Assembly (NCBI GenBank): GCA_006226595.1
Contig: SBGP01000078.1
Location: forward strand, 1 to 54,666
From: Deltaproteobacteria bacterium
GTDB taxonomy: Bacteria > Myxococcota_A > UBA796 > GCA-2862545
DNA: 54,666 bases
Direction: 5' to 3'
Each line of letters starts with the position of its first letter. Within the stretch, counting starts at the first letter, position 1. Both the position numbers and the translations under genes were made by a program. Below are positions 1 through 54,666 of this stretch, one piece after another. The notes beneath the pieces were generated by a model, which did not search any database, was not told where the DNA came from, and saw only the letters and a program-made list of their open reading frames with translations.

Positions 1-162
1 CCCCGCTGGAGGGTCTGACCCCGCTGGAGGGTCTGACCCCGCTGGAGGGTCTGACCCCGCTGGAGGGTCTGACCCCGCTGGAGGGTCTGACCCCGTTGGG
101 GGGTCTGACCCCGCTGGAGGGTCTGACCCCGTTGGGGGGTCTGACCCCGTTGGGGGGTCTGA
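1..162. repeat. 18-bp tandem repeat array with internal palindrome
   Basis: Nine head-to-tail 18-bp units start at 1, 19, 37, 55, 73, 91, 109, 127 and 145. Two variants occur: ccccgctggagggtctga (units 1-5 and 7) and ccccgttggggggtctga (units 6, 8, 9); a decayed tenth begins at 163. Every unit junction forms the 11-bp palindrome GGGTC-T-GACCC. The array probably continues left of the window. It contains no spacers, so it is not CRISPR. It can be read open in one frame as (PLEGLT)n, but no ribosome site precedes it and the TTG-initiated frame overlaps the next gene, so I treat it as non-coding. Confidence 0.9.
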
Positions 163-273
163 CCCCCGCTGAGGCGCATCAGTACGGCCTGTCCGCGATC
201 CGAGGTCCGAAATGGGGCCGATTTCGGGGCACGCTGGCCCGGATCTTGCTTCGAACCTTCCCGGAGGTCCACC

Positions 274-591
274 ATGACGGACGCGAGAACCCTGCTCACC
301 GAGCGCCTTGCCCAGCTTCAGCAGCGCCACGCCAAGCTGGATGCCCACCTCACCAATGCCGACCGCGACGTGCCCACCGACTGGGACGACCGCGCCCAGG
401 TCCTCGAGAACGACGTGGTGATGGAGGGCATCGATGCCGTGACCCTCAACGAGATCAGCCACATCCGTGCGGCCCTCGATCGGCTCGATGCAGGGACCTA
501 CGGGGAGTGCGCCAGCTGTGGCGGCACCATCCCCGCCGGCCGTCTGGCGGCGATTCCCACCGCTACCCAGTGTGTGGACTGCGCCAGCTAG
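274..591 (+). CDS. DksA/TraR-family C4 zinc-finger protein
   Basis: A 105-residue protein with an N-terminal helical hairpin (about 1-60) and a C-terminal C4 zinc finger with Cys79, Cys82, Cys100 and Cys103 (CxxC-x17-CxxC, around YGECASCGG). Family members bind the RNA polymerase secondary channel and modulate initiation, often together with ppGpp; the acidic tip residues cannot be assigned here. It starts at ATG with GGAGG 8 nt upstream. It is shorter than E. coli DksA (about 150) and closer to the short DksA/TraR-like proteins. It converges on the M48 protease gene with an 18-bp gap. The family is clear; the target genes are unknown. Confidence 0.9.
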   Translation: MTDARTLLTERLAQLQQRHAKLDAHLTNADRDVPTDWDDRAQVLENDVVMEGIDAVTLNEISHIRAALDRLDAGTYGECASCGGTIPAGRLAAIPTATQCVDCAS

Positions 592-609
592 CTGTGTGAA
601 AAGCCCCAC

Positions 610-3600
610 CTACCGCGCGAGATAGGGCCGCTCCATCGCGAACAGCAGTGCGCGCACCTCGTCTCGCCAGGCCTGGGGCGCGCGCTCACCGAGCATCGTG
701 ATGCCCGCTGCCCGCAGCATCCCGCGGAAGGCGGGCTGGCTGCCGTCGACGGCGGCGTCCACCGTGGCTTCGCTGGCGCCCTCGAACATCGCGTGAAGTG
801 CCGCGGACTGCTCCGCGTCATCGGGGTTGCTGAGCGCCTCGAGCAGGGCACCGAACGGCTTGCCCTCTCGGGCGCGCAGGGCCGCGAGCAGCGTCCTTGC
901 GGACATCGACACGCCGGCGTCATCGGGTAGCGCGAGCGCGCTCGCCAGGGCGCCTGCCGGCGCGCCATCCGACGCGGCAATCGCCACGAGCAGTGACAGG
1001 TCCTGGTTCTGGTCGGCGAGCTGCTGGGCACGCGCGAGCTGGCCGCGCATCAGGGCCCGGTAGCCCTCGTAGGCCTCGGGAACCGGCGCGCCGCCCTCGA
1101 GCTGTTCGTTGAACGCGACCCACGGGTGGCTGGCGGTGACCGACTGGCCGAGCAGTCGCTGCACGCGGATCAGGTCGATGGTGCTGTTCTCGGGCTGCTG
1201 GCCCGCAAAGCGCAGGAGGATCTGCACGCCCTCGGCGAACTCGGCCTGTTCCCAGTGGGCATAGGCTGCAGCCAGCCCGACCCACGGGTGGTCCGGGTGG
1301 GCGGCGAAGGCGGCGAGCGACTCGCGGCGGCCTTCCGCTCCGTGGAGACAGCGCAGCCACAGGTAGGTGGCATCGGCGTCGGTGGGCGTCGCCTCCCGCT
1401 CTTGCGCACGTCGTGCGCAGACCTCACGCTCGGCGGGGCCACCGCGCACCATGTCGTGCTCGGCGCGCTTCAGCCACACGTCGTGGGGGGCGCTCGCCAG
1501 GCGCTTGGCGAGGACCTCGGGCCCCATGCCGAGCTGCGCGGCGCGCATCGCCCACCCGCCGTAGTCGCCGTCGCTCGTCGGGTCGTAGGCGAGGTGCGCG
1601 CGGATCAGCGACGCCTGCGCCTCCGGCTCGAGCATCGACAGCTGCTCTCCGGGGGAGCTCTCGGTCAGCGCCGCGAGCGCCGCTCGCGTTCCCCCCGAGC
1701 CACGGCCGGAGATGCTGTCTGGAGGCTCTTCGAACACGTAGGACACGCTCGTCTCGTGGACCCGCGGCGCACCGAGGTACACCGGGGGTACCTCGCCGGC
1801 GGTGCCGTAGCTTGCCGTCCATCGCACGAGCGGCGCGGCGCCGGCAACGTTGTACACGTGCGTATTCCAGGTGTTCGACGCGTCGAGCGACAGGCTCTCG
1901 ACCGGCTGGCCCGACTCGGTCACCGTGGTCACGGCAAGCTCCCGCGCGGGGACCTTGAGCTCGATGTTGCCGCCGGCCGGCACGAGCCGCTCTCGTCCGC
2001 CGATGTCGACGCGGACCGATGTCGCGAGCCCGTTGACGATCGCGACCGTCGCCTGTCCCGTGCGCACGGTCACGTAGAAGGGCACCGCGAGGACCGCGAC
2101 GGCCGCGGCGGCTCGCAGCGTGCCGGGGCCCCAGCCATCGGCGAGCAGGAAGCGGTCCCACCACGGCAGGCGCTTGGCCCGCTCGCGGACCTGCTCCGGC
2201 GTGCACGTGCGGTAGTTCGGCGGCACCGCACCGGGGCTCGGCGCCGGTCCAGGGTCCGTCCCGTCGCGGAAGTGCCGTGCGATGTGCGCCTCGGTCTCGA
2301 GGAGGCTCGCCAGCGTCGCGTTCGCCAGGGCCTTGAGGCTGCCCATGTACGAGTCGACCCAGCCACCGACATTCTCGAACCAGCTCGCGAGGTTGCTGTC
2401 GTCCGGCGGCACGAAGCCATAGCCCTCGAGGACCTCGATCCACTCGCCATCGAGCTTCTCGCGAAGGTCCTCGGTGAGCAGGCGGATCAGCTCCGGTAGG
2501 GCCGTGCGCGGCATGTCCGTGCCCCGGAAGCGGATCACCCCGCCGGGTGCCTGGAGCACCCCGTCCTGGAGGCCGCGGAGCAGGGCGAGCTCCTCGCCGC
2601 GTTCCCTCACCGCATCGAGGTCCGCGCGGATCTGCTCGGGGTACAGCGCGTCGAGCGCGCCCCATGCGTCGGACACCGGCTCGAACAAGCCCTCGGCGCG
2701 ACCGACCTCTGCGAAGGCCGAGCGGCTGTAGTACAGCCCCTGGTAGGCGGACTCGAGCCACGGGCGCGCGAAGAGCTCGTCCACCGCCGACGCCGCGTCC
2801 TCGGGGGCGAGGGTCTCGGTTGGGGCGGGCAGGTCCGCCTGTGCGAACAGCACCTGGGTGAGCTGCTTGCGTCGCTGGTCCGGGTCGCGGAACAGCAGCC
2901 ACGCACTGCGCGCATCCAGCGTCGACGGCAGGTACACCGACTTGGCGTTGTCCTCGCGCTGGCGGTTCGGCGGGTGTGTGCTCCACATCTGCGGCGGCTG
3001 CGCCATCGCGCTCTTGAACACGCGGTGGCCGGCGCGGGCCTCGGATGGAAGCGGCGGGACGTCGCCGTACGTCGGGTCGGCGAGTACCTCGCCCATGCGG
3101 GTCTGCATGTGGCTCTGCAGCGCGAAGAAGTCCTCGACCGCGCGGCCCCGGTGGTACTGCGAACCCGCGAACTGCAGCGCGCGTCCCCACGCATCGTCGG
3201 CGGCGCCGAGGCGGTGCAGTCCGTGAACCAGGCTGTCCGAGCCCGCCAGCGACACGCTCACCAGGTCCGCCTGCAGCTCCATCTCGCGCGACAGGGCCCG
3301 CTGCGCGAGCATGATCCCGCGGAAGCCGGTATCGACCAGCGCTCGCACCGCCCACACCATGAGCCGCATCAGCCAGCCGATCCACGCGACACGGATGTCG
3401 AAGTAGGACAGGTGCATCAGCCCCCGGTCGAGGATGCCGCGGTTCGCGACCACATCGCCGACGACCTGCTGGGCAACGTACATGTAGCGACCGACCGCCA
3501 TCGTCCGCTGGGCGAAGTGCCCGAACTCGTGGGCGATGACCGCCTTCATCTCGTCGAGGGTCAGCGCGTTGACCAGCCCGAGGCCGATCTCGAGGTTCTT

Positions 3601-4056
3601 CCTCGACGGAAACAGCAGGTTGAGCAGCGACAGGTCGTAGAACACCGCCGCGTTCACGCGAGCGGAGAGGAAGATCCGGTGGGGGCGGGGCGCGCCGGCC
3701 TCGTCGGCGATGCGGTGCACGAAGGCGACCAGCTCGGGCTCGTCCGCGGCGGTGATCTCGATGGTGCCGGGGTCCTCGTGGTGTCGGACCGTGAACAGGC
3801 CCTTGGCGAGGAAGACGAACAGGAACACGGCGGGAGCGGCGAGCAGCACCCCCAGGAAGCCCTTACCGCCGACCCACGCGTCCATGATCAGCCGGTAGGA
3901 CACCCAGCCCAGCCACCCGGTGAGGGCCAGGTACATGCCGACGAACAGAACCAGGGCGGTGAACGCGATCCACGCGTGGCGCTTGTACGCCGCCGTCGGC
4001 ATCGTCAGGTCCGCCGGCACCCCCTCGGGACCGGGTGGATACAGGTCTTCGGACAT
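610..4056 (-). CDS. Large M48-family membrane metalloprotease with C-terminal extension
   Basis: A 1148-residue protein. Two membrane segments lie near residues 28-52 and 67-87. The M48 catalytic motif HEFGH is at 176-180, and the third zinc ligand is Glu260 in SREMELQAD (256-264), as in HtpX/Ste24 peptidases. Another membrane helix lies near 647-668. The remaining 480 residues have no recognised domain; they are Ala/Glu/Leu-rich, mostly helical, and TPR-like near the C-terminus. Typical M48 enzymes have 290-450 residues, so the second half is an unusual extension. ATG follows GAGAGG. The gene is monocistronic and divergent from the operon at 4206. The probable role is membrane or envelope protein quality control. 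Confidence 0.88.
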   Translation of the reverse strand: MSEDLYPPGPEGVPADLTMPTAAYKRHAWIAFTALVLFVGMYLALTGWLGWVSYRLIMDAWVGGKGFLGVLLAAPAVFLFVFLAKGLFTVRHHEDPGTIEITAADEPELVAFVHRIADEAGAPRPHRIFLSARVNAAVFYDLSLLNLLFPSRKNLEIGLGLVNALTLDEMKAVIAHEFGHFAQRTMAVGRYMYVAQQVVGDVVANRGILDRGLMHLSYFDIRVAWIGWLMRLMVWAVRALVDTGFRGIMLAQRALSREMELQADLVSVSLAGSDSLVHGLHRLGAADDAWGRALQFAGSQYHRGRAVEDFFALQSHMQTRMGEVLADPTYGDVPPLPSEARAGHRVFKSAMAQPPQMWSTHPPNRQREDNAKSVYLPSTLDARSAWLLFRDPDQRRKQLTQVLFAQADLPAPTETLAPEDAASAVDELFARPWLESAYQGLYYSRSAFAEVGRAEGLFEPVSDAWGALDALYPEQIRADLDAVRERGEELALLRGLQDGVLQAPGGVIRFRGTDMPRTALPELIRLLTEDLREKLDGEWIEVLEGYGFVPPDDSNLASWFENVGGWVDSYMGSLKALANATLASLLETEAHIARHFRDGTDPGPAPSPGAVPPNYRTCTPEQVRERAKRLPWWDRFLLADGWGPGTLRAAAAVAVLAVPFYVTVRTGQATVAIVNGLATSVRVDIGGRERLVPAGGNIELKVPARELAVTTVTESGQPVESLSLDASNTWNTHVYNVAGAAPLVRWTASYGTAGEVPPVYLGAPRVHETSVSYVFEEPPDSISGRGSGGTRAALAALTESSPGEQLSMLEPEAQASLIRAHLAYDPTSDGDYGGWAMRAAQLGMGPEVLAKRLASAPHDVWLKRAEHDMVRGGPAEREVCARRAQEREATPTDADATYLWLRCLHGAEGRRESLAAFAAHPDHPWVGLAAAYAHWEQAEFAEGVQILLRFAGQQPENSTIDLIRVQRLLGQSVTASHPWVAFNEQLEGGAPVPEAYEGYRALMRGQLARAQQLADQNQDLSLLVAIAASDGAPAGALASALALPDDAGVSMSARTLLAALRAREGKPFGALLEALSNPDDAEQSAALHAMFEGASEATVDAAVDGSQPAFRGMLRAAGITMLGERAPQAWRDEVRALLFAMERPYLAR

Positions 4057-4077
4057 CCCAACCTCTCACGCGCGAGC

Positions 4078-4083
4078 AGCATA
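4078..4083 (-). promoter_or_regulatory. Candidate -10 element (TATGCT) of the M48 protease gene
   Basis: TATGCT on the minus strand ends 21 nt before the ATG at 4056. It matches the TAnnnT pattern seen before several other genes in the window. No clear -35 is visible. Confidence 0.4.
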
Positions 4084-4205
4084 CAGCGGTTTGCGAGCAT
4101 CGTTCGGCGGAGGTCGGGGGGGACACGGCCTCCCGTGGGACCCGGGTGAATGGAAGCCTCGGCGGCGCGTACGCAATACAGCCCGCACCTGCCCGTAGGA
4201 ACGTC

Positions 4206-5063
4206 GTGCTCACGCTGCTGCTCGCTCTGAACGCCCAGGCCCAGGAAGCTCCTGTGCCCGAGACCCCTGCGCCCACCGAGGACGCCGCCCCCGCCGAGGA
4301 CGCACCGTTGGAGGAGGCGAGCTCCGAGGATGCGCCTCCGGACGAGGTTCCCGCCGAGGAGGCCGAGCCGGAGCCGCCGAAGTCCTTCTCGATCTCGGTG
4401 GACGACAGCGATCTCGGCAGCGCCCTCGACGACTTCGACGACAAGTCGGCGCGCTACCGCGAGGAGGATCCGGATCGCCTCGACGATGCGGCATGGCGTG
4501 GCCTGCGGCCGCAGCTGTTCCGCGGGCGGTGGTTCATCAAGCCCGTGCTCGCCTGGGCCTCGCTCCAGGGCAAGGCCGCGGTGCCGCTCGGCATCGCGGT
4601 CGGCCACCAGTGGTTCCCCGCGTCGGACCATCCCCTGCAGATCTCGGGCGAGACCCGCCTCGACCTGACCTTCCCCGTCGGCGCTGCCAAGGGCCGTAGC
4701 CTCGAGCTCGCGAGCACGGCGGGACCGTGGGTGGGACCGGTGGGGCTGCGCTTCGGACCCGTGGCCCGCTTCGACCGCTGGGAGAGCGACGCCGCGCTCC
4801 TCGACGATGCCTTCGCCATGGGACTGCGCGCCACCGCTGGCCTCGACGCCAAGTACGTCAAGCCCTGGGTCGGCATCGAGCCCGTGTGGCTGCTGTCCGG
4901 CCCGCGCGAGGCGTGGAGCGCCGGCATCGGGGAGCTGTCCTACCTCGCGGGCGTGCAGTACGCGGCGCGTATGGCGCACTTCGGCTTCGCCGGCAGCATG
5001 CGCCAGACCTCGGTCGGCAACCTGTACCGCATCGCGTTCACCGTGCACGTGAGGCCCCGATGA
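4206..5063 (+). CDS. Exported protein, probable outer-membrane beta-barrel, with acidic linker
   Basis: A 285-residue protein started at GTG 4206, because AGGA lies just upstream and residues 1-13 (MLTLLLALNAQAQ) form a short signal peptide. The reading frame is open further upstream into the divergent gene's leader, but without a ribosome site. Residues 14-60 are a Glu/Pro/Ala-rich acidic linker. The rest alternates hydrophobic and polar residues with many Trp, Phe and Gly, compatible with a small outer-membrane barrel; no named family is recognised. It is the first gene of the seven-gene operon ending at 9546, and its stop overlaps the next ATG (ATGA). The coding call is firm; the barrel is inference. 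Confidence 0.72.
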   Translation: MLTLLLALNAQAQEAPVPETPAPTEDAAPAEDAPLEEASSEDAPPDEVPAEEAEPEPPKSFSISVDDSDLGSALDDFDDKSARYREEDPDRLDDAAWRGLRPQLFRGRWFIKPVLAWASLQGKAAVPLGIAVGHQWFPASDHPLQISGETRLDLTFPVGAAKGRSLELASTAGPWVGPVGLRFGPVARFDRWESDAALLDDAFAMGLRATAGLDAKYVKPWVGIEPVWLLSGPREAWSAGIGELSYLAGVQYAARMAHFGFAGSMRQTSVGNLYRIAFTVHVRPR

Positions 5064-6076
5064 TCCCGCTGATGCTCCTCGCCCTCGCCTCTGCTGGCGA
5101 AGTGGACGTCGAGGACCTCGACCACTGGCGCGCCGGCACCGACGCCATGCTCCAGGGCCCCGAGGGCTGCTGGCGCTTCGCGGGTGGCGGCCGCGTGACC
5201 CTCGCGATCTACACCCCGGCGAGCGCGTTCACCCGCGCGGGCAGCCACGAGTACGTCTCGAAAGGCACGTTCACCGGCATCCTGCGCGACGGCGTGTGGG
5301 AAGACCTCGTGTTCACCGAGACCGGCGAGGAGGGCACCTCGGAGTCCGAAGAGGGCGAGGGTCAGGTCAGCGTGTCGCTCGGCGGCCGCGAAGAGCGCTT
5401 CGACATGAAGTTCGAGCCCTCCCTGCTGTTCGGCGAGCGAAAGCAGAAGCGGCACGGCGGCAGCAGCGGCAACGCCGCCGCCGATAGCGCCGTGGACACC
5501 GCGAACGTCGTCGATCGCATCATCGCGAGCATCGACCCGGCGATCACCACGTCCTACGCCCAGTGGGACGGCGACCACACCCAGGTCGAGTTCGTCCAGC
5601 ACGTGCCGCTCTCGGACAAGGCGCGCACCAAGGAAGTCACGCTGCGCACGCTGTTCCCCGAGGGGGACAAGGCGACGGCCGTCGACGTCATCTTCCCGCG
5701 GCGCATCCAGATCTCGGACCTCGCGGACGACGACGACAAGCCCCCGTTCAAGATCGTGCTCATGGACACCCAGGCGCACCTGCGCTCCCAGCGCATCGAG
5801 GACTACGTGCTCCCCGGAGCCGAGACGGTGTCGGCCGTGGTCGGCGTGCTCGGGTTCACCGTGGGCTGGGAGCAGCGGCTCGTGTACCACGACACGCGCC
5901 AGTGCACGGCCGCAGAGCTCGCGGCCAAGGGCAACGATGGCAAGGGCGCGGCGGAGGGCGACGACGCCGATGCGGCGGACGGTGAGGCCGTCGACGGCGA
6001 GGCCGCCACGGACGAGACCGAGGCGCCAGACGCGGAGCCGACCGAGGCGCCCGCGGAGGAAACGGACGCACCCTGA
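5060..6076 (+). CDS. Exported protein with Glu/Asp-rich C-terminal tail, unknown function
   Basis: A 338-residue protein. ATG overlaps the upstream stop by 4 bp. Residues 1-12 (MIPLMLLALASA) look like a very short signal peptide. The middle (about 20-290) is soluble and rich in charged residues, with no recognised fold. The last 50 residues are an acidic Ala/Glu/Asp/Pro tail (for example AADGEAVDGEAATDETEAPD), similar in composition to the acidic segment of the preceding protein. It is translationally coupled to gene 4206 and followed 25 nt later by the first GNLMPPP lipoprotein. No function is assigned. The Glu-rich tail is of interest because the operon ends with a gamma-carboxylase-like enzyme. 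Confidence 0.75.
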   Translation: MIPLMLLALASAGEVDVEDLDHWRAGTDAMLQGPEGCWRFAGGGRVTLAIYTPASAFTRAGSHEYVSKGTFTGILRDGVWEDLVFTETGEEGTSESEEGEGQVSVSLGGREERFDMKFEPSLLFGERKQKRHGGSSGNAAADSAVDTANVVDRIIASIDPAITTSYAQWDGDHTQVEFVQHVPLSDKARTKEVTLRTLFPEGDKATAVDVIFPRRIQISDLADDDDKPPFKIVLMDTQAHLRSQRIEDYVLPGAETVSAVVGVLGFTVGWEQRLVYHDTRQCTAAELAAKGNDGKGAAEGDDADAADGEAVDGEAATDETEAPDAEPTEAPAEETDAP

Positions 6077-6079
6077 CGG

Positions 6080-6085
6080 TATGCT
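6080..6085 (+). promoter_or_regulatory. Candidate -10 (TATGCT) before first GNLMPPP lipoprotein
   Basis: GGTATGCT lies 16 nt before the proposed CTG start at 6102. The two paralogues have GGTAGGCT and GGTACAGT at nearly the same place. If this is a -10, the transcript begins after the ATG at 6081, which would exclude that ATG as the start on this transcript. Confidence 0.35.
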
Positions 6086-6091
6086 CCTCGC

Positions 6092-6104
6092 GGAGGCACC
6101 CCTG
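6092..6104 (+). promoter_or_regulatory. GGAGG ribosome site selecting a CTG start
   Basis: GGAGG at 6092-6096 is followed 5 nt later by CTG-GCC-AAG-CGT. The paralogues have GGAGG, 4 nt, then ATG-GCG-AAG-CGA (6479) and ATG-GCC-AAG-CGT (6966). The aligned position therefore points to initiation at CTG 6102. Confidence 0.6.
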
Positions 6105-6449
6105 GCCAAGCGTCGCAAGATCCACGGCACCCCGCTGCTCGTCGCATCCGCCGGCATCGGCATCTCGCTCGCCTGCGGTGGCAGCGGCGGTGGACGCATG
6201 GGGCCACCCCCGCCGCCCGGCAACCTGATGCCCCCGCCGGACAGCGAGATGGTGAGCGTGTGCGTCGATGTGCTGCCCGCCGACGCGGTGGTGAGGGTCG
6301 ACGGGGTCGAGGAGCCGTCGCGCTGCGGAGAGCGCCGCGCCGGTCGCACCGTCCTGGTCGAGGTCTCGGCACCGGGTCACCAGACGCACACCGAGAGCGT
6401 GAGCCTCACCGAGTCTCGCGAGCTCGTGATTCGCCTCGATCCCGAGTGA
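6102..6449 (+). CDS. GNLMPPP lipoprotein 1 with PEGA-like domain (CTG start)
   Basis: A 115-residue lipoprotein. The N-terminus (M/L)AKRRKIHGTPLLVASAG leads to a lipobox ending SLAC. The motif GNLMPPP follows at 6219-6239, in a Pro/Gly-rich linker. The C-terminal 65 residues read VCVDVLPADAVVRVDG...RTVLVEVSAPGH, a PEGA-like beta-sandwich repeat, with two Cys that can pair and are conserved in both neighbours. The start is CTG by comparison with the paralogues; the in-frame ATG at 6081 would add seven residues and lacks a good ribosome site. It is the first of three tandem paralogues in the operon ending at 9546. Function is unknown. Confidence 0.75.
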   Translation: MAKRRKIHGTPLLVASAGIGISLACGGSGGGRMGPPPPPGNLMPPPDSEMVSVCVDVLPADAVVRVDGVEEPSRCGERRAGRTVLVEVSAPGHQTHTESVSLTESRELVIRLDPE

Positions 6450-6457
6450 GCGCCTGG

Positions 6458-6463
6458 TAGGCT
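6458..6463 (+). promoter_or_regulatory. Candidate -10 (TAGGCT) before second GNLMPPP lipoprotein
   Basis: GGTAGGCT ends 15 nt before the ATG at 6479. It is positionally equivalent to the elements at 6080 and 6941 in front of the other two paralogues. Confidence 0.35.
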
Positions 6464-6478
6464 CGGGGTGGAGGCCCG

Positions 6479-6919
6479 ATGGCGAAGCGAAGGAAGCTCC
6501 AGGGAAGGCCGCTGCTCGTGGCTTCGGCGGGTGCGGCGCTCGCCGTGGGCTGTGGCGGAGGCCAGGTGCCCATCCGTACCGGCAACCTGATGCCGCCGCC
6601 CGAGCCGGACCACGGCGTGATCTGCGTGACCGTGACCCCCGAAGAGGCGGTGGAGACGGTGACCGTGCACGGCCAGGTGTCTTCGGGACCGGAGCACTGT
6701 GTGCCGGTGGTCGCCGAGGGCTCCGTCGTCGTCGAGGTCAGCGCGCCCGGGTACACGACCTACACGACGATGGTCGACCTCGCCGAGGAGGTGCAGCTGT
6801 CCGTGGAGCTCGAGCCCGAGGGGCCGCCGCCGCCGCCCACGGATGTCGCCCCACCGCCGGACGAGCCGCCGCCGCCCGTCGGCAACCTGATGCCGCCCCC
6901 GGAGCTGCCCCCGAAGTAG
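6479..6919 (+). CDS. GNLMPPP lipoprotein 2 with PEGA-like domain
   Basis: A 146-residue lipoprotein. MAKRRKLQGRPLLVASAG leads to a lipobox ending AVGC. GNLMPPP occurs twice: just after the lipidated Cys (6581-6601) and at the C-terminus (6881-6901), with a Pro-rich stretch before the second copy. Between them is a PEGA-like unit (ICVTVTPEEA ... VVVEVSAPGY) with the same Cys pair as the paralogues. ATG follows GGAGG by 4 nt. The twin Arg in the n-region is conserved in all three, but it is not a full Tat motif. The protein is predicted to be membrane-anchored and periplasm- or surface-facing. Function is unknown. Confidence 0.82.
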   Translation: MAKRRKLQGRPLLVASAGAALAVGCGGGQVPIRTGNLMPPPEPDHGVICVTVTPEEAVETVTVHGQVSSGPEHCVPVVAEGSVVVEVSAPGYTTYTTMVDLAEEVQLSVELEPEGPPPPPTDVAPPPDEPPPPVGNLMPPPELPPK

Positions 6920-6940
6920 GGGACGAGCGGTGCTTCGCGG

Positions 6941-6946
6941 TACAGT
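6941..6946 (+). promoter_or_regulatory. Candidate -10 (TACAGT) before third GNLMPPP lipoprotein
   Basis: GGTACAGT ends 19 nt before the ATG at 6966, matching the placement at the other two paralogues. Confidence 0.35.
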
Positions 6947-6965
6947 GCCCGCCAGTGGAGGTCGC

Positions 6966-7457
6966 ATGGCCAAGCGTCGCCGTCTGTCCGGCAAGCCGCT
7001 CCTCGTTGCTGCCGCCGGCGCGGCGCTCACCGTCGGCTGCGGCAAGCCGGCGGAGCCGGAGCCGACGCTGTGCGTGAAGGTAGTCCCGGATGACGCCGCG
7101 GCCGAGATCCGCATCGACGGTGCCCCCGCGGGGCCCGATGGCTGCGCGCCGATGTCCGAGGGTTCGAAGCGCGAGGTCCATGTCGAGGCCGAGGGCTACG
7201 ACACGGTCGAGGTCCAGGTCCCGGAGGGGCTGGACGTGATCGTGGTCGACCTCGTGCCACCGCCGCCGGAGCCGCCGGTGGGCAACCTGATGCCTCCGCC
7301 GGACCTCGAGATCGAGGAGCCGGAGCCGCCGCCGCCCCCTCCGCCGCCAGTTCGGCCGCCGCCGAAGACCATGCCGCCGGTCCCGCCGCCGGTGGGCAAC
7401 CTGATGCCGCCGCCGGAGCGCATGCCCAAGCTCGAGCCGTCCGGAGGCGAGCCGTGA
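6966..7457 (+). CDS. GNLMPPP lipoprotein 3 with PEGA-like domain
   Basis: A 163-residue lipoprotein. MAKRRRLSGKPLLVAAAG leads to a lipobox ending TVGC. A PEGA-like unit (LCVKVVPDDAAAEIRIDG ... EVHVEAEGY) carries the conserved Cys pair. A Glu/Pro-rich tail then holds two GNLMPPP copies (7281-7301 and 7395-7415), separated by a run of Pro. ATG follows GGAGG by 4 nt; an upstream in-frame alternative start lacks a ribosome site. Its stop overlaps the GTG of the diiron gene (GTGA), so these two are translationally coupled. It is the longest of the three paralogues. Function is unknown. Confidence 0.82.
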   Translation: MAKRRRLSGKPLLVAAAGAALTVGCGKPAEPEPTLCVKVVPDDAAAEIRIDGAPAGPDGCAPMSEGSKREVHVEAEGYDTVEVQVPEGLDVIVVDLVPPPPEPPVGNLMPPPDLEIEEPEPPPPPPPPVRPPPKTMPPVPPPVGNLMPPPERMPKLEPSGGEP

Positions 7458-8269
7458 CCGAGGAACTGTTCGAGCTCGAGCTCGTCGGTGGCAGCATCGA
7501 GAAGGCCTACCGCCAGATGCGACCCGAGGTCGAGGCGATGCCCTGGGGCACCCTCGATCCGCGCGAGTACCCGGAAGAGCTGATCCGTGCCGCGCGCAAG
7601 TCGTGGACCGGGGCCGCGTTTCAGGAGCACCGCACGGGAGCGGCGTGCGCGGCGACCCTGCAGTCGCTGATCGAGGCGCGGGCGCCCCTCGACCTCATCG
7701 CGCTCGCCAGCCGCTTTCCGCTGGACGAGATGGTGCACGTCGAGCTGTGCTCGCGCATCGCGATGGAGTTCGGCGGAGGCGCGGAGCTCACCTACGAGCC
7801 CGACGCGATGGTCGCGAAGATCGGCCACGGCGAGGAGCCGCTGATGAAGGCCGCGCACCAGGTGGTCGCGTTCTTCTGTGTCGGCGAGGCGCTGTCGATC
7901 CCGCTGCTCCATGGCACGTGGAAGGCGTGCACCCACCCGCTGACCCGCGCGGTGCTCAAGCGCATCGTCACCGACGAGGCAGACCACGGGACCTTCGGGT
8001 GGGCGTTCCTCGACTGGGTCCTCCCCCACCTCGAGCCCGACGACTTCGAGGCACTGGGTGCGACCGCGGACCTCGCGATCGCCGGCGTGCTCGCGAACTG
8101 GGAGGCCATCCGTCGCCGGCCGCCGGCCAGTGACGCGCACGTGCACGATCTTGGGTGGATGCAGACGGACGCCTACCTCGAGCTCGCGGAGCGCTCCCTG
8201 CAGCGCCAGGTGATGCGCCCGCTCAGCGACCGCGGCATCCCGACGCGCCCGCTGGAGGCGGCGGTCTGA
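7454..8269 (+). CDS. Ferritin-like diiron-domain protein
   Basis: A 271-residue protein with a complete diiron ligand set on a four-helix bundle: Glu58 (FQEH), Glu92 and His95 (DEMVHVE), Glu145 (VGEALS), Glu175 and His178 (DEADH). This E / ExxH / E / ExxH pattern defines ferritin-like oxidases and oxygenases. No signal peptide is visible, so it is probably cytoplasmic. The GTG start overlaps the previous stop and is preceded by GGAGG with 6-nt spacing. It lies between three lipoproteins and an HTTM enzyme. It could be an oxygenase or oxidase for that pathway, or simply an iron protein; the substrate is unknown. Confidence 0.88.
   Translation: MTEELFELELVGGSIEKAYRQMRPEVEAMPWGTLDPREYPEELIRAARKSWTGAAFQEHRTGAACAATLQSLIEARAPLDLIALASRFPLDEMVHVELCSRIAMEFGGGAELTYEPDAMVAKIGHGEEPLMKAAHQVVAFFCVGEALSIPLLHGTWKACTHPLTRAVLKRIVTDEADHGTFGWAFLDWVLPHLEPDDFEALGATADLAIAGVLANWEAIRRRPPASDAHVHDLGWMQTDAYLELAERSLQRQVMRPLSDRGIPTRPLEAAV
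8254..8268 (+). promoter_or_regulatory. GGAGG ribosome site with CTG start overlapping a stop
   Basis: GGAGG at 8254-8258 lies 7 nt before CTG 8266, which overlaps the upstream TGA as CTGA. The geometry matches the GTGA and ATGA couplings elsewhere in this operon. The next in-frame standard starts fall inside the first membrane helix. Confidence 0.5.
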
Positions 8270-9546
8270 CCCGCGCGCAGCTCGCCGAGCGCCTCTCCCT
8301 CGGTCCGCTGCCCATCGCGGTGCTGCGCATCGTCGTCGCCCTCGCCTGGCTGTCGCTGTGGGAGGTGTGGCATGCGCCGGAGTACGTGGGCTGGCCAGCC
8401 ACGGCGCATCCGTGGGGGCTCGCGGGTTTCGTGCCCGACCGTCAGCTCGCCGAGCTCGCCCGCGCGGGGGTCGTGGGTGGCGCGGTCCTCGGTGTGATCG
8501 GTGTCGGCGCGCGGCTCGGGTTCGGGCTCGTCGCCGTGTGTGGGCTGTACCTGCTCGCGATTCCACAGCTGCACGGGGCGGTGCGGCACTATCACCACCT
8601 GTGGTGGCTCGCGGTGCTGCTCGCCGCGAGCCCCGCGAGCGACGCGCTGTCGCTGCGTCAGTGGCGACCTGCGTCCGGCCGCACCCTCGCGTGGGGCCTG
8701 GCCGCCCACGTGGCGGGCCTGCTGCTCACGCTCGTGTACTTCTTCCCCGGGGTGCACAAGCTGCGGGTGCAGGGCGTCGACTGGGCCGGCGACAACCTGA
8801 CCCTGTTGATGTACTGGAAGTGGGCGCAGTCCTTCGACTTCGAGCCGCTCACCCGCATCGATCACGACCCGTGGCTGCTGTGGCTGGGGGGCCTCGGGGT
8901 GCTGGCCTTCGAGGTCTCTGCGCCTCTGTGGCTGATCAACCGAAACAGTCGTGCGCTTTTCGTGTTCTTGACATTCGGTTTCCATGCAGCGACGGCGCTG
9001 TGGTTCAACATCCACTTTGGCATCCTCGCCGTGTGTCTGGTCGTGCTGCTTCCCTGGCCCGAGGGGGTGGGCGAGGGAGCGAAGCGCCCCGTCTGGCCCG
9101 TGTTGGCGGCCGCCGTGCCACTGCTGGTCGGCGTGGTCGCCACCGGCGTGCTTGGCCGGACCCAGGCCTGGCCCTTCGCGTGCTACCCGAGCTTCGCGGA
9201 GCCCCATCGCACCCACATGCCGCTGGTCGAGGTGGTGGCGGTGGATGCGGCCGGCATCGAGCACGAGGTGGCGTCTCGGCAGCTCGCGGGCGCGGGGGGC
9301 GGGCAGCGGTGGGTGAGCGAGGTGTGGGGTGTGACGGGTCACTACGGCGTCTCCGACCCTGCGGTACTCGACGCGGCCGTACGTCGGTGGCTCGGCCGTC
9401 CCGGTGTGCGGGAGCAGGTCGTCGACGCGGAGGTCCTCCGGGTGTACCGCTCCGCCGTGGACGTGCGCCCGGACGACGTCCGCGACGGGCCTCGCTGGCG
9501 TCGAGGGCCGCTGATCTGGGAGCACCACGGCAGTCTGGACCATTGA
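8266..9546 (+). CDS. HTTM-domain membrane protein, vitamin-K-dependent gamma-carboxylase-like
   Basis: A 426-residue polytopic protein. The first helix is near residues 15-35 (PIAVLRIVVALAWLSLW), and further helices run to about 320. His108, His110 and His111 (RHYHHLWWL) and Lys165 (YFFPGVHKL, followed by DWAG) resemble the HTTM fold shared with animal gamma-glutamyl carboxylase. There the segment containing the catalytic Lys218 reads GVKKL...DW, as I remember it. The C-terminal 130 residues are soluble. I chose CTG 8266; an ATG at 8155 would overlap the diiron gene by over 100 bp. The family role is carboxylation of exported Glu residues in animals; bacterial roles are mostly unknown. Last gene of the operon. 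Confidence 0.75.
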   Translation: MTRAQLAERLSLGPLPIAVLRIVVALAWLSLWEVWHAPEYVGWPATAHPWGLAGFVPDRQLAELARAGVVGGAVLGVIGVGARLGFGLVAVCGLYLLAIPQLHGAVRHYHHLWWLAVLLAASPASDALSLRQWRPASGRTLAWGLAAHVAGLLLTLVYFFPGVHKLRVQGVDWAGDNLTLLMYWKWAQSFDFEPLTRIDHDPWLLWLGGLGVLAFEVSAPLWLINRNSRALFVFLTFGFHAATALWFNIHFGILAVCLVVLLPWPEGVGEGAKRPVWPVLAAAVPLLVGVVATGVLGRTQAWPFACYPSFAEPHRTHMPLVEVVAVDAAGIEHEVASRQLAGAGGGQRWVSEVWGVTGHYGVSDPAVLDAAVRRWLGRPGVREQVVDAEVLRVYRSAVDVRPDDVRDGPRWRRGPLIWEHHGSLDH

Positions 9547-9710
9547 AATGCGGATGAAATCTCGGCGAGCGACCTCCTCGATCAGCCCGTCCAAGTCGGT
9601 GAGAAGTCCCTTACGGTAATGGCGTGAAATCTGTATCGGGTTGCTGGGCATGATTTCGCCGGCATACGAGAAGGGTGTAAGCGAAATCTTGAATTCCATA
9701 CGGAGGAATG
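9547..9710. promoter_or_regulatory. AT-richer leader with repeated GAAATC elements
   Basis: This intergenic stretch is clearly less GC-rich than its surroundings. GAAATC occurs directly at 9556, 9626 and 9682, and inverted (GATTTC) at 9652. It is the upstream region of the exported coiled-coil gene at 9711. The minus strand is open for about 54 residues here, but that frame then runs antisense through the HTTM gene, so I do not call it a gene. A regulatory leader or a decayed gene are both possible. Confidence 0.35.
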
Positions 9711-10355
9711 ATGCCCCGCACCTATCTCACCCTGTTGTTTCTGATGACGGCTCCCTCCGTGTCCTTCGCCGCCCCGGCCGTGCTGTTCCACGTGCCGGAT
9801 GGTGCGACGGCCACGGTGGACGGCGCCGACATCGTGCTCGATGACGAGCGCGCCGCGGTCTCCGAGGCCGAGAAGGCCGTGATCGACTTCCGCGAGGAGA
9901 AGGAGGACCTGAAGGCCCGCCGCCGTGACGCTCGTCGCAGTCGCCGACACGAGACCAAGCAGATGCGTCAGGCGAAGCACGATCTTCGCAAGGCCGAGCG
10001 CAAGGACGACCTCGCACTCGCCGCCGCGGCCAAGGCGAACCTCCGCGTCGATGCGGACGAGTACGCCGACGCGGACGACCACGTCGAGTGGCACAACGCC
10101 CAGATCGACACCACGAAGGCGAAGCTCCGTCAGGCCCGCGCCGAGCGCAGTCTCGCCAAGGCCGAGCTCGAGCTCGAGCAGGCCGAGCTCCTCGAGCGCC
10201 GCGACGCCGGCATTGCTCCGCTGCTGCCCACCTCGGTCTTCGAGGGACAGGCCAAGCGGATCGAGACCCGCGCCACCATGCGGGAGGCCGATGTCACCAT
10301 CGAGGACGCCGAGTCCAGTGACGCTCACTTCGACTACTTTGCTTCGGTTCGGTAA
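9711..10355 (+). CDS. Exported alpha-helical coiled-coil protein
   Basis: A 214-residue protein. GGAGG at 9702-9706 is followed by ATGATG; the second ATG has 4-nt spacing and the first only 1, so the start is placed at 9711. Residues 1-20 (MPRTYLTLLFLMTAPSVSFA) are a signal peptide. About residues 45-165 are highly charged (Glu, Lys, Arg, Asp, Ala) and should form a long coiled coil, for example KARRRDARRSRRHETKQMRQ. No family is recognised. It is followed by a strong hairpin and then a small lipoprotein. The role may be an envelope spacer or structural protein (inference). Confidence 0.8.
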   Translation: MPRTYLTLLFLMTAPSVSFAAPAVLFHVPDGATATVDGADIVLDDERAAVSEAEKAVIDFREEKEDLKARRRDARRSRRHETKQMRQAKHDLRKAERKDDLALAAAAKANLRVDADEYADADDHVEWHNAQIDTTKAKLRQARAERSLAKAELELEQAELLERRDAGIAPLLPTSVFEGQAKRIETRATMREADVTIEDAESSDAHFDYFASVR

Positions 10356-10386
10356 ACAAACTGTAGTGAATGAGTCCTGAATCCCC

Positions 10387-10416
10387 GGCCCACCGCCCCC
10401 GTGCGGGTGGTGGGCC
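10387..10416 (+). terminator. Hairpin after the coiled-coil gene
   Basis: GGCCCACC (10387-10394) pairs with GGTGGGCC (10409-10416), with a further CCCG/CGGG inside. No T-run follows. It separates genes 9711 and 10438 and could be a terminator or an mRNA-stabilising element. Confidence 0.5.
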
Positions 10417-10437
10417 CCCCCACTCCCCGGAGTTGAC

Positions 10438-10683
10438 ATGCTTCGCGCACTTCCCCTGATTGCACTTCTCGCCGCCGTTGGCTGTGTCGAGGAGACCCCG
10501 AGCCCGACCCCCCACACGACCCACACCAAGGAAGTCACGGTGATCAAGGAGCAGGCTGCTCCGAAGCCGGCTCCCCAGGCCGAGAAGACCGGTGTCGGCT
10601 TTGCGGTCGAGGCTGACGAGGACGGCGCGTCCGTCGATGTCAGCACCAAGGAAGGCTCCGCGTCCATCGACGTGAACAAGTAG
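10438..10683 (+). CDS. Small lipoprotein, unknown function
   Basis: An 81-residue protein. The signal MLRALPLIALLAAVGC ends in a lipobox (AVGC). The mature part is Thr/Pro/Lys-rich and ends in a short acidic-polar stretch, VDVSTKEGSASIDVNK. ATG has GGAG 5 nt upstream. It is flanked by strong hairpins on both sides, so it is probably its own transcript or the end of the 9711 transcript. No family is recognised. Confidence 0.75.
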   Translation: MLRALPLIALLAAVGCVEETPSPTPHTTHTKEVTVIKEQAAPKPAPQAEKTGVGFAVEADEDGASVDVSTKEGSASIDVNK

Positions 10684-10697
10684 AGCCTTCACGTGCC

Positions 10698-10722
10698 CCC
10701 GCGGTCCCTCGTGGACCGCGGG
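10698..10722 (+). terminator. Perfect 10-bp stem hairpin terminator
   Basis: CCCGCGGTCC (10698-10707), a 5-nt loop, and GGACCGCGGG (10713-10722) form a perfect stem 15 nt after the stop of the small lipoprotein. There is no long T-run, as is common in GC-rich genomes. Confidence 0.7.
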
Positions 10723-10900
10723 CCCGCCGATTGTTGACCGATGGCTCTGCGCTTGACTGCCTGTTGCGACCTCTTGCTCCCCGACCGTTGACCTGACATC
10801 CCCCTAGAATTGACCCGGCGCGGCGCGGTGACGTGGAAGCAGGATGGACGACTGCTTCCTCGTCATGGCGCCGCGAGTGCGTTCGGGTCGCGGATCCCAG

Positions 10901-10950
10901 ACGCACGAAGGGCGGAGCCCCCGCACCCGGGAGCCCCGCCCTGTCGTGTG
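10901..10950 (-). terminator. Long imperfect hairpin downstream of the SCP2 gene
   Basis: GGGCGG (10910-10915) pairs with CCGCCC (10936-10941). The arms extend outward as ACGCACGA against TCGTGTGCG with small bulges. It lies just beyond the stop of the minus-strand SCP2 gene and is the likely terminator on that side. The rest of 10723-10900 shows nothing I can name. Confidence 0.5.
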
Positions 10951-10958
10951 CGTGGCGA

Positions 10959-11276
10959 TCAGCCGAGCAGCTTCTGGAGCTGCATGGCCAGGCCGGCATC
11001 GCTCACCTTGAGCTTGCCCGTGATGAACAGGGTCATCGCGTTCTTGCTGCCGTCGAGCAGGCCCTCGAAGTCGTCCTTGGTGATGGAGACGACGCAGCCG
11101 GGGGCCGCGTGCGCGCCCTCGGTCACGGTGCCGGAGCCGTCGGTGAGGTCGATCGCCCAGCTGCCCGCGCCGTCCACGTCGAACTGGTAGATCGCGTTGA
11201 TGTCCGACGCGAGGTCGGGGTTCTCGGCGAGCTTCTTGGGCAGGTTGTTGGCGAAGAAGGAAGCGGTGTCAGCCAT
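10959..11276 (-). CDS. SCP2 sterol-carrier-domain protein
   Basis: A 105-residue single-domain protein that reads MADTASFFANNLPKKLAENP and ends with ITGKLKVSDAGLAMQLQKLL. The amphipathic segments, the Gly-Ser-Trp-xIDL strand and the 'GKLKVSGD'-type C-terminal motif are typical of the SCP2 fold, which binds lipids or fatty acyl chains in a hydrophobic tunnel. ATG 11276 has GGAGG about 10 nt upstream; a longer in-frame start at 11342 lacks a ribosome site. It is cytoplasmic and monocistronic. The lipid ligand is unknown. It fits a genome rich in lipid-handling genes. Confidence 0.85.
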   Translation of the reverse strand: MADTASFFANNLPKKLAENPDLASDINAIYQFDVDGAGSWAIDLTDGSGTVTEGAHAAPGCVVSITKDDFEGLLDGSKNAMTLFITGKLKVSDAGLAMQLQKLLG

Positions 11277-11441
11277 GATGTTTCGATCCTCCGAAGGGGT
11301 CGAGTGGTGTACCGGACACGCGGGCATCGCGTCAACCGACATCCGTCAATGTTCGTCGACGGCGCGGTGCCCCGCCCCCCTCCGGCGTCGAAACCCCGGC
11401 TGAATCGCTACTCAGCGGCCGTCGATGCCGCCGGGCTGCGG

Positions 11442-11453
11442 GGAATTAATTCC
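11442..11453. promoter_or_regulatory. AT-rich 12-bp palindrome upstream of the SCP2 gene
   Basis: GGAATTAATTCC is a perfect palindrome in a GC-rich intergenic region, 166 bp upstream of the SCP2 start. It may be a repressor operator. No matching regulator is identified nearby. Confidence 0.35.
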
Positions 11454-11493
11454 ATGCGCACGCGTATGGTCGGCGATCGCGAACGGGTGCCAC

Positions 11494-11509
11494 GGGGCTT
11501 TTGCGCCCC
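11494..11509 (-). terminator. Short GC hairpin after the Gld-like operon
   Basis: GGGGC-TTTTGC-GCCCC lies 5 bp beyond the stop of the last gene of the minus-strand operon. The stem is only 5 bp, so this is a tentative terminator. Confidence 0.3.
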
Positions 11510-11514
11510 CTCCG

Positions 11515-12735
11515 TCAGGGCAGGGGCAGCCTGCGCAGCGGGTTGGCGAGCGGCTCCCCGTCCACCGCGCCTCCCGGGCCGAAGCGCTCCCACTGGGGCC
11601 GGCTCACGTACACGAGCGCATCCTCGACGATGACGCCGAGGGTGGGCTCGCCCCACTCCGGGTGAGCGCGCTCCAGCGTGTCGGCGCGCGTCACGGTCCG
11701 ACCGTCGGCATCCAGCGTCAGTCGGGTGATGCGCATCGGGCGCACCCCGTTCTGTATCGCGAGCAGCGTGCCCTCGTGCCACAGCAGCCCATCGGTGCCG
11801 TCGAGCGCGACGCTCTCCGGAGCGACGAGCCGGAAGGCCTCGCGCGTCTCGAGGTCGAGGACGGCGATGCCGTAGCCGTAGTCAGCCCAGTACGCCCAGC
11901 GCCCCGACGGGTGTGCCGCCACGCCTTGTGGCCCGCGAAGTCCCGTGGGGAGGCGCTCTAGCGAGGTTGCGTCCCGTTCCAGCCGGTACAGACCACCTCC
12001 CATGCTGTCGGCGGCGAGCACGTCCCCGTCGGGGGCCACGGTCAGGTCGTTCAGCGCGCGTACGCCGTCGGGGGCCGGGACGCGGGCGACCTCGGTGAGC
12101 GCCGGCAGGGAGAGGGCCACGAGGCCCACGAAGGCGGTGTCGGGTTTCGGGGTGGGCTCGACCGCGCCGCTCGCCAGCCACAGCCAGCCGCGCTCGGCGT
12201 CCACCGTGAGGCCGAACACGCTCCCGGTGTCCACCGGCACGCGCTCCCAGCCGGCGTCGACCTCGCGGAACAGGCCGCGCTCGACCACCGAGCCGACGAA
12301 GCGGGTGCCGTCGGGACCGACGGCGATGCCCTCGGCGAGGCGCACCTTGGCGGGAACCTCGGTGAGGACCGTGCTCGCGGTGATCGGGGCCAGCTCGGGG
12401 CGGGCGCGCTCGCCGACGAGCGGGGCGAGGGCCGCGTAGCTGTCGGGCTGGAGCGTGTACGCCATGGCCTCGAGGCGATCGAGTGCCGCGGTGGCGACGA
12501 CGACGTCCCCGGCGGCAAAGGCCGACGAGAGCAGGCGCCGCTGTACGGTGGCGCTGTTCGGGAAGTCCGCGGCGAGTCGCTGGAGCTCGGCGAGGTCGGT
12601 GATCGCGGAGGTCTCGGCGCTGACCGCTCGCCACACCGCTGGCTCGGTCACCGGCGTGGGCTCGGAGGTGACGGTGGGGGGCGCGGGGCGTGCGCAGGCG
12701 ACGAGACCCAGCGCCAGCCCTGCGCGCCAGCTCAC
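11515..12735 (-). CDS. SMP-30/NHL-like beta-propeller lipoprotein
   Basis: A 406-residue protein starting at GTG 12735, which overlaps the upstream stop (GTGA). The signal MSWRAGLALGLVAC ends in a lipobox. After an N-terminal helical segment (about 25-110), a six-bladed-propeller pattern recurs: LAEGIAVGPDGTRFVGSV, LNDLTVAPDGDVLAADS and GPQGVAAHPSGRWAYWAD. This resembles SMP-30/gluconolactonase-like proteins. It is the last gene of the ATP-binding, permease and GldG-like operon, so it may be an envelope partner of that transporter. Enzymatic activity is not established. Confidence 0.75.
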   Translation of the reverse strand: MSWRAGLALGLVACARPAPPTVTSEPTPVTEPAVWRAVSAETSAITDLAELQRLAADFPNSATVQRRLLSSAFAAGDVVVATAALDRLEAMAYTLQPDSYAALAPLVGERARPELAPITASTVLTEVPAKVRLAEGIAVGPDGTRFVGSVVERGLFREVDAGWERVPVDTGSVFGLTVDAERGWLWLASGAVEPTPKPDTAFVGLVALSLPALTEVARVPAPDGVRALNDLTVAPDGDVLAADSMGGGLYRLERDATSLERLPTGLRGPQGVAAHPSGRWAYWADYGYGIAVLDLETREAFRLVAPESVALDGTDGLLWHEGTLLAIQNGVRPMRITRLTLDADGRTVTRADTLERAHPEWGEPTLGVIVEDALVYVSRPQWERFGPGGAVDGEPLANPLRRLPLP

Positions 12736-14372
12736 AGCCGCCGCCGCCGCACGAGGGTGATCAGCGCGAGCAGCGCCGCGAACCCGGGCAGGAAGAACAT
12801 CGAGATCAGCACCACCAGGCCCTGCTGGATCGCGCTCAGGTTGAGCAGCTGGTTCTCGGCCTCGTTCGGGCGCTCGGTGAGCTCGTCCTCGGCATCGAGC
12901 AGCCACGCGATGCTGTTGTACACGAAGTCGCCGTTGTTACCGCGGTATACGCCGACGTTGCTTCCTGGGAAGCTGTCGCCGATCACGACCAGCCGTCCGC
13001 CGGGCTTTGCGCTCCAGTCCGCGGCCACCAGCGAGGGCAGGGTGGGGGGCGCGCCCTCGAGCCCCTCGAGGGCGGGGGCGGCCTGGGGCTCGGTGCTCAC
13101 GTCGAGGGCGGTGGGATCGAGCACTTCGACGGCGACCGCGAGGCCGACGTCACCCTGCTTCTCGCCCTCGTTCGGGCCGATCAGCGCCGGGTCGTCGAAG
13201 TTGGTCTCGGCCCACGCATACGGCGAGGAGGAGAGCAGGCGACGGGCCATCACGCCCTCGGCCTCGGGGTCGACGTCGACGCTGCGGGCGTAGGACAGGT
13301 CGATCACGCCGTGCAGGGGTGCGGTGATCGGGTGGCTCTCGAAGTTCTCCTCGAACAGGAGCAGCGACGAGGGGTCCACGCCAGCCTGGCGGTGCTCTGG
13401 GGAGTCTTCGAGCACGAGGTCGTCGGCCATGAGCACGCCGTAGCGCTCCATGTCCGCGGCCAGCTCGGGCGTGGCGCCGGCCTCGAGCATGACCAGGGCC
13501 CGGCCACCGCCGCCAATCCATGCGGCGAGCGCCTCGCGGGCGTTCGGAAGCCAGTCGATGGTCGGCCGCACCACGAGCAGGGCTTCGCAGTCCGGGGCGA
13601 TGCCCTCGACCGGGAGCTTGAGCTTCTTCACCGTGTAGTTGCGGCCCTCGAGCCGGATCACGGCGAAGCCGTAGCCATCGGCCTCGCGGTCGTCGTCCGG
13701 GTCGGCCTCGCCGTAGCCCACGGCCCAGCACAAGAGGTGGTCCTCGCCGGACTCGAGACGGATGAGGGCCTCGGTGAGCGAGGTCTCGTCGAAGCGGGCC
13801 TCGAGCCGCTGCTCGTCCTCGCCAGCGACGATCACCACCGTGCCGGTCTCGACGACGATGTCCCAGCGCTCGGCTTCGATCGGGTTCTTCACCGGGTCGA
13901 TCATCTCGACCGTGAGCTTGTCCGAGGCGTTGACGTAGCCCTCGGTGAGCTCCTCGAAGCGCTTGCCCTCGAGCGAGCCCTCGGCGAAGAAGGCCTTGAT
14001 CGTCACCGGACGCTGCAGGCCCGCGGCGACGCTCGTGCTCTCGTCCGACAGCGTGAACCGCTTCGCGCCGGTCCAGTCCCAGCGCTCGTCGTGGTCCCGC
14101 GCGATGCGGTAGCCGAAGATGGCGATGAACGCGACCACACCGACGAGCAGCACGGACACGAGGCCCCGCTGGCCGGCCCGGCTGTTCGCTCCCTCGGAGA
14201 GCTGCTCGCGGTCGAGCAGGGCGAAGCCCACGAAGGCCACCGCCCCGAAGATGCCGATGTAGCGGGCCTCGTCGGTGACGCCGCCGTACAGGTACACGAG
14301 CGACAGGAACACGACGCCGCACAGGGCGCCGATGGCCGCGAAGACCCAGGAGAAGCGGTGCATCAGCTCCAT
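12732..14372 (-). CDS. GldG-like ABC-transporter auxiliary membrane protein
   Basis: A 546-residue protein. Three N-terminal membrane helices (about 5-30, 36-54 and 70-92) are followed by a periplasmic domain (about 95-510) that opens KRFTLSDESTSVAAGLQRPV, typical of GldG/ABC_transp_aux proteins. A C-terminal helix runs into RRRR. In family members this subunit accompanies an ATPase and an ABC-2 permease; in Bacteroidetes the set is linked to gliding, elsewhere to unknown exports. ATG follows GGAGG with about 7-nt spacing and overlaps the permease gene by 10 bp. The family call is confident; the transported substrate is unknown. Confidence 0.85.
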   Translation of the reverse strand: MELMHRFSWVFAAIGALCGVVFLSLVYLYGGVTDEARYIGIFGAVAFVGFALLDREQLSEGANSRAGQRGLVSVLLVGVVAFIAIFGYRIARDHDERWDWTGAKRFTLSDESTSVAAGLQRPVTIKAFFAEGSLEGKRFEELTEGYVNASDKLTVEMIDPVKNPIEAERWDIVVETGTVVIVAGEDEQRLEARFDETSLTEALIRLESGEDHLLCWAVGYGEADPDDDREADGYGFAVIRLEGRNYTVKKLKLPVEGIAPDCEALLVVRPTIDWLPNAREALAAWIGGGGRALVMLEAGATPELAADMERYGVLMADDLVLEDSPEHRQAGVDPSSLLLFEENFESHPITAPLHGVIDLSYARSVDVDPEAEGVMARRLLSSSPYAWAETNFDDPALIGPNEGEKQGDVGLAVAVEVLDPTALDVSTEPQAAPALEGLEGAPPTLPSLVAADWSAKPGGRLVVIGDSFPGSNVGVYRGNNGDFVYNSIAWLLDAEDELTERPNEAENQLLNLSAIQQGLVVLISMFFLPGFAALLALITLVRRRRL

Positions 14373-15109
14373 CGGTGGGCCTCCACGCGCTGGTGGGTGG
14401 CGAAGAGGAAGAAGCCGATGAAGGCCGCGAAGTAGGTCAGGTCCGACAGCCGCACGATGCCGCGCCACATGTCCTGGGCGTGCGGCACGACCGCGAGCTC
14501 GGCCTGCCAGCTGTCCGTGCCCATCGCCTGCAGCACCCACAGGATGAGCGCACCGGCGATGGCGAGCATGAACGCCACGATCTGGCTGCGCGTGAACGCG
14601 GAGGCGAGCATGCCCATCGACAGCAGCGCGCCCGCGAGCAGGAGCGTGCCGAGGTACCCGGTGACGAAGGCGCCGAGGTCCGGGTTGCCCCACTGCCAGA
14701 GCATGAGCGGGAACGGGGCCGTCGCGAACAGCATGGTCGCGGTGAAGCCCAGCGCTCCGAGGAACTTGCCGAGCACGATGTCGGCGGTGGACACCGGCGA
14801 GGTGAGCAGCAGCTCGAGCGTGCGGTTGGCGACCTCGGGGGCGAACAGCCGCATGGACAGCGCCGGGCAGATGAACACGAAGAGGATACCGATGCTGCCG
14901 AAGTACTGGGAGATCAGGTGCTCGGTCATGTCGAGCTGCGAGGCGAGGTACGGGGTGACCATCGCCTGCTGGGAGTAGTCGACGTACGCCGCGAGCGACA
15001 GCGACCAGAACAGGCCGGCGACGGCGAGGAAGCCGGTGAGCACGAGCCAGCCGGTCGCCGAGGCGAACATCGACGACAGCTCGCGCTGGGCAATCGCGAG
15101 GGCTCTCAT
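14363..15109 (-). CDS. ABC-2 type permease (GldF-like)
   Basis: A 248-residue protein with six predicted membrane helices. The motif RLFAPEVANRTLELLLTSPV after the second helix is diagnostic of the ABC-2/GldF-type permease family (the 'EE..GT.E.L.T.PV' region). ATG 15109 overlaps the ATPase stop (ATGA), and GGAGG precedes it by 6 nt. It forms the membrane channel of the exporter with the ATPase at 15106 and the GldG-like subunit at 12732. Confidence 0.88.
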   Translation of the reverse strand: MRALAIAQRELSSMFASATGWLVLTGFLAVAGLFWSLSLAAYVDYSQQAMVTPYLASQLDMTEHLISQYFGSIGILFVFICPALSMRLFAPEVANRTLELLLTSPVSTADIVLGKFLGALGFTATMLFATAPFPLMLWQWGNPDLGAFVTGYLGTLLLAGALLSMGMLASAFTRSQIVAFMLAIAGALILWVLQAMGTDSWQAELAVVPHAQDMWRGIVRLSDLTYFAAFIGFFLFATHQRVEAHRWS

Positions 15110-16005
15110 GCGGCACCTCCGGTCAGGCGCAGGAACACGTCTTCGAGCTGGCGCTGGGACGAGAGCTCGAGCAGCCCGGCATCGACGGCGGTGCGGGCGA
15201 CCTCGGCGCGCAGGTCGCGCTGGGTCTCGACGAGGTACACGCCGTCTCCCTTGGCTTTCACCGCGTTCACGCCATCGAGGGCTTCGAGCTTCGCGGCGAG
15301 CTCGGCTGAGGGCGCGGCGACGACCAGCTTGATCACGCCCATGCCGCCACCGAGGGCCTCGACGGCATCCTGGGCGACGATGCGGCCGTGGTCGATGATG
15401 ATGACCCGATCGCACAGCGCCTCGATCTCCGGGAGCACGTGGGTCGAGAGCAGCACGGTGGTCTCGCCAGCGGCAAGCTCCTCGATGAGCTCGCGGATCT
15501 CCGCGCGCTGCTTCGGGTCGAGGCCGCTGTTCGGCTCGTCGAGCACGAGGAGCTGCGGCTCGTGGACCAGGGCCTGGGCGATGCCCACGCGCTGGCGGTA
15601 GCCCTTCGAGAGGTTGCCGATGATGCGGTGAGCGACGCTCGCGAGCCCGACCCGACCGATCGCCTTGTCGGCAGCTTCGCTCGGATTCGCGGTGCCCTTG
15701 ATGCGCGCGCAGAAGCGCAGGTACTGGCGCACCGTCATCTCGAGGTACAGCGGCGGGGCCTCGGGCAGGTACCCGATGCGCGACTTCGCGGCCTTCGGGT
15801 CCTCCATCACGTCGATGCCGTCGACCTTGGCGGTGCCCGAGGTCGCGCCCAGCGCGCCGCAGAGAATGCGCATGGTCGTCGACTTGCCCGCGCCGTTGGC
15901 GCCGAGGAAGCCCACGATCTCGCCGCGCTCGACGGAGAACGACAAGTCCTCTACCGCGAGCGTGGCGCCGTAGCGCTTGGTGAGGTTCGCGACCTCGATC
16001 ATCAT
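15106..16005 (-). CDS. ABC transporter ATP-binding protein (Gld/ABC-2 type)
   Basis: A 299-residue protein. Walker A is GANGAGKST (residues 35-43), the signature loop is LSKGYRQRVG, Walker B is LLVLDEPNSGLDP, and the switch His is in STHVLPE. LSKGYRQR is usual for the GldA-like and NosF-like subgroup. The C-terminal 80 residues are an accessory domain. The start is ATG 16005 or the adjacent ATG 16002. It heads a four-gene minus-strand operon with 4- to 10-bp overlaps throughout. It energises the permease at 14363. Confidence 0.92.
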   Translation of the reverse strand: MMIEVANLTKRYGATLAVEDLSFSVERGEIVGFLGANGAGKSTTMRILCGALGATSGTAKVDGIDVMEDPKAAKSRIGYLPEAPPLYLEMTVRQYLRFCARIKGTANPSEAADKAIGRVGLASVAHRIIGNLSKGYRQRVGIAQALVHEPQLLVLDEPNSGLDPKQRAEIRELIEELAAGETTVLLSTHVLPEIEALCDRVIIIDHGRIVAQDAVEALGGGMGVIKLVVAAPSAELAAKLEALDGVNAVKAKGDGVYLVETQRDLRAEVARTAVDAGLLELSSQRQLEDVFLRLTGGAA

Positions 16006-16131
16006 GCCTGCTGCTCCGGACCGAAGTGGGGGTGGTCCGACAGAGCGCTCTCCGCCGGGCGCAGCCTCCGAAGGAGCACTGGTATTGCCCCACACATTCC
16101 CGTCAACCCACGGAACGCGGAAGCGACGGGC

Positions 16132-17598
16132 CTACGGGTTGGCGGGGGTGACCACCGTGCATGCCTTGCCGGCGCCGTCGTTGACGGACAGCGCGCCCTT
16201 GCCGGCCTCGACGACGTAGCGCACGGTGATGCCATCCTGGGCTTCGAAGGTGCACGACAGCACCTCGCCGTTCTCGAACATGAGCTGGGCCACGTTGACG
16301 CCGGGGTACACGCGCACGGTGCCGGTGGTGCGCAGCAGCTCGTCGTCGATCTGGGCGTCGGCGTCGCCGGGCAGCCACAGCTTCACCTTGACCTTGCCGT
16401 CGGCGTCCTCCATCGGGACGACCGCGGGCGCCGGCGGAGCCACCGGACCGGTCTGGCGCTCGGCGACGAACTTCGCGACCGCGAGGGCCGCGAGGAGGAG
16501 CACCACGAAGAACAGCGCTCCGACGAAGGCGTAGGGGCCGTAGGCGCGAAGCATGGCGTTGCCGCCGCCTCGCGTGGTCGCGCCCGTCGGGTTGGTGAGC
16601 TGGCCCGTCACCTCGCGCAGGAAGTCGCCTTCCTCGTCATCGCGATCGGCGTCTTCGGGGGTGATCTTGGGGCGCGACTCGTAGATCGGCAGGACCGTGG
16701 TCCGCGCGAACTCGACCAGACCGATGCGGTGGGACGCGTCGATCGCGTACAGGCACTGCTCGAGGTCGCGGGCAGCGTCGAGGGCCGAGGGCCGGTAGTC
16801 ACGGTCGTAGGCGCACATCTTGCGGATGACGGCGCGCAGGTCCTCGAGCGCCGCCTGGCTCATGCCGGGCACGTTGAGGTAGCCGAGCTGCCGGTTCATC
16901 GCCTGATCGTGGGTGATCGGGTTGATCGACAGGCTCATGGTCCGGCCGGTGAGCAGCTCGAACAGCGACATGCCGGCGCTGTACACGTCGACGGAAGGGG
17001 AGTCGCTGATGCCGTCGAGGCGCTCGGGCGCCATGTACGGGCGGCTGCCCATGACCACGGACTCGGTCTGGGCCTCGCGCCCCTCGAACTCGCCCTTGGC
17101 GATGCCGAAGTCGACGACCTTGACCTCGCCGTGGATCGAGAGGAGCACGTTGGACGGCTTGATGTCGCGGTGGATGACGCGCAGCGGACGCCCGTCGTCA
17201 GCGGCGGTCTCGTTGTACGCGACGTGCAGCGCGAGGCAGGTCTGGCGGGTGAGCTCGAGGGCGACGCTGGCGGGCAGTCCGTCCTTGAACCGCAGGAGCA
17301 ACTGATCGAGGGACACGCCCTGTACGTGCTCCATGACGACGACGGGGCGACCGCCGACATCCATGAGCCGCTCGACGCGCACGATGTTGGGGTGGCTGAT
17401 CCGGGAGAGCAGCCGCGCCTCGTCGCGTGTGCGGTTGAGGATCTTGTCGTTTCGCGCGTAGGCGCCCTTGAGGATCTTGAGCGCAACCTTGCGGCGCAGA
17501 GGATCCCCGGTCACGCGTGCGACGCACACGGTTCCGAAGGATCCCTCCCCGAGAATCTCCAAGATCTCGAATGGCCCCGCTGCGCGGTTCACTCCCAC
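16132..17598 (-). CDS. Transmembrane Ser/Thr protein kinase
   Basis: A 488-residue protein. The kinase domain (about 10-280) has GEGSFG (glycine loop), Lys41 in VALK, HRDIKPSN with catalytic Asp145, DFG at Asp163 and MAPER. A single membrane helix lies near 351-376, followed by a Pro-rich linker and a C-terminal extracytoplasmic domain of about 100 residues that contains two Cys. This is the Hanks-type PSTK layout abundant in Myxococcota. GTG 17598 is used; GTG 17592 (MNRAAGPFEIL) is equally possible. TATACT lies 15 nt upstream. The activating signal and substrates are unknown. It lies between the Gld-like operon and a START-like protein. Confidence 0.92.
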   Translation of the reverse strand: MGVNRAAGPFEILEILGEGSFGTVCVARVTGDPLRRKVALKILKGAYARNDKILNRTRDEARLLSRISHPNIVRVERLMDVGGRPVVVMEHVQGVSLDQLLLRFKDGLPASVALELTRQTCLALHVAYNETAADDGRPLRVIHRDIKPSNVLLSIHGEVKVVDFGIAKGEFEGREAQTESVVMGSRPYMAPERLDGISDSPSVDVYSAGMSLFELLTGRTMSLSINPITHDQAMNRQLGYLNVPGMSQAALEDLRAVIRKMCAYDRDYRPSALDAARDLEQCLYAIDASHRIGLVEFARTTVLPIYESRPKITPEDADRDDEEGDFLREVTGQLTNPTGATTRGGGNAMLRAYGPYAFVGALFFVVLLLAALAVAKFVAERQTGPVAPPAPAVVPMEDADGKVKVKLWLPGDADAQIDDELLRTTGTVRVYPGVNVAQLMFENGEVLSCTFEAQDGITVRYVVEAGKGALSVNDGAGKACTVVTPANP

Positions 17599-17613
17599 CC
17601 CTGTTCCGCGGCG

Positions 17614-17619
17614 AGTATA
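17614..17619 (-). promoter_or_regulatory. Candidate -10 (TATACT) of the protein kinase gene
   Basis: TATACT on the minus strand ends 15 nt before GTG 17598. It is a close match to the bacterial -10 consensus in an otherwise GC-rich region. Confidence 0.5.
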
Positions 17620-17635
17620 GCAGTGCGGAAGACGG

Positions 17636-18223
17636 TCACTCGCTGGCTTCGGCCCGGGTGCGGATGCCAGACAGCTGGTCCTGCAGCGCCCCGTTGGTCA
17701 TCCAACGCTTGATCCAGGCGGGTACGCGGCGGCCCGAGTCCGAGGTTCCCGCGTATACGAGGCGGGTCTTCTCGCCCTCGGTGAAGCACTGATAGAAACC
17801 CTCGGCCTTGACCACATCGTGCTCTTTGGACGGGTCGAGGGCGTAGCGCGCGAGATGCTCGTCGCGCGTCACTTCGTAGAGCGTGTGGAAGCGAACGCCT
17901 ACGCCGACCACCGAGAGGTCGAAGGTCACGCCGAGTCGATCGGGCTCTTCGAGGTAGTAGGCGACGTCGGTGATGTTGCTCACCTCGTCCTTGCGCGCCT
18001 TCACGTCGAGCACGGCGGCGAGGGTGTGCTCGGGCGTGGCCGCGACGTCGACGATCGCGACGGTGATCGCGCCGGTGTCGGTGGTCTCCTGTCGCACGAC
18101 GATCTCGCCGGCGGCGAGCGACCTGGCCTCGTCCTCGGAGAGGGTAGGGCGCTCGCCCGGGCTCGCGGCCATCAGCCACGGAAGCAGGAGCAGGGCGCAC
18201 AGCGAACGCATCAGCTTGGACAC
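17636..18223 (-). CDS. Exported START/SRPBCC-like lipid-binding-fold protein
   Basis: A 195-residue protein. GTG 18223 is chosen because GGAGG lies 4 nt upstream; it gives the signal MSKLMRSLCALLLLPWLMAA. The mature part has the START/SRPBCC pattern: an N-terminal strand with VDVAATPEHTLAAVLDV, central strands, TRLVYAGTSDSGRRVP, and a long C-terminal helix containing IKRWMTNGALQDQL. Such domains bind hydrophobic ligands; an exported copy could carry envelope lipids. It is probably transcribed separately from TACGCT at 18243-18248. The family call is moderate, and the ligand is unknown. Confidence 0.68.
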   Translation of the reverse strand: MSKLMRSLCALLLLPWLMAASPGERPTLSEDEARSLAAGEIVVRQETTDTGAITVAIVDVAATPEHTLAAVLDVKARKDEVSNITDVAYYLEEPDRLGVTFDLSVVGVGVRFHTLYEVTRDEHLARYALDPSKEHDVVKAEGFYQCFTEGEKTRLVYAGTSDSGRRVPAWIKRWMTNGALQDQLSGIRTRAEASE

Positions 18224-18242
18224 CGAACCTCCAGTCGGAACA

Positions 18243-18248
18243 AGCGTA
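18243..18248 (-). promoter_or_regulatory. Candidate -10 (TACGCT) of the START-like gene
   Basis: TACGCT on the minus strand ends 19 nt before GTG 18223, the same spacing as at pfkA (47866). Confidence 0.4.
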
Positions 18249-18272
18249 TCGCCCACCGCGCGAGCCGGCACG

Positions 18273-19820
18273 TCAGCGGCGGCGACGCACCGCGAGCAGC
18301 GGCAGCAGGCCCATCCACGACCAGCCGAGCCCGCCGTGTGCGCAGCCACAGCCGCGGCCGCCCATCTCGGGGTCGAGCACGACCACGTGGCTGGTGTCGG
18401 CCTCGGACCAGTTCTGGCCATCGCCCACGGTGAGCGCGAAGATGTGGGTTCCGGACTCACGCACGCGGAACGTGGGGTTCGCGGTGGTGTCGTTGGCGAG
18501 GAACACCTCGGGCCCCGCGATCTGCTCCCACTGGAACTGCAGGGTGCCGGGCCCCCTCGAGCGCGTCCCGTCGAGCATGACCGCGTCACCGGTGTACGCG
18601 AGGAAGGGCAGTCCGGCGTTGGCGACGAACTCGTTGGCCACGGGCTCGTCGCTGTCGAAGGGCCCGGTGTCGGTCGGGCCCGTGTCGGTCGGACCGGTGT
18701 CGACCACGCCCTCGTCCGTGGTCTCCTCGCGGATCATCGCCCACAGGGCCGCGTCGTCGTTGTCGTAGTTCAGCGCCCAGAAGCCGATGCCGCCGAGGCC
18801 GGTGTTCGCGGCGTACTGCACGCGATGGCGGATGGACTCGACGTCCGAGTACCAGGCCTGGTAGCCGGGCCGGCCGTACCAGGGGCTGAGCGCACCCGAC
18901 TCCCACTGCCTTCCGTAGGTCGCCGCCGCGCTGTTCGCCTCGGCGTAGAAGATCGACGAGCCGCGCCCGCTCGCCGCGGTGGGGACCACCGTGTTGTCGC
19001 CGACCGGCCACTCGATGCCGTAGAGGGGCAGGCCGAGGATCACCCGGCTCGGGTCGGCGCCGTTGGTGTCGACGTAGTCGCGAGCGGACCAGTCGAGACC
19101 CTGCCAGCTGGCCCACAGACCGCCGCCGTACAGCGGGTCGTTGGGCCCGGCGTTGCTCGACCCGGAGTAGTGGTAGCCGTAGCCCATGATGAACAGGTCG
19201 GCCTTCTCGGTCAGCGCCGCGTAGTCCCACGCGTCCGACCAGTCGACGGCGGGGGTCGCGAGCACGATGTCGCCGACGCCCGCGGCCTCGAGCTCCCCGA
19301 CGAAGGTGACCATGTTCGCGCGCTCGGAGGCGGGAAGCCCCTCGAAGTCGATGTTCACGCCGTGGGCACCGGTGTTGTCGACCCAGGTCTTGAGGTTGCT
19401 CACCAGGGTCGCGCGAGCGGTGCTGCTCGACAGGATCGCCGTGAGCTCGCTGCCGACGAAGTTGGTCACGCACAGGTGCACGCGCACGCCGTAGGGCGCC
19501 CCCATGGCGATCGCCGTGCTCGTCTCGCTCCACCGGCCGGTGTTCGACAGCGAGCCGTCCGTGCCGACGTCCGCCTGGAAGATCGCGAGGTGCGAGAGCT
19601 CGTCCCACGGCACCGTGTTCAGGTTGTCGTCCCAGTACGCGAGATAGCCGTACACGGTCATGTGCGGGCCCGGCGTCGCGGCGCCGCGCGGCACGCGCAC
19701 CGGGGGGTTCACCGGGTCGAGATGGCCGTATTGCGCGACCTGCGCCGCGTGGGGGCCGGGGAAGACGGCGTCGGGCGGCAGCTCGGCAGAGGCCGTCAGC
19801 GCGAGGAGGATCGTGAGCAT
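18273..19820 (-). CDS. GH18-family glycosidase-like protein with PKD-like domain and MYXO-CTERM
   Basis: A 515-residue protein. The signal is MLTILLALTASA. The GH18 barrel spans about 55-385, with NIDFE (Asp158, catalytic Glu160) as the reduced DGxDxDxE motif: the first two Asp are replaced by His153 and Asn156, as I would expect in YaaH-type spore or cell-wall GH18 enzymes. A DTGPT repeat linker follows, then a PKD/Ig-like domain (about 400-480). The tail is GRGCGCAHGG, a membrane helix and RRRR, a MYXO-CTERM signal for cleavage and surface anchoring. The likely substrate is chitin or peptidoglycan-like GlcNAc polymers. ATG has GGAG upstream. Confidence 0.87.
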   Translation of the reverse strand: MLTILLALTASAELPPDAVFPGPHAAQVAQYGHLDPVNPPVRVPRGAATPGPHMTVYGYLAYWDDNLNTVPWDELSHLAIFQADVGTDGSLSNTGRWSETSTAIAMGAPYGVRVHLCVTNFVGSELTAILSSSTARATLVSNLKTWVDNTGAHGVNIDFEGLPASERANMVTFVGELEAAGVGDIVLATPAVDWSDAWDYAALTEKADLFIMGYGYHYSGSSNAGPNDPLYGGGLWASWQGLDWSARDYVDTNGADPSRVILGLPLYGIEWPVGDNTVVPTAASGRGSSIFYAEANSAAATYGRQWESGALSPWYGRPGYQAWYSDVESIRHRVQYAANTGLGGIGFWALNYDNDDAALWAMIREETTDEGVVDTGPTDTGPTDTGPFDSDEPVANEFVANAGLPFLAYTGDAVMLDGTRSRGPGTLQFQWEQIAGPEVFLANDTTANPTFRVRESGTHIFALTVGDGQNWSEADTSHVVVLDPEMGGRGCGCAHGGLGWSWMGLLPLLAVRRRR

Positions 19821-20019
19821 AGACAGGGCTCCACAGGGAGAGAACGTCGGTGTGTAGCACGATCTCGGCGGACGTCGCATCTGCGCGTGCAATAGGATCG
19901 CACCGCTCGTCGTAAGGTCCACAGCGATTGCCGCGTTGCCTGCACGTGGCTACCCTTCCCACAGCGCGATCAGGCCGGACTGGACGAACGCGCGCGCACT
20001 GTCACGGAGCGACACAACC

Positions 20020-20739
20020 ATGGGCTTCTTCGATCGGATCGCCAATGTCTGGCGCGGCTTCCTCTCCCTCTGGGTCAGCGACCTCGAGGCCCGCAACCCG
20101 GAGGCCGTCTACGAGGCGGCGATCGACGAGCGGGTCCGCAAGCACCGCGACCTGAAGAAGGCCGTCAGCGGCATCGTCTACCTCCGCAACAAGCTCTCGA
20201 ACGAGCTCGAGGAGAAGGAGGCCGAGCTTCGCGAGGTCATGAACCAGCTCCCGATCGCGATCGAGGAGGGCGAGGACGACGTCGCGCTGGTGCTCATCCA
20301 GAAGAAGGACGAGCTCACCGGTCAGATCGAGCACCTCTCCGCCGAGCTCGCCAAGGTCAGCGACCAGGCCGAAGAGGCCAAGGCCGGCCTGCTCGAGTTC
20401 CAGAGCGAGATCGAGAAGCTCAAGCGCGAGAAGGAAGAGATGCTCGCCAAGAAGGCCAACGCCGAGGCCCGCATCTCGATCCAGGAGACCCTCGACGGCC
20501 TGTCCACCGAAGCGGACATCAAGGCGCTCGAGAATGTGCGCGAGCAGATCAACAAGACCCAGGCCGAGGCCGACATCGGCTCCGAGATCCAGGGCGACAG
20601 CCTCGATGCGAAGCTGAAGAAGATCCGCGCCAAGGCGCAGGATTCCTCCGCGCGCAACCAGCTCGAGGAGATGAAGCGGCAGATGCAGGCGCAGCGGGCT
20701 TCGGCCTCTGAGGGCGCCGGGGTCAAGAAGACCATCTGA
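20020..20739 (+). CDS. pspA: Phage shock protein A / IM30 family
   Basis: A 239-residue protein that begins MGFFDRIANVWRGFLSLWVS, the amphipathic membrane-binding helix of PspA/IM30, followed by a coiled-coil hairpin over almost the whole length (ELEEKEAELREVMNQLP and KLKREKEEMLAKKA). PspA supports damaged inner membranes and in some bacteria inhibits PspF. ATG has GGAG about 9 nt upstream, and a longer frame upstream is not needed. It is followed by two small genes, the first overlapping by 1 nt. No pspB, pspC or pspF is present here, and no convincing sigma-54 site was found. Confidence 0.9.
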   Translation: MGFFDRIANVWRGFLSLWVSDLEARNPEAVYEAAIDERVRKHRDLKKAVSGIVYLRNKLSNELEEKEAELREVMNQLPIAIEEGEDDVALVLIQKKDELTGQIEHLSAELAKVSDQAEEAKAGLLEFQSEIEKLKREKEEMLAKKANAEARISIQETLDGLSTEADIKALENVREQINKTQAEADIGSEIQGDSLDAKLKKIRAKAQDSSARNQLEEMKRQMQAQRASASEGAGVKKTI

Positions 20740-21140
20740 TGCTCCCCGATCGCACCCGGGAGGCCGAGGACGCCTTCGTCGCCGTGTGGACGGAGACGGA
20801 GGACACCGAGGGTCTGCTCGAGGTGATCGATGTCGCGATGGCCGAGCGCCGCCCGATGCTGGCGGCGCGGCTCGTCGGACTGCTCGACGGAAGGGTCGAG
20901 ATCCCGCCGGGCTCGGCCGCCGAGCACGCACAGCGCGCTGCGCGCTTCTTGCTCCACACCGCCAAGCAGGTCCGCGGGGAGTGGAGTGTCGAGGAAGGCG
21001 CTTTCGAGGATCTCGAGGCCGCGTGGAGCGACGTGCGCGCCGACCGTATGCGCCGGATCCGGGCCCGCCAGCGCGACGCCCTCGAAGGCAAGCGCACCCG
21101 CATTCCCCGCGTCGCCCGTCGAAAGGGCAAGCGCGAGTAG
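20739..21140 (+). CDS. Small helical protein coupled to pspA, unknown function
   Basis: A 133-residue protein. ATG shares one base with the pspA stop (TGATG), indicating translational coupling. It is predicted to be all-helical and cytoplasmic, acidic in the first two thirds, ending in a strongly basic tail (RRIRARQRDALEGKRTRIPR). No family is recognised. The fixed position after pspA suggests a role in the same membrane-stress response (inference). Confidence 0.72.
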   Translation: MLPDRTREAEDAFVAVWTETEDTEGLLEVIDVAMAERRPMLAARLVGLLDGRVEIPPGSAAEHAQRAARFLLHTAKQVRGEWSVEEGAFEDLEAAWSDVRADRMRRIRARQRDALEGKRTRIPRVARRKGKRE

Positions 21141-21173
21141 GGCCCTGCGTGCTTCGATGCACGCGGAGGTTCG

Positions 21174-21524
21174 ATGCGACTGCTGCTCTTCCTGATCGCC
21201 TGTGGCGGAAAGCCGGCGAGCACCCCGGCGACGGCGGTGGCCGAGGTCGCGTGCAGCGCCGAGGATCCCAGCGCCTGGGAGGGCTGCGTGGGTCAGCGCG
21301 TGCGCCTCGAGGGCCAGCGTCCCGACGTCGTGTACGAGCACCCGATCCTCGGCGACCCGCAGGATTACTTCCAGGTCGGTGAGCGGCAGATCGTCGTGCT
21401 CGGCACCGTCGAGGACGGCTGCACCGCGATGAGCGGGGTGCTCGATCGCGTGGACATGGGCGGCGAGCCCGGAACTCGAGGATCGTACCGCGGCTGGGTG
21501 CTCCGCGACGCGACCTGCGACTAG
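21174..21524 (+). CDS. Small lipoprotein downstream of pspA, unknown function
   Basis: A 116-residue protein. The signal MRLLLFLIAC is short and ends in a lipobox (LIAC). The mature part contains paired Cys (ACSAEDPSAWEGCVGQ, near residues 27 and 38, and two more C-terminal Cys) and alternating strands such as RVRLEGQRPDVVYEHP, compatible with a small beta-barrel (OB-like, inference). GGAGG precedes ATG. Its TAG stop overlaps the TAG stop of the convergent beta-helix gene within CTAG 21521-21524. Confidence 0.78.
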   Translation: MRLLLFLIACGGKPASTPATAVAEVACSAEDPSAWEGCVGQRVRLEGQRPDVVYEHPILGDPQDYFQVGERQIVVLGTVEDGCTAMSGVLDRVDMGGEPGTRGSYRGWVLRDATCD

Positions 21525-23386
21525 CGGTCGCGTCGGCGGCGACCGAGGAACCACAGCGGAACGAGGAACAGGCTCGCGGCGCCGCCATTGCACGCCCGAG
21601 GGGTCACGCGGCCCTGGATGTCGCGCACGCCGTCGCAGTTGCGGTCCACGAGTGGGTCGGTGTCGGCCACGCCCGGGTGGATCGACGGATCCGTGTCGTC
21701 GCAGTCGTCCCCGCCGTGCGGGAACATCGCGTCGTAGCCGTCGCCGTCGCCGTCCTTGTTCGGCTCGCCGTCACAGTCCTGGTCGATGGTGTCGGTCGCG
21801 TCGTCGTAGGCACCGGGGTTGATGGTCGGGTCCCCGTCGTTGCAGTCGTCGGCGTCTTCGACGTTCTCGGCGCCGGCCCATCCGTCGCCGTCGAGATCGA
21901 AGTCGTCGGCGCCGTCGCAGTTCTCGTCGAAGCCGTTGTAGGGCGTGTCGTTCGCGGCGGGGTGGTAGGTGGGGTTTCCGTCGTCGCAGTCGACCAGCAT
22001 CGGCGCGTTGTCGGCGTCGGCGTCCTGCCACCATACGGCCTGGGCATCGGGACCGCCGGCGGCGCCGATGTCCGCGCGGCTGCCGTCGGGGTCGAGCTCG
22101 TCCTCGGGTCCCGCGTCCACCGCGCCGCCCCACGACCGGTAGCGCCCGGCGGTCGCCTCGCAGTCCGAGAACTCGCCCGGGTAGAAGGCGGGGTTGTCAC
22201 GCACGCCGTCCGTGAGCCACTCGGCCATGATCGGCGACCCGTCGTTGGCGTAGAGCAGGTTGCGGCTGAGCACCGGGACGTTGCCGGCGCCGTACAGCGG
22301 GGGCTGATCGGCGAGGTTCTCGACCCCGTTGTGGGCGATGAGGTTCGCGGTGAGCTCGATGGCTCCGGTCCCGCCAAAGTACAGGACCTGCCCACGATCG
22401 CTGGTGTTGTGGGCGATGGTGTTGTGGATGAGTCGCGCGTCGGTCGTGCTCCCCGAGTCCGCGCGGATGGCTGCGGTAGGACCTTCGTTGAGGAACAGCT
22501 GGCTGTGCGTCATCGTCAGGTCCGCGCCGGTCGAGAGCACGATGGGGGCACTCGAGGTGTCGTGTCCGCACAGCCGCACCTCGGTCAGCGTCGCCTGGCT
22601 GGCGAACTCCAGCACGCTGGACGTCTCGGTGCTGTGGAGGATCTCGACCCGGGTGAGTTCGGTGGTGCCGTAGCTGCGCAGGGCGCTGGCGTTCGGGGAG
22701 GCGTTGTTCGACAGGAGGGTGTCCCGGAGGCTCACGCTCGACCCGGGCTCGGCGTGGATGGCGCCGGCGCCTCGCTCTGCACTGTTGTCGCGCACGACGT
22801 TGCCTGGCCCGCCGGCGCTCATCGTCGAGCCGCCGTCCAGGTAGACCGCACCGCCTTCCGTGCTCGCGTCGCCCTCGAGCAGGCTCGACGAGCGCAACGA
22901 GAGCGTGCTCTCCTCGGCGTACACGAGGCCGCCGAGGAGGGCCTTTCCGCCCCGGATCGTGCTCCGATCGAGGGTGAGGCTGCTGCGCGTCAAGTCGGCG
23001 ACGCCGCCGCGGAGCTGGATGCCGCCACCGTAGATCCCCGACGTCTCGACGGTGACCACCGAGTCGACGGCACGCAGAGGACGCTGCACGAGCGAGGCGA
23101 CGGTGAGTGAGTGAAGCGTCACCGCCCCGTTGACGACGTCGATCACGGGCCTGGAGCTCTCACCCGATCCCGCGATCAGCGTGGGCGTGCCCACCAGCCA
23201 CAGGCTCTTGCCAGTGATGATCACGGACTCGGGGTAGGTCCCGGTGGTGACGGTGATCTGGTCGCCGTCGGCGGCCGCGTCGATCGCGTCCTGGAGCGTG
23301 GCGTAGCAGCCGGACGTGGGCTGCTCACCGCAGGTCACGTGACCCGCGGCCCAGACCGCGGGGAGTAGGAGTGCCAGGCCGAGCAT
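21521..23386 (-). CDS. Beta-helix surface protein with MopE-type Asp repeats and MYXO-CTERM-like tail
   Basis: A 621-residue protein. The signal is MLGLALLLPAVWAAG. Residues of about 25-430 form a right-handed parallel beta-helix (repeats such as ATLQDAIDAAADGDQITVTTG and many short T/S-rich strands). About 455-590 holds three Asp-rich putative metal-binding motifs (VDCDDGNPTYHPAA, DDCNDGDPTINPG, DDCDDTDPSIHPG), as in MopE-type surface proteins. The end is ACNGG, a hydrophobic helix and RRRRDR, a MYXO-CTERM variant. It is predicted to be anchored on the outer surface and Ca2+-stabilised. No ribosome site is visible; TACATT sits 6 nt before ATG, suggesting a leaderless transcript. Confidence 0.85.
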   Translation of the reverse strand: MLGLALLLPAVWAAGHVTCGEQPTSGCYATLQDAIDAAADGDQITVTTGTYPESVIITGKSLWLVGTPTLIAGSGESSRPVIDVVNGAVTLHSLTVASLVQRPLRAVDSVVTVETSGIYGGGIQLRGGVADLTRSSLTLDRSTIRGGKALLGGLVYAEESTLSLRSSSLLEGDASTEGGAVYLDGGSTMSAGGPGNVVRDNSAERGAGAIHAEPGSSVSLRDTLLSNNASPNASALRSYGTTELTRVEILHSTETSSVLEFASQATLTEVRLCGHDTSSAPIVLSTGADLTMTHSQLFLNEGPTAAIRADSGSTTDARLIHNTIAHNTSDRGQVLYFGGTGAIELTANLIAHNGVENLADQPPLYGAGNVPVLSRNLLYANDGSPIMAEWLTDGVRDNPAFYPGEFSDCEATAGRYRSWGGAVDAGPEDELDPDGSRADIGAAGGPDAQAVWWQDADADNAPMLVDCDDGNPTYHPAANDTPYNGFDENCDGADDFDLDGDGWAGAENVEDADDCNDGDPTINPGAYDDATDTIDQDCDGEPNKDGDGDGYDAMFPHGGDDCDDTDPSIHPGVADTDPLVDRNCDGVRDIQGRVTPRACNGGAASLFLVPLWFLGRRRRDR

Positions 23387-23392
23387 GGCGGG

Positions 23393-23398
23393 AATGTA
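23393..23398 (-). promoter_or_regulatory. Candidate -10 (TACATT) placing a leaderless start
   Basis: TACATT on the minus strand ends exactly 6 nt before ATG 23386, and there is no Shine-Dalgarno. The first transcribed base would fall at or next to the A of ATG. Confidence 0.45.
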
Positions 23399-23595
23399 GC
23401 AGCGGTTGGGGCCCGGCGGCGAGCCTGGCGGCGAGGAGTGGCGCGGTCGCCGCCGCCTCTGTCAGACTGTCGCGGTCAGCGGCCGAATCCGCACGCACGG
23501 GCCTCTGGTCGTCGCCTCACCGCTTTGGCCGTGACAAGCAGACGATTCAGGGGCCGGAAGTCGGATTTTCGGCGGCCATCTGCGGCTCTGGCAGA

Positions 23596-23601
23596 TATGG
23601 T
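23596..23601 (+). promoter_or_regulatory. Candidate -10 (TATGGT) of the lipase-like gene
   Basis: TATGGT ends 27 nt before ATG 23629, which has its own GGAG site. The remainder of 23399-23595, between divergent genes, shows no other feature I can support. Confidence 0.4.
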
Positions 23602-23628
23602 CACAGCCGTCCGAGAACTGGAGTCTCC

Positions 23629-25554
23629 ATGTCCCTGCGTACGCTGCCCCTCGTCCTCGCCCTTGCCGCCTGTGGTGGCGAGCCCGAGTGGGAGAAGTCC
23701 GGCTGCGACCCGCTCGATCCCAACCTGTGCGCGCTGCCCTGGCCCTCGTCCTACTTCATGGAAGAGGCCGACAGTCCGAGCGGCTACCAGGTGCACTTCT
23801 TCGAGACGAGCCTGCCCGAGAACCGCGACGACGTGCAGACCCGGCCCGACTTCATCAACGAGAAGGACGGGTTCTCGACCAACGGCTCGGCGCTCGTGTA
23901 CTTCGACGACGTGTCCCTCGACGGCGTGGTGCGCCACGACGACATCGGCGCCTCGCTGGCCGCCGACAGCAAGACCATCGTGCTCAACGCCGAGACGGGC
24001 GAGCTGCATCCGCACTACGTCGAGCTCGACGTGTCCGCCGAGGACCCGAGCGAGCAGCTGCTCATGATCCGGCCGGCGGTGCCCTTCGAGCACGGCACCC
24101 GCTACATCGTCGGCATCCGTGGCTTGCAGAAGAACGCCGGCGGCTCGGTCGACGTGTCCGAGGCGTTCCGCAAGCTGCGCGACGACGAGGAGAGCCAGAA
24201 CGGCGATATCGAGGTTCGCCGCGAGCACTTCGAGGACAACGTGTTCGCACCGCTCGAGGCGGCGGGCTGGACCCGCGGCGACCTGCAGCTCGCGTGGGAC
24301 TTCGTCACGGTGAGCCGCGAGAACAGCCTCGGCAAGATGGATCGCATTCGCGAGCTGCTCTACGAGGAGATGGGCGAGAGCGGACCCGAGTACACGATCA
24401 GCTCGGTCGAGACGGGCAACTGCGAGGCTGGCGACCGCATCGCCCTCACCCTCGAGGGCCTGATGACCGTGCCGCTGTACACGCAGAAGGACGACGTCCG
24501 CACGCTGCTCAACGACGATGCCGACGGCATGCCCTACGCCGAGGGCACCACCGACAAGGAGTTCCTCGTTCGCGTGCCGTGCTCGGTCGTCGCGAACGAC
24601 GAGCCGGCGATGGTGCTGCAGTACGGCCACGGCCTGCTCGGCGACCGGGGTGAGGCGCGCACCGGCTGGCTGTCGGACCTCGCGAACCGGGAGGGCTTCA
24701 TCGTCGTCGCTACCGACTGGACCGGCATGAGCGAGGAGGACGCCCCGCACATCGCGCTGATGCTCGTCGACGACGTCACCAACTTCCCGGAGATCCCCGA
24801 GCGCAGCCACCAGGGCTTCGCCGAGTTCCACGCCCTGTCGCTGCTCGTGAAGCACCGGCTCGCAAGTGACGAGAACCTGCAGGGGACCGGCGGAAGCCTC
24901 GTCGATCCCGACAACCTCGTGTACTACGGCAACTCGCAGGGAGCGATCCTCGGCGCGGCGTTCATGGCGCAGTCCCTCGAGATCGAGCGCGGCGTGCTCG
25001 GCGTCGGCGGCGGTCCCTACGAGATCCTGCTCACGCGCTCGCACGACTTCGACCCGTTCTTCCTCCTCTTCAAGGAGAAGTTCACCGACCACCGCGACAT
25101 CACGATGCTGATCTCGGTGATGCAGACCCTGTGGGACCCGGCCGAGGGTGCGGGCTACCTGCACGACCTCAAGGAGTCGCCGGACGGGGTGCCGCAGAAG
25201 CAGCTGCTCATGCAGGTCGGCGTCCACGACAGCCAGGTGAACACGCTCGGTGCGCAGTTCGAGGCTCGGGCGACCGGCATGTCCATGGTCACGCCCGAGA
25301 CGCGCTCCGTGTGGGGCCTGACGGCGGAGGCGCCCGGGTTCACGGGCAGCGCGTACGTCGAGTACGACTACCCGGACACGCCGGAGGAGCCGCTCGAGAA
25401 CATTCCGCCCAACGGCGACTTCGACACGCACGAGTGCCCGCGTCGCGAGCCGGCGGCTCAGCAGCAGCTCATGGACTTCCTGCGCACCGGCGTGATCAAC
25501 CACTACTGCGACGGCATCTGCGACGACTCGCTGCAAGCCGATCGGTGCGGCTGA
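23629..25554 (+). CDS. Lipase/esterase-like alpha/beta-hydrolase lipoprotein
   Basis: A 641-residue protein. MSLRTLPLVLALAAC ends in a lipobox. The N-terminal half (about 20-320) resembles the N-terminal domain of extracellular virulence-type lipases (begins CDPLDPNLCALPWPSSYF). The C-terminal half contains the alpha/beta-hydrolase elements QYGHGLLGD (oxyanion region) and YYGNSQGA, with nucleophile Ser436 in a GxSxG elbow; the charge-relay Asp and His are probably near LMQVGVHDSQVN. ATG has GGAG 5 nt upstream. The ceramidase-like gene follows after 3 nt, so both are co-transcribed and likely act on external lipids. Confidence 0.8.
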   Translation: MSLRTLPLVLALAACGGEPEWEKSGCDPLDPNLCALPWPSSYFMEEADSPSGYQVHFFETSLPENRDDVQTRPDFINEKDGFSTNGSALVYFDDVSLDGVVRHDDIGASLAADSKTIVLNAETGELHPHYVELDVSAEDPSEQLLMIRPAVPFEHGTRYIVGIRGLQKNAGGSVDVSEAFRKLRDDEESQNGDIEVRREHFEDNVFAPLEAAGWTRGDLQLAWDFVTVSRENSLGKMDRIRELLYEEMGESGPEYTISSVETGNCEAGDRIALTLEGLMTVPLYTQKDDVRTLLNDDADGMPYAEGTTDKEFLVRVPCSVVANDEPAMVLQYGHGLLGDRGEARTGWLSDLANREGFIVVATDWTGMSEEDAPHIALMLVDDVTNFPEIPERSHQGFAEFHALSLLVKHRLASDENLQGTGGSLVDPDNLVYYGNSQGAILGAAFMAQSLEIERGVLGVGGGPYEILLTRSHDFDPFFLLFKEKFTDHRDITMLISVMQTLWDPAEGAGYLHDLKESPDGVPQKQLLMQVGVHDSQVNTLGAQFEARATGMSMVTPETRSVWGLTAEAPGFTGSAYVEYDYPDTPEEPLENIPPNGDFDTHECPRREPAAQQQLMDFLRTGVINHYCDGICDDSLQADRCG

Positions 25555-25557
25555 TCG

Positions 25558-27414
25558 ATGGGCGGGCGGTGGCTGATTGCGCTCGCGCTGCTCGCCGGAT
25601 GCGGTGAGAAGCTACCGCTGGACATGCCGTCGATGCGGCGCGGCGTCACCTATGCGGGGGCGGCACGCATCGACCTCACGCCGGAGATCCGCGAGACGTT
25701 CACGGATCTGAACGGCAACCACAGCTTCGACGGCTGCCTCGACAACCCGGCGGGCGGCACCGAAGACTGCCCCGAGCCCTTCGACGATGCGGACGGAGAC
25801 GGGTGGTTCGATGCGACGTGGATCGGCGGCTTCGGGCCGCTGCGTCCCGCGAACGAGGTGCACGACCCGGTCGAGGCTCGCGCGTTCGTCGTCGGACAGG
25901 ACGGCGAGTACCTGGCCTTCGTGGCGCTCGACTTCGTGGGCTTGGGCTCGCCGCGCATCCACGCGGCCAAGGCAGCGCTCGAGGCGGATGGTTTCGACCC
26001 GGACCGGCTGCTCGTCGCGTCGTCGCACAACCACCAGGGGCCCGACACCATGGGTCTGTGGGGCGACCCCTATGACTTCGGCGACCCGGTCAGCGGCATG
26101 GATCCCGACTTCCAGGAGCGGGTGACGGCGGCGATCGAGCAGTCGGTGCGCGAGGCGTCCTCGGCGATGGAGCCCGTCGACCTGCGGGTCGGGCGGGTGC
26201 ACATGCGCGACCGCTCGCCGCTGTTCAACGGGCCGGTCTTCGGCGGGGTGAACCCGGATCAGCGCATGCACGGCATGATCCACGACGGGCGCGACCCGGT
26301 CGTCGTCAGCGATCAGCTGCTCGTGCTGCAGGGCAAGCGCGAAGACGGATCCACGGTGTTCACGTGGACGAACTGGAGCGGTCATCCCGAGGTGCGCGGC
26401 AGCGACAACAACGCGATCAGCAGCGACTGGGTGGGCGTGAGCCGCGAGGTCATCGAGGCCGAGTACGGCGGCATCGCGCTGCACTTTCCGGAGTGCCTCG
26501 GCGGCATGCAGTCGGCTCTCGGCGGCGACCTGCCGCTCGTGGCCGAGGACGGCACCCACGTGATCGAGACCTGCGATGCCGCGGCGATCGCGGACGCCGC
26601 GGATGTCGGCTGCTTTGGCAAGAGCGAGGGCGACCCTCGGACCTTCGCCGACCGCCCCGAGCTGACGGTGCCGGTGTGGGCCGAGCGCAACAGCTGGGAC
26701 TTCGTGACCTCCCACGGCTGGCACATCGGTGAGGCGGCCATCGCCGCGCTCGAGGCGGGCGAGGACATCGACGCGAGCGGCATCTCCGTGCAGGGCGCGC
26801 CGATCTACGTGCCCATCGACAACATCGCCTACCAGCTGCTCGGTCCCCAGGGCATGTTCGACCTCGACTTCGACGACGCCATCGACGACGACCGCTGCGA
26901 CTCGCCGGAAGGCAACCCGTGCATCGAGACGCACACCTACCGCGTGAAGCTGGGGCCCATCGGGCTGATCACCGTGCCGGGCGAGCTGCTGCCCGAGCTC
27001 GCCTGGGGCTTCCCGGAGGACTCGGCGTGGGCGGCGGAGTCGGTGGACCCGGGCGTGCGCGGGCCCTCGTCGACGTACTTCCCGCAGCACGACGCCGACT
27101 GCGACCCGCTCGAGTACGCCGAGTGCACCGACGACATCAGCGTCGGTGACTGCAACTGCCTCTCGGTGCACGCGTGGCCCTACACCCTGTCCTACGACCC
27201 GGCGGTGCCGCCGCTGCTCGACCACCTCGACACCGAGTACCGGGCCATCCTCGGCATGACCGACAACTACATGAGCTACATCATCCCGGAGCCGGACTTC
27301 AACTGGCAGGTGAGCCTGCTGTCCTCGGATGATGGCGACCACTACGAGGACACGGTCAGTCCCAGTGGCAAGTTCGCGACCGTGATCCAGGAAGCCCAGG
27401 CCGCGATGGAGTAG
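25558..27414 (+). CDS. Neutral-ceramidase-like lipoprotein
   Basis: A 618-residue protein. MGGRWLIALALLAGC ends in a lipobox. The mature start GAARIDLTPEIRETF and the motif SSHNHQGPD, with putative zinc ligands His157 and His159, match the N-terminal catalytic domain of neutral/alkaline ceramidases. The second half retains the family layout (LGPIGLITVPGELLPELAWG). The usual catalytic-Ser segment GDVSPN is replaced by GGDLPL, so substrate or mechanism may differ. It begins 3 nt after the lipase-like gene. It is probably an envelope-anchored amidase or hydrolase; true ceramidase activity is unproven. Confidence 0.8.
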   Translation: MGGRWLIALALLAGCGEKLPLDMPSMRRGVTYAGAARIDLTPEIRETFTDLNGNHSFDGCLDNPAGGTEDCPEPFDDADGDGWFDATWIGGFGPLRPANEVHDPVEARAFVVGQDGEYLAFVALDFVGLGSPRIHAAKAALEADGFDPDRLLVASSHNHQGPDTMGLWGDPYDFGDPVSGMDPDFQERVTAAIEQSVREASSAMEPVDLRVGRVHMRDRSPLFNGPVFGGVNPDQRMHGMIHDGRDPVVVSDQLLVLQGKREDGSTVFTWTNWSGHPEVRGSDNNAISSDWVGVSREVIEAEYGGIALHFPECLGGMQSALGGDLPLVAEDGTHVIETCDAAAIADAADVGCFGKSEGDPRTFADRPELTVPVWAERNSWDFVTSHGWHIGEAAIAALEAGEDIDASGISVQGAPIYVPIDNIAYQLLGPQGMFDLDFDDAIDDDRCDSPEGNPCIETHTYRVKLGPIGLITVPGELLPELAWGFPEDSAWAAESVDPGVRGPSSTYFPQHDADCDPLEYAECTDDISVGDCNCLSVHAWPYTLSYDPAVPPLLDHLDTEYRAILGMTDNYMSYIIPEPDFNWQVSLLSSDDGDHYEDTVSPSGKFATVIQEAQAAME

Positions 27415-27482
27415 CGCTCCCCCTGGTGGAGTCCGCACCCGGGGCGCGGCGGCCTTGCGACCCGTGTCGCGCACGTCGGTAG

Positions 27483-29738
<2,256 letters not shown>

Positions 29739-29743
29739 GCCGC

Positions 29744-29778
29744 CCCGGGGGCTCGAGCGTCGCGCTCGGGCTCCCGGG
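29744..29778. terminator. Bidirectional 16-bp hairpin between katG and the M1 aminopeptidase gene
   Basis: Bases 29744-29759 pair with 29763-29778 over 16 bp (two G-T wobbles) around a 3-nt loop TCG. It lies between the two convergent stops and can terminate both transcripts. Confidence 0.8.
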
Positions 29779-29786
29779 AGGTCGGG

Positions 29787-32387
29787 CTACTCCTCGGCGG
29801 CGGGCTCGGTCGGCGTCCACGCCTCGATGAACGCGAGCACACTGGGGCCGCGGAGCTCGCGGTCGGCGATGCACTGCTTCACGCGCGCCTCGGACTCGGC
29901 GAGCACCCGCTCGACTCCCTGCACCTTGCGCGCCGGGTCGAGGTAGAAGGCCTTCGCCTTCTCGACCCGCGACAGCTCGCAGCCGCCCACGCCCGCCAGG
30001 TACATGCGCATCTGCGGCGGCATCTTCGCGGCGAGCGCGTCGTGGTGGTCGAGCGCCCACTGGAACAGCTCTTCCTCGATGGCCTTGTCGTTGTCCGCGC
30101 CCGCGCTTGCGCCGCCGTACAGCGCGAAGGTGTCGTTCATCGTCGCCTCGGGCGCGATGGCGAGCTCGAGGGCGCGCTTGCGGGTCGCTTCGCCGCGCAC
30201 GGAGCCGGCGAGCTGCATGTACATGCCGCGCATCGCGGGAAGCTCGGCGGCGTGCGCCTTGTCGAGCAGCGTCTGCTGCAGCTCCGGGCCCGCGTCCTTC
30301 ACGTACACCATCCACGCGATGCGCGTGAGCTGCGGGTCGCCCGCCATCGGGTCGGCGAGGTTCGCCTCGGCGATACCCTTGAGGTAGGCGATGACCTCGG
30401 CGTCCTCGGCCCACGCGAGCCGCAAGAGCAGGCCCTGACGCAGTCCGACCGTGCCCTGGGGCTCGTCCTCGCGGGCCTCCATGCCGATGGTGTCGAGCAG
30501 CGGACGCTGGGTCTCGCGCATCCACGCCTTGGCCTTGGCCAGGGTCTCTTCGGGCACATCATCCAGGTTGTCGACGACCTGGATGTAGCCAGAGAGGGAC
30601 GCGACCTCGCCGAGCACCAGCGGGTGCGTCTCCTCGGCGAAGGTCGAGACCAGCGGCAGCAGCGATGCGGGCGTGCGCGTTCCCGCCGACACCTCGAGCT
30701 CGCCCATCGCGAGCAGCGACAGCTTCTCGCGGACCGAGAGCTTGTCGACGTTCGCGAGCAGCGCCTCGCGCGCGGGGTCGTTCAGGCGCCACACGTAGTA
30801 GCCGACGCCGTCGCCCGCGGGGTGCACCCAGCTCGCCTCGCCGAGGTCGAGGGTGGTCTCGGCGCCGTCGATGCGCGTGGGCACCAGGTCCACGCTGCCG
30901 TCCGCGCGACCGACCCGGAGCATGAGCACGACCGGCCACAGGGTCTGTTCCTCGAAGGTCACGCCGTTGAGCGCGTAGCGGGTCTGCGTCGCGGTCCACG
31001 CGCCGTCGTCGCCCTTGGACAGCGTCACGAGCGGCGCGCCGGGGTGATCGAGGTAGGGCTGCAGCACCTCGCCGACAGGCTTGCCGCTGGCCTTCTCGAG
31101 TGCGGCGAACAGGTCGGCGGCCTCGGCGTTGCCCCACTGGCGCTGCGACAGGTAGTCGCGCACGCCCTGCTGGTAGACGGCGGCGCCGAGCCAGGCCTCC
31201 ATGTGGTCCAGCAGCGCCTCACCCTTGCCGTACACCGCGAAGTTCGCGGTCTCGAAGATCGCGCCCGGGTCGACGTCGGTGCGCAGCTGGCGAGTCGTCG
31301 CCGCGCCGTCGGCGCGGAGCATGCCCGCCATCTTGCCGGGCGCGCGCAGGTGCCGTTCGAGCTCGGGGTGGATGGTCTGCGCGATGCGCTCACCCGCCCA
31401 CGAGGCGAAGGACTCGTTGAGCCAGAAGTCGTCCCACCACGCCATGGTCACGAGGTTGCCGAACCACATGTGGGCGACCTCGTGGCCGACGACCATGCTG
31501 AGCTGGTAGCGCTGGCCGGGCGTCTCGCGGCCGGGCTCGGGGATGAGCGAGCCGTTCATGACGATGGCGCCGGGGTTCTCCATCGCGCCGAACGCGAAGC
31601 TGGGCACGACCACGAAGTCGAGCTTGGCGTAGGGGTACTTGCCGCCGAACCACTCCGAGGCCGTGTCGAGGACCTGCGGGATCTCCTCCGCCAGCGGTCC
31701 GATCGTCGGCTCCTGGCCCTTGGGCACCGCAATGCGCACCGGCACGTCGCCAGCCTCGACCTCGACCAGCGCGTAGGGGCCGACCGCCAGCGCGCCTGCG
31801 TAGGTCGGGATCGGCGGGGTCGCCGCGAAGCGGTGCGTGGTCCAGCCACCCGAGGAGGTCGCCTCGAGCGCGGGGCCGTTGGCGATCACGACCTGGCCAT
31901 CGGGCGCCTTGATGGTGAGCTCGTGGGAGACCTTGAACCCGGGCTCGTCGAAGCTCGGCCACACGGTGCGCGCGTCGTCCGCCTCGAGCTGGGTCACGAG
32001 GTAGGGCTCGTCCTGGTGCTCGAAGCGGTACAGGCCATAGGGCTGCGTGTGAACCGTGCCCTCGTAGGTGACCTCGAGCTGCCATGCGCCGGGCTTGAGC
32101 GGCTTGCTCGCGTCAAAGCGCGCCTGCCCGCCCTCGAGCAGGGTCACGGTCGCGGGCACCCGCTTCTTGCCCTTCCACACGAAGGTCGCGTCGGTGACCG
32201 TCATCTCCTCGGCGTGCAGGGTCACCGCACTGCGCTTGTCGTCGATCGCGAGATCGAGGGTGACGGTGCCGGAGAACACGTCCTCGGCGGGGTCGACGGT
32301 GAGGTCGACGGCCATGTGCGTCGGACGGACCTCGGTGCCGAGCCTCGGGCTCTCGGCGTGGGCGAGCAGGGCGAGCAGGACGAGCAT
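29787..32387 (-). CDS. M1-family zinc aminopeptidase, exported
   Basis: An 866-residue protein. The signal is MLVLLALLAHA. An N-terminal beta-domain is followed by the catalytic domain with GAMEN (267-271), zinc ligands His302 and His306 in HEVAHMWFGN, catalytic Glu303, and Glu325 in NESFASW. The C-terminal half is an ERAP/PepN-like helical domain. Family enzymes remove N-terminal residues from peptides; a signal peptide predicts periplasmic or secreted action, perhaps nutrient peptide use. ATG has GGAGG 4 nt upstream. It lies divergently from oxyR inside the peroxide-defence cluster, without an obvious functional link. Confidence 0.93.
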   Translation of the reverse strand: MLVLLALLAHAESPRLGTEVRPTHMAVDLTVDPAEDVFSGTVTLDLAIDDKRSAVTLHAEEMTVTDATFVWKGKKRVPATVTLLEGGQARFDASKPLKPGAWQLEVTYEGTVHTQPYGLYRFEHQDEPYLVTQLEADDARTVWPSFDEPGFKVSHELTIKAPDGQVVIANGPALEATSSGGWTTHRFAATPPIPTYAGALAVGPYALVEVEAGDVPVRIAVPKGQEPTIGPLAEEIPQVLDTASEWFGGKYPYAKLDFVVVPSFAFGAMENPGAIVMNGSLIPEPGRETPGQRYQLSMVVGHEVAHMWFGNLVTMAWWDDFWLNESFASWAGERIAQTIHPELERHLRAPGKMAGMLRADGAATTRQLRTDVDPGAIFETANFAVYGKGEALLDHMEAWLGAAVYQQGVRDYLSQRQWGNAEAADLFAALEKASGKPVGEVLQPYLDHPGAPLVTLSKGDDGAWTATQTRYALNGVTFEEQTLWPVVLMLRVGRADGSVDLVPTRIDGAETTLDLGEASWVHPAGDGVGYYVWRLNDPAREALLANVDKLSVREKLSLLAMGELEVSAGTRTPASLLPLVSTFAEETHPLVLGEVASLSGYIQVVDNLDDVPEETLAKAKAWMRETQRPLLDTIGMEAREDEPQGTVGLRQGLLLRLAWAEDAEVIAYLKGIAEANLADPMAGDPQLTRIAWMVYVKDAGPELQQTLLDKAHAAELPAMRGMYMQLAGSVRGEATRKRALELAIAPEATMNDTFALYGGASAGADNDKAIEEELFQWALDHHDALAAKMPPQMRMYLAGVGGCELSRVEKAKAFYLDPARKVQGVERVLAESEARVKQCIADRELRGPSVLAFIEAWTPTEPAAEE

Positions 32388-32485
32388 GGAGCCTCCAGGC
32401 TGCGCTTTCTAGCCCGTCCTCCGGGGCTCGCCGTCATGAAAGCGCGAGGATGCTCTCGCCGCTTGCGGTGGATACCCGGAGTGCC

Positions 32486-32498
32486 GGAGGTCCCCCTG
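32486..32498 (+). promoter_or_regulatory. GGAGG ribosome site selecting a CTG start for oxyR
   Basis: GGAGG (32486-32490) lies 5 nt before CTG 32496. From there the protein reads MPTITQYEYLLAL, the usual OxyR N-terminus length. The upstream GTG 32481 has no spaced ribosome site, and no ATG occurs in frame nearby. Confidence 0.55.
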
Positions 32499-33446
32499 CC
32501 GACGATCACGCAGTACGAGTACCTGCTCGCGCTCCAGAAGGAGGGCCACTTCGGTCGGGCCGCCGCCGTGTGCCACGTGTCCCAGCCGACGCTCTCGGCG
32601 CAGATCCAGAAGCTCGAGTCCGAGCTCGGTCTCGTCGTGTTCGATCGGCAGGCCAAGCCCATTGCGCCGACGGAGCCGGGTCGCCGTGTACTCGAGCTCG
32701 CTCGGGAGGTGGTCGCCGCTCACGAGCGCCTGCTCTCCGCCGCCGCGGGCGGTCTCTCCGAGCTCGGCGGGCCGTTCACCCTCGGCATCATCCCGACCCT
32801 CGCGCCCTACGTGCTGCCGTGGTTCCTCGGGGACTTCGCGCGCCGCTACCCGAGCGTCGACCTCACCCTGCTCGAGCGACCCACCGAGGTCATCGTCCGC
32901 GAGATCCATGCGAACCGCATGGACGCCGCGGTGCTCGCGACCCCGATCGGCGAAGCCTCACTCGAGGAAGAGGTCCTGTTCTACGACCCGTTCTACGTGT
33001 ACGCCCACCCGGACTCGCCACTGCTCGCCGACACCGCCGCGGACGTGGACGACATCGAGCCCGGCGGTCTGTGGCTACTCGACGATGGCCACTGCTTCCG
33101 CGCCCAGGTGGTCAACCTGTGTGGACTGCACACCCGCGACATCCTCGGCACCGTGCGCTTCGCGGGCGGCAGCTTCGAGACCCTACGCGGTCTCATCGAT
33201 GCGAACGGCGGCCACACGCTGATCCCCGAGACCTACGCCATGCGGCTGCCCAAGGACGTGCGAAAGCGCCAGGTGCGGCCGATTCGCGACCGCATCCCGA
33301 CGCGCGAGGTGAGCTTGCTGCATCACCGCAGCAGCTGGAAGACCGACATTCGCGAGGCCCTGCTGAGGGTGCTCCGCGAGTCGGTGCCGCCGGCCCTCGC
33401 CGACGAGCTGGCCGACGGCGAGGTCATGTCCGTGTACGTGCGCTAG
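32496..33446 (+). CDS. oxyR: Peroxide-sensing LysR-type regulator OxyR
   Basis: A 316-residue protein. The N-terminal winged helix contains HFGRAAAVCHVSQPTLSAQI. In the sensor domain DDGHCFRAQVVNLCG places Cys200 and Cys209 exactly where E. coli OxyR has redox cysteines 199 and 208 (eight residues between). H2O2 is expected to oxidise this pair and switch the protein to activate katG and ahpC, which carry OxyR-type sites. The start is CTG 32496 (see the site entry). The gene is divergent from the M1 peptidase and convergent on ahpF; the two TAG stops share CTAG at 33443-33446. Confidence 0.93.
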   Translation: MPTITQYEYLLALQKEGHFGRAAAVCHVSQPTLSAQIQKLESELGLVVFDRQAKPIAPTEPGRRVLELAREVVAAHERLLSAAAGGLSELGGPFTLGIIPTLAPYVLPWFLGDFARRYPSVDLTLLERPTEVIVREIHANRMDAAVLATPIGEASLEEEVLFYDPFYVYAHPDSPLLADTAADVDDIEPGGLWLLDDGHCFRAQVVNLCGLHTRDILGTVRFAGGSFETLRGLIDANGGHTLIPETYAMRLPKDVRKRQVRPIRDRIPTREVSLLHHRSSWKTDIREALLRVLRESVPPALADELADGEVMSVYVR

Positions 33447-34984
33447 GCGACCATGCGGTCTTCGAAGGCGGCCAGTGCGGCCTTCGCGCCCTCACCGATG
33501 GCGACCACGATCTGCTTATAGGGCACGGTGGTCACGTCACCCGCCGCGTAGATGTTGGTCGCGCTCGTGCGGCACTTGTCGTCGATGACGATCTCGCCGT
33601 AGCGGTTGGTGTCGACGACATCGCCGAGGAAGCTGCTGTTCGGCACCAGGCCGATCTGCACGAACACACCGGCCACGTCGAGGGTGTGGTGCTCGCCGCT
33701 GGCGCGGTCTTCGTAGACGAGCCCGTGCGCCACGCTGCCGTCGCCCTCGACCGAGACGGTGCGGGCGTTGGTGATCAGCGAGGCGTTGGGCAGGGACGCG
33801 AGCTTGTCGAGCAGCACCTGGTCCGCCTTGGCCTCGGGCATGAACTCGAGCACGGTCACCGACTTCACGATGCCGGCGAGGTCGATGGCCGCCTCGACGC
33901 CGGAGTTGCCGCCGCCGACCACGGCGATGTCCTTGCCCTTGAACAGGGGACCGTCGCAGTGCGGACAGAAGGCCACGCCGCGGCCGAGGTACTCCTTCTC
34001 TCCGGGCACGCCGAGCTCGCGCCACTTCGCGCCGGTGGCGACGATGAGCGAGCCTGCGGTCACGGTCTCGCCACTGTCGAGGCTGAGCTTGACCGGCGTT
34101 CCGGGCTCGACCGCCGTGACGCGGCGGTGGGCGAGGACGTCGATGCCGTAGTGGCCAAGGTGATCCGCGAGGTTCGCCGAGAGCTTGGGGCCCTCGGTGT
34201 ACGGCACGGAGATCAGGTTCTCGATGCCCTTGGTGTCCTGCAGCTGACCGCCCATGCGATCGGTGATCACCACGGTGCTGAGGCCCTTTCGGGCGGAGTA
34301 CACCGCGGAGGAGGCACCGGCCGGGCCGCCGCCGATGACCACGACGTCGAAGTGGCCGAGCTCACGGGGCTCGACGGATTCCTCGCTGCCGTACGTCTGC
34401 TCGAGCCGCGCGAGCAGCTCCGCGAGCGTGGTCTTGCCGGAGCTGACCAGCGTCGTGTCCTTGTGCACCGCGGGCACGCCGCGAATGCCGAGGGACTCCA
34501 CGAGCTCGGGCACCACCCCGCCATCCACGGTCTCGTGGTGGAAGTCCGGGTGGTGGGTGGCCATGAGGTTGAGCGCCTGGACGACGTCCGGGCAGTTCTC
34601 GCACGACAGGGACACGAAGGTGCGCAGGTGGATGGGGCCCTTGAGCCGGCGGACGCGGTCGATCAGGCCCTCGTCGGGCTGCTTCCCCTTGCCGTCGATG
34701 TGGAGCACCGCGAGCACGAGCGAGGTGAACTCGTGGCCGCCGGGCACGCCGGTGAAGGTGATGCCGCTGGGTTCGCCGTTCTTGTGGAGGGCGAAGCGAG
34801 GGGCATCACTGGGCGTGCCCTCCTCACGCACGGAGAGCTTGTCGGAGGTGCTGGCCAGCTCGGTGAGCATGGTGCGGAGCTCCTCCTGCTTGGCGTGGTC
34901 GGACGGCTGCATCACGAGGGCGATGTCGGCCTCGAGGCCGGCATAGACCTGGCGGAGCTGGGAGAGGATGGCGGCGTCGAGCAT
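33443..34984 (-). CDS. ahpF: Alkyl hydroperoxide reductase subunit F
   Basis: A 513-residue flavoprotein that passes electrons from NAD(P)H to AhpC. The N-terminal tandem thioredoxin-fold domain carries Cys128/Cys131 (SCENC). The FAD motif GGGPAG begins at 218, the NAD(P)H motif GGGNSG at 357, and the redox-active pair CPHC is Cys340/Cys343, close to the E. coli positions. ATG 34984 has GGAGG 5 nt upstream. It lies 74 bp downstream of ahpC, and ahpC-ahpF is the standard operon. Confidence 0.96.
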
Positions 34985-35058
34985 GACGGCCTCCGTGCGT
35001 GGGGTGGGGGAGTGCGCGGGCCCGAAGGCCCGCGGCTTCGCGAGCGCGGGCGAGAGCC

Positions 35059-35625
35059 CTAGATCTTGCCGACCAGGTCGAGGCCGGGCTTCAGGGTGTC
35101 GGCACCCGGGGTCCACTTCGCGGGGCACACCTGGTCGGGGTGCTCGGCGATGAACTGGGCGGCCTGCACCTTGCGGAGCAGCTCGTCGGCGTTGCGACCG
35201 ATGCCGTTGTCGTGGATCTCGGCGACCTTGATCTGGCCCTCGGGGTTCACGACGAAGGTGCCGCGGTAGGCCAGGCCCTCGTCCTCGATGTACACGCCGA
35301 GGGCACGGGAGAGGTGGCCGGTCGGGTCGGCGAGCATCGGGTAGGTGATCTTGTTGATCGTCTCGGAGCTGTCGTGCCACGCCTTGTGGGTGAAGTGCGT
35401 GTCGGTGCTGACCGAGTAGACCTCGACGCCCATCTCCTTGAAGGCGGCGTAGTTGTCGGCCATGTCGCCGAGCTCGGTCGGGCACACGAAGGTGAAGTCC
35501 GCCGGGTAGAAGAAGAGGATGGACCACTTGCCCTTGAGGGTCGCGTCGGTGACCTCGACGAACTCTCCGTTGACGTAGGCCTGGGCCTTGAACGCGGGCA
35601 GGGTGCTGTTGATGATCGGGGCCAT
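35059..35625 (-). CDS. ahpC: Peroxiredoxin AhpC
   Basis: A 188-residue typical 2-Cys peroxiredoxin that reduces H2O2 and organic hydroperoxides. The peroxidatic Cys48 is in FTFVCPTE and the resolving Cys167 in DQVCPAKW; the length and C-terminal tail are those of bacterial AhpC. ATG 35625 has GGAG 6 nt upstream. It is the first gene of the ahpCF operon. A perfect ATAG-N7-CTAT OxyR half-site is 90 bp upstream. Confidence 0.97.
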   Translation of the reverse strand: MAPIINSTLPAFKAQAYVNGEFVEVTDATLKGKWSILFFYPADFTFVCPTELGDMADNYAAFKEMGVEVYSVSTDTHFTHKAWHDSSETINKITYPMLADPTGHLSRALGVYIEDEGLAYRGTFVVNPEGQIKVAEIHDNGIGRNADELLRKVQAAQFIAEHPDQVCPAKWTPGADTLKPGLDLVGKI

Positions 35626-35685
35626 GTTGTCTCCGTGACAGGGCGCGGTTGCGCGGTTCACAGGGAATATGTGGCCCTGGACGAC

Positions 35686-35696
35686 ATTCGTCGAAT
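35686..35696. promoter_or_regulatory. 11-bp palindrome in the ahpC promoter region
   Basis: ATTCG-T-CGAAT is a perfect odd-centred palindrome between the OxyR-type site (35716) and the ahpC start. It may be a second regulator's operator. Confidence 0.3.
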
Positions 35697-35715
35697 TGAT
35701 GGATTTCATTCCGCG

Positions 35716-35730
35716 ATAGAATGCGTCTAT
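35716..35730. promoter_or_regulatory. OxyR-type half-site before ahpC
   Basis: ATAG-AATGCGT-CTAT is an exact ATAG-N7-CTAT core, 90 bp upstream of ahpC. The neighbouring half-site at 7-bp spacing is degenerate on both sides. Confidence 0.6.
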
Positions 35731-35785
35731 TGGCGTCCGTGTGGGTGGATGTTCCTCACGAATGCCCTGGTCATGCGCCTTCGCG

Positions 35786-36445
35786 TCAGCCGCAGTGCGT
35801 ACGGAGGAAGTGGTGGACCGGCGACAGGTCCTGCCAGCGCGCGACGATGTGGTCGACGACGCCGGGCCCCAGCTCCGGGCTCTCTTCGAGGCCGACGACC
35901 AGGCCCTTGTGCTTGAGCCACGCCGCCCGGGGATGGCTGTCGTCCCACGGCTTGGGCACGCGCGCGAGGCTGTCGGCGGTGACGTGAGCACCGCCTGCGA
36001 CGAGCGTGTCGATCGCCGTGACCAACGCCTCGCCCTCGGGGCCGGCGATGCCCTGGCGGTAGCCCTCGCGCATGTCCTTGTCGAAGGCCCAGATCCCGGT
36101 GGCGACGCCGATCACCTCGGGCATGACCCGGAAGTACACCGCACTGCCGCCGGTCTTCTTGTCGCCGGTCCAGAAGCGGAAGCCGAGCCAGTCGCGGTAG
36201 GGCCGCTTGTCGGTCGAGAAGCGCAGGTCCCGGTTCATGCGGAAGATCGAGCCGTTGAAGCGCGCGTCGACCACGATGTCCGGGTCGATGGCGTGCAGCG
36301 CGTCCTCGACCTCGCGGCAGAAGGCGACAGCCACCTGCTTCAGGTCTCGCTCGTAGCGCTTCTTGTTCGTGGCGAACCACTCCTTGTCGTTGTGGGCAGC
36401 GAGGTCGCGCAGGAACGCCTGGGTCGGGCGTAGATCGAGGCTCAT
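35786..36445 (-). CDS. DUF2461-family protein
   Basis: A 219-residue protein. The motifs AFLRDLAAHNDKEWFATNK, NGSIFRMNRDLRFSTDKRPY and AVYFRVMPE are diagnostic of the DUF2461/TIGR02453 family, which has no settled biochemical role. It is cytoplasmic. ATG 36445 overlaps the stop of the TfoX-like gene (ATGA), so the two are coupled. Confidence 0.85.
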   Translation of the reverse strand: MSLDLRPTQAFLRDLAAHNDKEWFATNKKRYERDLKQVAVAFCREVEDALHAIDPDIVVDARFNGSIFRMNRDLRFSTDKRPYRDWLGFRFWTGDKKTGGSAVYFRVMPEVIGVATGIWAFDKDMREGYRQGIAGPEGEALVTAIDTLVAGGAHVTADSLARVPKPWDDSHPRAAWLKHKGLVVGLEESPELGPGVVDHIVARWQDLSPVHHFLRTHCG

Positions 36446-36777
36446 GCCGCACCCCCGGCGAAGGCGAAGGCCTCGTCGAGGCGGGTGGGCCAGGACTCGG
36501 CGAGCTCCACCGGAATCGATGCCCACTCCTTGAACACGCGGCCGTTCGGCGCGAAGGACTCGGCCATGCCGGCGTCGATGAGCGCGTCGACGCGAGCCCG
36601 GTCCGCCTTGATGATCAGCGCGCCGGTCTTGCGGTGCACGCACGCGAAGAACGCGCCGTCCCGTCGCAGGCACGGAAAGCCCATCATCGTGCTCTTCTCC
36701 ACGCCAGCGCGGGTGAGCAGGTCCTCGGCGAGGGTCCAGAAGTGTGCGGTGCCGTCCATCGTCGTCTCCGGGGACAT
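36442..36777 (-). CDS. Small TfoX N-terminal-like protein
   Basis: A 111-residue single-domain protein. STMMGFPCLRRDGAFFACVH followed by LIIKADRARVDALIDAG and RVFKEWASIP resembles the TfoX N-terminal / YjbR-like fold. Such small proteins are common and mostly uncharacterised; TfoX itself regulates competence, but that role should not be assumed. ATG 36777 has GGAGGA upstream. It is translationally coupled to the DUF2461 gene. Confidence 0.7.
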   Translation of the reverse strand: MSPETTMDGTAHFWTLAEDLLTRAGVEKSTMMGFPCLRRDGAFFACVHRKTGALIIKADRARVDALIDAGMAESFAPNGRVFKEWASIPVELAESWPTRLDEAFAFAGGAA

Positions 36778-36865
36778 GAGTCTCCTCCAGGTGGGGTTCA
36801 CCTGCACGACGTTCGTGTCCCGCCAAGATCGACATCGCATCCGCGGTTTTTTCGAAGGCGACCGA

Positions 36866-37690
36866 TCAGCGCGGCGACGTCCGAGCCTCGCGCTTGAACC
36901 CGACGGTGAGGAATTCCTCGCGAAGGCCCAGCGCGCGCATGTTCGCCCAGCTCTGGTCGCCGTACTGTACGGCGCCGAACACGGTGGTGGCGCCACTCGC
37001 GCGGGCGTCGGCGATGCGTCGCGCGATGAGGGCGCGCTGGATGCCGCGCTTGCGGAAGCCAGGCACCGTGGCGGCCTCCGCGAGGTAGGCGACCTCGCCG
37101 ATCTGCGTGAGCAGGGCTTCTCCGGCGGGCTCGCCGTCGACGTACGCCACGTAGCGACGCCAGGCTGCCGGTCCCGGCCACGGCGCCATCGCGGCGAGGG
37201 CCACGCGCTGCAGCTCGGCCTTGATCTGCCAGCCGCCGGTGAACGCGGTGGCGAAGTCTCGGGTGGCGGCCTCGCTGTCGACCTCGCGGATGTCGTGCGC
37301 GGCGGCATCGACGGCGAGCGAGGCGATGGGCGCGGCCATCCACGCCTCGAGCACGTGCAGCCCGAAGCCGTGCTCGGCGAGGGGCTTGGCGACGTCGTCG
37401 TCCGCGGTCGGCCCGGGCCACCGCAGGTACAGGGCGCAGGCGGCTTCGTCGGCGAAGGCGGTGAATGCGGGCAGGCGCGCGAGGTGCTCCGCTCGCATCC
37501 CCATCACCTGGTTGCCGGCGTGGTGGTTCGGCGCGCTCGCGCAGCGCACCTGCCACAGGCCGTCGCCGTGGTCGCGGGTGGCGATGCCGAGCTCGTCTCC
37601 GAGTCCCGCCGCGAGGATGTTGCCGGTCTCCAGCCGCTCCTGGGCCTCGTGCAGGCCGGGAAGGCACGCGGCGAGGGTCCGGTCGATCAC
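36866..37690 (-). CDS. GNAT-family acetyltransferase-like protein
   Basis: A 274-residue protein. The C-terminal domain has the acetyl-CoA loop VPGFRKRGIQRALIARR (motif A, Q/RxxGxG/A-like) preceded by the strand AYLAEAATV. The N-terminal half (about 1-140) is probably a degenerate second GNAT domain. GTG 37690 overlaps the upstream stop (GTGA). It is the last gene of the lipoprotein/NHL run beginning at 42543. The substrate is unknown. Confidence 0.82.
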   Translation of the reverse strand: MIDRTLAACLPGLHEAQERLETGNILAAGLGDELGIATRDHGDGLWQVRCASAPNHHAGNQVMGMRAEHLARLPAFTAFADEAACALYLRWPGPTADDDVAKPLAEHGFGLHVLEAWMAAPIASLAVDAAAHDIREVDSEAATRDFATAFTGGWQIKAELQRVALAAMAPWPGPAAWRRYVAYVDGEPAGEALLTQIGEVAYLAEAATVPGFRKRGIQRALIARRIADARASGATTVFGAVQYGDQSWANMRALGLREEFLTVGFKREARTSPR

Positions 37691-38706
37691 TCGAACACCA
37701 GCTCGGGGACCTTGGCGTCGCCGGCGTAGGCGAGCACGCCCTGCATCAGCGGTCGCGAGCCGATGCGTCCGCCGACCGACCATACGCCGCCCTCGTCGTC
37801 GACGGCACAGCCGTGCCAGTCGAGGTCGGTGAGCAGCTCCTCGTCCGGGGTCCATGCGCCGTCGATGCGCTGGATCCGCGCCCCGCGCTGACCCACGGCC
37901 ACCGCCGTGCTGTCGCTCGCGCACACCCCGTTGAGGCCGGGCTGGAAGCTCGGCGAGGCGTCGAGCCACGTGCTGCCGTCCCACTCGAGGACGATGGCGT
38001 TGCCGAAGCCGCCGACGAGCAGGGGGCGCTCGCCGGTCGCGCTCACCGTGAGCAGGGGAGCGGTCGCCGTCTCGATCTCGCCGTCGGTGGGGGTCTCGGT
38101 CCACGTCGTGCCGTCGTAGTGCATCGCGAGGCCGCCGCTACCGACGACCCACACATCGCTGGCACCCGTGCCCTCGACCTTGAAGTACGCGTCGTTCGGT
38201 TCCGCCGCCGGCAGCTCGCTGGCGGCCACCTGCGTCCACGCGTCGGCCTGGCGACGGTAGAGGACGGGACCGACGTCGGGCTCCATGCCCACCGCCCACA
38301 CCTCGTCGGCGCTGGCCCCCCACACGCCGAAGAAGGTGATCGCCTCGGAGATGCCGCTGACGGGCACCCTCGCGTCGGGCGGGCCTTCGAGGATCAAGCC
38401 TCCGTCGCCCACCGCGACCTGGTCCTCGCCGTCCACCCACAGCCACCACAGCTCGCGACCGGCGTGGGCGCTGGTGTCCTCGCGGGTCCAGGCCTCTCCG
38501 TCGTAGTGCACGAGAGCCGGCCCGCTGCCGTCGTCCGGCTCGGGGGAAGAGCCCACGACCCACACATCGTCCGCCGCGGGCGCGCGCACCGAGAGCAGGC
38601 CGGGAGGCAGGGCCTCGGCGACCACGCATCCCGGTCCCTTCGCGCACGGGTTGCCGCACCCGGCGAGGAGGATCAGGGTCCCGTAGACAGCTCGGCGAAG
38701 GACCAT
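37687..38706 (-). CDS. Beta-propeller-like lipoprotein
   Basis: A 339-residue protein. MVLRRAVYGTLILLAGC ends in a lipobox, and several further Cys follow directly (GNPCAKGPGCVV). Repeated blocks resemble photosystem-stability-factor/BNR-type propeller blades: DDVWVVGSS, DEVWAVGM, SDVWVVGSGGLAMHYDGTTW and TAVAVGQRGARI. It overlaps the upstream small lipoprotein gene by 34 bp and the GNAT gene by 4 bp. It is probably envelope-anchored; the ligand is unknown. Confidence 0.78.
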   Translation of the reverse strand: MVLRRAVYGTLILLAGCGNPCAKGPGCVVAEALPPGLLSVRAPAADDVWVVGSSPEPDDGSGPALVHYDGEAWTREDTSAHAGRELWWLWVDGEDQVAVGDGGLILEGPPDARVPVSGISEAITFFGVWGASADEVWAVGMEPDVGPVLYRRQADAWTQVAASELPAAEPNDAYFKVEGTGASDVWVVGSGGLAMHYDGTTWTETPTDGEIETATAPLLTVSATGERPLLVGGFGNAIVLEWDGSTWLDASPSFQPGLNGVCASDSTAVAVGQRGARIQRIDGAWTPDEELLTDLDWHGCAVDDEGGVWSVGGRIGSRPLMQGVLAYAGDAKVPELVFE

Positions 38707-39164
38707 GTGTTGGCTCCGTGGTTGTGCAGGTGCAGCGTGACCGGCTCGCCCTTGCCGAAGGACTCGACCGCGAGGTCGACCTCGTACTCGTCGGCGGCCG
38801 TGGGGATCTCCATGCGCTGGCTGAACGCGACGGTGTCCCCGATGTACAGGGCGACGTGGGCCTCGGCTGGGATGTCGGCCTCGAGGTCGCCGTGGGCGAA
38901 GCGCAGGTGCAGCTGGTCGCCCCGCGAGCCGACCAGGCTCGGCTGGCTCATCGCCAGGTAGTTGCACGCGCCGGTGTCGACCTCGAGCGCGGTCTCGGGC
39001 ACGGACTCCACGAACCACGCCGAGGGCGGGCAGTCGACGACGTCCGGGCGGTCACCGGCGGGGTCCTCGTCGGCGGAGAGGTCGAGCCACTGCGTGTGAT
39101 CGACGAGCGACGCGCGGCCGCAGCCGGTGAGCAGGAGCAGGAACCACACGCGATCAGGGCGCAT
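38673..39164 (-). CDS. Small lipoprotein in the NHL cluster, unknown function
   Basis: A 163-residue protein. The signal MRPDRVWFLLLLTGC ends in a lipobox. The mature part is beta-rich and ends with LHLHNHGANTWSFAELSTGP; no family is recognised. It overlaps the preceding NHL gene by 11 bp and the following propeller gene by 34 bp, which argues for co-translation. Confidence 0.72.
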   Translation of the reverse strand: MRPDRVWFLLLLTGCGRASLVDHTQWLDLSADEDPAGDRPDVVDCPPSAWFVESVPETALEVDTGACNYLAMSQPSLVGSRGDQLHLRFAHGDLEADIPAEAHVALYIGDTVAFSQRMEIPTAADEYEVDLAVESFGKGEPVTLHLHNHGANTWSFAELSTGP

Positions 39165-40224
39165 CGACGCCTTCCCAGCGAAGGACGCGGCTCGCACCGC
39201 GCTCGGCAATGAGCAGGTCGCCTTCGGGCGTGAACGCGAGACCTGCGGGACGGTTGAGGGCAAAGCGCTCGGCCGGGGCAGAGCGCATGTCGCCGTCGAG
39301 CTCGCCGCCGGCCACGGTCGCGATGGTGCCATCGGGAGACACGGCGCGCAGCGCGTTGTTGTGGAAGTCGGCGATGAACACGGTGCCGTCGCTGGCCACC
39401 GCGAGTCCGGTGGGGCCACGCAGGGACGCCTCCACCGCGGGTCCGCCGTCGCCGGCGTAGGTGTTGTCGCCACTTCCGGCGAACAGGCTCACGTCGAGCG
39501 TCGCGAGGTCCACCGCGAGCACCCGATGGTTGCCGGCATCCGCGACCAGCAGTCGCTCGCCGTCGACCACGACCCGCTCGGGGGCGCGAATCGCGGTCTC
39601 GGGGCCGTAGCCCGGCGCATCGTTGCCGGCGGTGCCGATGCCGAGCACCGTGTCGATGGTGCCGTCGGGGGTCACGCGGCGCACGCGGCTATGGGTGTTG
39701 TCGCTGATGAACAGGGTGCCGTCCTCGGCGAAGGCCATGCCGGCGGTGTAGCCCAGCTCGGCGTCGAGGGCGTCGCCGCCGTCTCCGCTGTCGGCGAGGG
39801 TGCCGATGCCGACCACGCGCTCGAGCGCGCCGCCCTCGCCCACGCGGATCAGCCGACCCTCGTGCTGGGGGAGGATGTACAGCAGCCCATCGGGTCCCCA
39901 TGCCGCGTCCACCGGGTTCTCGAGCGGCGAGGCGAGCGCGTCGGCGCCGATCTCGGAGTAGGCGTGCGTGCCATTGCCGGCGAGGGTGCTCAGGGTCCCG
40001 TCGTCCTCGACTTTGCGGATGCGCATGTTCGAGTAATCGACGATCACCGCGTGGCCGTCGGGGCTCGTGAGCACCGAGGTCGGCGAGGCCAGGCGACTGT
40101 CGAGGGCGTGTAGACCCTCGCCGTTGAAGCCCAGCTCGCCGGTGCCGGCGATCACGCAGATCCGACCGTCGTCACAGCGCGGCGCACAGCCGACGAGCAG
40201 CGCGACTAGCGGGAGCAGCCTCAC
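39154..40224 (-). CDS. NHL-repeat lipoprotein A
   Basis: A 356-residue protein. The GTG start lies one base after the upstream stop and gives MRLLPLVALLVGC with a lipobox; then CAPRCDDGRICVIAGTGELG. At least five NHL blades follow, each with the pattern 'GPDG-x-[LV]YI-x-D...N-x-R[VI]-x-V' (for example AEDGTLFISDNTHSRVRRV and ASDGTVFIADFHNNALRAV). NHL propellers bind proteins, peptides or glycans. It is one of three tandem paralogues. It is anchored in the envelope, with an unknown partner. Confidence 0.86.
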   Translation of the reverse strand: MRLLPLVALLVGCAPRCDDGRICVIAGTGELGFNGEGLHALDSRLASPTSVLTSPDGHAVIVDYSNMRIRKVEDDGTLSTLAGNGTHAYSEIGADALASPLENPVDAAWGPDGLLYILPQHEGRLIRVGEGGALERVVGIGTLADSGDGGDALDAELGYTAGMAFAEDGTLFISDNTHSRVRRVTPDGTIDTVLGIGTAGNDAPGYGPETAIRAPERVVVDGERLLVADAGNHRVLAVDLATLDVSLFAGSGDNTYAGDGGPAVEASLRGPTGLAVASDGTVFIADFHNNALRAVSPDGTIATVAGGELDGDMRSAPAERFALNRPAGLAFTPEGDLLIAERGASRVLRWEGVDAP

Positions 40225-40225
40225 G

Positions 40226-41377
40226 TCACTCGGGGGTGACGGCGCGCACGACGCTGTTGTAGGTGTCCGAGATGTACACGGTGCCGTCCGGACCGACCTC
40301 GACGCCGAAGGGGCGGTCGAGCAGTGCCTTGGTCGCCGCCTTGCCGTCGCCATCGAAGCCGCGCTCGCCGCAGATGCCGGCGAAGGTGTCGATGATGCCG
40401 TCGGTGTCGATCACGCGGATGCACGAGTTGTCGGTATCGGCGATGTACACGCTGCCGTCGGGGCCCACCGCGACGTCGGTCGGGGTGTGGAGCTCCGCCT
40501 CGATGGCGGGTCCGCCGTCGCCCGCGTAGCCGCAGCCCTCGGCGCAGGTCGTGCCGTTGTCGCTGTTCTCGGGGGTCTGGCCGATGCCCGCGATGGTCGT
40601 GATCGTATCGGCCTCGGGGTCCCACACGCGGATGCGGCCGTTGTGGGTGTCCGCGATGTAGAACTTGCCCTCGAAGCGGTCCATCTTGAACGCGGGCTCG
40701 GCGCGCTGCAGCGCGGGACTGGCGAAGCTCGTGTCGAGCGAGCTGCCGTCGCCGTTGAACCCGTGCTCGCCGTTGCCGGCGACCGTGTCGATGACGCCGT
40801 CGCCATCGATCATGCGAATGCGCTGGTTCGCCATGTCCGCGAGGTAGATGTTGTCGTCGTCGTCGACGGCGACGCTCACGGGAAGGTCGAGCACCGCGTC
40901 CTCGGCGGGGCCGCCGTCCCCGACGAAGTCACGGCCGCCGGTGCCGGCGATGAAGTCCATGGTCTCGAGGCTCGGGTCGAACGTCGCGATGCGCGAGTTG
41001 TGCCACGCGGCCATGACCATGGTGTCGTCCGAGAGCCACGCGATGTCGGTCGGGTGATTCCACTCCGCGTCGAGGGCCGGTCCCTCGGGACCGTCGCCGA
41101 GCAGGCCGCCGTGACCGGTGACAATGACGATCTCGTCGTTCTCGTCGAGGCGAACGACACGGTGGTTGTTCCAGTCGATGACGAAGGGGGTGCCGTCCGA
41201 GGGACGAAAGGACACGTCGACGACCCAGAAGGTCTCGGCATCCAGGCGGTGCGTGCCCTCGTCGGACATGCCGGAGGTCTGGGGGGTGCCGAACCAGGTG
41301 CAGATCTCACCGGGCCCGCACTTGGGCTGGCAGCCGGTCAGCGCCAGGGCCGCGGTCGCGGCAAGCAGCGCTCTCAT
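40226..41377 (-). CDS. NHL-repeat lipoprotein B
   Basis: A 383-residue protein. MRALLAATAALALTGC ends in a lipobox; then CQPKCGPGEICTWFGT. NHL blades recur, for example GPDGTVYISDTYNSVVRAV at the C-terminus and GPDGSVYIADTDNSCIRVI, separated by 'AGDGGPA' turns. ATG 41377 overlaps the upstream stop (ATGA). It is the middle member of three tandem paralogues that share an N-terminal CxxC/GxxC block after the lipidated Cys, pointing to tandem duplication. Confidence 0.87.
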   Translation of the reverse strand: MRALLAATAALALTGCQPKCGPGEICTWFGTPQTSGMSDEGTHRLDAETFWVVDVSFRPSDGTPFVIDWNNHRVVRLDENDEIVIVTGHGGLLGDGPEGPALDAEWNHPTDIAWLSDDTMVMAAWHNSRIATFDPSLETMDFIAGTGGRDFVGDGGPAEDAVLDLPVSVAVDDDDNIYLADMANQRIRMIDGDGVIDTVAGNGEHGFNGDGSSLDTSFASPALQRAEPAFKMDRFEGKFYIADTHNGRIRVWDPEADTITTIAGIGQTPENSDNGTTCAEGCGYAGDGGPAIEAELHTPTDVAVGPDGSVYIADTDNSCIRVIDTDGIIDTFAGICGERGFDGDGKAATKALLDRPFGVEVGPDGTVYISDTYNSVVRAVTPE

Positions 41378-42543
41378 GGGGTCACCCGCAGGATCTTGTG
41401 GTTGTAGGTGTCGGCGATGAGCAGGGTGCCGTCCTCGACGATGTCGATGCCGTGCGGGTGATCGAGACCCGTCTCGGTGGCCTGGTCGCCGTCCTCGGAC
41501 TCCCCGGGCTCGAAGCTTCCTGCAATCGTCTCGAGGGTGCTCGGGTCGTCGGGGTCGACGCGGCGGATCACGTGGTTGCCGGAGTCGGCGATGTACAGCA
41601 GGCCGTCGTCGCCGATCTCCACGTCCCGAGGGAAGCACAGGGCGTCGGCCGAGCAGTTCTCGCCGTCGGCCTGCATCGGCAGTCCGAGGGTGTCGATGGT
41701 GTTCGCGGCGAGGTCGATCACGCGAATGGCGTGGTTCGAGGTGTCGGCGACGAACAGCCGGCGGGTGGCCGGGTCGTACTCGATGGCGCCGGCAGGCTCG
41801 GGCTGCAGATCCGCCGGATCCCAGAAGTTGAAGCTCGCGTCGAGCGGGTCGCCGCCGTCGCCGACGTAGGCCGTGTCGCCGTTGCCAGCGATGGTGTCGA
41901 TGAGCGAGTAGTCGGCGGTGACCTTGCGCACGCGCTGGTTGCGCTCGTCGATGAACCAGAAGTCGCCGCTCTCCGGGTCGATGGCCAGCGAGTTCGGGAA
42001 GGCCATCAGCGCGTCTTCGGCCGGGCCGCCGTCGCCGCGGAAGCCGGCGTTCGCACCGTTGCCGTCGTTGATGTCGGTGTTCGCGCACACGACCAGCGAG
42101 TTGCCGCTGTCGAAGCTGTACTCGCGGATGCGGTGGTTGTGCCACGAGGGGACGAGCAGCTTGTCCTCGGTCGGGTGCCACTCGAGCTGTGTCGGGTGGT
42201 TGAGCGCGACCTCCGTGCCCGGCACACCGGGGGCGACGCGCTCCTCGAAGTCCGGGTCGCCGTCGCCGAGGAAGTCGGTGCCGATCAGCGTCGCGATGCG
42301 GCCGTCGGTGATGCGCCGCAGCCGGTGGTTGTTCCAGTCCCCGATGACGACGTCATCCGCGGTGCCGAGGGCGATGACGTCCATCGGCCCGTACAGGCCC
42401 GCGCGGGTCGCGCGGCTTTCCTGGTCGACGCCCGGGCTGCCCGTGCCCGCGAGCGTGCACACGCTCCCGGAGTCCGAGCAGGGGTCGCAGCCTGCCAGGG
42501 CCGCGCAGGTGAGGGTCAGCGCCCAGGCGGTTCGCGATGTCAT
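41374..42543 (-). CDS. NHL-repeat lipoprotein C
   Basis: A 389-residue protein. The signal MTSRTAWALTLTCAALAGC ends in a lipobox and continues CDPCSDSGSVCTLAGTGSPG; Asp at +2 would favour inner-membrane retention under the E. coli rule. NHL blades include VVIGDWNNHRLRRI, LYIADSGNHVIRRV and LLIADTYNHKILRV. ATG 42543 has GAGGA just upstream; an earlier in-frame start lacks a ribosome site. It is the first gene of the six-gene minus-strand run ending at 36866 and is divergent from the AraC gene, whose 21-bp repeats lie in the shared 202-bp region. Confidence 0.87.
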   Translation of the reverse strand: MTSRTAWALTLTCAALAGCDPCSDSGSVCTLAGTGSPGVDQESRATRAGLYGPMDVIALGTADDVVIGDWNNHRLRRITDGRIATLIGTDFLGDGDPDFEERVAPGVPGTEVALNHPTQLEWHPTEDKLLVPSWHNHRIREYSFDSGNSLVVCANTDINDGNGANAGFRGDGGPAEDALMAFPNSLAIDPESGDFWFIDERNQRVRKVTADYSLIDTIAGNGDTAYVGDGGDPLDASFNFWDPADLQPEPAGAIEYDPATRRLFVADTSNHAIRVIDLAANTIDTLGLPMQADGENCSADALCFPRDVEIGDDGLLYIADSGNHVIRRVDPDDPSTLETIAGSFEPGESEDGDQATETGLDHPHGIDIVEDGTLLIADTYNHKILRVTP

Positions 42544-42653
42544 GCGTTCCTCGATGTCCGTACGACCTGAAGCGTAACCGCGGGTTTCCCGACACGCATT
42601 GATGGTTGTCGAAGGGCGCATGGATGCGGCCTATGGGTCCGTCGGCGCGCTCA

Positions 42654-42737
42654 TGGCGCGATGCGTCATCGTTCTGGCGTCATGCGACACGACCTTGGCG
42701 CGATCCGCGACTGCCATGTCGCGCTGGTCTCGATAGC
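42654..42737. promoter_or_regulatory. Four 21-bp direct repeats, candidate AraC-family operator
   Basis: Repeats start at 42654, 42675, 42696 and 42717. The first three share TGGCG(C/T)(G/C)AT(G/C)CG; the fourth begins TGTCGC and is weaker. The 21-bp period equals two helical turns, as in direct-repeat operators of AraC-family proteins. They lie directly upstream of the AraC gene and overlap its likely -10, suggesting autoregulation. They are also 111 bp from the divergent NHL operon start. Confidence 0.6.
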
Positions 42738-42739
42738 TT
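42734..42739 (+). promoter_or_regulatory. Candidate -10 (TAGCTT) placing a leaderless AraC mRNA
   Basis: TAGCTT ends 6 nt before ATG 42746, the same spacing as at 23393 for the beta-helix gene. A G-run precedes the ATG, but it is too close to act as a normal Shine-Dalgarno. Confidence 0.4.
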
Positions 42740-42745
42740 GGGGGC

Positions 42746-43738
42746 ATGGCGACTCACGGATTTGCACTCGAACCCCACTTCAAGGCGCTGATCGTCGCGG
42801 TCGGTGCGCAGCCCGAGGACGTGCTCCGCCGCGCGGGGCTGCCCGAAGACCTCCTCAACCGGGACAACGTGCGGCTGAGCTCGGTGGACTTCATCGCGTT
42901 CGGCGAGGCCATCCTCGAGGCGGTGGGCGGTGACCCGCGCATCGCCATCGAGCTCGGCAAGGCCTCGGTGGCCCAGCCGTTCACCCCGTGGCTGTTCGCG
43001 GTCCTGTGCTCTCCGAACCTTCATGTGGGCCTGCAGCGCCTGTCCCACTTCAAGGCCCTGTGCGCGCCGGTGGCACTGGACCTGGCGGTGGTCGACGACG
43101 AGCTGCACGTGCACTACCGCTGGCTCGACACCGCGGTCCACGCGCCGGCGTGGATGGTTGCGGTCGAGCTCGTGATCCTCGTCGAGCTCGCGCGAGCCGG
43201 CACCCGCCAGCTCATCGTGCCCACGCACGCGGAGCTTCCGCCCCTCGAGGGCGCCGAGTGGGCCGAGTACCTCGGCACCGCACTCTCCGAGGGCGCCGAT
43301 CTCAAGGTGCGCTTCGCGATGCAGGACGCCGAGCGCCCGTTCCTCACCGCCAACGCGAGTATGTGGCAGGTGTTCGAGCCCGAGCTTCGCCGCCGCCTCG
43401 CCGACCTCGAGGGCAGCGCGACCGTCGCACAGCGCGCCCGGGCCGTGCTCCTCGAAGCGCTTCCAAGTGGGCAGCTCCAGGTCGACATCGTCGCGCGCCG
43501 CCTCGGCATGAGTGGACGCTCGCTGCAGCGCAAGCTCCGCGCCGAGGGCTCGTCCTACTCCGGGCTCGTGCGCGACACGCGCGAAGAGCTCGCGCGCCAC
43601 TACCTGTCGCGTACCGAGCTGTCGTCCTCGGAGATCGCTTTCCTGCTCGGTTTCGAAGAGACGAGCTCCTTCTTCCGTGCCTTCCACACGTGGACGGGCC
43701 GCACCCCCGAGGCCGCGCGTCGCGCGTGGGCCTCGTAG
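42746..43738 (+). CDS. AraC-family transcriptional regulator (arabinose-binding-domain type)
   Basis: A 330-residue protein. The N-terminal ligand domain (about 1-210) resembles the 'arabinose-binding domain of AraC' family: PEDVLRRAGLPEDLL, then IELGKASVAQPFTPW. The C-terminal double helix-turn-helix contains DIVARRLGMSGRSLQRKL and SEIAFLLGFEETSSFFRAF, the classic AraC motif. ATG 42746 is close to the repeats and probably leaderless. The short-chain dehydrogenase gene 15 bp downstream is the likeliest target besides itself. The ligand is unknown. Confidence 0.9.
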   Translation: MATHGFALEPHFKALIVAVGAQPEDVLRRAGLPEDLLNRDNVRLSSVDFIAFGEAILEAVGGDPRIAIELGKASVAQPFTPWLFAVLCSPNLHVGLQRLSHFKALCAPVALDLAVVDDELHVHYRWLDTAVHAPAWMVAVELVILVELARAGTRQLIVPTHAELPPLEGAEWAEYLGTALSEGADLKVRFAMQDAERPFLTANASMWQVFEPELRRRLADLEGSATVAQRARAVLLEALPSGQLQVDIVARRLGMSGRSLQRKLRAEGSSYSGLVRDTREELARHYLSRTELSSSEIAFLLGFEETSSFFRAFHTWTGRTPEAARRAWAS

Positions 43739-43753
43739 TCACTGGAGGCCCCG

Positions 43754-44677
43754 ATGGGCTGGACCCCTGATCAGCTGCCGGACCAGACCGGCAAGACGTT
43801 TGCGATCACCGGCGGAAACAGCGGCCTCGGCCTCGAGGCGGCGAAGCTGCTCGCGGCCCGTGGCGCGCGCGTGGTGATCACCTCGCGTCGCGAGGACAAT
43901 GCGAACGCCGCGCTGGCCGAGATCCGCGAGGCTGCCCCGAATGCGGACGTGGACTGGGTTCAGCTCGACCTCGCCGATCTCGACAACGTGGCCCGCGCCG
44001 CCGCCGAGATCCGCGAGAAGTGCCCGCAGCTCGACGGCTTCATCAACAACGCCGGTGTCATGCAGACTCCGAACCGCAAGACGGCCCAGGGCTTCGAGCT
44101 GCAGATCGGCACCAACCACCTTGGCCACTTCAAGCTCAACAGCCTGCTGATGGACCACTTCGAGGCCTGCGGAACCCGCATCGTCGCGGTGTCCTCCATC
44201 GCGCACAAGTTCGGCGCCATCCACCTCTCCGACCTCAACTTCGAGAGCCGTCGCTACGACCCGTCCATCGCCTACGGCCAGTCCAAGCTCGCGAACATCC
44301 TGTACGGCTTCGAGCTTCAGCGCCGCCTCGCCGCGCGCGGCAGCAAGGCGACCGCGTACGCGGCCCACCCGGGCTACGCAGCGACCAACCTCCAGACCGC
44401 CGGCGTCGGCATGGAGGGCGGCAGCAAGCTGCTCCGTGGCCTGTACGCGATCACCAACAAGGTCATGGCCCAGACCGCCACCGAGGGCGCCTACCCCCTG
44501 GTCCTCGCCGCCGCCGCACCCGACGCAAAGCCGGGCGCCTACTACGGGCCGACGGGCTTCTACCAGTACCGCGGACCGGTGGGCGAGTCGTACATCCACC
44601 CCAAGGCCAAGGACGAGGCGGTCGCCCGTGGCCTGTGGGAGCTCTCGGAAGAGCTGGTCGGGCCCTTCTTCAGCTGA
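43754..44677 (+). CDS. Short-chain dehydrogenase/reductase (retinol-dehydrogenase-like)
   Basis: A 307-residue SDR. The cofactor loop TGGNSGLG is at 19-26, NNAG at 98-101, and the active site has Ser147/148, Tyr174 and Lys178 (YGQSK). Arg45-Arg46 after the second strand suggests NADP(H). LNFESRRY and HPGYAATNL match the RDH/WWOX-like subgroup. ATG has GGAGG upstream. It follows the AraC gene with a 15-bp gap, so it is probably co-transcribed. Its stop overlaps the convergent luciferase-domain gene by 8 bp. Confidence 0.93.
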   Translation: MGWTPDQLPDQTGKTFAITGGNSGLGLEAAKLLAARGARVVITSRREDNANAALAEIREAAPNADVDWVQLDLADLDNVARAAAEIREKCPQLDGFINNAGVMQTPNRKTAQGFELQIGTNHLGHFKLNSLLMDHFEACGTRIVAVSSIAHKFGAIHLSDLNFESRRYDPSIAYGQSKLANILYGFELQRRLAARGSKATAYAAHPGYAATNLQTAGVGMEGGSKLLRGLYAITNKVMAQTATEGAYPLVLAAAAPDAKPGAYYGPTGFYQYRGPVGESYIHPKAKDEAVARGLWELSEELVGPFFS

Positions 44678-45143
44678 CCTGCACCGGCGTGGTCGAGTAG
44701 GCGTAGGACGCCTTCGCGATGGTGAGGATCACGTCGATCTCCTCGTCGTCGCGGGGGGCGTAGACCATGACGACCGTGGGCGGGAGCCGTCCGCTGCGCA
44801 CGTAGGGATGCCACTCGCCCCAGCCCTGCTCGATGACCGTGCGGCACTGTGCCTCGGGCAGCGACATGTGGAAGCTGCCGTCCGTGAGCGGGTGGATGTG
44901 CGCGAACTCGCGGTCGATCATGAAGGCCTCGGGGTTGCAGGCCTTGCACACCGGCAGGAACAGTGCCGTCGCGCCGGGGACCGAGATGCGGCTCGGCCCG
45001 ACCTCGGTGTCGTCGAGGGCGAGGAAGCGGCGTCGGGTCTCGATGTGCAGGACCTCCGAGGGGTTCTCGGAGATCTGTCGGTGCGGGATGTGCTCCGTGG
45101 TCTGCGGCCGCTCGCCGCGGCGCTCGGGAAGGACCAGGCTCAT
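44670..45143 (-). CDS. Luciferase-domain (DUF5519-like) protein
   Basis: A 157-residue protein. The core HPLTDGSFHMSLPEAQ, VIEQGWGEWHP and MVYAPRDDEEIDVI matches, as far as I recall, the small 'luciferase' domain family (PF17648). This domain is named after a fungal luciferase component; its role in bacteria is unknown. ATG 45143 overlaps the GST stop (ATGA), so the two genes are co-translated. Confidence 0.68.
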   Translation of the reverse strand: MSLVLPERRGERPQTTEHIPHRQISENPSEVLHIETRRRFLALDDTEVGPSRISVPGATALFLPVCKACNPEAFMIDREFAHIHPLTDGSFHMSLPEAQCRTVIEQGWGEWHPYVRSGRLPPTVVMVYAPRDDEEIDVILTIAKASYAYSTTPVQVS

Positions 45144-45817
45144 GACAGCCCCACGAAGGACTGGTTGGCCAGGGAGGCCGCGAAGCCCATGAACGCGTGG
45201 TTGACGCGGGTCCACGAGTCGAGGCCGCACACGCGCCGGTACCAGGCCTCGACCCGCGGGTAGGCGGACAGCGAGCAGCCGATGAGCTCGCCGAGCGAGA
45301 GGATGGACGCGGCGTGGTAGTCGGCGATGGTCAGGGTGTCGCCGGTGAGGAAGGCGCGTCCGTCGCCGAGGTAGTGATGGTCGAGCACGGCGAGGCGCTG
45401 GTTTGCGAGGGTGCGCCCGAAGTTGACGGTCGCGCGGTCGGCCTCGGCGGAGCCACGCGAGTGGTGCGCGAACAGCTGCGGGTACACGAAGGAGTAGCCG
45501 AAGTCCTTGTAGAAGTTGGCGTCGAACCAGGCCATGAGCTCGTCGACGCGGGCGCGCTCGCGGGCGTCGCTCGGGTAGGCCGACGACCCGGAGACTGCCG
45601 CGAGGTAGCGCAGGATCGCCGAGGACTCGGTGAGCACGAAGTCGCCGTCGACGAGTGCGGGGACCATGCGGTTGGGGTTGAGGGTGGCGTACGCGGGCTG
45701 GTGGTGCTCGCCGGACATCAGGTCGACGGAGCAGATCTCGGCGTCGATGCCTTCGGCCTCGACAAAGGCCATCACCGCGCGGGACGTGGTGGCGGCTTCG
45801 TTGACGTAGAGCTTCAT
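45140..45817 (-). CDS. Glutathione S-transferase family protein
   Basis: A 225-residue protein. The N-terminal thioredoxin-fold domain reads MKLYVNEAATTSRAVMAFVE, with Ser12 as a candidate catalytic residue, then NRMVPALVDGDFVLTESSAILRY (the glutathione-binding cis-Pro and ES motif). The C-terminal helical domain contains LTGDTLTIADYHA, the conserved N-capping box. This is closest to theta-type GSTs. ATG has GGAGG 5 nt upstream. It is divergent from the LysR gene at 45891, a common regulator-target pairing, and probably acts in detoxification. Confidence 0.9.
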   Translation of the reverse strand: MKLYVNEAATTSRAVMAFVEAEGIDAEICSVDLMSGEHHQPAYATLNPNRMVPALVDGDFVLTESSAILRYLAAVSGSSAYPSDARERARVDELMAWFDANFYKDFGYSFVYPQLFAHHSRGSAEADRATVNFGRTLANQRLAVLDHHYLGDGRAFLTGDTLTIADYHAASILSLGELIGCSLSAYPRVEAWYRRVCGLDSWTRVNHAFMGFAASLANQSFVGLS

Positions 45818-45854
45818 GGGGACCTCCTGTGTGTGCAGCTTCGCTCGCCGAGCC

Positions 45855-45877
45855 TTGCGTGAAAACGGGAGATTGCG
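45855..45877. promoter_or_regulatory. TTGCG direct repeats in the GST/LysR intergenic region
   Basis: TTGCG at 45855-45859 and 45873-45877 are 18 bp apart within the 73-bp divergent region. This could be part of the LysR operator, but the assignment is weak. Confidence 0.25.
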
Positions 45878-45890
45878 CACACTTCGGTGC

Positions 45891-46799
45891 ATGAATGCAC
45901 AGCACATCGCATGGGATGACCTCGAGGTCTTCTTGTCCGTCGTTCGCCATGGCTCGCTCTCCGCGGCCGCCCGGGAGCTCGGCGTGAACCACGCCACGCT
46001 GTCGAGGCGGGTGGCCAGGCTCGAAGAGGAGCTACGGGTGCGGCTGTTCGATCGCCGTCGTCGCGGCATGCTGCTCACCGCCGCGGGGGAAGAGCTGCAG
46101 GCGCACGTCGAGCGCATCGAGACCGAGGTCCTCGCCATCGGGCGCAAGGTCGCCGGTCGCGATCAGCGCGTCGAGGGCGTGGTTCGCGTGAGCACCGTCG
46201 ATGACATCGCGTTCGTCGTGCTTCCTGGCCTGGTTGCTGCGTTTCGCGAGGAGTATCCGGGCGTGCGCGTCGAGGTCGAAGTCACCGCCCGCATCCGCGA
46301 CATGTCGCGTCGCGAGGCGGACCTAGGCCTGCGCATGGGCTCTCCACCCCAGGACGCGGGCAGCCTGCGTCGACGCGTGGTCGACGTGGACTCGCGCATG
46401 TACGCGAGCGTCGACTACCTCGCCCGACACACGCTCCCGGCCGGCCTCGAGGACCTGGGGGAGCACCCGCTCGTGCTCGGCGACGAGGGCATGTCCGGGG
46501 TGATCATCGAGCGGGCGGTGCTCGCGCATGCCGACCCGGCGAAGCTGGCCTTCCGCAGCGGGTCGATGCTCGCGCGCGTCGCGGCCCTGCGCGCGGGCGT
46601 CGGCATCGGCATGCTCTCGGACTACGTCGCCGCCGAGTTCCCGGACCTGCGCCCGATTCGCATGACCCTGCCCGACCTTCGGGCCGCGATGTGGCTGGTG
46701 GTGCATCCGGATGTGAGGCGCAGCGCACGGGTGCGCGCGTTCGCGGACTTCGCCGTGGACTACATCCGCGCTCGCAAGGACCGCTTCGCGGCGTCCTGA
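45891..46799 (+). CDS. LysR-family transcriptional regulator
   Basis: A 302-residue protein. The N-terminal helix-turn-helix is VRHGSLSAAARELGVNHATLSRRVARLE; the C-terminal periplasmic-binding-type effector domain spans about 95-295. It resembles regulators that repress or activate an adjacent divergent gene. The start at ATG 45891 has no strong ribosome site. It is divergent from the GST/luciferase-domain pair, the likely target. Confidence 0.93.
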   Translation: MNAQHIAWDDLEVFLSVVRHGSLSAAARELGVNHATLSRRVARLEEELRVRLFDRRRRGMLLTAAGEELQAHVERIETEVLAIGRKVAGRDQRVEGVVRVSTVDDIAFVVLPGLVAAFREEYPGVRVEVEVTARIRDMSRREADLGLRMGSPPQDAGSLRRRVVDVDSRMYASVDYLARHTLPAGLEDLGEHPLVLGDEGMSGVIIERAVLAHADPAKLAFRSGSMLARVAALRAGVGIGMLSDYVAAEFPDLRPIRMTLPDLRAAMWLVVHPDVRRSARVRAFADFAVDYIRARKDRFAAS

Positions 46800-46802
46800 C
46801 AG

Positions 46803-47846
46803 CTACACCGCGAGCACGCCCTCGAACTGCTCCATCATCCGCACCCGTCGCCGGGTGACCGGGCTGCTGCCGTCGAGAAGGGACGCGGTGTGCTCGAGCA
46901 TGGTCGCGAGCGGGAACAGCTGACAGCTGGGGTCGGCGGTGGCCTCGCCGGGCACCCACGGCTGCCAGCCCACCATCACGTCGCTCTTGCCCTCGGTGAG
47001 CGCGGTGAGGGCGGCGACGGACAGGCGTCCAGCGATCATGCGGTCCTGGTACGAGGGGCTGCCGCCGCGCACGAGGTGGCCGAGCACGGTGCCGCGAACG
47101 TCTGCCTGCACCGCGTCCGCGAGTGGCTGCAGGCGCCGGACCAGGCGATCGGTGGGCACCTCGACCCCCTCGGCCTTGAGGATGAGCACGCGCTGCTTGC
47201 CGCGCTCGGGAGCGAAGCCGCGGTCGATCACCGCGCCGAGCTCGGCGACCAGCGTGTCCTCGTCCTTGCCGCGCTCACGGTACAGGCAGGCGTCGGCGCC
47301 CGCGGCCACCGCGCTCGCCATGGCCAGGTAGCCGCACTGCCGTCCCATGACCTCGACGACGAACACACGTCGGTGGGCGCGTGCGGTGTCCGAGATGCGG
47401 TCGCAGGCCTCGACGATCGTGTTCAGAGCCGTGTCGACGCCGATGGCGAGGCTCGTGCACCCGAGGTCGTTGTCGATCGACGCGGGCAGGCCGACGACCT
47501 TCACGCCGTGCTCGAGGTGCAGCGCGTGCGCGCCGGTGAGGCTGCCGTTGCCGCCGATGACCACCAGTCCGTCGTGGTCGGCGAGCTGCCTGGCCGCGGC
47601 AGCGCGCCCCTCGGGCGTCATGAAGCGCTTGCTGCGCGCCGAGCCGAGCACGGTGCCGCCATAGGACCCGATGGGATCGACGTCTCGGGGGTGCAGGGGC
47701 TCGAAGAACCCGTCGATCAGGCCCTCGTAGCCGTTGCGTACGCCATGGACCTCGAGGCCTTCGCGGGCGCAGAACTTCACGACGGCGCGCACCGCCGCGT
47801 TCATGCCCGGCGCATCGCCGCCGCTGGTGAGCACCGCCACTGCCAT
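46803..47846 (-). CDS. pfkA: 6-phosphofructokinase
   Basis: A 347-residue glycolytic enzyme. TSGGDAPGMNA is at 7-17, GSAR at 68-71, and SIDND at 123-127 has catalytic Asp125. MGRQCGYLA and LGHLVRGGSPSYQDR are also typical. The nucleotide loop reads GGNGS (98-102), where most enzymes have GGDGS (ATP) or GGDDS (pyrophosphate): Asn100 replaces the usual Asp, while Gly101 fits ATP use. ATG has GGAGG about 5 nt upstream, and TATCCT lies 19 nt before it. It is divergent from the Deg-like protease gene. Confidence 0.94.
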   Translation of the reverse strand: MAVAVLTSGGDAPGMNAAVRAVVKFCAREGLEVHGVRNGYEGLIDGFFEPLHPRDVDPIGSYGGTVLGSARSKRFMTPEGRAAAARQLADHDGLVVIGGNGSLTGAHALHLEHGVKVVGLPASIDNDLGCTSLAIGVDTALNTIVEACDRISDTARAHRRVFVVEVMGRQCGYLAMASAVAAGADACLYRERGKDEDTLVAELGAVIDRGFAPERGKQRVLILKAEGVEVPTDRLVRRLQPLADAVQADVRGTVLGHLVRGGSPSYQDRMIAGRLSVAALTALTEGKSDVMVGWQPWVPGEATADPSCQLFPLATMLEHTASLLDGSSPVTRRRVRMMEQFEGVLAV

Positions 47847-47865
47847 CGCTGCCTCCGTCGAACCG

Positions 47866-47871
47866 AGGATA
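47866..47871 (-). promoter_or_regulatory. Candidate -10 (TATCCT) of pfkA
   Basis: TATCCT on the minus strand ends 19 nt before ATG 47846, within the 64-bp divergent region. Confidence 0.45.
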
Positions 47872-47910
47872 CCGAACGACTTCGGTGCGGCCGCCTGCTA
47901 AAACGGAGCG

Positions 47911-49281
47911 ATGAACACCGCTGCTGTGGTCCGCATCTACTGCACCTCCCTCGAGCCTGACTACGACGCTCCCTGGCAGGCGCTCACCCCCAACTCCGGC
48001 ACCGGCTCCGGGGTGGCCATCGCCGCGAACCGCGTGCTCACCGGCGCCCACGTGGTCGCAGACGCCACGTTCGTGCAGGTGCAGAAGGTCGACGACCCCA
48101 CGCGCTACACCGCGCGTCTGGTCGCGCTGTGCCACGACGCGGACCTCGCACTGCTCGAGATCGACGAGCCCGCGTTCGCCAAGGGCATCGAGCCCGCCGA
48201 GCTCGGCGAGCTCCCGGAGCTGCGCGACCGCGTGTCGGTGGTCGGCTTCCCGGTCGGCGGCCACGAGGTCTCCGTGACCGAGGGTGTCGTGAGCCGCATC
48301 GAGCTCCAGCGCTACTCGCACTCGCAGCGCCGCCTGCTCGCCCTCACCGTGGATGCGGCGATCAACAGCGGCAACTCGGGCGGGCCGGTCTTTGCCGGAG
48401 ACAAGGTCGTCGGCATCGCGTTCCAGTCCCTGCGCGATGCCGAGAACATCGGCGAGGTCGTGCCCTCCGTGCTCGTGGCGCGCTTCCTGAGAGGCGTGAA
48501 GGAGGGGCGTCCCCTCGGCGTTCCGTCGCTGTCCGTGCGGGTCCAGGGGCTCGAGAACCCGGTGCTTCGCCAGCGGCTGGGCATGCGCGAGGACCAGACC
48601 GGTGTGCGTGTACGCGGCGTCGAGTTCGGGGGCGCGGGCGACGGTGTGCTCGAGGTCGGCGACGTGCTGCTCGCCCTCGATGGGCACGACATCGCCAACA
48701 ATGGCACCGTGCGCTGGCGCGGCCTGCGCACCACCTACCCGGTCGTGCTCTCCGAGCGCTTCATCGGCGACCCGGTGCCGGTGCGACTGCTTCGCGACGG
48801 GGTCGAGCGCGAGGTCACCGTCACCCTCGGGGACCTCTCGGTGCTCGCCGAGAGGAGTCAGTACGACGTGCGGCCGCGGTACATCGTGTACGGCGGGCTC
48901 GTATTCCAGCCCCTGTCCCGAGACTTCCTCGCGACGTGGAAGACCTGGTGGGAGAAGGCGCCCTCGGAGCTCGTGAACGCGTACCACAACGAGCTTCGGC
49001 GGGAGGGGTGCCACGAGCGCGTGGTGCTGTCGCGCATCCTCGCGGACGAGCTGACCATCGGGTACACCGATCGGCGCAACGAGTTCGTCGAGCGCGTGGA
49101 CGGGGTGGCGGTGCAGAGCCTTGCGCACCTGGGCGAACTGCTCGACCGCGCCGGTGACCGGGTGGAGCTCGAGACCTCGTGGGGCGCGGTGCTGGTGTTC
49201 GACACCGCTGCGGTCCGGGCAGGGCAGTCTCGGATCCTCGCCAACTACCGGATCGCCGCCGCGCGCTCGCAGCGACTCTAG
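47911..49281 (+). CDS. Deg/HtrA-type serine protease, plant DEG-like, without signal peptide
   Basis: A 456-residue protein. The trypsin-like domain has His47 (TGAHVV), Asp78 (DADLALLE) and Ser156 (NSGNSGGPV). SRIELQRYSHSQRRLLAL before the Ser loop is characteristic of plant-type DEG proteases rather than DegP/DegS. Two PDZ-like regions follow (about 215-310 and 385-440). No signal peptide or membrane anchor is visible, so it is probably cytoplasmic, unusual for an HtrA enzyme. ATG has GGAGCG directly upstream; TAAAAC ends 6 nt before it, so leaderless initiation cannot be excluded. Confidence 0.88.
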   Translation: MNTAAVVRIYCTSLEPDYDAPWQALTPNSGTGSGVAIAANRVLTGAHVVADATFVQVQKVDDPTRYTARLVALCHDADLALLEIDEPAFAKGIEPAELGELPELRDRVSVVGFPVGGHEVSVTEGVVSRIELQRYSHSQRRLLALTVDAAINSGNSGGPVFAGDKVVGIAFQSLRDAENIGEVVPSVLVARFLRGVKEGRPLGVPSLSVRVQGLENPVLRQRLGMREDQTGVRVRGVEFGGAGDGVLEVGDVLLALDGHDIANNGTVRWRGLRTTYPVVLSERFIGDPVPVRLLRDGVEREVTVTLGDLSVLAERSQYDVRPRYIVYGGLVFQPLSRDFLATWKTWWEKAPSELVNAYHNELRREGCHERVVLSRILADELTIGYTDRRNEFVERVDGVAVQSLAHLGELLDRAGDRVELETSWGAVLVFDTAAVRAGQSRILANYRIAAARSQRL

Positions 49282-49413
49282 GTTCACGGGACGCGCCCGC
49301 GCCGCGTTTGTGGCGGATTTTCGGGTCGCGGATCCCTTCGCGAGATCGTTCCTTGCATCGGACTCCTGGCGCGGAACGGGCTCGGCGGCTTTTCAGCACG
49401 CGTGTGTCGGTGG

Positions 49414-49419
49414 TAGCGT
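49414..49419 (+). promoter_or_regulatory. Candidate -10 (TAGCGT) of the 49432 lipoprotein gene
   Basis: TAGCGT ends 12 nt before ATG 49432, which has no Shine-Dalgarno. A leader of only a few bases would result. Confidence 0.35.
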
Positions 49420-49431
49420 TGCGTCAACTGC

Positions 49432-50427
49432 ATGCGCTACCTCCTCCTGCCCCTCCTCTTTGCCCTCCCGGGCTGCCCCAAGAAGGCCACATCCGACGAC
49501 GACGCCCTGGATCTGGGCGAAGACTCGGTGGGTGAGGTCGTCGAGCTGTTGTTCGACTGGCGGGACGGCTGGGAGGCCGACACGAAGGTGCACGTCGAGT
49601 ACCGCGAGAACGATCGCGTGCTCGTCGAGGAGCGCACCGCGTCGCACGTGCGCACCCACATGGCCCGCGGCGCGATCTTCCTGCTGTGGGGCGAGGGTGA
49701 GGTCCGCCCGGTCACCCAGGTGGCGCCGGCGCCGTCGCACAGCTGGATCGGTCTGCACCTGCACCTCGCGCGGCGACCGCTCATCGAGCGCGTCGAGCTC
49801 ACCGGCGAGTTCTCCGGGGCCGGACGCCTCGAGATGGTCGAGCAGGCCCAGGAAGAAGCGTTCTCGAAGTGGACGACCCAGCTGCTCGAGGGCCTCCGCG
49901 GTCGCGAGCGCGACCGTCGCGAGAAGGCGCTCGAGCAGGGCAAGGAGTGGTTCACCGAGGAGCAGGCCCAGGCCATCCTGCGCGAGGAACACGAGAGCGT
50001 GACCGGGCGATGGATCGGCAAGGCGCTCGAGATCGGCAAGACCCAGAACGAGCGGGGCAGCATCTACGTGCCCACCGCCGGCGGCATGGTCAGCGCCAGC
50101 GTCGCGGTGCTCGCCGAAGGCACCGAGCCCTGCCCGGGCAACCCCCGCCTGCGCTGCACCATGCTCCGCCGGGATGCCGAGGCCGACAGTCGCCTGCTCA
50201 CGCGCCAGATGCAGACCTGGATCGACGACCGCTCCGAGATCATCGGCGAGGATGCGCCGAGGCTCGCGCACGTCGAGGCCCAGCGCGTCGAGCGCATCTG
50301 GGTCGAGGCCGACACCCTGCGTCCGTGGCGCGAAGAGGACACGCTGACCACCTTCGCCGAGCTCGAGGACGGCAGCGAGCAGACCAGCCGCGAGTCCATC
50401 GTGCGCGAGTGGCAGTGGCAGAACTGA
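49432..50427 (+). CDS. Lipoprotein, unknown function
   Basis: A 331-residue protein. MRYLLLPLLFALPGC ends in a lipobox (ALPGC); an acidic stretch follows (SDDDALDLGEDS). The mature part has charged helices in the middle (EQAQEEAFSKWTTQLLEG, RRERDRREKALE-like) and no recognised domain. It has a very short leader and no ribosome site. It converges on the MEST-like hydrolase gene with 9 bp between stops. Confidence 0.78.
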   Translation: MRYLLLPLLFALPGCPKKATSDDDALDLGEDSVGEVVELLFDWRDGWEADTKVHVEYRENDRVLVEERTASHVRTHMARGAIFLLWGEGEVRPVTQVAPAPSHSWIGLHLHLARRPLIERVELTGEFSGAGRLEMVEQAQEEAFSKWTTQLLEGLRGRERDRREKALEQGKEWFTEEQAQAILREEHESVTGRWIGKALEIGKTQNERGSIYVPTAGGMVSASVAVLAEGTEPCPGNPRLRCTMLRRDAEADSRLLTRQMQTWIDDRSEIIGEDAPRLAHVEAQRVERIWVEADTLRPWREEDTLTTFAELEDGSEQTSRESIVREWQWQN

Positions 50428-50436
50428 GCGGCTGAG

Positions 50437-51252
50437 CTACTCCGCCCCGAGCCACGCGAGCACGGGAGCGAGAACCGCCGGCGGGTCTTCGACGTGGGGG
50501 TAGTGGCCCAGCCGGGGCAGGTGCACGACGTCGGCGTCGGGCACGAGCTCCGCGTAGCGGTCGGCCGCGTGTCGTCCGGAAACCGGGTCCAGGCTGCCGT
50601 TGATCAGGCGAAGCGGCACGAGGCGGTCCACCAGCGGCCGCACCCAGCGCTCGCGGTGGGTCTTGCGCTCGGCCATGTAGCGAATGAGCCTGGGAAGCGC
50701 GTGGCGACCGCCGTCGCGCTCGAGCAGCACCCAGCTCTCGCGCAGGAAGTCCTCGCTCGGGGGCGTGTGCGGCCCGAAGACCTGGGTCAGGTTGCGACGA
50801 AAGGTGCGCTCGGTCGACAGCGTGGCCACGAGGCCGCCGAGTCGCGAGATCAGCAGGCGCTGGATCAGGCGCGGATGGTGGGTCTCGGGGAACAGACCGC
50901 CGTTGAGGAGCACGACGCGCCGCCAGCGCACCTTGGCGCTGCCCTCGGCCTGTCGCGCGAGCAGCTCCTGGGCCACGGTGTCGCCGAGGTCGTGGGCCAG
51001 CAGGTGAGCCTCGGTGATGCCGCGGGCGACGCACACGGACTCGGTGAGGTCGGCCTGCAGCGCGACCGGCATCGGCGCCCGCGGCTTGCTCGCGTGTCCC
51101 AGCCCGATCAGGTCGAAGGCGACGGTGCGATGGTGCGCGGTCAGCCCCGGCCACATCGGCTCGAAGTCCCAGCTGCTCGTCGGGAAGCCGTGCAGGCACA
51201 CGAGCGAGGCGCCCTCGCCCTCGTCGCGAACGACGGTGGTGAGAGCGCCCAT
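50437..51252 (-). CDS. MEST-like alpha/beta hydrolase
   Basis: A 271-residue protein. The nucleophile elbow is AHDLGDTVAQELL, with Asp88 rather than Ser, as in haloalkane-dehalogenase/epoxide-hydrolase relatives; the catalytic His lies in RLGHYPHVEDP. The segments LNGGLFPETHHPRL and VFGPHTPPSE closely resemble animal MEST (mesoderm-specific transcript) proteins, as I remember them. The substrate is unknown for that subfamily. ATG 51252 has a weak ribosome site; the acyl-CoA dehydrogenase gene ends 38 bp upstream, so they may be co-transcribed. Confidence 0.85.
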   Translation of the reverse strand: MGALTTVVRDEGEGASLVCLHGFPTSSWDFEPMWPGLTAHHRTVAFDLIGLGHASKPRAPMPVALQADLTESVCVARGITEAHLLAHDLGDTVAQELLARQAEGSAKVRWRRVVLLNGGLFPETHHPRLIQRLLISRLGGLVATLSTERTFRRNLTQVFGPHTPPSEDFLRESWVLLERDGGRHALPRLIRYMAERKTHRERWVRPLVDRLVPLRLINGSLDPVSGRHAADRYAELVPDADVVHLPRLGHYPHVEDPPAVLAPVLAWLGAE

Positions 51253-51290
51253 CTCGTGCCGCTCGCAGGCGGCGTACCAGCTCGTGGCCG

Positions 51291-53102
51291 TCAGTTGAAC
51301 AGCACGTCGTCGAGCGGGCTCTCGTCCGCGGTGCGGATGGCCTTGGCGAGCGCGATCGCCTCGGGGAGCACGTTGGCGGTGTAGAACTTCAGGTTGAGCA
51401 GCTTGCCCTTGAGGAAGTTCGTCTCGCCGCTCGCGTCCATCTTCCGCTTGGCGGCGACCGCCTGGTAGAAGCTCTCGACCGCGAGCTGGGTGATGCCCAT
51501 CATCCGCTGGAACGGCACCGCGTGGAGCATGGCCCCGTCGAGGTTGCCGGTCATGCCGACCTGCGCGAGGTGCATGGCGACGGCACCCGCGTTGTCGATG
51601 GCCTTGCCGATCGCGGCGGCCTGGTCATCGAGGCCGAGCCCCGCACCAGCGGCGAGGTCCGCCTTGCACTCGGCCATCCAGTCCATGAACAGCTTGCCGC
51701 CCTTGATGCGCATCTTGCGACCGAGCAGGTCCAGGGCCTGGATGCCGTTGGTGCCCTCGTAGATCGTCATGATCTTGCCGTCGCGAACCAGCTGCTCGAC
51801 GGGGTACTCACTGATGAAGCCGTAGCCGCCGTACACCTGGACCGCGCTGACTGCGACGTCGAAGCCGATGTCGGTGCAGTGCGCCTTGCAGATCGGGGTG
51901 AGCAGGTCGACTTGGCCCTCGAGCTTCTCCTTGAGCGCCTCGTCGTCGGTGTTGTCGGCGAGGTCGGACTTGTGCGCCATGCGGAAGAGCAGCGAGCGCA
52001 TCGCCTCGACGTGGCACTTCTGCCACAGGAGCATGCGGCGCACGTCGGGGTGCTTGTTGATGGTCACGCGGGGGGCGTTGCCGTCGCGCATGTCCTTGAG
52101 CGAGGTGCCCTGCACGCGCTCCTTGGCGTAGGCGCGCGCGAAGTTGAACGCGGCGGCGCCGATGGAGAGACCCTGGGCGCCGACGCCGATGCGAGCCTCG
52201 TTCATCATCAGGAACATCAGCGCCATGCCCTGGCCTTCCTGGCCGACGATCCAGCCCTTGCACGGGGCGCGGTCGCCGAGGGCGAGGGTGCAGGTGGCGT
52301 TGCCGTGGATGCCCATCTTCTCTTCGATGCCGACGACGTACGCGCCGTTGCGCTCGCCGAGCTCGAGGTCGGGGCCGGTGATGAACTTCGGCACGACGAA
52401 CAGCGAGATGCCCTTGGTGCCCTCGGGGGCGCCAGGGGTCTTCGCGAGCACGAGGTGCACGATGTTGTCGGCGAGGTCGTGGTCACCGCCGGAGATGAAG
52501 ATCTTCTCGCCCTCGAGCAGGTAGGCGCCGGGCTCGTCCTCGATCGGCACCGCCTTGCACCGGTTGTCGCCCACGGAGCTGCCCGCGCCGGCCTCGGTGA
52601 GGCACATGGTGCCGCCCCACTCACCGGTGAACATCTTGGTGGCGTACTCGGGGCCCTTGCCCTCGGGGCCGTGGGCCGCGAGCACGCGCGCCGCGGCGGC
52701 GGTGAGGCCCGGGTACATCTGGAAGGCCATGCACGCGCCGGAGAACATCTCGATGCAGGCCATCGCGACAGACAGCGGCAGGCCGGCGCCTCCGACCTCG
52801 ACCGGGGCGTTGAGGCCGATCCAGCCACCCTCGGCCTGGACCTTCCACGCGTTCTGGTAGCCCTCGGGGGTGGTGACGTTGCCGTCGCCGTCGAGCTTGC
52901 AGCCCTGGCGATCACCGGGGCCGTTCAGCGGGCCGAGGACTTCCTGGGCGATGCGCGCGGCCTCTTCGACCATCGTGTCGTAGAGGTCCTGATCGAAGTC
53001 CTCGTACTTGGCGATGGCCTTGAGGTCGGTGTCGATGTCGAGCTGATCGAAGAGGACGAACTTCACATCCTCGAGATCCACGGAGAATTCGGTCGAGCTC
53101 AT
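51291..53102 (-). CDS. Acyl-CoA dehydrogenase (large, about 600-residue class)
   Basis: A 603-residue FAD enzyme of beta-oxidation. It has a short N-terminal extension domain (VKFVLFDQLDIDTDL), the flavin-binding segment MCLTEAGAGSSVGDNRCKA, and the catalytic Glu449 in IYEGTNGIQALDLLGR. The C-terminal extension is typical of the large FadE-like class. ATG has GGAGG 5 nt upstream. The inverted repeat CTGAAT-GGGG-ATTCAG lies 19-34 bp before the start. The chain-length preference cannot be told from sequence. Confidence 0.95.
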   Translation of the reverse strand: MSSTEFSVDLEDVKFVLFDQLDIDTDLKAIAKYEDFDQDLYDTMVEEAARIAQEVLGPLNGPGDRQGCKLDGDGNVTTPEGYQNAWKVQAEGGWIGLNAPVEVGGAGLPLSVAMACIEMFSGACMAFQMYPGLTAAAARVLAAHGPEGKGPEYATKMFTGEWGGTMCLTEAGAGSSVGDNRCKAVPIEDEPGAYLLEGEKIFISGGDHDLADNIVHLVLAKTPGAPEGTKGISLFVVPKFITGPDLELGERNGAYVVGIEEKMGIHGNATCTLALGDRAPCKGWIVGQEGQGMALMFLMMNEARIGVGAQGLSIGAAAFNFARAYAKERVQGTSLKDMRDGNAPRVTINKHPDVRRMLLWQKCHVEAMRSLLFRMAHKSDLADNTDDEALKEKLEGQVDLLTPICKAHCTDIGFDVAVSAVQVYGGYGFISEYPVEQLVRDGKIMTIYEGTNGIQALDLLGRKMRIKGGKLFMDWMAECKADLAAGAGLGLDDQAAAIGKAIDNAGAVAMHLAQVGMTGNLDGAMLHAVPFQRMMGITQLAVESFYQAVAAKRKMDASGETNFLKGKLLNLKFYTANVLPEAIALAKAIRTADESPLDDVLFN

Positions 53103-53120
53103 GAGGAGCCTCCGGTGTCG

Positions 53121-53136
53121 CTGAATGGGGATTCAG
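53121..53136. promoter_or_regulatory. Inverted repeat before the acyl-CoA dehydrogenase gene
   Basis: CTGAAT-GGGG-ATTCAG is a perfect 6-bp dyad, 19-34 bp upstream of the start. Its position over the leader or promoter suits a repressor (TetR or GntR type) that senses acyl-CoA; this is inference. Confidence 0.45.
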
Positions 53137-53307
53137 TTCCTACACGAACCCGTGGGGACTCCGCAAGTAAGCGGGTGTCACGCGTTGGGGGCTTCGAGGA
53201 AAGCGCGGTCGCATCGCGCGGATCGACCACCAGACTCTGAATGGCGGCTCAGCGAGGGCGTCGGAAGGATCGGGGCTTTGCACGAACTCGTCGGCAAAGG
53301 TGCTTGC

Positions 53308-53330
53308 GGGCAACGCAACGTTGCTTGCCC
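53308..53330. promoter_or_regulatory. 23-bp dyad upstream of the YceI lipoprotein gene
   Basis: GGGCAA(C)GCAAC pairs with GTTGCTTGCCC, an 11-bp dyad with one extra base, centred on the palindrome GCAACGTTGC. It lies about 80 bp before the YceI start and is a plausible operator. Confidence 0.45.
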
Positions 53331-53407
53331 AAATGTCCCCGTTTGTCGCGCGAACGGAGACAGTCGGGGGTCTCGCGGGTACTCAAGGGCGCACGCATGG
53401 AGGAATG

Positions 53408-54028
53408 ATGCGCACCCTGATTCTCGCGACGCTTCTGCTCACGGCCTGTGTCGAGGACGTCGGCGAGGGCAAGACCGCGGCGACCGTCGAAGACGTTCCG
53501 GCAGCCACCGCCCCGGCCCCGGCCGCCACGGGCACCGAGCTCGCGGTCGACCCGGCGAAGAGCAGCATTCGCGCGCTCGGCGCCAAGGTCACCGCCAAGC
53601 ACCCCATCGACTTCCCCGACTACAAGGCCACGGTCGCCGTCGACGGCGACACGCTGACCGGCATCACCTACGAGGTCCAGATGGCCTCGCTGGTCGCCGA
53701 CAGCGAGCGACTCACCGGCCACCTCAAGAACGAGGACTTCTTCGACGTCCCGAACCACCCGACCTCCACGTTCAAGAGCACGGAGATCAAGAAGGGCAGC
53801 GACGCCGAGGGCGCGACCCACACGGTGACCGGCGAGATGACGATCCGCGGGACCACGAAGCGCGTGAGCTTCCCGGCGACCATCGAGATCAAGGACGACG
53901 CGGTGACCGCGAAGGCCGAGTTCGTGCTCGATCGTCAGGACTTCAAGGTGACCTATCCGGGTCGTCCCGACGACCTCGTGCAGGACAACGTGGTCCTCAA
54001 CGTCGCGTTCACCGCGCCGAAGCGCTAG
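53408..54028 (+). CDS. YceI-family lipoprotein
   Basis: A 206-residue protein. GGAGG at 53399-53403 precedes ATGATG; the second ATG gives the usual 4-nt spacing. MRTLILATLLLTAC ends in a lipobox, followed by an Ala/Pro linker. Residues of about 40-206 form the YceI lipocalin-like barrel: DPAKSSIRALGAKV, LKNEDFFDVPNHPTSTFKST and TGEMTIRGTTKRVSFPA. Family members bind isoprenoid-type lipids; most are soluble periplasmic proteins, and a lipid anchor is a variant. Its TAG stop shares CTAG 54025-54028 with the convergent gene. Confidence 0.9.
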   Translation: MRTLILATLLLTACVEDVGEGKTAATVEDVPAATAPAPAATGTELAVDPAKSSIRALGAKVTAKHPIDFPDYKATVAVDGDTLTGITYEVQMASLVADSERLTGHLKNEDFFDVPNHPTSTFKSTEIKKGSDAEGATHTVTGEMTIRGTTKRVSFPATIEIKDDAVTAKAEFVLDRQDFKVTYPGRPDDLVQDNVVLNVAFTAPKR

Positions 54029-54666
54029 TCGCCGATCATCTCGGGAGGCGAATTCGCGAGGCCGAGGCCCACGGTGAACACGCCGGTGGTGGTCTCGGTC
54101 GCCGTGCGCCACGCGCGACGGCTCGCCGCGACCTTTCGCTGATCGGCGAGCAGGTCGTCGAGGCGAACCCGAAGATCGTGGCGGTCGCGCATCTCGACCT
54201 CGGTGTCCGACTCGGGCAGCACGGTGAGCAGCCGATCCCAGCTCTGTGCGAGCTCGACGGCGTGCTCGTAGTCGGGTGAGCCGCGGAACAGCTCGATGTC
54301 GCCCTGCACGCGTCTTGGCGAGGCGCCGGCCTTCTCGAAGGCGTGGCCGATGGCCCGTGCTTCCATGCCGACGCGGGCCACGAACTCGGCCTCGGCGCGG
54401 TGGGCGTTCATCTCGGACGACCGAATGCCAAACGCCGAGACGACGAGGATCGTGAGGATACCCGCGACCAGGGCCACCGGCGTGAGCATGAACCCCACCC
54501 GGAACAAGGAGATCGACGCCACGTCAGGCTCCTCGGGCGCGACATCGGGCTCGATGGCCTCCTCGATCAGCGTCTTCGGCTTCACCGAGCGCGCCGTCAG
54601 CGCTGCGGGGGGCGGCGGAGGCGGCGGGGTGGGTGCGCGCTTGACCGGTGCCGGCGTGCGGCCGCG
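54025..54666 (-). CDS. Membrane protein of unknown function, 5' end outside the window
   Basis: The frame stays open from the right edge (54666) to the stop at 54025, giving 213 residues without a complete N-terminus; the GTG at 54585 is a possible internal start but no ribosome site supports it. The visible N-terminal part is Pro-rich (APTPPPPPPPAA), followed by an acidic stretch and one membrane helix (GFMLTPVALVAGILTILVVSAFG). The rest is a charged, probably periplasmic, helical domain of about 130 residues. No family is recognised. Confidence 0.7.
   Translation of the reverse strand, partial: RGRTPAPVKRAPTPPPPPPPAALTARSVKPKTLIEEAIEPDVAPEEPDVASISLFRVGFMLTPVALVAGILTILVVSAFGIRSSEMNAHRAEAEFVARVGMEARAIGHAFEKAGASPRRVQGDIELFRGSPDYEHAVELAQSWDRLLTVLPESDTEVEMRDRHDLRVRLDDLLADQRKVAASRRAWRTATETTTGVFTVGLGLANSPPEMIGD

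Follow-up and report, generated by a model that had tools for sequence, protein, structure and literature searches.

Positions 4206–9546 on the forward strand of contig SBGP01000078.1 from a Deltaproteobacteria bacterium carry seven co-directional ORFs, including genes for small lipoproteins, a ferritin-like diiron protein, and an HTTM membrane protein. What might these proteins do together? An initial annotation of the 54,666-nucleotide stretch of DNA analyzed here (the window) read all seven genes as one operon, and proposed that Glu-rich exported tails are modified in the envelope, perhaps by Glu carboxylation as catalyzed by the animal vitamin K-dependent gamma-carboxylase (GGCX). Our analysis points to a different substrate. 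The diiron enzyme and a set of lipoproteins with an Asn-centered motif, often joined by a GGCX relative, look like a system for chemically modifying surface peptides.

Organization of the locus

The one-strand run of seven genes was re-found at these coordinates, with 4-bp overlaps at 5060–5063, 7454–7457, and 8266–8269 and remaining intergenic gaps of 4, 29, and 46 bp. Its features are as follows.

4206–5063, + strand: P0001, exported protein with an acidic N-terminal segment; first gene of a two-gene cassette judged to lie outside the system
5060–6076, + strand: P0002, exported protein with an acidic tail; second gene of the cassette, judged to lie outside the system
6080–6085, + strand: TATGCT, −10-like element (TAnnnT pattern) before lipoprotein 1
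6102–6449, + strand: lipoprotein 1 (P0003), with a basic n-region, TPLLVASAG h-region, Cys, one GNLMPPP motif, and a PEGA-like domain; start CTG 6102 or ATG 6081
6219–6239, + strand: GNLMPPP motif 1
6458–6463, + strand: TAGGCT, −10-like element (TAnnnT pattern) before lipoprotein 2
6479–6919, + strand: lipoprotein 2 (P0004), with a PEGA domain (E 2.4e-4) and two GNLMPPP motifs
6581–6601, + strand: GNLMPPP motif 2
6881–6901, + strand: GNLMPPP motif 3
6941–6946, + strand: TACAGT, −10-like element (TAnnnT pattern) before lipoprotein 3
6966–7457, + strand: lipoprotein 3 (P0005), Pro-rich, with two GNLMPPP motifs
7281–7301, + strand: GNLMPPP motif 4
7395–7415, + strand: GNLMPPP motif 5
7454–8269, + strand: P0006, AurF-like ferritin-fold diiron protein (by ligands and fold), cytoplasmic; proposed motif-modifying oxygenase
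8266–9546, + strand: P0007, HTTM membrane protein with the GGCX fold; K165, H108, W173, and F239 correspond to GGCX K218, H160, W223, and F286

The genes form two units rather than one. Relatives of P0001–P0002 recur as an adjacent pair in other genomes; one such pair lies on a separate contig within the genus itself, followed by a different gene. Because the pair recurs without P0003–P0007, a single seven-gene operon was ruled out, and we judge the Glu/Asp-rich P0001–P0002 to be a separate conserved two-gene cassette that is not part of the conserved unit. The Glu content of P0001–P0006 is modest (7–10%). The core unit comprises the three PEGA-like lipoproteins, the diiron protein P0006, and the GGCX-fold HTTM protein P0007. 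A single operon transcript is not certain, because a −10-like element of the TAnnnT form precedes every one of the three lipoprotein genes. The start of P0003 may be CTG 6102 rather than ATG 6081; the CTG has the same GGAGG-spaced context as in the paralogs. A PADLOC search returned no match.

A repeated Asn motif and its neighbors

The three lipoproteins are indeed paralogs, as the initial annotation held, since P0003, P0004, and P0005 find each other by phmmer. Every Asn in these proteins (five in total) sits inside the repeated sequence GNLMPPP. This five-copy motif, which the first reading missed, is the main feature of the locus. The rest of the 7.2 Mb genome contained no GNLMPPP pattern in searches with DNA patterns, which were used for genome-wide counts in place of protein motif counts. 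Among 189 genomes of the phylum, multi-copy clusters of the DNA pattern occurred only in the two genomes of the host genus, both of which bear the enzyme. The literal string GNLMPPP did not occur in the papers searched, and NCBIfam produced nothing above cutoff for the motif peptides; its “invert_tail” matches to P0003 and P0004 (13.9 and 12 bits versus a cutoff of 37) were discounted as weak.

In the form (G/A)NLx(A/P)P, about 100 copies of the motif are present in 50 small signal-peptide proteins at 35 loci of P0006 relatives. Shuffled tails yielded 0.5 copies (maximum 4), an excess of about 200-fold for the natural sequences. Within these 50 peptides, which were selected for carrying at least one copy, the motif columns are conserved at 100% for N, 99% for L, and 95% for the final P. 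The precursor leader is also conserved, matching [RK][KP]LL[VI]A[ST]xG[VI] and ending at a lipobox-like Cys, after which disordered Pro-rich or Asp/Ala-rich tails carry (T/P/V)(S/V)(G/A)NLx(A/P)P once or several times (1 to 5 motif copies per peptide). In relatives these tails are often D/A/G-rich and Glu-poor, with no more than one Glu in 17 of 50 tails. A basic n-region, an h-region, and a Cys are present by inspection in the listed peptides. Some Cys contexts, such as “LTRC,” make poor lipoboxes, and lipidation of the peptides was judged by eye.

Motif peptides adjoin P0006 relatives in 31 of the 35 loci across Myxococcota, and no recognizable GNL peptide is present in the other four (L034, L036, L038, and L040). 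Locus L027 belongs to the cultivated Archangium violaceum Cb vi76 and has the motif form SSGNLIAPP. Two features by which RiPP systems are recognized are found here: a putative precursor gene adjoins the candidate modifying-enzyme gene and is conserved together with it (31/35 loci), and a conserved core motif (about 100 examples) occurs within an otherwise variable peptide. An HTTM gene lies no more than 2.3 kb from the locus of the P0006 relative in 22 of 33 cases, against about 1% expected by chance with 10 HTTM genes per genome. The HTTM protein is not obligatory, however, because its gene is absent from the neighborhood in 11 of the 33 loci, and a search of ten genomes found no close HTTM anywhere in three of them. 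As to whether the gene order extends to other Myxococcota, a question raised along with the operon, the core neighborhood is conserved across the phylum, but P0001–P0002 are not in it.

Beside more distant diiron paralogs are peptides that repeat different Asn motifs (NPP, VNP, NPKG, and NEP), and motif class tracks the enzyme tree (8 changes versus a shuffled mean of 38.7). Because 30 of 83 rows of these paralogs have no motif peptide under a simple rule, the Asn generalization is a pattern rather than a law. A single universal motif across all diiron clades was likewise not upheld.

The diiron and HTTM proteins

P0006 has the features of a ferritin-like diiron protein. Its ligands E58, E92, H95, E145, E175, and H178 are invariant among 51 aligned sequences, its AF2 model (pLDDT 94) is a ferritin-like bundle, and structural matches (Z about 17) are to the diiron monooxygenase fold, including VlmB, R2lox, PaaA, and sMMOH. 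Neither Pfam nor NCBIfam gave a match for P0006 itself; the AurF family PF11583 is matched by 23 of the 51 members of the family (best E 1e-8), but not by P0006. Since P0006 lacks a signal peptide, it would act on its substrate before export and not in the periplasm.

P0007 matches the HTTM family (Pfam PF05090; E 9.8e-8, 32.3 bits versus a cutoff of 27.7), as do 20 of 21 homologs, and it contains the PGVHKL...DW segment that first drew attention to GGCX. B. subtilis is also positive for PF05090, and we take its SdpB to be an HTTM protein. From end to end, the predicted structure of P0007 matches the GGCX fold (Foldseek E 4.5e-8; VIA Z 20.7 over 367 residues, with the next unrelated fold at 5.8). 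Lys165 and His108, which align with GGCX Lys218 and His160, do not vary in either of two alignments (24 and 21 sequences), and the equivalents of Lys218, His160, Trp223, and Phe286 are invariant or nearly so in the HTTM group. Judged from this fold match and these residues, P0007 is a true GGCX relative. The GGCX Glu-pocket residues N158 and N159 (PMC12589487) are V106 and R107 in P0007, and these positions vary across the HTTM group. P0007 residues 1–421 align with GGCX 41–490, and the protein stops near GGCX residue 490, so that it lacks most of the propeptide-binding domain and the Arch region.

A possible peptide-modification system

Given the GGCX fold, the retained Lys165 and His108, and the conserved neighborhood, the envelope modification system suggested by the initial annotation is plausible, but its Glu carboxylation component is not supported. 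On balance, we favor a RiPP-like system for small lipoproteins that uses motif-directed oxidation by the diiron enzyme and then an HTTM step. The cytoplasmic AurF-like enzyme would bind the lipoprotein precursors before export and oxidize the motif, with the invariant Asn or a position next to it as the most likely site. Export of the modified precursors would follow, along with lipidation if the Cys is used. In the GNL class, the membrane HTTM protein would act on them from the periplasmic side with menaquinol and O2, using the retained quinol-binding and base residues of GGCX for this proposed quinol-dependent step. Lipoprotein-signal peptides with repeated motifs that are modified by iron oxidases have precedent (PMC12636315; PMC12452194).

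One alternative is that (G/A)NLx(A/P)P serves as a recognition, docking, or surface-sorting tag, with the diiron and HTTM proteins binding this tag or acting on a lipid, quinone, or cell-wall component where the lipoproteins reside. The motif often occurs a few residues past the lipobox-like Cys, the site of lipoprotein sorting information, and its copy number varies among peptides. Myxococcota use dedicated sorting tags such as MYXO-CTERM (PMC11980579). However, MYXO-CTERM is C-terminal and has another architecture, many motif copies are far from the Cys, the conserved partner is a predicted oxygenase whose metal ligands are all retained, and the different Asn motifs of the diiron clades fit substrate specificity better than a single tag. 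A tag seems unlikely, although it merits real consideration. It is improbable that the HTTM protein is a bacterial vitamin K-type carboxylase acting on Glu residues of exported proteins: the whole-protein fold and the equivalents of Lys218, His160, Trp223, and Phe286 are kept, but Glu carboxylation is not supported because the Glu-pocket Asn residues are lost and the peptides have no conserved Glu, their motif being built on Asn without Glu. The truncation relative to GGCX and the separateness of P0001–P0002 weigh in the same direction.

We hold similarly low expectations that the peptides are precursors of secreted antimicrobial or signaling peptides, matured in the style of SDP with the HTTM protein in the role of SdpB. 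Small exported peptide genes do adjoin the HTTM gene, and both SdpA and SdpB are needed to process SdpC (PMC6818787), but the loci showed neither SdpA nor an immunity-like gene, the tails are hydrophilic or Pro-rich rather than hydrophobic as in SDP, the motif at the 4206–9546 locus is joined to a PEGA-like domain, and the peptides look lipobox-retained. Finally, Pro-rich lipoproteins are common in GC-rich Myxococcota and could lie near a diiron protein by accident. The comparative data (31 of 35 loci, the motif excess, the fully conserved Asn, and the concordance with the enzyme tree) refute this explanation, to which we give almost no credence.

The favored oxidation of the motif can be cast more broadly. 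Across Myxococcota, AurF-like diiron enzymes might oxidize Asn-centered motifs (GNLxAP, NPP, VNP, and NPKG) of lipoprotein precursors, and in the GNL class a GGCX relative that uses a quinol might carry out a further step other than carboxylation. We advance this new class of ribosomal peptide modification only tentatively. Searches of papers and libraries for HTTM and for RiPPs tied to ferritin-like or AurF proteins turned up no description of the pairing of a diiron enzyme, motif peptides, and HTTM. HTTM proteins are common in bacteria and mostly of unknown function, and in this system one of them has a likely peptide partner, along with a motif open to testing. Should the motif prove to be modified by the diiron enzyme, the iron oxidases that tailor exported peptides would include a ferritin-fold family alongside the MNIOs. 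A single phylum with several enzyme–peptide classes, each with its own Asn motif, would offer a ready-made specificity series. The system would also bear on the origin of vitamin K carboxylase, because the quinol half of the active site is kept without the Glu half.

The closest known systems share some of these features. SdpB is needed for SDP peptide maturation, and the SdpAB-SdpC and YitPO-YitM systems of Bacillus subtilis likewise use a membrane protein to mature an adjacent exported peptide (PMC6818787), but they have no diiron enzyme, no repeated motif, and a hydrophobic toxin product. Human GGCX shares with P0007 the fold and the quinol-binding and activating residues, but it has 758 residues rather than 426, and P0007 has no evident Glu substrate. 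The AurF/VlmB diiron N-oxygenases (PF11583) share the ferritin-like fold and E/ExxH/E/ExxH ligands with the P0006 family, which differs in size (about 270 or 220 residues versus 320–345) and in being linked to peptide genes, not small-molecule pathways. In contrast to the MNIO systems (bufferins, oxazolins, and DAG-RiPPs), this system has a ferritin-fold diiron protein in place of an MNIO/DUF692 enzyme and HTTM/GGCX in place of DoxX as the membrane partner, and no DUF2063 partner was identified. No window protein matches DUF692 and the Asn motif lacks Cys, so the system does not classify as MNIO type. Nevertheless, the MNIO systems have the same overall design: the precursors are small, bear Sec or lipoprotein signal peptides, and repeat short motifs (EGKCG in their case), and next to them are an iron-dependent oxidase and, in many cases, a small membrane protein (PMC12452194; PMC12636315).

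Gene layout and a separate P0001–P0002 cassette

The initial annotation described a seven-gene operon, and seven ORFs are indeed arranged as it described, all on the forward strand from 4206 to 9546. However, although the ORFs are co-directional, relatives of the exported proteins P0001 and P0002 pair up elsewhere without P0003–P0007 adjoining. Such pairs occur in other genomes of the family and order (L156, G015:C144; L157, G201:C253; L158, G207:C483; L159, G204:C106), and the lipoproteins, P0006 and P0007 are absent beside the pair in all four loci. In G015, a genome of the same genus, the pair on C144 is followed by an unrelated opposite-strand gene, and the lipoprotein/diiron/HTTM unit lies on a different contig, C177. 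Because the pair recurs alone, the unit needing explanation is P0003–P0007, whose last two genes are as follows.

7454–8269, forward strand: P0006, diiron protein without a signal peptide
8266–9546, forward strand: P0007, HTTM membrane protein

P0001–P0002 (4206–6076) form an independent conserved cassette encoding an exported protein with an acidic N-terminus, then a secreted protein. Elsewhere in the window, an ORF at 3–275 on the reverse strand consists of repeats of GQTPQRG/GQTLQRG and may be a tandem DNA repeat. Downstream (9708–10683) are genes for a coiled-coil-like protein, which is exported, and for a small lipoprotein.

Asn motifs beside diiron enzymes

P0003, P0004 and P0005 are small, lipoprotein-like and mutually related, as first annotated, with a PEGA domain in P0004. 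What had been overlooked is a GNLMPPP repeat, whose five copies contain all five Asn residues of these proteins. The corresponding DNA pattern has no match in the 7.2-Mb genome outside these genes, and a reversed-pattern control gave 0 matches in the same search. Among 189 genomes of the phylum, single matches are scattered at background level, and clusters of at least three copies occur only in the two genomes of this genus, both enzyme-bearing.

Scanning 84,980 species genomes with P0006 yielded 36 loci, 35 of them usable; those that are named belong to Myxococcota, and the remaining titles are myxobacterial, “Deltaproteobacteria” or nonspecific MAG titles. In 31 of the 35, the locus encodes small proteins that carry a signal peptide and (G/A)NLx(A/P)P (the GNL class), mostly directly upstream of the diiron gene (4.7 kb off in L010; a CNLMAPP variant in L016). 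A typical peptide, from L024, reads MSLKRPGRKLLVASIGVAAVTYVAC-SDSGSETSGNLMAPPDAGSQDDQFTSGNLVAPEPDDAGDA..., and the leader, [RK][KP]LL[VI]A[ST]xG[VI], is itself unusually conserved.

The 50 motif peptides, one of them a spurious frame (L009), hold 100 motif copies. Asn is present in all 100, followed by Leu in 99 (Ile in 1), then V/M/P/L/I, Ala (66) or Pro (31), and Pro (95); the preceding residue is Gly in 80 and Ala in 19. Shuffled peptide tails gave a mean of 0.5 copies (maximum 4) versus the 100 observed, an excess whose unbiased part is the copies beyond the first because only peptides with one copy or more were chosen. The motif accounts for 100 of 145 tail Asn residues.

Diiron paralogs from this and other genomes (roughly 25–45% identity) adjoin small exported proteins of other kinds. 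Peptides with repeated NPP (TNPP, GNPP) occur at L073 (own genome), L064, L065, L066, L068, L094, L098 and L103, and these loci are a second enzyme–peptide class. They pair a shorter diiron paralog (about 220 aa) with a lipoprotein in which NPP is repeated two to four times and the segment HPEGATNPPxPxLxV is conserved.

L073 (own genome, C9:83000–95000), 5264–6420: NPP-class diiron paralog and lipoprotein
L085, 6898–7176, forward strand: peptide with three EPEVSVNP, beside a diiron paralog
L080, 7092–7499, forward strand: peptide with two SNPKGS, beside a diiron paralog
L060, 1041–1427, forward strand: NEP peptide (VNEP/LNEP repeats), beside a diiron paralog
L034 (Enhygromyxa), about 6663–6968, forward strand: peptide with CNLSVSNEP, beside a diiron paralog

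A small exported protein beside another own-genome paralog (L074, C27, 6406–6825, reverse strand) ends in a Cys-rich tail (CCWATGECCDPCCGHLSP) and lacks an Asn motif.

Mapped onto a tree of 83 enzymes, motif class requires 8 changes versus 38.7 with shuffled labels (GNL, 3 versus 26.6; NPP, 3 versus 15.7). The element common to the classes appears to be an Asn that precedes Leu, Pro or Glu and lies close to Pro; our confidence in this generalization is only moderate because, by a simple rule, many distant diiron paralogs lack a motif peptide.

TAnnnT elements resembling −10 sequences lie 21–25 bp before the start of each lipoprotein gene (6080–6085, 6458–6463 and 6941–6946). The element is present in 11 of 17 such peptide genes versus 0.6 expected from flanking sequence, an enrichment that is suggestive only, because the pattern was first noticed on the same genes. 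Most peptide genes in the window and its relatives carry such elements 12–25 bp upstream. This suggests that peptide genes have individual promoters and short leaders. P0003 probably starts at a CTG at 6102, which is GGAGG-spaced in a context like that of its paralogs’ ATG.

The diiron and HTTM proteins

In an alignment of 51 sequences, the P0006 ligands E58, D91-E92xxH95, E145 and D174-E175xxH178 are invariant. The structural neighbors of its AF2 model (pLDDT 94) are diiron oxygenases or oxidases (R2lox, sMMOH, PaaA/PaaC, aldehyde-deformylating oxygenase, VlmB; Z about 17), and because high scores are general among helical bundles, the ligands rather than Z carry the diiron argument. The AurF family PF11583 matches 23 of the 51 members; P0006 itself has no such match.

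The initial annotation likened the HTTM protein to GGCX around the catalytic Lys. A profile of 21 P0007 relatives matches human GGCX (E 3e-4) and aligns K165 with K218 and H108 with H160, which upholds the likeness. The predicted fold agrees: the AF2 model (pLDDT 91) matches GGCX only (Foldseek E 4.5e-8; VIA Z 20.7 over residues 1–421, next fold Z 5.8). In GGCX, K218 is the base, H160, W223 and F286 line the quinol pocket, and N158 and N159 bind Glu (PMC12589487). P0007 keeps K165, H108, W173 and F239 at the base and pocket positions. In contrast, the N158 and N159 positions are variable in the P0007 group, and P0007 stops at about residue 490 of GGCX. Thus, P0007 retains the quinol half of the active site with no evident Glu half, which argues against the Glu carboxylation originally raised as a possibility.

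In 22 of 33 loci, the diiron gene has an HTTM gene no more than 2.3 kb away, on either strand. The window’s genome has about ten HTTM genes. For 4 of 10 loci without a neighboring HTTM gene, a close HTTM is encoded elsewhere in the genome, and two of these adjoin other GNL peptides (L134, L137).

Proposed mechanism and precedents

The initial observation holds in part and leads to something better than was first suggested, a conserved enzyme–peptide system. No description of it was found in the open-access literature searched, Pfam, NCBIfam or PADLOC. We infer that loci of the P0003–P0007 type encode a putative RiPP-like lipoprotein modification system. The proposal builds on the observed linkage, motif, folds and residues. 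The diiron enzyme would oxidize the motif before peptide export, given that the enzyme lacks an export signal and the peptide partner is its most constant neighbor. Asn is the likeliest modification site because no other residue is invariant both within each class and from class to class. If its orientation is that of GGCX, the HTTM protein would work on the periplasmic side with menaquinol.

Peptides modified by iron oxidases are known to enter the lipoprotein pathway, as with DAG-RiPPs, bufferins and oxazolins (PMC12636315, PMC12452194). However, the enzyme in those systems is unrelated to the diiron protein described here, and their motifs are Cys-based. For the membrane component, a likeness is found in SdpB, an HTTM protein. 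SdpB provides a precedent for a membrane protein in the maturation of an exported peptide (PMC6818787).
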